Below are positions 1 to 20,772 of a stretch of DNA of 20,772 nt, piece by piece. The notes below the pieces were generated by a model. It made no database searches and had not been told where the DNA came from. It was given only the letters and a program-made list of their open reading frames with translations. The position numbers were made by a program, and so were the translations under genes. Position 1 is the stretch's first letter. Every line of letters begins with the position of its first letter. The DNA is taken from assembly GCA_022839045.1 (NCBI GenBank), contig JALHDI010000046.1:831-21602 (forward strand), given 5' to 3'. Origin of the DNA: Sporomusaceae bacterium (lineage in GTDB: Bacteria > Bacillota_C > Negativicutes > Sporomusales_B > UBA7701).

Positions 1-219
1 GTCGGCGTAAAAAGCCAGGTCGTGATTCCCGCCCGAATTCGCAACAACGCCAAGGTTAATCCCGGCGATGTTCTGATTATGACCAGTGATCGGAACGGGC
101 GCATTTCACTGATGAAAAAACCGCAAGATTGGGCGAAGGCTGCCTGGGGCTGTTGCAAGGGGACGTGGGGAGATAAGCCCTCCGAATACTTGCAGAAAGA
201 ACGTGAATCATGGGATTAG
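1..219 (+). CDS. AbrB/MazE-type antitoxin, 5' end outside window
   Basis: This is a small DNA-binding antitoxin of the AbrB/SpoVT swapped-hairpin class. It would neutralise the PIN toxin encoded just downstream and autorepress the pair. The frame is already open at base 1 and reads VGVKSQVVIPARIRNNAKV, the family's usual N-terminal pattern (K-x-Q-V-x-I-P-x-x-I-R), followed by a PGD turn. The true start therefore lies left of the window, and the GTG at 22 is internal. The C-terminus (about residues 60-73) has the charged, Trp-containing tail (KERESWD) seen in antitoxins paired with PIN toxins. The stop overlaps the toxin start by 10 bases, which indicates translational coupling. It is on the opposite strand from all phage genes, so it may be host DNA or a prophage moron. 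Confidence 0.75.
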   Translation, partial: VGVKSQVVIPARIRNNAKVNPGDVLIMTSDRNGRISLMKKPQDWAKAAWGCCKGTWGDKPSEYLQKERESWD

Positions 220-586
220 CCGACTTCCTTAAACAGTACAAGCGCATCGCTCTGGACACGAATGTGTTCATCTCCGTATTCACCCAGGAATCGCTGGGTA
301 AAAATGTATTGCCAATTATCGATGCCACGGCCAACAAAGGAACCCATGAGATGATAACCTCTGTCCTGGCATTTTCCGAATGCGCTGTCGGGCCTTACAA
401 GGAAGGCAATTGGCCTATGCTGGATCAAGTAAAATTGATGTTCCAGATGCCGGGGCTGACAGTCTACGCGATGGACGAAACAGTAGCGGAAGAGGCTGCG
501 CGGCTTCGGGCAAGGTTTTATTGACCAATGACCACCGGCTCGCCAGCATGAAGGAAATACCCGTTGTCAAACTGGATGAATTGTAA
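210..586 (+). pseudogene. VapC-like PIN-domain toxin, disrupted by internal deletion
   Basis: PIN-domain toxins are Mg-dependent RNases. Here the first frame (210-524, 104 residues) carries the first conserved Asp in LDTNVF (D16) and a conserved Glu in FSECAVGPY (E57). It then stops right after RLRARFY. The typical C-terminal block (LLTNDHRLASMKEIPVVKLDEL-like) resumes in the -1 frame from about base 515 and ends at 586. Between the two blocks, family members normally have about 20 residues with a TPDAIHLATA-like motif that supplies the third acidic residue. That segment is absent, so this is a deletion with frame change and not a simple one-base error. The product is probably inactive as a nuclease. 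The two halves clearly belong to one gene. Coupling to the upstream antitoxin is intact. Confidence 0.75.
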
Positions 587-608
587 ATAATATTACTGAG
601 TCAGTAGC

Positions 609-657
609 TGCTTTTCAGATGACTACTGATCAGATATCCCACGCTTGCTTTTCAGAT
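609..657. repeat. 12-bp direct repeat TGCTTTTCAGAT (two copies)
   Basis: TGCTTTTCAGAT occurs at 609-620 and again at 646-657, 37 bases apart, in the AT-rich non-coding gap between the broken toxin gene and the convergent terminator. Between them TCAGTAG (601-607) and CTACTGA (623-629) form a 7-bp inverted repeat. The stretch 587-693 holds no gene that I can support. It could be a regulatory relic, a small-element scar or part of a prophage junction. I cannot tell which. Confidence 0.5.
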
Positions 658-693
658 ACCGCCATCATAATCCCTCCGTTTTTTTCAAATAGC

Positions 694-730
694 CAATGCC
701 CCCACAGCCAACTAGTCTGTGGGGGCATTG
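694..730. terminator. 14-bp stem-loop between convergent transcription units
   Basis: CAATGCCCCCACAG (694-707) pairs perfectly with CTGTGGGGGCATTG (717-730) around a 9-base loop. It lies 5 bases past the stop codon of the minus-strand gene ending at 736 and downstream of the plus-strand toxin remnant. It is probably a shared terminator. The T-richness on each side is modest (CTTTT after it on plus; only CTATTTG on minus), so the termination role is inferred from position and stem strength. Confidence 0.6.
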
Positions 731-735
731 ACCTT

Positions 736-1404
736 TTACTTGGGTACGGTAAGCACGATCCCGGCTCTTGACATGCTGGGATGATCAAAATTCGCATGCC
801 CGTAAATCCCCAGGTACCCTACAGCGCCATGCGGGGCGACGAGCGGTATCTTGGGGACATCGACCTTCCAGCTATACGCGGCGAACACTTCCTGATAACT
901 CCCACCTACCTGGACCAACCGGTCCGGATATGCTTTGATGTTATACTGGTTCAGCGTGACCGGCGTGCCGGGCATTTTCGTTCCGACTTTCTCCCAGGCG
1001 GCTACCGCTTTACTCTTTTCCTGCGGTGGCGCCGGAACAATCGCTGACTTCTTAGAATCTGTAACAATGGCAAACTGGCCGCCGGCCTTATGCAATTCTG
1101 TTTTGATCGTTTCATCCAGGCTCTCGCCCGTAGTTTGTACCACTGCATCCGGCGCTCTATCTACGTTTTCTTTAATCACACTCGCTATATCTGCTGCTTG
1201 CGTCGGTGAAAGGGGAACCTTAGCAGTATCAGCCGCCTTTTCCACGCCGGCCGGCGTCGCTGCCTCCTCCCGGCTTTCGAACGTCACCGTCACCGGCGGA
1301 TGAAGCTTGCCCCAAACAAGTATCCCGGCCAGCAAAAGTATAATCCCCATGGCAACGCAAATAAGCGCCCTGGCGTGATGAAAGATCCAGCTGAAGATCA
1401 ACAT
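736..1404 (-). CDS. Membrane-anchored protein of unknown function after endolysin
   Basis: I do not recognise this 222-residue protein. Residues 11-31 form one strong hydrophobic segment after a short positively charged start, so it should be a signal anchor with the remaining 190 residues outside the membrane. The external part starts with a Pro/Ala/Glu-rich stretch (about 40-75), contains a mixed helical region (about 75-120), and ends in an Aro/Gly-rich region (about 160-222) with FAAYSWKVDVP and YLGIYGH. The start ATG follows GTGGAGG with 6 bases between. It is the last phage-strand gene and lies behind an intrinsic terminator (1423-1454), so it may be expressed separately. By position it could be a lysis accessory protein (spanin-like if the host is diderm), a superinfection-exclusion protein or a lysogenic conversion gene. 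None of these is proven. Confidence 0.7.
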   Translation of the reverse strand: MLIFSWIFHHARALICVAMGIILLLAGILVWGKLHPPVTVTFESREEAATPAGVEKAADTAKVPLSPTQAADIASVIKENVDRAPDAVVQTTGESLDETIKTELHKAGGQFAIVTDSKKSAIVPAPPQEKSKAVAAWEKVGTKMPGTPVTLNQYNIKAYPDRLVQVGGSYQEVFAAYSWKVDVPKIPLVAPHGAVGYLGIYGHANFDHPSMSRAGIVLTVPK

Positions 1405-1422
1405 TGCATTCCTCCACTTAGC

Positions 1423-1454
1423 TAAAAAATAAAGCGCCTCCGTTGAGCCGCTTT
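1423..1454 (-). terminator. Intrinsic terminator after the endolysin gene
   Basis: On the minus strand AAAGCGGCTC, loop AACG and GAGGCGCTTT form a 10-bp stem with one G-G mismatch. It is followed directly by ATTTTTTA. It begins 12 bases past the lysozyme stop codon. Its U-tract and position make it the most convincing rho-independent terminator in the left part, separating the lysis genes from the 736-1404 gene. Confidence 0.75.
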
Positions 1455-1466
1455 TTATAGAACTTT

Positions 1467-2048
1467 TTATTCGTAATACTCATTTCCGTCAAAGATCTTG
1501 CCACCTATATCTAAGCTATCCGTAAACTGCCAAATTTTTGCGGCCGGAAAATCGTTACTGTTCCCCCATTGTGCATTCCAATACGGGACATAACCGGCTA
1601 ACTGGGAAGTGTCAATTTTGCTTGTTAACCACCAATATGAAGCATATATACCAACATGCGAATGACCTGCTTCATTAAGCGAACATACAAAGGCTGAGCA
1701 CATATCCGTGATGGTTTGATTGTCAGGCATACCGTTGCGTTCCTTGTAACCGTCAGCGTCCTCCATGTCATACCAAATACCAAGCTCCGGATTCAAACTA
1801 TTTTCTTGCAAGACTTCCTGCACGAACTGTGCCTCAGCTTCAGCTTCTTCAACATTAAGCGCATAGCTGTAGTAATACACACCAACTTTAAGTCCGGCCG
1901 CCACTGCCCCATTTACGTTATCCATAAATTTGGTATCAAGGTGACGAATTCCATAGCCCAGCCGGATTATAACAAATTCGCATCCGGCATCGACAACTGC
2001 TTGCCAGTCTACATCCCCATTATAATAGCTTACATCAATACCTTTCAC
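1467..2048 (-). CDS. Endolysin, GH25 family lysozyme (muramidase)
   Basis: This enzyme cleaves the N-acetylmuramic acid to N-acetylglucosamine bond of peptidoglycan to release progeny. The 193 residues are one GH25 barrel: N-terminal GIDVSYYNGDVDW (conserved D5), FVIIRLGYG (25-33), GVYYYSYA (56-63), the catalytic D-x-E pair in WYDMED (D94, E96), IYASYWW (134-140) and IWQFTDS (172-178). No cell-wall-binding repeats or secretion signal are present, so export depends on the holin upstream. The start is GTG at 2048, preceded by AAAGGGG about 10 bases upstream. Base composition is clearly more AT-rich than in the tail genes, which suggests separate acquisition. Confidence 0.95.
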   Translation of the reverse strand: MKGIDVSYYNGDVDWQAVVDAGCEFVIIRLGYGIRHLDTKFMDNVNGAVAAGLKVGVYYYSYALNVEEAEAEAQFVQEVLQENSLNPELGIWYDMEDADGYKERNGMPDNQTITDMCSAFVCSLNEAGHSHVGIYASYWWLTSKIDTSQLAGYVPYWNAQWGNSNDFPAAKIWQFTDSLDIGGKIFDGNEYYE

Positions 2049-2098
2049 TTGTTATCAGCCCCTTTGATTTCATTTTATTAACCCACTCAGCGTTTTGG

Positions 2099-2344
2099 TT
2101 ACTGATCCGGTTTTTGTCCATCGCCACTATTGTACTTACTGTCGGCCCACCACTTGCCGTAGCCGGTGGCCGCCGCAACCGCAATCGCGCTGACGCCGGA
2201 CCAGCAGGCGCCCAGATCGTAGCGCGCACCGTATTCGCCGTTCCGGAAGAAGGCAAAGATGAAGATGAAGAATAGCAGGAGCGTCATGGTTAAGATGACG
2301 CCCACCCAATTATTGTGTAAAAAGTAAAACCACCGTTGTAACAT
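2099..2344 (-). CDS. Putative holin, two membrane segments
   Basis: This small protein (81 residues from the ATG) has two hydrophobic segments: a strong one in GVILTMTLLLFFIFIFAFF and a weaker Ala-rich one in GVSAIAVAAATGYGKWW. A hydrophilic, charged tail ending in DGQKPDQ follows. Size, topology and position directly before the endolysin fit a class II-like holin that permeabilises the inner membrane. I recognise no specific holin family. AAAGGAG lies 12 bases before the ATG at 2344 and only 3 before an in-frame GTG at 2353, so the start is uncertain by three codons. Its start overlaps the end of the preceding gene by about 35 bases. Confidence 0.7.
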   Translation of the reverse strand: MLQRWFYFLHNNWVGVILTMTLLLFFIFIFAFFRNGEYGARYDLGACWSGVSAIAVAAATGYGKWWADSKYNSGDGQKPDQ

Positions 2345-2636
2345 CGGCGGCACCCGCTCCTTTCAGTTTAAGAAAGTACAGGATAAGCTGGATGAGGGCG
2401 GCCGTTATGCCGCCCGCGGCACCGGCTGCCCACAGGGCCGTCGAAATCAAGCCGTCGATGCGGTGATGGGCACTCGCTGTACTGGCGGCCAGCTTGGCTG
2501 CCTGGACCTCCAAAGCCCCGACGCGGGCCTGACATGGCGGACAGTCCCGGGTAACGATACTTAGCATGGTTTCAAGCCGCGCCAATCTGTCCACCACATC
2601 TCTCTGGAAGTCGCTCTGAGAATTATCCTGGGTCAC
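2310..2636 (-). CDS. XhlA-like hemolysin/holin-associated membrane protein
   Basis: This 108-residue protein has a soluble N-terminal half with heptad-like helices (VVDRLARLETMLSIV, then ARVGALEVQAAKLAASTA) and one C-terminal membrane segment (about residues 66-88). This is the layout of XhlA-type proteins, which work with a small holin and an endolysin in Bacillus-type phages. A CPPC motif at residues 32-35 separates the two helices. The start is GTG at 2636, after GGAGAGGTGG on the minus strand. It forms a lysis set with the putative holin and GH25 lysozyme downstream. The XhlA assignment rests on size, topology and neighbours more than on a strict motif. Confidence 0.65.
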   Translation of the reverse strand: MTQDNSQSDFQRDVVDRLARLETMLSIVTRDCPPCQARVGALEVQAAKLAASTASAHHRIDGLISTALWAAGAAGGITAALIQLILYFLKLKGAGAADVTTVVLLFTQ

Positions 2637-2683
2637 CGCGGCACCACCTCTCCAGTAATGTGACTAAACGGCCGCCCTCCCGG

Positions 2684-3178
2684 TCAGTTTGACGGCGCTG
2701 GCCAACTGATAGCCGCCAGGGCTTCCGCGGTGGTGGCGACGTATACCTTGGCCTGTAGGCCCCATAGTGTAGCCTTTACGCCCGCCCAGGCGGCCGCCAG
2801 GTCGGTGCCCAGCTTGACCATCTGAGCCGCGTTGATGAGTTGTACGGTCTTCGCACTGTCAGGGTCGGTGGCGTACGGCCGCGCCCTTACAGGGGTTACA
2901 CCGGCGGGCAACCCTGCGAAGAAGACCGTGGAAGAATATACGTCGGGGGCACTGAGGGCGATGAGAAACTGCCGGTTCAGCACGTTCTGCGTGTCCACAT
3001 CGGAATCGTACCAGAACTGGGTGCCGGAGGCGGACGAATAGAAGCCGCCAACGTAAACGTTGGCGGCCGCCTGTTTCAACTCGGCGAGCTTCGCGGTTTG
3101 AAGCTCCTGAAAGGTCGGCGGGGGCGGGGTTAAACGGACTTGCTTCGCGTTCAGTAAAGCGGTCAGTTCGGCGATATA
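2684..3178 (-). CDS. DUF4376-like tail protein, C-terminal part (frameshifted)
   Basis: This reading frame continues the protein that stops early at 3163, shifted by -1. From about 3178 it reads YIAELTALLNAKQ, a Pro-rich linker, then a helix (FQELQTAKLAELKQAAANVY), an aromatic strand region (GTQFWYDSDVDTQN) and the C-terminal block ATTAEALAAISWPAPSN. This helix / short strands / helix / A-x-T-x-E-x-L-x-x-I-x-W pattern resembles DUF4376 domains found at the ends of phage tail proteins. No ATG, GTG or well-spaced ribosome binding site serves this part. The first possible start is a TTG at 3079, inside the helix. It was therefore probably once one gene with the upstream frame. If translated at all, it needs frameshifting or poor internal initiation. 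Confidence 0.6.
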   Translation of the reverse strand, partial: YIAELTALLNAKQVRLTPPPPTFQELQTAKLAELKQAAANVYVGGFYSSASGTQFWYDSDVDTQNVLNRQFLIALSAPDVYSSTVFFAGLPAGVTPVRARPYATDPDSAKTVQLINAAQMVKLGTDLAAAWAGVKATLWGLQAKVYVATTAEALAAISWPAPSN

Positions 3179-3399
3179 GTGTCGCCGACTTCCCAGGAGA
3201 GATTCTGATTGGCCTGGTTGCGTCCGGTCGAAAAGTAGTGGGTTTTTCCGGGGTCATAGAAACGCTCGATGACCCCGCTCGGCAGCCCAACATACGGCCG
3301 GTCCGAGTCCGTTAGAAAGTTGGCAACTGTGTCGCAGTATTCTGTCTGGCCGTCCCGGACATAGATCAAACCATCAGGGTGATGATGAAAAGTGGCCAT
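3163..3399 (-). CDS. Small tail protein, N-terminal part of a frameshifted gene
   Basis: Seventy-eight residues start at an ATG preceded by GGGGAGGG, 15 bases after the stop of the tail-collar fibre gene. The sequence starts MATFHHHPDGLIYVRDGQ, with aromatic and Gly-rich strands, and ends WEVGDTISPN. A -1 change near GDT lets the reading continue into YIAELTALL and the DUF4376-like part (2684-3178). Together they would make a protein of about 235 residues. Proteins of this sort sit after fibre genes and are thought to be tail or fibre-associated. I cannot tell whether this is a real mutation, a sequencing indel or programmed frameshifting. I saw no classical slippery heptamer near the stop. 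Confidence 0.65.
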   Translation of the reverse strand: MATFHHHPDGLIYVRDGQTEYCDTVANFLTDSDRPYVGLPSGVIERFYDPGKTHYFSTGRNQANQNLSWEVGDTISPN

Positions 3400-3414
3400 A
3401 TCTCTACCCTCCCC

Positions 3415-4311
3415 TTATTGTTTCATAATGAAGCACAAGGCATAGTACGGCGGCATATTATTGTGTGACGCGCCGCCCCCAGCGCTACTTGTACTCCCAA
3501 CATTAACAAAAGCTGGGCCGTCGCTGGAAGTTCCACCGGCATGAGCACTACTCCAAGATGCACCGCCGCTATGACTATGGCTAGGCATTTCGTTTACAGT
3601 CAAGGTGTGCGCAGCTTCGCCGCCGGTAGCTCCCACTGCATAAGAGCCTCCCGCCCCCAGCACGAACCGGTCTTTCAAATTCGGCGTGCCGTTGTTTCCG
3701 TCGCACAAGGCCCAACCGGAGGGAATGGTCGCCGCGGAGCCACTCCACATGCAGATAACGCCGGTCGGGATGCCAGAGGCCGCCAGGGACAACGCTCCGC
3801 TCGCGTCGATGCTCAAACCGGCGCCTGGCTTGACGGCACCGACGGCAGCCGCCGTAGCCACCGGAAGGTTGCCGGTTGGGACTTTACCGCTTGCGTCAAG
3901 CCTAAGAACGTTACTCGCGCCGACGCCGGCGGCCGCCCCGCCAACGGTGGCCGCGTCGCCGGTAATGCTGGCCGGGAGCTTACCGCTGGCGTCCAACCGC
4001 AAAACCTTGCCGGCTGTCGCCGAGGTTACAACATCGGAGGCGTCCACCTTAGTCGCATCCTGAGCGTCGACATATTCCTTGTTCGTCGCGGTCTTGCTCA
4101 GGTCGAAAACCATCTTCCAGGTCGGGGCCATGTCTTCCAGCTGGAAAAGCTGATTCAAGTCCGTCCTTAAACAAAACATCCCGACCTCAAGGTTCGTGGT
4201 CGGGAAGGACGTCCCGCTATTGCAGGACATTACCGTAAGGTCGTTATTCACTATTTCTTGGCGGCTGTCGGTGAGTTTCTCGCCACTGCCGATGCTGACG
4301 AATTGCTGCAA
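3415..4311 (-). CDS. Tail fibre with phage tail-collar domain
   Basis: This 298-residue fibre protein is expected at the tail tip for host binding. Residues 1-75 look like an attachment region. Residues 75-180 are an Ala/Gly/Thr-rich shaft in which an L-x-x-D-A-S-G unit recurs at 104-110, 136-142 and 166-172. From about residue 181 the tail-collar signature is clear: GVICMWSGSAATIPSGWALC followed by TPNLKDRFVLGAG (209-221). A Gly/Ser/His-rich region with SHSHSGG follows, then NNMPPYYALCFIMKQ at the end, which is typical of collar-domain fibres. The start is TTG at 4311, with AAGGAGG seven bases upstream. This binding site overlaps the stop of the preceding fibre gene. Confidence 0.9.
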   Translation of the reverse strand: MQQFVSIGSGEKLTDSRQEIVNNDLTVMSCNSGTSFPTTNLEVGMFCLRTDLNQLFQLEDMAPTWKMVFDLSKTATNKEYVDAQDATKVDASDVVTSATAGKVLRLDASGKLPASITGDAATVGGAAAGVGASNVLRLDASGKVPTGNLPVATAAAVGAVKPGAGLSIDASGALSLAASGIPTGVICMWSGSAATIPSGWALCDGNNGTPNLKDRFVLGAGGSYAVGATGGEAAHTLTVNEMPSHSHSGGASWSSAHAGGTSSDGPAFVNVGSTSSAGGGASHNNMPPYYALCFIMKQ

Positions 4312-4323
4312 GTATGCCCCTCC

Positions 4324-5670
4324 TTAGTACCCGACGGCCGACCAGACGATGTCGCCGGCGACAGGGTGCCCGGTCGCGTCGTTAATCCGGACATAGAAAC
4401 CGGCCTCGGTGATGCTGATAACATCGGGCGTGCCGATACTCCCGCCCCGGAGTTGGACCATGACCTCCGGCGCGGCGAAAAACCTGACCTTGAACGGCAC
4501 GAAAGTTGCTGCCGCCGGGATAGTCCGTGTGCCACCGTCCGTCCGATCGGGTACGTCAACCGTCAGCTTCCACTCGTTTACTCGCGGCCGCCCGGTCGTC
4601 AGCGGGCCGGACAGGACGATGGCGACGAGCGCCTTCTGGTATTCCAGCTCGCCGGGGATGAACGTGGAGAACGGCCCGTAGCCGGCGGGGGTGGAAACCA
4701 GAGCGGCGAACTGCTCCACGGTCAGGTCGCCCGACGCGAATGCCAGGTCGCTGATTACCGCGTTCGCGTGCCGCAGATACTCCTCGTCCATGGCCAAGGC
4801 TTCAAAGACGGCCTTAATCTGCGCTTTGGACAGCCCCTCGGCCAGGTGGCAGACTTCCGCGAAAAGCCGCTTAAATGTGCTTGTAGCCGTCACCGCCTCC
4901 CCGATCTGGAGGCCGACCGGCACCGTCTTGGTAGTCGCCACGGTGCGGGCCTCGGCGGTGCGCCATGCCCCGGAGAACGGCCTGGTCACGGCGTTTGCCG
5001 GAGTTTCGGCCGTCGTCCACCCCTCCACGAACGTGAGAAAGTCCTGCCATGTGTGGCTCATCGTCTCGCCGTTCGCCCAGGCTTCAAGGAACGCCATAAT
5101 CGTGGTCCAGACCGGCGGCGCGTCGGCGGTGCGCCAGGCTTCCTTGAGCAGCCTGTCTACCGTCCGTCCGTCCAGCTCGGCCGTATTCCAGCCCTCCTCG
5201 GGCGAGAGGCCGTACTGTTGTGCCAAACCGTCATCGGTGCGCCAGCCCTCCTGGGGCTTGAGCTGTGGTGCCCGCGATGACGCCTCGGTGAGCTGCCAGC
5301 TTTCCGCCTGGGGGAGTGTCGTGGTGTTCACCAGAACGTCGGCCGCGGTCAGCGTCTCGAGAACCCGGAGCATCGGTGCCCAGACGTCGACCCAGACATC
5401 GCTCACCCGCCAGGATTCCTCGATTACGGGGGCGGTGGCCTTGGCGACTAGCTCGGCCGTGTGCCAGCCTTCGTGGGGCGCTAGGGTATACTGCCGATTT
5501 TGCGCCTCGGCGACGGCCCAGCCCTCGCCTACATTCAATGTGTAGGTGAGAGGGTAGGCTGCCGCCCATGTCTTGATGCCGTCCACGCTGTCCCAAGGAA
5601 AATCGGCGCCCGCCCAGGTGTAGGGAGCACCGGCCACGGACGACACGTCGACCGTCGTCGGATAAGCCAC
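4324..5670 (-). CDS. Tail fibre with 18-residue repeats and H-lectin-like end
   Basis: This 448-residue protein probably contributes a fibre shaft and receptor-binding tip. Residues 1-35 carry TWAGADFPWDSVD, a Trp motif also found in the J-like protein. Residues about 49-280 contain thirteen copies of a unit built on E-[GSA]-W-x-[TV]-[AS]-[ED], spaced mostly by exactly 18 residues. Residues 280-360 form a helical spacer. The last 85 residues (DVPDRTDGGT, VRFFAAPEV, TEAGFYVRI, IVWSAVGY) resemble an H-type-lectin-like beta sandwich. The start is GTG at 5670, after AAGGGGGTAGG. It lies between the 148-residue fibre-associated gene and the collar-domain fibre. The repeat region matches no family that I recognise. 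Confidence 0.75.
   Translation of the reverse strand: MAYPTTVDVSSVAGAPYTWAGADFPWDSVDGIKTWAAAYPLTYTLNVGEGWAVAEAQNRQYTLAPHEGWHTAELVAKATAPVIEESWRVSDVWVDVWAPMLRVLETLTAADVLVNTTTLPQAESWQLTEASSRAPQLKPQEGWRTDDGLAQQYGLSPEEGWNTAELDGRTVDRLLKEAWRTADAPPVWTTIMAFLEAWANGETMSHTWQDFLTFVEGWTTAETPANAVTRPFSGAWRTAEARTVATTKTVPVGLQIGEAVTATSTFKRLFAEVCHLAEGLSKAQIKAVFEALAMDEEYLRHANAVISDLAFASGDLTVEQFAALVSTPAGYGPFSTFIPGELEYQKALVAIVLSGPLTTGRPRVNEWKLTVDVPDRTDGGTRTIPAAATFVPFKVRFFAAPEVMVQLRGGSIGTPDVISITEAGFYVRINDATGHPVAGDIVWSAVGY
4831..5526 (-). repeat. Thirteen tandem 54-bp coding units (18-residue repeat)
   Basis: This stretch encodes residues 49-280 of the fibre. The key aromatic position falls at W51, W69, W87, L107, W125, W143, W161, W179, W198, W218, W236, L254 and C274. 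Steps are 18, 18, 20, 18, 18, 18, 18, 19, 20, 18, 18 and 20. The protein repeat is strong while the DNA copies have diverged, so the array is old or selected at the protein level. Short near-identical DNA pieces remain, for example GGTGCGCCAG at several copies on the plus strand. Confidence 0.8.
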
Positions 5671-5696
5671 GGGAACCTACCCCCTTTCCGGTCTGA

Positions 5697-6143
5697 TTAG
5701 CTCAAAGTGAACTGGAACTGCGCCGTCAGGGTGTCGTTCGCGCCTTTGTTGATGACCGAGAAGGTGACGCGGTCGAGCATGACGCCGGAGCTGGCGGCGG
5801 TGTTGTTGAAAACGCCCGCCTCTGTGATGGGGCCGGTGCCCACGCCGGGGTTGAAGGTGGAGCTGAGGGTGAAGGTCTGCGTGCCATTCGTGTGCGCGTA
5901 GGTCGCCGCCTGCCGGCATAGCTCGGTTGTCAGGGCCGTCTGGGAGGCGACCGGAGTGTTGCTGCCGGTGCCGAGGGCGATGGCCTGCATGACCGCCGTC
6001 GGCGTGCCGGCGACTTGGGCGCAGATGAAATCGAAGCCACTGTTGACGATGATGTTGTCCTTCTTCCGGACCTCTACGGAGCCGTCTTCCTTCTGGAGCG
6101 TGAGCGTGAGCGTGCCCTTCAGATGCAGATCGTGGTTTTCCAT
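5697..6143 (-). CDS. Fibre-associated tail structural protein
   Basis: This 148-residue protein begins with a strand-rich segment (LKGTLTLTLQKEDGSVEVRK), then NIIVNSGFDFICAQVAG, AIALGTGSNTP, ALTTELCRQ, STFNPGVGTGPITEAGVFN and a final pair of strands (LDRVTFSVINKG, LTAQFQFTL). I know this pattern from many prophages, where such proteins sit between the tip protein and the fibres and are annotated as tail or tail-fibre proteins. No specific biochemical role is known to me. The frame is open further upstream to 6251. The ATG at 6143 is chosen because AAGGAGG lies nine bases before it and because the upstream part overlaps the J-like gene. Confidence 0.75.
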   Translation of the reverse strand: MENHDLHLKGTLTLTLQKEDGSVEVRKKDNIIVNSGFDFICAQVAGTPTAVMQAIALGTGSNTPVASQTALTTELCRQAATYAHTNGTQTFTLSSTFNPGVGTGPITEAGVFNNTAASSGVMLDRVTFSVINKGANDTLTAQFQFTLS

Positions 6144-6180
6144 GGGCGCCTTCCTCCTTGAAAGGTTTTCTTTTGAGGCA

Positions 6181-9100
6181 CTAGGAGAGCTTAGGGTATA
6201 GAAAAGCGGCCGAGAACCCCCCGATCGGCCCGAAGGCCATCTCGGCGGCACCGACCGCCCCGGTGCTGAAAGAGCTGACGAATAGCTTCCTGGTCGTGGC
6301 GTTCTGCGCTATCCCGAAGGAAAGCCAGTCCGTCTGTTTGAACTCGACGTAAACCGTGTTCCTGTTGCCGAGGTTATCCTGAAGGAAAAACCCCGGCTCG
6401 GGGTCGTAGCCGACCATCAGATAGCCGGAATCGCCCCGCAGCGTCAGGAAGACCACGCTGTCGACGGTCGGCTGGTTGACGGCCACGCTGAAAACTGTGT
6501 TGAAGGTTTCCGGGACGTCCACCGCCCAGGAGAGCCGCGTCAAATCCCCGACGAACGCCCCCTTCTTAAAGCGGCCGTAGTCGTAGGTAACGTTGACCGC
6601 CTCCAGGGCCGGGGTGCCTTTGTCACCGGCCGCCGAGCCGTCCAGCGGTATGGATTCGCTGTTGTCGGGCGGCAGACCGGTGTACAGGGAAATCTGGTTC
6701 TCCAGCGTTACACCGGTGATGTCGCCGTCCGCCTCCCACGGCGCCTGTGCCTCGACATCGGCCCAGGTGAAGTTCGCATCGCCCCAGGTGATATCGGTGT
6801 CGGCCACGCCGATCATTCCGGCCAGGACTGTGTTTCTCGCCGTGAAGGACTTACCGAGATCCACCTCGATAATGTGCTGACCGCGCACCGCACCGTCGGC
6901 GAGCTGCAAACCGCCCTGGCTGACGTAGGTGTTCATCGAAACGCCCGGCCAGCCGGTGGCGACCGGATCCACGGTGATGACCGCGTTCCGGCCGCCGGCG
7001 TCAACGATAACTATGCTGGCATTCTGGGCGTTCGCGCTGTAGTTGCCGTAGCTGTCGATGGCCTTGATATAAAAGTCGTGGTCGCCCGGCGTCGGGAACA
7101 GGCAGCTGAATTGTGTGCCGGTCGCCCGGCCGACGCGCTGGCCTTTCGCCCAGCTGCCGCGGCGAATCTCGTAGACGGCGGCACCCGGCACCGGCTGCCA
7201 CAGGAACGACAGGTTGTCACCCTGCCGCACCACATCGAACCCGGTAACGTCGGCCGGCAGGGCGAACGAAGCCAGGATGGTGGTCGGCGCCGTCGAGACG
7301 TTGCCGCTGGTGTCCACGGCCTCGACGTGGAAGGCGTAGGTGCCGGCCTCGCCGATCGGGACGAACAGGCTGGTGGTCATGATTTGCTGCGCGATGACGG
7401 CGCTGCCGCCCATGGACGCGCCCTTATCGCCCTGGTAGACGTTGTAGCCGGCGATGTCAGGCTCGCTGTTCGCGTTCCAGGACAGGAAGAACCCGCCCAA
7501 GACCTCCCGGTAGGTCAGTCCCTGCACCGGGACCGGGGGCTTGCTTTTGCCGGTCACGTAGACTGGGGGCGAAACGACGCCGGTGGAAGCGACACCCGCG
7601 CTGTTGACGGTGGCGACTTTAACGAGGTAAGTGGCCTGCACCCTTATGCCCGTTATCGTCGCGGAGGCGGAGCGGGTGCCTCCGGCCCACAGCAGCCAGG
7701 TTTCCCCGTTGTCGCTGCTGTACCAGACATTGTACCCCGCCACGAAAGCGGTGTGCGGCACGGCCCAGGAGACGTTGAGGATGGAGAGAATCGTGCCGTC
7801 CTTTTGCCGGTAGGTTTCCTGCGCGACGTTCAGCCCCGTGACCTCGACTGGCGAACTGTCGAACAGGCTGTAGTTGACGACCGGCGCGGAGATATTCTCC
7901 TCGTAGATCGCCGGGACGTACTCGACGCCGGTGATTTTCGCTTTCTGGTCGCCGCTCTTGGAGATGGCCGTAATTTTGAACGGCTTTGTCTCTTTGCCGA
8001 CCGGTCCGAGCGCGTAAACATCGTACTGTTCCGGGACCACCTCAAGCAGTGGGACGGCAAGCATATCCAAAGTCAGCTCCAGGCCATAGGAAAGGACCGG
8101 CACCGTGATAATCTCGTCGGTGGCCAGCCGGAACTTAATCGCGTAGTTCACGCCGGCCGCCAGCGTGACTTCCTTGTCCAGCGTGATCGAGGTCGGCGTC
8201 GCCGCCACGATGCGGCCGCCGGCGAGGCCCCACCGCGGAATGTCGTGCTGTACGTCCACGACATCACCGAGCGTGCAGGCGATGGCGTCAATGTCGGCCT
8301 CCCAACTCTCCGTCCGGACGAGGTGCTGATTGCAGCGCGACAGGTAGGCGGCCTCGGCGTAGGCGTGCTTGTAATCGGTGATGCCGTAGTAGGTGGCCTG
8401 CACCGGATTGGCAACGACCGCCGAGGATTCGTAGTCAGGGCCGTAGTAAACAGCCTGGTCGGTCGAATACTCCCTGGCCTTGTTATAAAAGGTGACCTCG
8501 ATGCAGGTGGCCCGGTCCCTGGTGCTTTGAAACTCGCCCTTGAAGGACTTGGCGGCAATGTTGCCGACCGTGAACAGCTGCACCGGCTCGCCGGGCATGT
8601 CGCAGATACAGCTGTACTGCGTGCCCTTGGGGATGACCGTGCCGCGGCCGGTGATGGCGAACCGGGCCAGGGCGTCCCAGAAGCTGATGCCCTCGGACAG
8701 GTAAATGTTCAGATTGAAGCGATAGTCGCCGTCCCGCCAGCCGTCTGCATAGGCGGCCGCGGCCAAGAAGGCGGCGTAGTCAATCCGGGCGGGCGGGTTG
8801 CCGTCGACGACGTACTCGCCCTGGCCGGTGTTGACGTTCGTCAGCAGTTTGCATTGGTGGATAAGGTCGTAGCAGGCCCAATAGGGGTTTGACGCCCGCT
8901 GCTGTTGGTATTCCTGCAAGTAGGGATTCCAGACGAAAACCTTCGAGCGCGTCTGCTTCCAGGTCACGCTCGGGTCGGAATTACTCAGCTGGCTGGTGGC
9001 CAGGGCCTTGATGCCGACCAGGACCCGGTTCGGATAGGCGAAATCCTGGTAGATGATCTCCGAGAGCGTCGTCCAGAAGACGCGGGTCGTGTCGCGGGTG

Positions 9101-10143
9101 GATGTGCCGGATTTGACGGCGCAACGGACGCGGACGACGTACTGGCCGGGTTCCAGGCTGTCGAGCCGGAAGGACGCCCACATGGTGGTGTTCTGCGAAC
9201 CGCGGACCACGCCGCCGTCCTTCAGCGACCAGGTGTGCCAGCCACCCTCGTCCGCCCGTCGGTACTCCGCCGTCACCGTGACCGACGCGCTGCCGAGGCT
9301 GCCGTCGTCGTTGACATGGGCGAGGCCGCCGGGGAATTCCAGCGTAAGCTGGAGGCCCTGGATGGCGGTTCCCACGGTGGTCTGCACGGACCAGTCGCCG
9401 GCGGTGTCCAGCTCGTAGCCGAGCCGGTAGTCGGTGACGGTGTCGTTAAAGTTCGGAATCGGTTCCTGGTCATTGGTGCCGAGCCGGATGTCGCAGGTAA
9501 CGTCTTTGTAGTTGCCGACGGGGTTGCCGTCGATCAGGATGTCCTCCACGGAATCGACCGGCCCCTCGCCGCCGGAATACAGGAGGTTGAGGTACTGGTT
9601 GCTGCCGTCGGAGGTGACGAACCGCGCCAGAAGGACGGGCGCGATGCGGACGGTGCCGTAGGTCTTCGCCACCGGCGTGCCCGGTTCGGCCGTCGGCTGC
9701 GGGCCGTTCCAGCCGTAGGTGGTAGATTGGTCCTGCAATGCAACCTGCTGCTTTGGCGGCGGCAGGATGGCGTTGGCAACACGGCCGCCGACGTAAGAGC
9801 CGACCGCACCCCAGGCGGCCTTCATAAACGAACTCGCCCCGCCGAGCGGAGCGAGCAGAGACGAACCCAGAGCCATCATGGCGACGTTGAAAATGGTGCG
9901 GAAAAAGTTGGACGCGCCTTTACCCAAGACCGGGTGCAGCACCAGGCTGTCGTCGTCGCCGGGGACCAGGGCGCCCCATTCCTCGCGGAGCAGCTGGTGG
10001 CCGTTGATGCTGACGGCGAAATCGGTGTCGGGCCAGAGCCGGAGGATTGGCGCAATATGCCCGGCGACGGTCGGCCCGGGGGCCAGGTGCTGTACCTCCC
10101 GCTGGTCCGGGAATACCGGATTGCGGATGAATATCAGCTTCAC
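6181..10143 (-). CDS. Tail tip / host specificity protein J-like, with I-like N-terminus
   Basis: This is the 1320-residue central hub of the tail tip, comparable to lambda gpJ. Residues 1-76 look like a ubiquitin/ThiS-like beta-grasp unit (DFAVSINGHQLLREEW, PGDDDSLVLHPVLGKG), as in lambda tail protein I. Residues 77-130 are hydrophobic and Gly/Ala-rich. Residues 130-760 are the J core (YSGGEGPVDSVEDILIDG, later Trp/Tyr-rich strands). Three fibronectin type III domains follow at about 766-865, 868-960 and 963-1048. Residues 1119-1131 carry the TW..A.F.W..V motif. The last 130 residues resemble a concanavalin/LamG-type sandwich. The start is GTG at 10143, whose GTGA overlaps the stop of the NlpC/P60 gene. 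The open frame upstream of it is only a shadow of that gene. Confidence 0.92.
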   Translation of the reverse strand: MKLIFIRNPVFPDQREVQHLAPGPTVAGHIAPILRLWPDTDFAVSINGHQLLREEWGALVPGDDDSLVLHPVLGKGASNFFRTIFNVAMMALGSSLLAPLGGASSFMKAAWGAVGSYVGGRVANAILPPPKQQVALQDQSTTYGWNGPQPTAEPGTPVAKTYGTVRIAPVLLARFVTSDGSNQYLNLLYSGGEGPVDSVEDILIDGNPVGNYKDVTCDIRLGTNDQEPIPNFNDTVTDYRLGYELDTAGDWSVQTTVGTAIQGLQLTLEFPGGLAHVNDDGSLGSASVTVTAEYRRADEGGWHTWSLKDGGVVRGSQNTTMWASFRLDSLEPGQYVVRVRCAVKSGTSTRDTTRVFWTTLSEIIYQDFAYPNRVLVGIKALATSQLSNSDPSVTWKQTRSKVFVWNPYLQEYQQQRASNPYWACYDLIHQCKLLTNVNTGQGEYVVDGNPPARIDYAAFLAAAAYADGWRDGDYRFNLNIYLSEGISFWDALARFAITGRGTVIPKGTQYSCICDMPGEPVQLFTVGNIAAKSFKGEFQSTRDRATCIEVTFYNKAREYSTDQAVYYGPDYESSAVVANPVQATYYGITDYKHAYAEAAYLSRCNQHLVRTESWEADIDAIACTLGDVVDVQHDIPRWGLAGGRIVAATPTSITLDKEVTLAAGVNYAIKFRLATDEIITVPVLSYGLELTLDMLAVPLLEVVPEQYDVYALGPVGKETKPFKITAISKSGDQKAKITGVEYVPAIYEENISAPVVNYSLFDSSPVEVTGLNVAQETYRQKDGTILSILNVSWAVPHTAFVAGYNVWYSSDNGETWLLWAGGTRSASATITGIRVQATYLVKVATVNSAGVASTGVVSPPVYVTGKSKPPVPVQGLTYREVLGGFFLSWNANSEPDIAGYNVYQGDKGASMGGSAVIAQQIMTTSLFVPIGEAGTYAFHVEAVDTSGNVSTAPTTILASFALPADVTGFDVVRQGDNLSFLWQPVPGAAVYEIRRGSWAKGQRVGRATGTQFSCLFPTPGDHDFYIKAIDSYGNYSANAQNASIVIVDAGGRNAVITVDPVATGWPGVSMNTYVSQGGLQLADGAVRGQHIIEVDLGKSFTARNTVLAGMIGVADTDITWGDANFTWADVEAQAPWEADGDITGVTLENQISLYTGLPPDNSESIPLDGSAAGDKGTPALEAVNVTYDYGRFKKGAFVGDLTRLSWAVDVPETFNTVFSVAVNQPTVDSVVFLTLRGDSGYLMVGYDPEPGFFLQDNLGNRNTVYVEFKQTDWLSFGIAQNATTRKLFVSSFSTGAVGAAEMAFGPIGGFSAAFLYPKLS

Positions 10144-10520
10144 GTCAGCCAACCGGGCGCGTAATAGCCCTCGATGCGCCGCTTCCAGAATATGTGGTCG
10201 ACTGCGGTGATCACCACGCTCGCCGAGCTGTGCGCGTGGATGAACTTGCCGCCGCCCAGGTAGACACCGATGTGGTCGGCGATGCCGGCCGTGGTGAAAA
10301 CGATGAGCGCGGGCGCCGGCACCTCTCCGACGCACCGCGTCCACTTGTCGCGATTATCCGTGACGCCGTTAGTAACCGTCGCGCACGTCAGCCGGTAGTC
10401 GGGAATCACGATGCCGTACCGGCGGAACACCTCCACGGCCAGGCCCCAGCAATCGTAGCCGTCCGGGCCTCTGCCGCCCTCCACAAAAGGCTTGCCGACA
10501 AGGTCAAATATTCGACGCAT
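10140..10520 (-). CDS. NlpC/P60 tail tip peptidase, lambda K-like
   Basis: This is a cysteine peptidase expected to cut peptide bonds in the host wall during DNA entry, or to act in tail tip assembly. The 126 residues contain the family core: catalytic Cys24 in GYDCWGL, His83 in DHIGVYLGG and a second His in KFIHAHS (H95 or H97). There is no JAB/MPN metallopeptidase domain, which lambda gpK has N-terminal to its NlpC part, so this is the short form. The chosen ATG at 10520 follows GGGAGGG by five bases and is inside the end of the L-like gene (17-base overlap). The frame open to 10637 is a shadow. Gene order tape measure, M, L, K, J supports the role. Confidence 0.93.
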   Translation of the reverse strand: MRRIFDLVGKPFVEGGRGPDGYDCWGLAVEVFRRYGIVIPDYRLTCATVTNGVTDNRDKWTRCVGEVPAPALIVFTTAGIADHIGVYLGGGKFIHAHSSASVVITAVDHIFWKRRIEGYYAPGWLT

Positions 10521-11127
10521 AGAACCCTCCCATTCCGGGGGCGCCGCCGAACCTTCTCGCGTTACCCCGCGCTTTGCAATCGGCCAGCGTGTGGCCGCAG
10601 GAAGGGTATTTGAGCAGCACCGCAGGCGGCACGCCACACTTCACCTTGCCGTACTTCCAGCAGCAGAAGTCCGGAAGATACCTGTCGGCGAGCGCCCGGT
10701 AATACATCCAAAAATCCGCGCCGAGCGTGAACGTGACCCACTCCTCGTCGTAGGAAGTGCTTTGCACGTTGAACGTTTCCTCGATTTCCGCGACAGGGTT
10801 GTCGAGGTGGGCTGTGTGGATTAGCCGGATGACGACCGCGCAATCGACCAGGCCGTTGTACTGCTCCAGATACGCCTGGATGACCCCGGACACGTTGGAC
10901 ACCTGGACGGTGAAGGTCGACATCGCCTTCATGTCCTGCGTGGTGTCCGAGAGCAGCACCGGAATCGGCTCCCAGACCGCGCCCCGCCAGATTATAGGTT
11001 CGTTGTTCTTCGCCAGGTACGCGCTCGTCCCGTCGGGGAGCTGAATCTCGAAAAGCACAATCCAGGGGTGGTCGTTGGCGAGCTTGTTCTTTTCGATTAG
11101 CCCGTCACTAGAAAAAGGCAGCGGCAT
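10504..11127 (-). CDS. Minor tail protein L-like (tail tip, possible Fe-S protein)
   Basis: This 207-residue protein lies between M- and K-like genes, the position of lambda L. The N-terminal part (about 15-140) is strand-rich with WIVLFEIQLPDGTSAYLAKN and IIWRGAVWEPIPV, typical of tail tip L/BR0599-type proteins. The C-terminal part carries five cysteines: C155 and C156 in FCCWKYG, C164 in KCG, C177 in SCGH and C184 in DCKARGN. Lambda gpL binds an iron-sulfur cluster through four C-terminal cysteines. The arrangement here fits that, but cluster binding is an inference. ATG at 11127 follows GGAGG located in the last codons of the M-like gene. Confidence 0.88.
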   Translation of the reverse strand: MPLPFSSDGLIEKNKLANDHPWIVLFEIQLPDGTSAYLAKNNEPIIWRGAVWEPIPVLLSDTTQDMKAMSTFTVQVSNVSGVIQAYLEQYNGLVDCAVVIRLIHTAHLDNPVAEIEETFNVQSTSYDEEWVTFTLGADFWMYYRALADRYLPDFCCWKYGKVKCGVPPAVLLKYPSCGHTLADCKARGNARRFGGAPGMGGFYASNI

Positions 11128-11130
11128 GCG

Positions 11131-11481
11131 CTACGCCTCCATGATCGAGATTTCAACGTGCCAGTAGCCCAGGAAAGACTTCGTAGCCTTCGGCGGCGAC
11201 GCGAACTGCATGTTCACCGGCAAGCCGGTTTCCTGGTCGGCCCAAATAAAAATGTTGGCGTAGTTCGCCAACACAAAGGATTTAAAGAGCGCATAGTCGT
11301 CGTTGGTCATGGCCGTCCAGGTGTAGTTCTTGCCCATCGTCGCCCTGGTGTAGCGGGGGCGGCTGATGGTGTAGCCGCCGTCCGCCGGGGAGCTGATGCG
11401 GTTATCCTGGAACACGTCCTCCTGCGGCCCCGAGGCCGACAGCGACGGCGGCGCGATGTTCGGGAACACCGGGTAGCCCAT
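11131..11481 (-). CDS. Minor tail protein M-like
   Basis: This 116-residue protein (lambda gpM is of similar size) is encoded directly after the tape measure with a 2-base gap. It starts MGYPVFPNIAPPSLSASGP, has a basic middle (TISRPRYTRATMGKNYTW), then ALFKSFVLANYANIFIWAD and a C-terminal strand KSFLGYWHVEISIMEA. This matches the small minor tail proteins that join the tape measure and tip complex. The ATG at 11481 is preferred because GGGAGGGG lies seven bases before it. The frame open upstream to 11904 is an arginine-rich shadow of the tape measure gene. Confidence 0.85.
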   Translation of the reverse strand: MGYPVFPNIAPPSLSASGPQEDVFQDNRISSPADGGYTISRPRYTRATMGKNYTWTAMTNDDYALFKSFVLANYANIFIWADQETGLPVNMQFASPPKATKSFLGYWHVEISIMEA

Positions 11482-11483
11482 CC

Positions 11484-14400
11484 TTAGCCCCTCCCAAACA
11501 GCAGGTCGCGGGACCCCGCTATATTCCTGGAGATGCCGTCCACGAACATCTGCATCAGCAGGGTGTGCGTGGCCGGGTCGTACTTGGCCTGCTGCGACAC
11601 GGAGAGCTGCTGGCCGCTGCGGTTTACCACGTTGACGTTGATGTTCGGGCTGCCCGCGCTGGGGGAAGCCCCCAGCATGGCCGTCGTTTCGCCGGCCGTG
11701 TAGACACGCGCCGTGTTGCCGAAATAGGCCAGCTCCGGGCCTTGCTCGCCGACGATGGCCCAGCCGGCGGCGTTGCCGCCCATGGCGTGTTCGGACGGGG
11801 TGATGCTGCTGGCCGGCGCCAGTTTCCCCCCGGAGCCGAACACGCTCCCGACGATGTCGCCGAACAGCTGCTGGAGCGGACCCATGATGTATTTTTCCGT
11901 CCACATCCGGAGGAACATCTTCTCGATGTCCGCCACGACCGTCTGGAACACGTCGCGCAGGACATCGGTGGCGGACTTGCCCTCGTCCACCATCTTGTCG
12001 AAGGCCGACGTGACGGAATTGTGAATATCGTTCCAGGTGTTCACGATGATGTCGGCGTAGTTGGTCTGCTGGTTCCTGATTTCGGTGAGGGCGACCGACC
12101 AGGCCGTCTCCACCTTTTTAGAGGCCAGGTCGTTCTGCTGCGCGATGGCGTCGGCGAGCTGGCGCTCGATGGCCAGCCGGCGGTCGGCATCGGTGCCGGC
12201 GGCCGCGAGCTGAGCGTTCAAATCATCGACGTACTTCCGCAGGCCGGCCTGCCGGATGGCGTCCACCTCGGCCTGCATCTTGCCGGCGATAGAAACCTGG
12301 AACTCGGCGCTCTCCAGATAATCGCGGTCCTGTTGCAGAAGAATGTCGCCCTTTGCGTGGTCGCGCTTCTCGGCGGCCGCCCGGCGCTTGGCCTCCGCGT
12401 CGGCGTTCGCCTGATTCTGGGCTTCCTTGTCGTTGCCGTTTTTGGCGATGGCGTCCAGTTCCGCCTTGCGCTCTTTGTCGATGCGGGTCAGCGCAATCTG
12501 GTACTCGGCGTCGGCTTCGGCCATCTTGTCGTGCCGGAGCTGGGCGTTCACCAGGGCCGCCTGGTCCTTGACATCCTGCCAGGCCCGTCGCCAGGTGTCC
12601 ACGACCTTGGCCGAGGCCAGTTTTTGATACTCGGCGATTTTATCCGCGAGGCCCGAAGCGTCGCCGCCGTTGCGCGTAATATCCGCGACCTGGTTGTTCA
12701 TCCGCTGCACTTCGGCCGCGATGTTAGCCATGGCGGATTCATAGGCTATCTCGCTGTCGCCGGCGATGCGCTTATTCAGATCGGCCATGAGCTGGGCCGC
12801 CTGCTGGTTAGCCCGCTGGATAGCCGCCGTCTTGTCGTGGACCTTGGTGACCTTGCCGCTGTCCGCCATTATGGCGGCCATCTTCCCGGCCAGATTGGGG
12901 TCGACGTTGTCGCCGTTCTGGAGCCAAGGCTTCTGGTTCTTTTGCCTATCGGACCACGCCTGCCAGGCGGCGTGTTCTTCTTCTTCCGCGTCGGACATGG
13001 CGACCCGCTCGGTATGCCCCGGCATGTAATAGCCGCCCATTTCGGTGCCGGGCGCGTCGACCCATTGACCGGCCACGGTGCGCCCGACCATGTGCTTGCC
13101 GGGGCGGTTGGGGTCGTCCCAGACCTCCGCCTCGGGGTCGTAGCTTTGCACCTTGTGCAGGCCGTCGAGGTACTCCACCAGGGCCTTGATGGCGAACCCG
13201 GTCGCCACCGCCACACCCAGCCAGCCGCCGGCCAGCGACCAAAGGCCCGACAGGAAGTTGCCGGCGGCCACCTTGGCGGTCGCCATGGCGCCGACCGTCT
13301 TCTCGCCGGCGACCACCGCGGCGTTCCCCTGTGCGGCCGTCGCGATTGCCATCTCCGTTTCGGCTGCAGCGGCCATGGTAGCGGATACGGCTGCCATCTT
13401 ATTGGCAGCGGCCGTTTCGGCGGCCGCGAGCTTGGCGGCCTCGGCCTGCGCCAGAAAGGCGGCGGTCATTTCCGTGCGGATTTTGGTGGCGGCGACCGTG
13501 CTGGCGTCGGCGATTTCGACGCACTTAGCCGAGATAACCGCGGCGGTTTCCTCCGCGCTCAGGCCGGCCGTCTGGGCGGTTTTCACCGCATCCGCCTGCA
13601 TTTTCGCGTACATTTTGTCACTAGCCGCGATGGTCCGGGCGATAGCCCGTTCCTGGGCGGCGGTAAGCCCGGCCGCCGCGACTTCCTGGGCGGCGGCCGC
13701 TACGGTCGCCTGAGCCGCTGCGTTCTGCCAGAAGGCGGCGATTGCGCCGGCGGCGCTGCCCAGCAGCTGGATGCCTTTGTAGGCGGCGGCCAGCTCCAGG
13801 GCGGCGGTGGTTACTTCGATAATCCGGACTTTGTTATCGGCTAGGAAGCGAGCCGTCGCTTGCAGGCCGGCCAGGATCGGCGGGAACAGCTCCTCGGCCA
13901 CCGGCGTCAGGGCGCCGGCGAAGGCCAGGCCCAGCTGCCCGGCCTGGAGGGACACGACCTCCATGTCCATGTGCAGTTCGTGGAGCCGCTGCGGGTCGAG
14001 GCCGACACCCTTCACCTTGGCGGCCTTCTCGGACACCTCGTCGTACTCTTTGAGGGTCTTCACCAGCGACATGCCGCGCACGCCCAGCGTTTCCATGACG
14101 AATTCCTGCTGGAGTCCGTTGGCTTCTGCCAGCTTATAGCCCTTGCTGAGGTTCTCCAGTTGCTGGTTCAGCGGCAGCAGTTTCCCGGTGCTGTCGGTCA
14201 GAGAAACACCAAAAAGCGCCAGGGTGGCGCGGGTTTTAGCCCCGGCCTCCCCTGACGCGTTAAAGTTTTTATCCAGGCGGAGCATAGCGCCGGCGAACGA
14301 TTCGCTGTCGCCGCCGGTCATTTTCAGGACCCGCGAAAGGTTGACAGCCTCCGTCGTGCTGATGCCCAGCCGGGTGCTGAGTTGGTAGACCGATTCGCCA

Positions 14401-14645
14401 GCGGCGACCGCTTTCTCGACGATGGCCCCCAGACCGAAACCGCCGGCGGCCAGGGCCGTGAGGCCCGTCAGTTTGCTAATCATGCCGCTGATGCCGCTGG
14501 TCGCCCCGTTGATCGCGCCGGTGAAATTGGTGACGGGAAGCGTCGAGAAGGCGTTCTGTACGCTGGACTGACTGTCGCTGAGGGTCCGCTTCAGTCCGGA
14601 ATTGTCCGCCCCGATTTTAACTAGCAATTCAGCGATAGTCGACAA
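11484..14645 (-). CDS. Tail tape measure protein (lambda H-like)
   Basis: This 1053-residue protein sets tail length and passes through the tube with the DNA. At roughly 1.5 angstrom per residue, a tail of about 150-160 nm is expected. It shows the usual mix of long helices (Ala-rich 285-470; charged coiled-coil-like 600-850) and hydrophobic stretches (about 58-82 and 461-487). Residues 500-575 are an unusual acidic, Trp-rich insert. Residues 850-930 resemble the lambda-type tape measure C-terminal domain, followed by the familiar VGEQGPELAYFG motif (965-976). No peptidase domain is seen. The start is TTG at 14645, two bases after the chaperone stop, with GGGAGAGGCAGG shortly upstream. Confidence 0.96.
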   Translation of the reverse strand: MSTIAELLVKIGADNSGLKRTLSDSQSSVQNAFSTLPVTNFTGAINGATSGISGMISKLTGLTALAAGGFGLGAIVEKAVAAGESVYQLSTRLGISTTEAVNLSRVLKMTGGDSESFAGAMLRLDKNFNASGEAGAKTRATLALFGVSLTDSTGKLLPLNQQLENLSKGYKLAEANGLQQEFVMETLGVRGMSLVKTLKEYDEVSEKAAKVKGVGLDPQRLHELHMDMEVVSLQAGQLGLAFAGALTPVAEELFPPILAGLQATARFLADNKVRIIEVTTAALELAAAYKGIQLLGSAAGAIAAFWQNAAAQATVAAAAQEVAAAGLTAAQERAIARTIAASDKMYAKMQADAVKTAQTAGLSAEETAAVISAKCVEIADASTVAATKIRTEMTAAFLAQAEAAKLAAAETAAANKMAAVSATMAAAAETEMAIATAAQGNAAVVAGEKTVGAMATAKVAAGNFLSGLWSLAGGWLGVAVATGFAIKALVEYLDGLHKVQSYDPEAEVWDDPNRPGKHMVGRTVAGQWVDAPGTEMGGYYMPGHTERVAMSDAEEEEHAAWQAWSDRQKNQKPWLQNGDNVDPNLAGKMAAIMADSGKVTKVHDKTAAIQRANQQAAQLMADLNKRIAGDSEIAYESAMANIAAEVQRMNNQVADITRNGGDASGLADKIAEYQKLASAKVVDTWRRAWQDVKDQAALVNAQLRHDKMAEADAEYQIALTRIDKERKAELDAIAKNGNDKEAQNQANADAEAKRRAAAEKRDHAKGDILLQQDRDYLESAEFQVSIAGKMQAEVDAIRQAGLRKYVDDLNAQLAAAGTDADRRLAIERQLADAIAQQNDLASKKVETAWSVALTEIRNQQTNYADIIVNTWNDIHNSVTSAFDKMVDEGKSATDVLRDVFQTVVADIEKMFLRMWTEKYIMGPLQQLFGDIVGSVFGSGGKLAPASSITPSEHAMGGNAAGWAIVGEQGPELAYFGNTARVYTAGETTAMLGASPSAGSPNINVNVVNRSGQQLSVSQQAKYDPATHTLLMQMFVDGISRNIAGSRDLLFGRG

Positions 14646-14647
14646 TC

Positions 14648-15004
14648 CTACGCACCTGCCTCTCCCAAAATATCCTTGAACTCGTTTAGTAGGTACGCCT
14701 CGTCTTCATCCCGCTTTTGCGCCTGCTTAGGCTCGCCGCGAAGCGGCTCCAGCAGGTCGGCGACGCCGATCGGCGCCGACAGGCTCTTGCCTTCGACGTT
14801 CAGCAGATGGCAGACGAAGTACGCGAAAAGGTTCTCCTGCTGGGTGCGGCGCCAGGTGTAGCCCTCCAGCAGCAGGATGAACTCGGCCGGCTGCAGTCGG
14901 CCGAACTCCCACGGCAACATCCCCAGCGGGCCGTAGGCCAAGGGTTCCGCCCATTCCACCCACTCGGAAAAGGAGGCGAAGGTTACTCCTTGGCCGCCGT
15001 CGGG
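14648..15004 (-). CDS. Tail assembly chaperone, second frame (T part of G-T fusion)
   Basis: This frame is expected to be made only as the C-terminal part of a fusion with the upstream chaperone. Reading from the -1 slip site gives PDGGQGVTFASFSEWVEWAE, then LPWEFGRLQPAEFILLLEGY and an aromatic, helical core, ending KDILGEAGA. There are 118 residues after the slip and no stop anywhere in the -1 frame. The first internal start codon (GTG at 14959) falls inside the EWVEWAE helix and has no ribosome binding site. The domain lies just before the tape measure gene, as lambda T does, and should recruit tail tube subunits onto the tape measure. The fused product would be about 226 residues. Confidence 0.85.
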   Translation of the reverse strand, partial: PDGGQGVTFASFSEWVEWAEPLAYGPLGMLPWEFGRLQPAEFILLLEGYTWRRTQQENLFAYFVCHLLNVEGKSLSAPIGVADLLEPLRGEPKQAQKRDEDEAYLLNEFKDILGEAGA

Positions 15005-15010
15005 TTTTTT
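14975..15010 (-). promoter_or_regulatory. -1 ribosomal frameshift site with downstream stem
   Basis: On the minus strand the zero-frame codons AGA AAA AAC contain the canonical heptamer A AAA AAC (15010-15004), which lets both tRNAs re-pair in the -1 frame. Five bases downstream, GGCG(14998-14995)/CGCC(14978-14975) and AAGG(14991-14988)/CCTT(14982-14979) can form a two-part stem with a 3-base bulge and an AGTAA loop. The zero-frame stop TAA (14985-14983) lies in this structure. This is the layout known for lambda G-GT and many other siphophages. The heptamer is directly visible. The effect of the stem is inferred. Confidence 0.85.
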
Positions 15011-15327
15011 CTTTCCGGGTCCGCCTTTCCGAAGATCCCGGATGCGAGGATGGCCTGCACGATGGGCAGCGCCAAGTCGTCAAGTGTGCCGCCGTTGTCG
15101 AGAAACTCCTCGATCTTCTCGGCCATGAGCGCCGGCGTCGGCCGGTTGTAGTGGTGCTTTAGGCCGATCAGCAGGCCAGCGATGCAAAAGTTCACGCCGG
15201 CGTCCTGCCGCCGGACCACGTTTATAATCGAATCGCCTAAAACTTTTTCCAGTTCTCCAAGACGAGTGATGTCGAAGTAAATGGTCTGCCCGGCCCCGAA
15301 ACAATCGAACGGTACGGTTTTCTTCAT
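14983..15327 (-). CDS. Tail assembly chaperone, first frame (lambda G-like)
   Basis: This 114-residue chaperone, made in excess over its frameshifted form, keeps the tape measure soluble and guides tube polymerisation. It begins MKKTVPFDCFGAGQTIYFDI, has a helical core (LGELEKVLGDSIINVV, CIAGLLIGLKHHY, LMAEKIEEFLDNGG) and a charged tail KADPERKNPTAAKE that contains the slip site. ATG at 15327 follows a perfect AAGGAGG by six bases. The frame open to 15444 runs through the upstream hairpin and is discarded. The gene follows the tail tube gene, in standard siphophage order. Confidence 0.88.
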   Translation of the reverse strand: MKKTVPFDCFGAGQTIYFDITRLGELEKVLGDSIINVVRRQDAGVNFCIAGLLIGLKHHYNRPTPALMAEKIEEFLDNGGTLDDLALPIVQAILASGIFGKADPERKNPTAAKE

Positions 15328-15346
15328 AACGTCCTCCTTGATATTA

Positions 15347-15381
15347 GGCCGCCCGGCCCGCTCGTCGCGGGCCGGGCGGCC
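15347..15381. promoter_or_regulatory. Perfect 15-bp GC-rich stem-loop after tail tube gene
   Basis: GGCCGCCCGGCCCGC (15347-15361) is exactly complementary to GCGGGCCGGGCGGCC (15367-15381), with a 5-base loop. In the phage transcript it lies 19 bases past the tail tube stop and only 7 bases before the AAGGAGG of the chaperone gene. There is no U-tract in that direction (TAATATC follows), so it may stabilise or punctuate the tube mRNA or tune chaperone translation. On the plus strand TTTCTTTATT follows, so it could stop antisense transcription. Confidence 0.75.
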
Positions 15382-15400
15382 TTTCTTTATTAGAGAAGGA

Positions 15401-15859
15401 TCAGCCCTCCTCGGGCAGGGTGATGTCGGAGAGCGGGCCGACACCGTCGATGGTGCCCTTCAGCGTGGCCGCCTGGTTGTACTGGTTGTCGATGGTCAGC
15501 TCGGAAATCGTGCCCCAGCCGGTACGGTAGGACTTGTTCGGATAGACGAACTGGACGTTAATCTGTTTGCCGGCGTTGAACGCGGCCTCCAGGGCGTCCA
15601 GGCCGTCGTCCTGGAGCAGCACCAGGCCGTCGAGGGAGATGGACCAGCTCAGAAGACCGACCAGGCTGGCCTTCCAGCCGCCGGTGGTCTTGTCGGAGGC
15701 GTCGATGGTGTCGCCTTTGCGCGTCAGGGTGCCCGCCCGCTGGCCACCGATGAGCGTCCAAATCGGGATGGTCTGGGTGCCCGTGTTGAGATACAAGAGG
15801 TAATCCTTGCCGACCGTGGCCTGCGCCGGCGAAGGATTGCTCGGAAGATTGATGGCCAT
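15401..15859 (-). CDS. Major tail tube protein
   Basis: This 152-residue protein is the subunit that stacks as rings to make the tail tube. It shows the small tail tube fold pattern: KDYLLYLNTG near the N-terminus, WTLIGGQRAGTLTRKGDTID (roughly 34-53), DASDKTTGGWKASLVGLLSWSIS-type strand region, LDALEAAFNAGKQINVQFVYP (helix plus strand) and YRTGWGTISELTID with a final strand LKGTIDGVGPLS. This resembles TP901-1-type tube proteins. ATG at 15859 follows AGGAGG by nine bases. Its place between the tail terminator and the chaperones fits. Confidence 0.92.
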   Translation of the reverse strand: MAINLPSNPSPAQATVGKDYLLYLNTGTQTIPIWTLIGGQRAGTLTRKGDTIDASDKTTGGWKASLVGLLSWSISLDGLVLLQDDGLDALEAAFNAGKQINVQFVYPNKSYRTGWGTISELTIDNQYNQAATLKGTIDGVGPLSDITLPEEG

Positions 15860-15864
15860 AGCGC

Positions 15865-16266
15865 TCAGCCTCCTGTGTTCTGAATTGTGACGACGATTGT
15901 AAGGACGCCGTGGTAGCCGAACTCCTCCTCCGGGAAGGCTTCAAAAAAGTCCACATCCTGGCTGATGACGGCGAAGCCCGGCGCCTCGATCGCGGCCGAC
16001 GAAACCACTGTGGTGATGTCGTCGGCCACCGCGTTGATTTCCGCCTTGCCGTTGTGGTTGGACCAGATGTGCAATTGGATAGAAGCGTCCCAGATGTCGG
16101 ATGTTTTGTCGGCCACGCGTTTACAGGTGAAAGCGCCGATGGTGATGTAGGGGAAAACCGCATCCTCCGGCACATCGTCGTAGACCGGGGTGGTCTGCCC
16201 CGCTGAGAGCAAAGAAAAAAGCCCTGTTTGCAGGGCCATCATTGGGATGCGCCGCATTAGAATCAT
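15865..16266 (-). CDS. Tail terminator / completion protein, DUF3168 family
   Basis: This 133-residue protein should cap the tail tube at the head-proximal end. It carries the DUF3168 pattern: a start with ALQTGLFSLLSA (helix), VYDDVPEDAVFPYITIGAFT, DIWDASIQLHIWSNHNGKAEINAVADDI and a C-terminal strand GVLTIVVTIQ. Its ATG overlaps the stop of the upstream gene as ATGA (16263-16266). In-frame ATGs at 16257, 16242 and 16239 (M4, M9, M10) cannot be excluded. It ends 5 bases before the tube gene start. Confidence 0.88.
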   Translation of the reverse strand: MILMRRIPMMALQTGLFSLLSAGQTTPVYDDVPEDAVFPYITIGAFTCKRVADKTSDIWDASIQLHIWSNHNGKAEINAVADDITTVVSSAAIEAPGFAVISQDVDFFEAFPEEEFGYHGVLTIVVTIQNTGG

Positions 16267-16706
16267 GGCTTCACCGCCGCCTGGGTCGTCCGGAGAAGGT
16301 TGGGCTTTTCATCCTCGAACGCCGGCCGCATGAAAGGGTGTTCCTTCCGGGCCGGGATGCTCGCCGAGGCCGCGAAACCGCTGCCTTCCAGGGCGCTGCT
16401 GTGGAGAGCCTTTTTCCGGTCCGGGCACACTTTCGCGGCGCGTGCGCCGTACTCCACCAGGTGGGCGTGGGGCGACTTCGCCCGGACGGTGCCGATGTTC
16501 CTGGTGCCGTCGTAAGTCATTGTAATATTTTTGACCAGCCCCCCGGACCTGACCCGCGCCCGCCGCTTCGCCCCCAGCATGATGGCCGACGTGGACGATT
16601 GAACCGTCGACCGCAGCCTCTCCTGGGTTTGGGCGTCGTAGGTTTTGAAGGCGCCGAGGGTGCGCTGGAGATCGTTGATGCCCAGATTCACAGTGAAAGC
16701 AGCCAT
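16263..16706 (-). CDS. HK97 gp10-like neck/tail protein
   Basis: This 147-residue protein fits the HK97 gp10 family, a head-tail joining component. The visible pattern includes an N-terminal helix pair (LQRTLGAFKTYDAQTQERLRS, within which single turns are charged), a basic segment KRRARVRSGGLVKNI, the family's HAHLVEYGARAAKV and, near the end, KEHPFMRPAFEDEK. The HxxLVExG ... HPFxRPAxE signature is diagnostic. ATG at 16706 directly abuts the stop of the upstream gene, with GGGAGATGG upstream. Confidence 0.92.
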   Translation of the reverse strand: MAAFTVNLGINDLQRTLGAFKTYDAQTQERLRSTVQSSTSAIMLGAKRRARVRSGGLVKNITMTYDGTRNIGTVRAKSPHAHLVEYGARAAKVCPDRKKALHSSALEGSGFAASASIPARKEHPFMRPAFEDEKPNLLRTTQAAVKP

Positions 16707-17021
16707 CTAAGTCACCATCTCCCGGCAAACAAACATTGTGGTTTCGCGGTCGATATCGTAGGTGTGCAGCACGTCGAAGCTCCGGCCGTCATGCTGCACG
16801 CGCCAGCCGCGGCGAATATCTCTGCGGCGCCGGATGGACACCAGCCGGAGCAGGTCGCTGATTACCGTGCCGGCGGCCGTCAGTTCCTTTGCGTTCGGAT
16901 TCCGGAATTCCGCCCAGACCTTGCCGGCGGCCTGGTAGCTGGACTTTGCGCCGCCCATGCTGTCCGGGGTCTTAACTGGCCGCAGCAGTGTGATCCGCCA
17001 TTTCATCCGGCCGCTAATCAT
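16707..17021 (-). CDS. Head closure / head-tail adaptor protein
   Basis: This 104-residue protein has the head-tail adaptor pattern (SPP1 gp16-like): MKWRITLLRPVKTPDSMGG, AAGKVWAEFRNPNAKE, then a basic strand region SIRRRRDIRRGWRVQHDGRSFDV (described here in pieces) and a final strand MFVCREMVT. It closes the portal channel and docks the tail. The ATG at 17021 overlaps the stop of the previous gene as ATGA. A second ATG at 17006 is possible. The open frame to 17057 is ignored because it lies in the neighbour. Confidence 0.87.
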   Translation of the reverse strand: MISGRMKWRITLLRPVKTPDSMGGAKSSYQAAGKVWAEFRNPNAKELTAAGTVISDLLRLVSIRRRRDIRRGWRVQHDGRSFDVLHTYDIDRETTMFVCREMVT

Positions 17022-17326
17022 GGCGACACCGGCGGAAGGTCCGCGTAATCCTTGCAAAGGGAAATATGGCTTATCAGCGCGTCGATGGTGTGGTCTACCC
17101 TGGCGTCACGGCCGGCAGCCGCGCTGTCCCGGTTTTCATACCAATGCGAGCAGAGGTACTTGACCGCCATCTTCCACACGCCGTCCGTTGGGTCGTAAAC
17201 CTTGCCGGTCATGCGCTGCAGGTAGTCGATCGCGCCGTCCATGAGGTCCTGGATCAGCAGATCCTCGTCGTCGCCGTCGACCCGAAGATAGAGCTTGACG
17301 TCGTCAAGCGAGAGCGCCGTAGCCAT
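17018..17326 (-). CDS. Head-tail connector protein, gp6-like
   Basis: This 102-residue, largely helical protein fits the HK97 gp6-like connector family. It starts LSLDDVKLYLRVDGDDEDLL, continues IQDLMDGAIDYLQRMTGKVY and WKMAVKYLCSHWYENRD, and ends with a hydrophobic helix ALISHISLCK. The first 20 residues (L-x-D-x-K-x-Y-L-R-V-D-x-D-x-x-D) are the classic signature. It forms a ring under the portal. ATG at 17326 follows GGTGGCTGATT. The gene begins 2 bases after the preceding small gene ends. Confidence 0.92.
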   Translation of the reverse strand: MATALSLDDVKLYLRVDGDDEDLLIQDLMDGAIDYLQRMTGKVYDPTDGVWKMAVKYLCSHWYENRDSAAAGRDARVDHTIDALISHISLCKDYADLPPVSP

Positions 17327-17328
17327 AA

Positions 17329-17532
17329 TCAGCCACCGGCCTTGGTTTTTGCCGCAGCCGGGACCGAAACGGCCGGCTCGTCAATGGCAAAATCCTTCAG
17401 GACTTTGAGATTCTCCCGGACCGTGGCCAGGGTTTCCGCGTCGCTGGGCGAATAGCCGCGCGCCAGAATGTCGGTGACGATTTTGTGGTTCAGCTCGGCG
17501 AACGCCGCCGCCACGCTGTCGATCTTCCTCAT
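17329..17532 (-). CDS. Small protein of unknown function between capsid and connector genes
   Basis: I do not recognise this 67-residue protein. It is mostly helical (AAAFAELNHKIVTDILARG, then DAETLATVRENLKVLKDF), with an Ala/Pro/Lys-rich tail ending KTKAGG. It is soluble, without membrane segments or cysteines. ATG at 17532 follows GAGGTGG by about seven bases. It is certainly translated within the head operon, judging from spacing and ribosome binding site. Position suggests a minor head or joining role, but that is inference. Confidence 0.8.
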   Translation of the reverse strand: MRKIDSVAAAFAELNHKIVTDILARGYSPSDAETLATVRENLKVLKDFAIDEPAVSVPAAAKTKAGG

Positions 17533-17554
17533 GTGTCCACCACCTCAATAAATT

Positions 17555-17574
17555 AGGGCGGATTGCTCCGCCCT
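17555..17574 (-). terminator. Stem-loop after major capsid gene
   Basis: AGGGCGGA and TCCGCCCT form a perfect 8-bp stem with a 4-base loop, starting 4 bases past the capsid stop codon. On the minus strand AATTTATTG follows, a weak U-tract. This suggests partial termination or an RNA-stabilising element that separates abundant capsid mRNA from the connector genes. Confidence 0.6.
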
Positions 17575-17578
17575 GTTA

Positions 17579-18754
17579 TTACTTGACCAGGGTGACCAGG
17601 GAGTTGGGATCAACGACTTTACCGTCGGCGATCATGACCGCCCGGGTTACCCAGTCGTCGCCAACCCATATCTCCTGGTAGCGCTGGATGTTGATGTTGT
17701 AATTTGTATTGAGCACGTAGTCGCTGAAATCGAACAGGAACGCCCAGACGGTTCCGGCAGTCAGACCGGTGGCAAAGGACGGGAGGTAATTGCACAGCAC
17801 GACGTCGCGGCCGAGCAGAGTGCGGGAAATCTTGCCGGGAATACCTTCATTCACGCGGGCAATCGGCTGGCCGGCGGTATCGGCCTCACCCAGCATCGTG
17901 TTCCAGGTCTGCTTGGTCATGCACCACTTCGCCGTTGCCTCGTAGGCGATATCCAGGGCGCCCTCGGCCTTGATGAAGTCGGCGCGTTTGGGAGCGCCGG
18001 TGATTACCTGGCCGGCGTTGACGGCCGTCCCGGCAGAGATAATGCCGGTCGGCTGACCGATTCCTGTACCTGAGATGATCGCCTGCTCGAGTGCAATCAC
18101 CATAGCCTGGGACACGTTGTTCACCAGTACGGCCTCAAAAGCGGAGAGGGCCATAGTGTCGACTTCCAGGCTGACAGCCACCGCGCAGCGCAACTTATAG
18201 TAACCGAAGATAATGGTGCCTGTGGTTTTTGCTTGCTTATTGCTGCCGGCTGATTCGTTAACCCAGGTAGCCACCGGCTTGACGCTGGAATTGGGGATGG
18301 CCAAACCGCCACGGTAGTTGGTCTGGGTGACGAGCGGCAAGATCATACCGGAAGCGATCATCTTGTCGATAACAGTGTTGAGTACGTTCTGGGGAATCGG
18401 AGCTCCTGTGGTCTGGGTGGATGCGTCTGCCCGGAATTCAGCCGGCACCGGAGTACCATGCAGCACATAGTTCATGAAGGCTGTCCGGTATTCCATGGAA
18501 GTCGTATCAGCGCCGGAGCGCTGCTGCTCGTCTTCCCGGGGTTCCTTGGCACCCGGAGGCAGGATGATCTTTCCACGAAGGTCGCCGCTGTTCAGCTTGC
18601 TGGCAATGTCGAGGCGCTTCTGAATATTGCGTTCCTCTTGCTCCAGGGTGTCCAATTCGGCCTGGATGGCGTCCAGATCGCAGTCGTCGCCGGATTGCAA
18701 TTGGGTGCGGATTTCGGTTTTCCGGTCCAGGATTTCTTTCAGTCTCTTTTCCAT
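17579..18754 (-). CDS. Major capsid protein, HK97 family
   Basis: The 391-residue precursor builds the icosahedral shell. Residues 1-60 are a charged coiled coil (MEKRLKEILDRKTEIRTQL, EELDTLEQEERNIQKRL-like), the scaffolding delta domain. A flexible acidic/Gly stretch follows (about 65-90), where the protease encoded upstream should cut. The mature part shows the HK97 fold pattern, including IPQNVLNTVIDKM, a strand IPNSSVKPVATWVNE, LVNNVSQAMVIALEQAIISG (helix), TGAPKRADF, and near the end YNINIQRYQEIWVGDDWVTR and VTLVK. ATG at 18754 is chosen over the 18811 start because GGAGGT lies about ten bases before it and the coiled coil begins there. Confidence 0.96.
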   Translation of the reverse strand: MEKRLKEILDRKTEIRTQLQSGDDCDLDAIQAELDTLEQEERNIQKRLDIASKLNSGDLRGKIILPPGAKEPREDEQQRSGADTTSMEYRTAFMNYVLHGTPVPAEFRADASTQTTGAPIPQNVLNTVIDKMIASGMILPLVTQTNYRGGLAIPNSSVKPVATWVNESAGSNKQAKTTGTIIFGYYKLRCAVAVSLEVDTMALSAFEAVLVNNVSQAMVIALEQAIISGTGIGQPTGIISAGTAVNAGQVITGAPKRADFIKAEGALDIAYEATAKWCMTKQTWNTMLGEADTAGQPIARVNEGIPGKISRTLLGRDVVLCNYLPSFATGLTAGTVWAFLFDFSDYVLNTNYNINIQRYQEIWVGDDWVTRAVMIADGKVVDPNSLVTLVK

Positions 18755-18813
18755 ATCGGGCTTTACCTCCAGATTTGGTTTGGTTACGGCAACAGAAACG
18801 GAGACAGCCACGC

Positions 18814-18845
18814 GCTATCCAGCTCGCCCGGTTGGCTATCCAGCT
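18814..18845. repeat. 11-bp direct repeat ahead of capsid gene
   Basis: GCTATCCAGCT occurs at 18814-18824 and 18835-18845, a 21-base step (about two helical turns). It lies between the terminator after the protease gene and the capsid start. No convincing -35/-10 pair is visible, so an operator role is speculative. Confidence 0.45.
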
Positions 18846-18860
18846 TTCCAGTTTAAGGCA

Positions 18861-18883
18861 TTAAAAAACGGCCATCCGGCCGT
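18861..18883 (-). terminator. Intrinsic terminator between protease and capsid genes
   Basis: Four bases after the protease stop codon the minus strand reads ACGGCC, loop GGAT, GGCCGT, then TTTTTAA. The 6-bp GC-rich stem with an immediate T-run is a standard rho-independent terminator, possibly leaky. It implies that capsid mRNA comes from read-through or from its own promoter. Confidence 0.7.
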
Positions 18884-18886
18884 AAT

Positions 18887-19516
18887 TTACAGGTAGGTTT
18901 TTATGATAAGTTCCTTCCGGCGTTGTTCTAGCCGTTGACGCTGCTCGGCTTCCTGCCTTTCCCTTTCCACCAGCTCGGCCGCTGCCTTTTGCCTCTCACA
19001 GTAGGACCGAGCCGACAGCGAAGTCTGTTCATAGGCCGGCATGTCGACGGCCGACACGTCGCCGATGCAGGCGAACCTGTTGATCCGCCGTGTCGATGTG
19101 TTCCGGTCGTACTCATCATCGGCCACATAAAAAGCAAACGACATTTTCGAGATGTCGCCGCGCTGGATAAGCGTATATAAATCCTTACCGGTGGTGGTTG
19201 GCGCCAGGTTGGCGATCACCTTTAACCCTACGTCGTCCGGGATGAGCGTCAAAGTTTTGTTCCTGGACCGCGCCATAATCATCACGTTGTCCGAATGGTT
19301 GTACTTGAACGGGACGTCCGAGAGATCGACGTCGTCCAGGGCGCCGCGCGAGATAACCTCCTTGTATTCCTTCCCGGTGTCCGGATCGGCCCACAGGACC
19401 GTCGGCTGCTCGAAGACTATGGCGTAGCCTTCGACCATCATGCCCTGTTGGCAATCATCCTGCGGGAGCGCCCGCATCTCCGCCAGGCGGATTTCCTTCA
19501 GCCGTTTTTCCCCCAT
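18887..19516 (-). CDS. Prohead maturation protease, HK97 type (S78-like)
   Basis: This serine protease cuts the scaffolding domain from the capsid precursor inside the prohead. Within 209 residues the family motifs are clear: FEQPTVLWADPD, EVISRGALDD, catalytic His74 in FKYNHSDNV, Ser126 in DISKMSFAFYV and AVDMPAYEQTSLSAR. The C-terminal 35 residues are a charged helix rich in Glu, Arg and Gln. An ATG at 19522 has AGGGGG only two bases away, while the ATG at 19516 has it eight bases away, so 19516 is preferred. The start lies about 60 bases inside the end of the portal gene. Confidence 0.95.
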   Translation of the reverse strand: MGEKRLKEIRLAEMRALPQDDCQQGMMVEGYAIVFEQPTVLWADPDTGKEYKEVISRGALDDVDLSDVPFKYNHSDNVMIMARSRNKTLTLIPDDVGLKVIANLAPTTTGKDLYTLIQRGDISKMSFAFYVADDEYDRNTSTRRINRFACIGDVSAVDMPAYEQTSLSARSYCERQKAAAELVERERQEAEQRQRLEQRRKELIIKTYL

Positions 19517-20735
19517 TTGCATCGCCCCCTGTGTTCAGATTTTGGTCGGCCGGCGCACCTGTCTGGTAGGCGTCGGCCAGCTTGGCGTTGACGTAGTTCA
19601 AACTAAAAATCCTCCGGTCGCCGTCTTCAACCGGAGGCATGTTGAGAATTTCAAGCGCGTCGTTGACGGAGAAGATGCCCATGGGCATGAGATACTGCAA
19701 GAGGTTGATCTTGGTCTGGTTGCTGGCGTATTGCAGCCGGTTCGCCTCGAAAATGATCTCGTTGCCGAACCCCTTCTCCCGATTGGAAAAACATTTCTCC
19801 GTAAACTCCAGCGAGAGCTGGATGGCGATTGGCTCGAGCACCGACTCATAAAAGGCGTTCCACTGGTCCTCGGTATAGTCGGCCTTGATGATGCTCTCGC
19901 CCACCCCAAAGTAGCGGTAGGCGTTGTCGCGAATTACGGCCATCTGCTTGTCGTCAACCATCTTGCTGTTCATTTCCACCGGCGTGAAGTCGGCCTTGGC
20001 ATCCACGGCGCCAATCCCGCCGTCGTTATTGACGGACAGGTAGTCGGCGACGAACTTGTCTCGCTGGGCTTTCAGATCTTCCGGCCGTAGCGTCTGGGTG
20101 AATTTCAGAAAGCCCCGCAGCCGGGCGCTGGATTTTATCGCGTTGATAATCCCCTCGTTGACCGTCTGGATCAGCAACAACGTCGGCTTAAAAGGCTTCT
20201 GGTTGCTCTCCCCGAAGATGTCGTCGGAATTATAATGGCGCCGCAGGTGGATCAGCTCCGTATACGGCACCGTCATCCTGAAGCCGCTCAAAAAATGAAA
20301 CCGGCAGTACAATTCCCCCTGGTACTCCACGAATTCGATCGAGGAATACGACAGCGGGAACAGGCCGGTTATTTTGCTGCGGGTATCAAGGTGGATATAT
20401 ATGAAGGAATTATTGTTGGTGTAGAGCTGGCTGACCACTTTGTAGAGAAAATCGTATGCGGACATATATGGGTTGGGGCGGACCTCCAGGAGCCATTGCA
20501 GGTCGTCCGACACTGTGGCGATCCGGCCGTTGGCCCGTCTGATGTGCTTGGGTTTTAGCTTCGCCGCGTTTCTGGCGATCGCGTCGATGCAGGTCCGGAC
20601 CACGTCGTTGTCGTAGAAATTTCCGCTGACGGACGAGAAGAACGGCGCGTAGTCGTTCAAGAACTGGTACTGGGTCACGTTGACCGGCGGCTTTTTATCG
20701 CCAAAAACGGCGTTGAACATATTCCTAAGCTCCAA
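19455..20735 (-). CDS. Portal protein, HK97 family
   Basis: The portal is the dodecameric channel at one capsid vertex, used for DNA packaging and ejection. The 426 residues show the family pattern: early VVRTCIDAIARNAAKLKPKH, LLEVRPNPYMSAYDFLYKVV, YIHLDTRSKITGLFPL, a long helix region and, late, RYFGVGESIIKADYTEDQW, IFEANRLQYAS and GIFSVNDALEILNMPPVEDGD. The last 35 residues are Gly/Asn/Pro-rich and disordered. The start is taken as TTG at 20735, five bases after AGGGGGTG. An ATG five codons later (20720), with GGAG nine bases upstream, is an alternative. Confidence 0.95.
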   Translation of the reverse strand: MELRNMFNAVFGDKKPPVNVTQYQFLNDYAPFFSSVSGNFYDNDVVRTCIDAIARNAAKLKPKHIRRANGRIATVSDDLQWLLEVRPNPYMSAYDFLYKVVSQLYTNNNSFIYIHLDTRSKITGLFPLSYSSIEFVEYQGELYCRFHFLSGFRMTVPYTELIHLRRHYNSDDIFGESNQKPFKPTLLLIQTVNEGIINAIKSSARLRGFLKFTQTLRPEDLKAQRDKFVADYLSVNNDGGIGAVDAKADFTPVEMNSKMVDDKQMAVIRDNAYRYFGVGESIIKADYTEDQWNAFYESVLEPIAIQLSLEFTEKCFSNREKGFGNEIIFEANRLQYASNQTKINLLQYLMPMGIFSVNDALEILNMPPVEDGDRRIFSLNYVNAKLADAYQTGAPADQNLNTGGDANGGKTAEGNPPGGDAGAPAG

Positions 20736-20739
20736 GTAT

Positions 20740-20772
20740 TCACCCCCTAACCAGATTGCCTTGTTCGTCGAA
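20740..20772 (-). CDS. C-terminal end of an upstream gene, possibly large terminase
   Basis: At the right edge a minus-strand frame reads FDEQGNLVRG and then stops with TGA at 20742-20740, 4 bases before the portal start codon. Ten residues cannot identify a family. The place directly before the portal is that of the large terminase subunit in HK97-type phages, and a charged DEQGNLVR end fits. This is a positional guess. The portal frame is also open to the edge, but without a start codon. Confidence 0.35.
   Translation of the reverse strand, partial: FDEQGNLVRG

Follow-up and report, generated by a model that had tools for sequence, protein, structure and literature searches.

A probable tail fibre encoded beside gpJ carries an 18-residue repeat arranged in threes

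We analysed a stretch of 20,772 nucleotides of DNA, called here as a whole the window, and found that its gene at 4324-5670 encodes a 448-residue protein in which an 18-residue unit recurs 14 times; in this protein and its relatives the units are, with exceptions, grouped in threes. On balance we think it probable that the protein is a gpJ-associated, likely homotrimeric tail fibre with a triplet-quantised, likely beta-structured shaft and a glycan-binding head whose lectin-like fold is predicted. Two things weigh slightly against this reading: the residue couplings in the shaft are mixed, and in some relatives phrog_12240 has a match over the repeats. The parts of the fibre gene are as follows.

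4324..5670, minus strand: repeat tail fibre gene, 448 residues, GTG start (translation)
5527..5670, minus strand: N-terminal domain, residues 1-48, modelled as beta (pLDDT 76-79 over residues 11-40)
5566..5616, minus strand: tri-Trp motif W-x2-A-x-F-x-W-x8-W, residues 19-35
4750..5526, minus strand: repeat shaft, residues 49-307, 14 units grouped 3, 6, 3 and a final 2
5359..5418, minus strand: first long (20-residue) unit, residues 85-104
5026..5085, minus strand: second long (20-residue) unit, residues 196-215
4858..4917, minus strand: third long (20-residue) unit, residues 252-271
4549..4749, minus strand: conserved linker, residues 308-374 (from the alignment; dN/dS 0.26)
4327..4548, minus strand: C-terminal H-type-lectin-like head, residues 375-448 (predicted fold)

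Acidic residues are the constants of the 18-residue unit

An earlier note on this DNA had described a fibre of 448 residues, a length with which the translation agrees, and thirteen copies of an 18-residue unit marked by tryptophan. Using a position-specific model trained over the fibre family, we located units starting at residues 49, 67, 85, 105, 123, 141, 159, 177, 196, 216, 234, 252, 272 and 290, with spacings of 18, 18, 20, 18, 18, 18, 18, 19, 20, 18, 18, 20 and 18. The last units are weak, that at 234 beginning with Gly and that at 252 with Val. The repeat is real and beyond chance, but the array is longer than had been described, with 14 units over residues 49-307. Residues 40-283 hold 42 identities at lag 18, a number equalled in none of 20,000 shuffles, and only 2 of 20,000 shuffles had as many Trp-Trp pairs, at any lag from 10 to 29, as the six seen at lag 18. 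Ten of the thirteen places named as aromatic are indeed Trp, but Leu stands at 107 and 254 and Cys at 274. Likewise the spacing between those places, said to be mostly exactly 18, is 18 in eight of 12 cases and otherwise 19 (once) or 20 (three times).

The consensus of the unit is E-[AGST]-[LFW]-x-h-[AS]-[ED]-x-h-x-[RK]-x-h-x-K-x-h-x, where h is hydrophobic. Of 1,553 copies from 119 different proteins, 91% have Glu at position 1 and 97% have Glu or Asp at position 7. Trp occupies position 3 in 74% of the 344 units of 26 W-type proteins, as against 3% of the 409 units of 29 other diverse proteins, and in branches other than the W-type this position is mostly Leu or Phe. Thus Trp, which had been taken as the signature of the repeat, is a trait of one lineage, and the constants of the unit are Glu at position 1 and Glu or Asp at position 7.

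The claim that the unit is strongly conserved against diverged DNA held up when the window gene was compared with that of locus L085, to which it is 84.4% identical in nucleotides: codons for unit positions 1, 3 and 7 have a dN/dS of 0.077, as against 0.50 for the rest of the repeat codons. Tandem Repeats Finder detected no period-54 DNA array in the fibre gene, only two short runs of periods 11 and 12. Because no such array is left at the DNA level, the copies look old.

The 448-residue protein matched no Pfam family at E<=1 and nothing in NCBIfam at E<=0.1, its best match in PHROGs had an E value of 0.16, and the best match of the fibre family profile to PDB sequences had an E value of 0.096. 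No named repeat family could therefore be assigned over the repeats of the window protein from Pfam, PHROGs, NCBIfam or PDB sequences. For this protein the earlier statement that the repeats match nothing known is correct; for the family it is too broad, since phrog_12240 (function unknown), which does not match the window protein, weakly matched the repeats in 4 of 8 relatives tried (best E 3.9e-6, residues 136-303 of P0029). A search of open-licence papers for 18-residue or 18-amino-acid repeats in tail fibres returned no paper that looks related.

Units are mostly grouped in threes

We counted units in 43 proteins including that of the window, namely 40 at less than 70% identity and three long ones. 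Unit phase (a, b or c) was counted backwards from the C-terminal end. Among the interior stretches between successive 20-residue units, 80 of 83 hold 3, 6, 9, 12 or 15 units (40, 30, 8, 1 and 1 times, respectively), and the three that break the rule hold 1, 1 and 4 (L060, P0027 and P0134). Exactly two units follow the last long unit in all 43 proteins, and of 126 long units 123 occupy phase c. First groups were kept out of the 83 because N-terminal units are easily missed; they are multiples of three in 35 of the 43 proteins, and the eight that are not lie mostly where N-terminal units may have been missed, with P0026 also among them.

The same period is visible in the units themselves. With long units omitted, mean BLOSUM62 similarity between units is 13.7, 13.4, 17.2 and 12.4 at lags 1, 2, 3 and 4. 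None of 300 within-protein shuffles gave so large an excess at multiples of three; one protein, L081, lacks the excess at lag 3. The phases also differ in composition: 34% of phase a units have Pro at position 16, and in 58% of phase b units position 7 is Asp rather than Glu.

Since many of the proteins are related, changes counted on a tree give a fairer number. The tree was made from the head domain with the repeat array left out. On it 12 changes are required to explain the uncorrected number of units that come after the first long unit, and three to explain the class of that number modulo 3 (for 9 of 12 at 1/3 the binomial tail is 0.004). For raw total unit counts, 18 changes are needed and the class modulo 3 changes in nine. 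In seven proteins (P0027, P0028, P0030, L108, L110, P0129 and P0145) N-terminal units had been missed and the count was adjusted by eye; the statistic quoted does without these adjustments. The repeat, the length steps described below and the triplet rule with its exceptions are direct observations, as are the gene order and the motif shared with gpJ. Three units (54 residues, or 56 with a long third unit) are the real building block of the shaft.

Fibre length changes mostly by whole triplets

It had been suggested that fibre length could vary with copy number, and it does: relatives hold between 6 and 33 units found. The change is mostly in threes, a detail that is new here. Common lengths among relatives are 396, 450, 612 and 666 residues, which lie 54 or 162 apart, and a further length, 340 (as in the short relative at L114), is 56 below 396. 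W-type proteins have 445-448 or 393 residues. Two examples are P0024 (550 residues, 20 units) and P0025 (442 residues, 14 units). The metagenomic relatives P0129 and P0134 have 30 and 33 units found in 776 and 788 residues, several of them weakly scoring.

One pair of close relatives, the single case of its kind, records a three-unit gap directly. Compared with L005, the gene in L006 has an in-frame, in-register gap of exactly 162 nt, or three units, which spans from the E-G-W codons of unit 5 to the matching place in unit 8 and leaves one hybrid unit.

Such an event would also be expected if the rule of three were history and not structure, an ancestral abc triplet having diverged and later unequal recombination having paired like with like. 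Units of the same phase are the most alike, the one gap of exactly three units has a hybrid unit at its junction, and some arrays are off the rule, all of which fit. However, the window gene is without DNA-level repeats, so that recombination driven by similarity would be weak there, and in 123 of 126 cases the long unit keeps its place in phase c, among lineages that share about 30% identity. We regard history as a less likely explanation of the rule.

The shaft is more likely beta than helical

A repeating beta shaft had been proposed from the regularity and the conservation of the unit. Residue alternation and the i+2 couplings in pooled units speak for it, whereas the unpooled analyses and the AlphaFold models, which contain no confident shaft, do not; we hold beta structure to be more likely than helix. 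Even positions of the unit are small (Ala, Gly, Ser or Thr) in 57% of cases versus 14% at odd positions. Odd positions are more conserved; of the 48,620 possible choices of nine positions, 890 are as conserved. Units with insertions comprise 126 of 20 residues and 30 of 19; the commoner insertion is thus of two residues, which keeps the even/odd alternation, and the 30 units of 19 residues break it.

When units were pooled, couplings peaked at i+2 (0.75-0.91 in a, b and a+b), and over all pooled sets (a, b, a+b, long c and short c) they ranged from -0.03 to -0.38 at i+3, from 0.17 to 0.28 at i+4 and from -0.15 to -0.67 at i+7. Alignment blocks of 56 columns covering a, b and long c gave 0.83 at i+2, 0.25 at i+3, 0.59 at i+4 and 0.15 at i+7. 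A helical control run with the same script, 27 chemoreceptor signalling domains from 30 loci, peaked at separations of 3, 4, 7 and 11 (0.57 at i+3, 0.74 at i+4 and 0.56 at i+7), and in the beta head of the fibre proteins themselves i+2 leads. Unpooled columns gave 0.61 at i+3, 0.57 at i+4 and 0.18 at i+7 without an i+2 peak, another unpooled analysis had even separations raised and i+7 low, and subsamples of 30 sequences were flat (0.29, 0.24, 0.25 and 0.26 at separations 1-4). The couplings, i+7 above all, appear to lean against a helix, though not uniformly across analyses. Couplings 18 apart at position 3 were not used because lineages with Trp and lineages with Leu could produce them. A contact map drawn from the couplings was rejected; it was based on mutual information with about 45 effective sequences and looks dominated by lineage.

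In the rival fold the shaft is alpha-helical, and each 18-residue unit, equal to five turns, would make up either an amphipathic helix or a segment of a trimeric helical stalk, coiled or supercoiled, comparable with the phi29 head fibre or with the helix-and-turn rods of R-pyocin fibres. Two AlphaFold models, built with 30 and 123 sequences, drew long helices and no strands over the repeats, and the helices cover residues 65-116, 187-221 and 256-308. Both models are poor there (pLDDT about 25-56, and only about 31-56 in the helices). The mean hydrophobic moment of the 18-residue unit suits a helix, at 0.237 at both 80 and 100 degrees and at most 0.072 at 160-180 degrees, and that of the long unit is highest (0.295) at 110 degrees. 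Charged positions 7-11 and 15-1' are spaced four apart, and in the R-pyocin fibre the rod and shaft are described as short helices and turns (PMC6116203). Against this, the pooled couplings are without the peaks of the control at 3, 4, 7 and 11, although the 56-column blocks and the unpooled columns are less clear. Even positions are small, and among 190 W-type units 42% contain Pro and 61% contain Gly. Furthermore, two extra residues would rotate the face of a helix by 160 degrees. We consider a helical shaft less likely.

Triple beta-spirals have repeats near 15-20 residues and alternating residues, and they occur in viral fibres. A spiral of the adenovirus or reovirus type shares these features with our shaft, but it is improbable here: we found no regular Gly or Pro turn position across phases, Pro being concentrated at position 16 of phase a, the hydrophobic face also carries conserved charges, and no PDB sequence matched under E 0.09. 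That fold is not known to include a triplet rule.

Fold searches speak for the head only, and the missing match for the shaft says nothing because both shaft models are poor. Most of the fibre model can be aligned with two uncharacterised BFVD proteins, at 21-23% identity.

A predicted lectin-like head, and a motif shared with gpJ

AlphaFold and a fold search place the C-terminal domain, modelled confidently, as an H-type-lectin-like fibre head (PF09458, gp53-like fold). PF09458 is listed at E<=1 for 12 of 30 family members (best E 9.4e-5), the window protein being without any Pfam family. The head and the position of the gene downstream of gpJ support the earlier identification of a tail fibre. 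The features upstream are as follows.

5697..6251, minus strand: small tail gene lying after gpJ and before the fibre gene (phrog_5417, function unknown, E 1.7e-25)
6181..10344, minus strand: gpJ, central tail fibre or tip attachment protein (phrog_31, E 1.6e-151; TipJ-related NF040662 over its cut-off)
6736..6786, minus strand: tri-Trp motif, second copy, close to where gpJ ends

In the N-terminal domain of the fibre W19, W26 and W35 are nearly invariant in an alignment of 123 rows, and the tri-Trp pattern that they form is found again near the end of gpJ. The pattern arose in 4 of 5000 shuffles of the window gpJ and in 1-7 of 5000 shuffles for each of seven upstream proteins. This suggests that the motif common to the two proteins is a docking part. 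The gene order gpJ, phrog_5417, fibre is found in the window, L106 and L110, and in L088 (1535-5977) the phrog_5417 family is fused to the end of gpJ with the fibre next.

In Rhizobium and Roseobacter phages (L003, 1944-5621, and L004, 2484-5381) the end of gpJ itself matches the head region of the fibre. A gpJ in BFVD also matches it. The head may move between gpJ and a separate fibre.

Distribution of the family and neighbouring genes

A protein search returned 29 homologues besides the window protein, and a profile search with a limit of E<=0.001 found 320, including the 120 listed. Loci on viral contigs were 80 of 139 and 80 of 134 confirmed loci, many of the second set lying on contigs of the first, and a further 28 loci came from genomes. 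We left out L055, L109 and L112, for which the script gave no gene, and L002-L004; the genes of L032 and L038, truncated where their contigs end, were dropped from the comparison sets. At 78% identity, L085 is the nearest locus. Carriers among the 28 genome loci include a Selenomonadales MAG, Negativicutes UBA1444, Propionispora and Anaerospora within the Negativicutes, and many Burkholderiales, such as Limnohabitans and Polynucleobacter. Other labels are an Alphaproteobacteria MAG (three times), Beijerinckiaceae, Pseudomonadales, Bacteroidetes and Akkermansia, and some of the outlying ones may be binning errors. Anaeroselena agilis also carries a relative. Since relatives occur in Negativicutes, the window is probably phage or prophage DNA from a Negativicutes host.

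When four family members were used in tblastn, only C-terminal parts matched, in 3, 8, 3 and 3 phage records. These matches are mainly to the head, and in two Rhizobium phage gpJ proteins they also cover a stretch of the last units. The plasmids searched held no relatives, and the fibre DNA had no match in phage DNA.

Two genes past the fibre in L001 (7766-9386), and likewise in L086 and L087, lies a gene for a 148-residue protein that ends in a Cys cluster (CSCSCCNG). Next comes a gene for a radical SAM protein (PF04055, E 1.4e-10), a possible modifier of a tail protein. Of 24 loci with at least 4 kb downstream, 3 have a radical-SAM-like frame. Elsewhere in the window, a glycosyl hydrolase family 25 endolysin (PF01183, E 1e-29) is encoded at 1467-2048 on the minus strand, and at the left edge (1-586, plus strand) a short frame and an overlapping pair of frames resemble, by eye, an AbrB-type antitoxin and a PIN-type toxin.

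Discussion

Our data are consistent with a fibre whose N-terminus would dock on gpJ, which would assemble as a homotrimer, and whose units would form a beta-structured shaft that presents a head, of predicted fold, able to bind a surface glycan. Gain or loss of whole triplets would carry the head outward or draw it in by fixed steps while keeping the register of the three inequivalent unit positions a, b and c, and selection may act on the reach of the fibre. We tentatively propose, as a less than even possibility, an undescribed fold in which three inequivalent beta units make one 54-residue turn, reach is set in whole turns, and almost all changes that break a turn are purged. The rule of three predicts that a fibre with three units removed still folds and that one with one or two removed fails.

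The shafts of tail fibres are hard to model, and the reach of a receptor-binding head can seldom be read from sequence. Here copy number, phase and long units are directly readable, and reach can be compared across hundreds of relatives in a fibre family held by freshwater and Negativicutes phages or prophages.

Several known systems resemble parts of this fibre. In the tail fibre gp53 of AP22 (PDB 4mtm) the match is limited to the head. The head-domain relative PJWF_00027 of Achromobacter phage JWF is 35.7% identical over residues 305-448 and its gene lies directly after one named central tail fiber J in the RefSeq copy, but unlike the window fibre it has 157 residues and is essentially head only. 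A radical SAM gene lies three genes past it in that phage.

The head fibre of phi29, described as a trimer with a repeating helix-turn-helix (PMC11476376), is the nearest helical rival to the window shaft. Phage R4C has three fibre trimers, which carry lectin-like feet and are attached to a hub-megatron complex, and the trimeric fibre protein binds the megatron protein (PMC10276861), which on our reading would correspond to gpJ. The fibres of RcGTA are described in similar terms (PMC7296036). In both, a knob follows a rod that consists of a short stretch of coiled coil or helix, and the portions of these papers available to us mention no 18-residue array.

R-pyocin fibres are homotrimers that end in a lectin-like domain, and their authors note that repeats permit adjustment of length (PMC6116203). 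The shaft of the R1 and R2 pyocin fibres (PDB 6cl5, 6cl6, 6ct8 and 6cxb) is an irregular series of helices and turns that was visible to its authors only in the structure, whereas the window fibre has an 18-residue unit that is readable in the sequence and grouped in threes. The window fibre likely works like the fibres of R-pyocins, R4C and RcGTA, but with a different, sequence-visible shaft.
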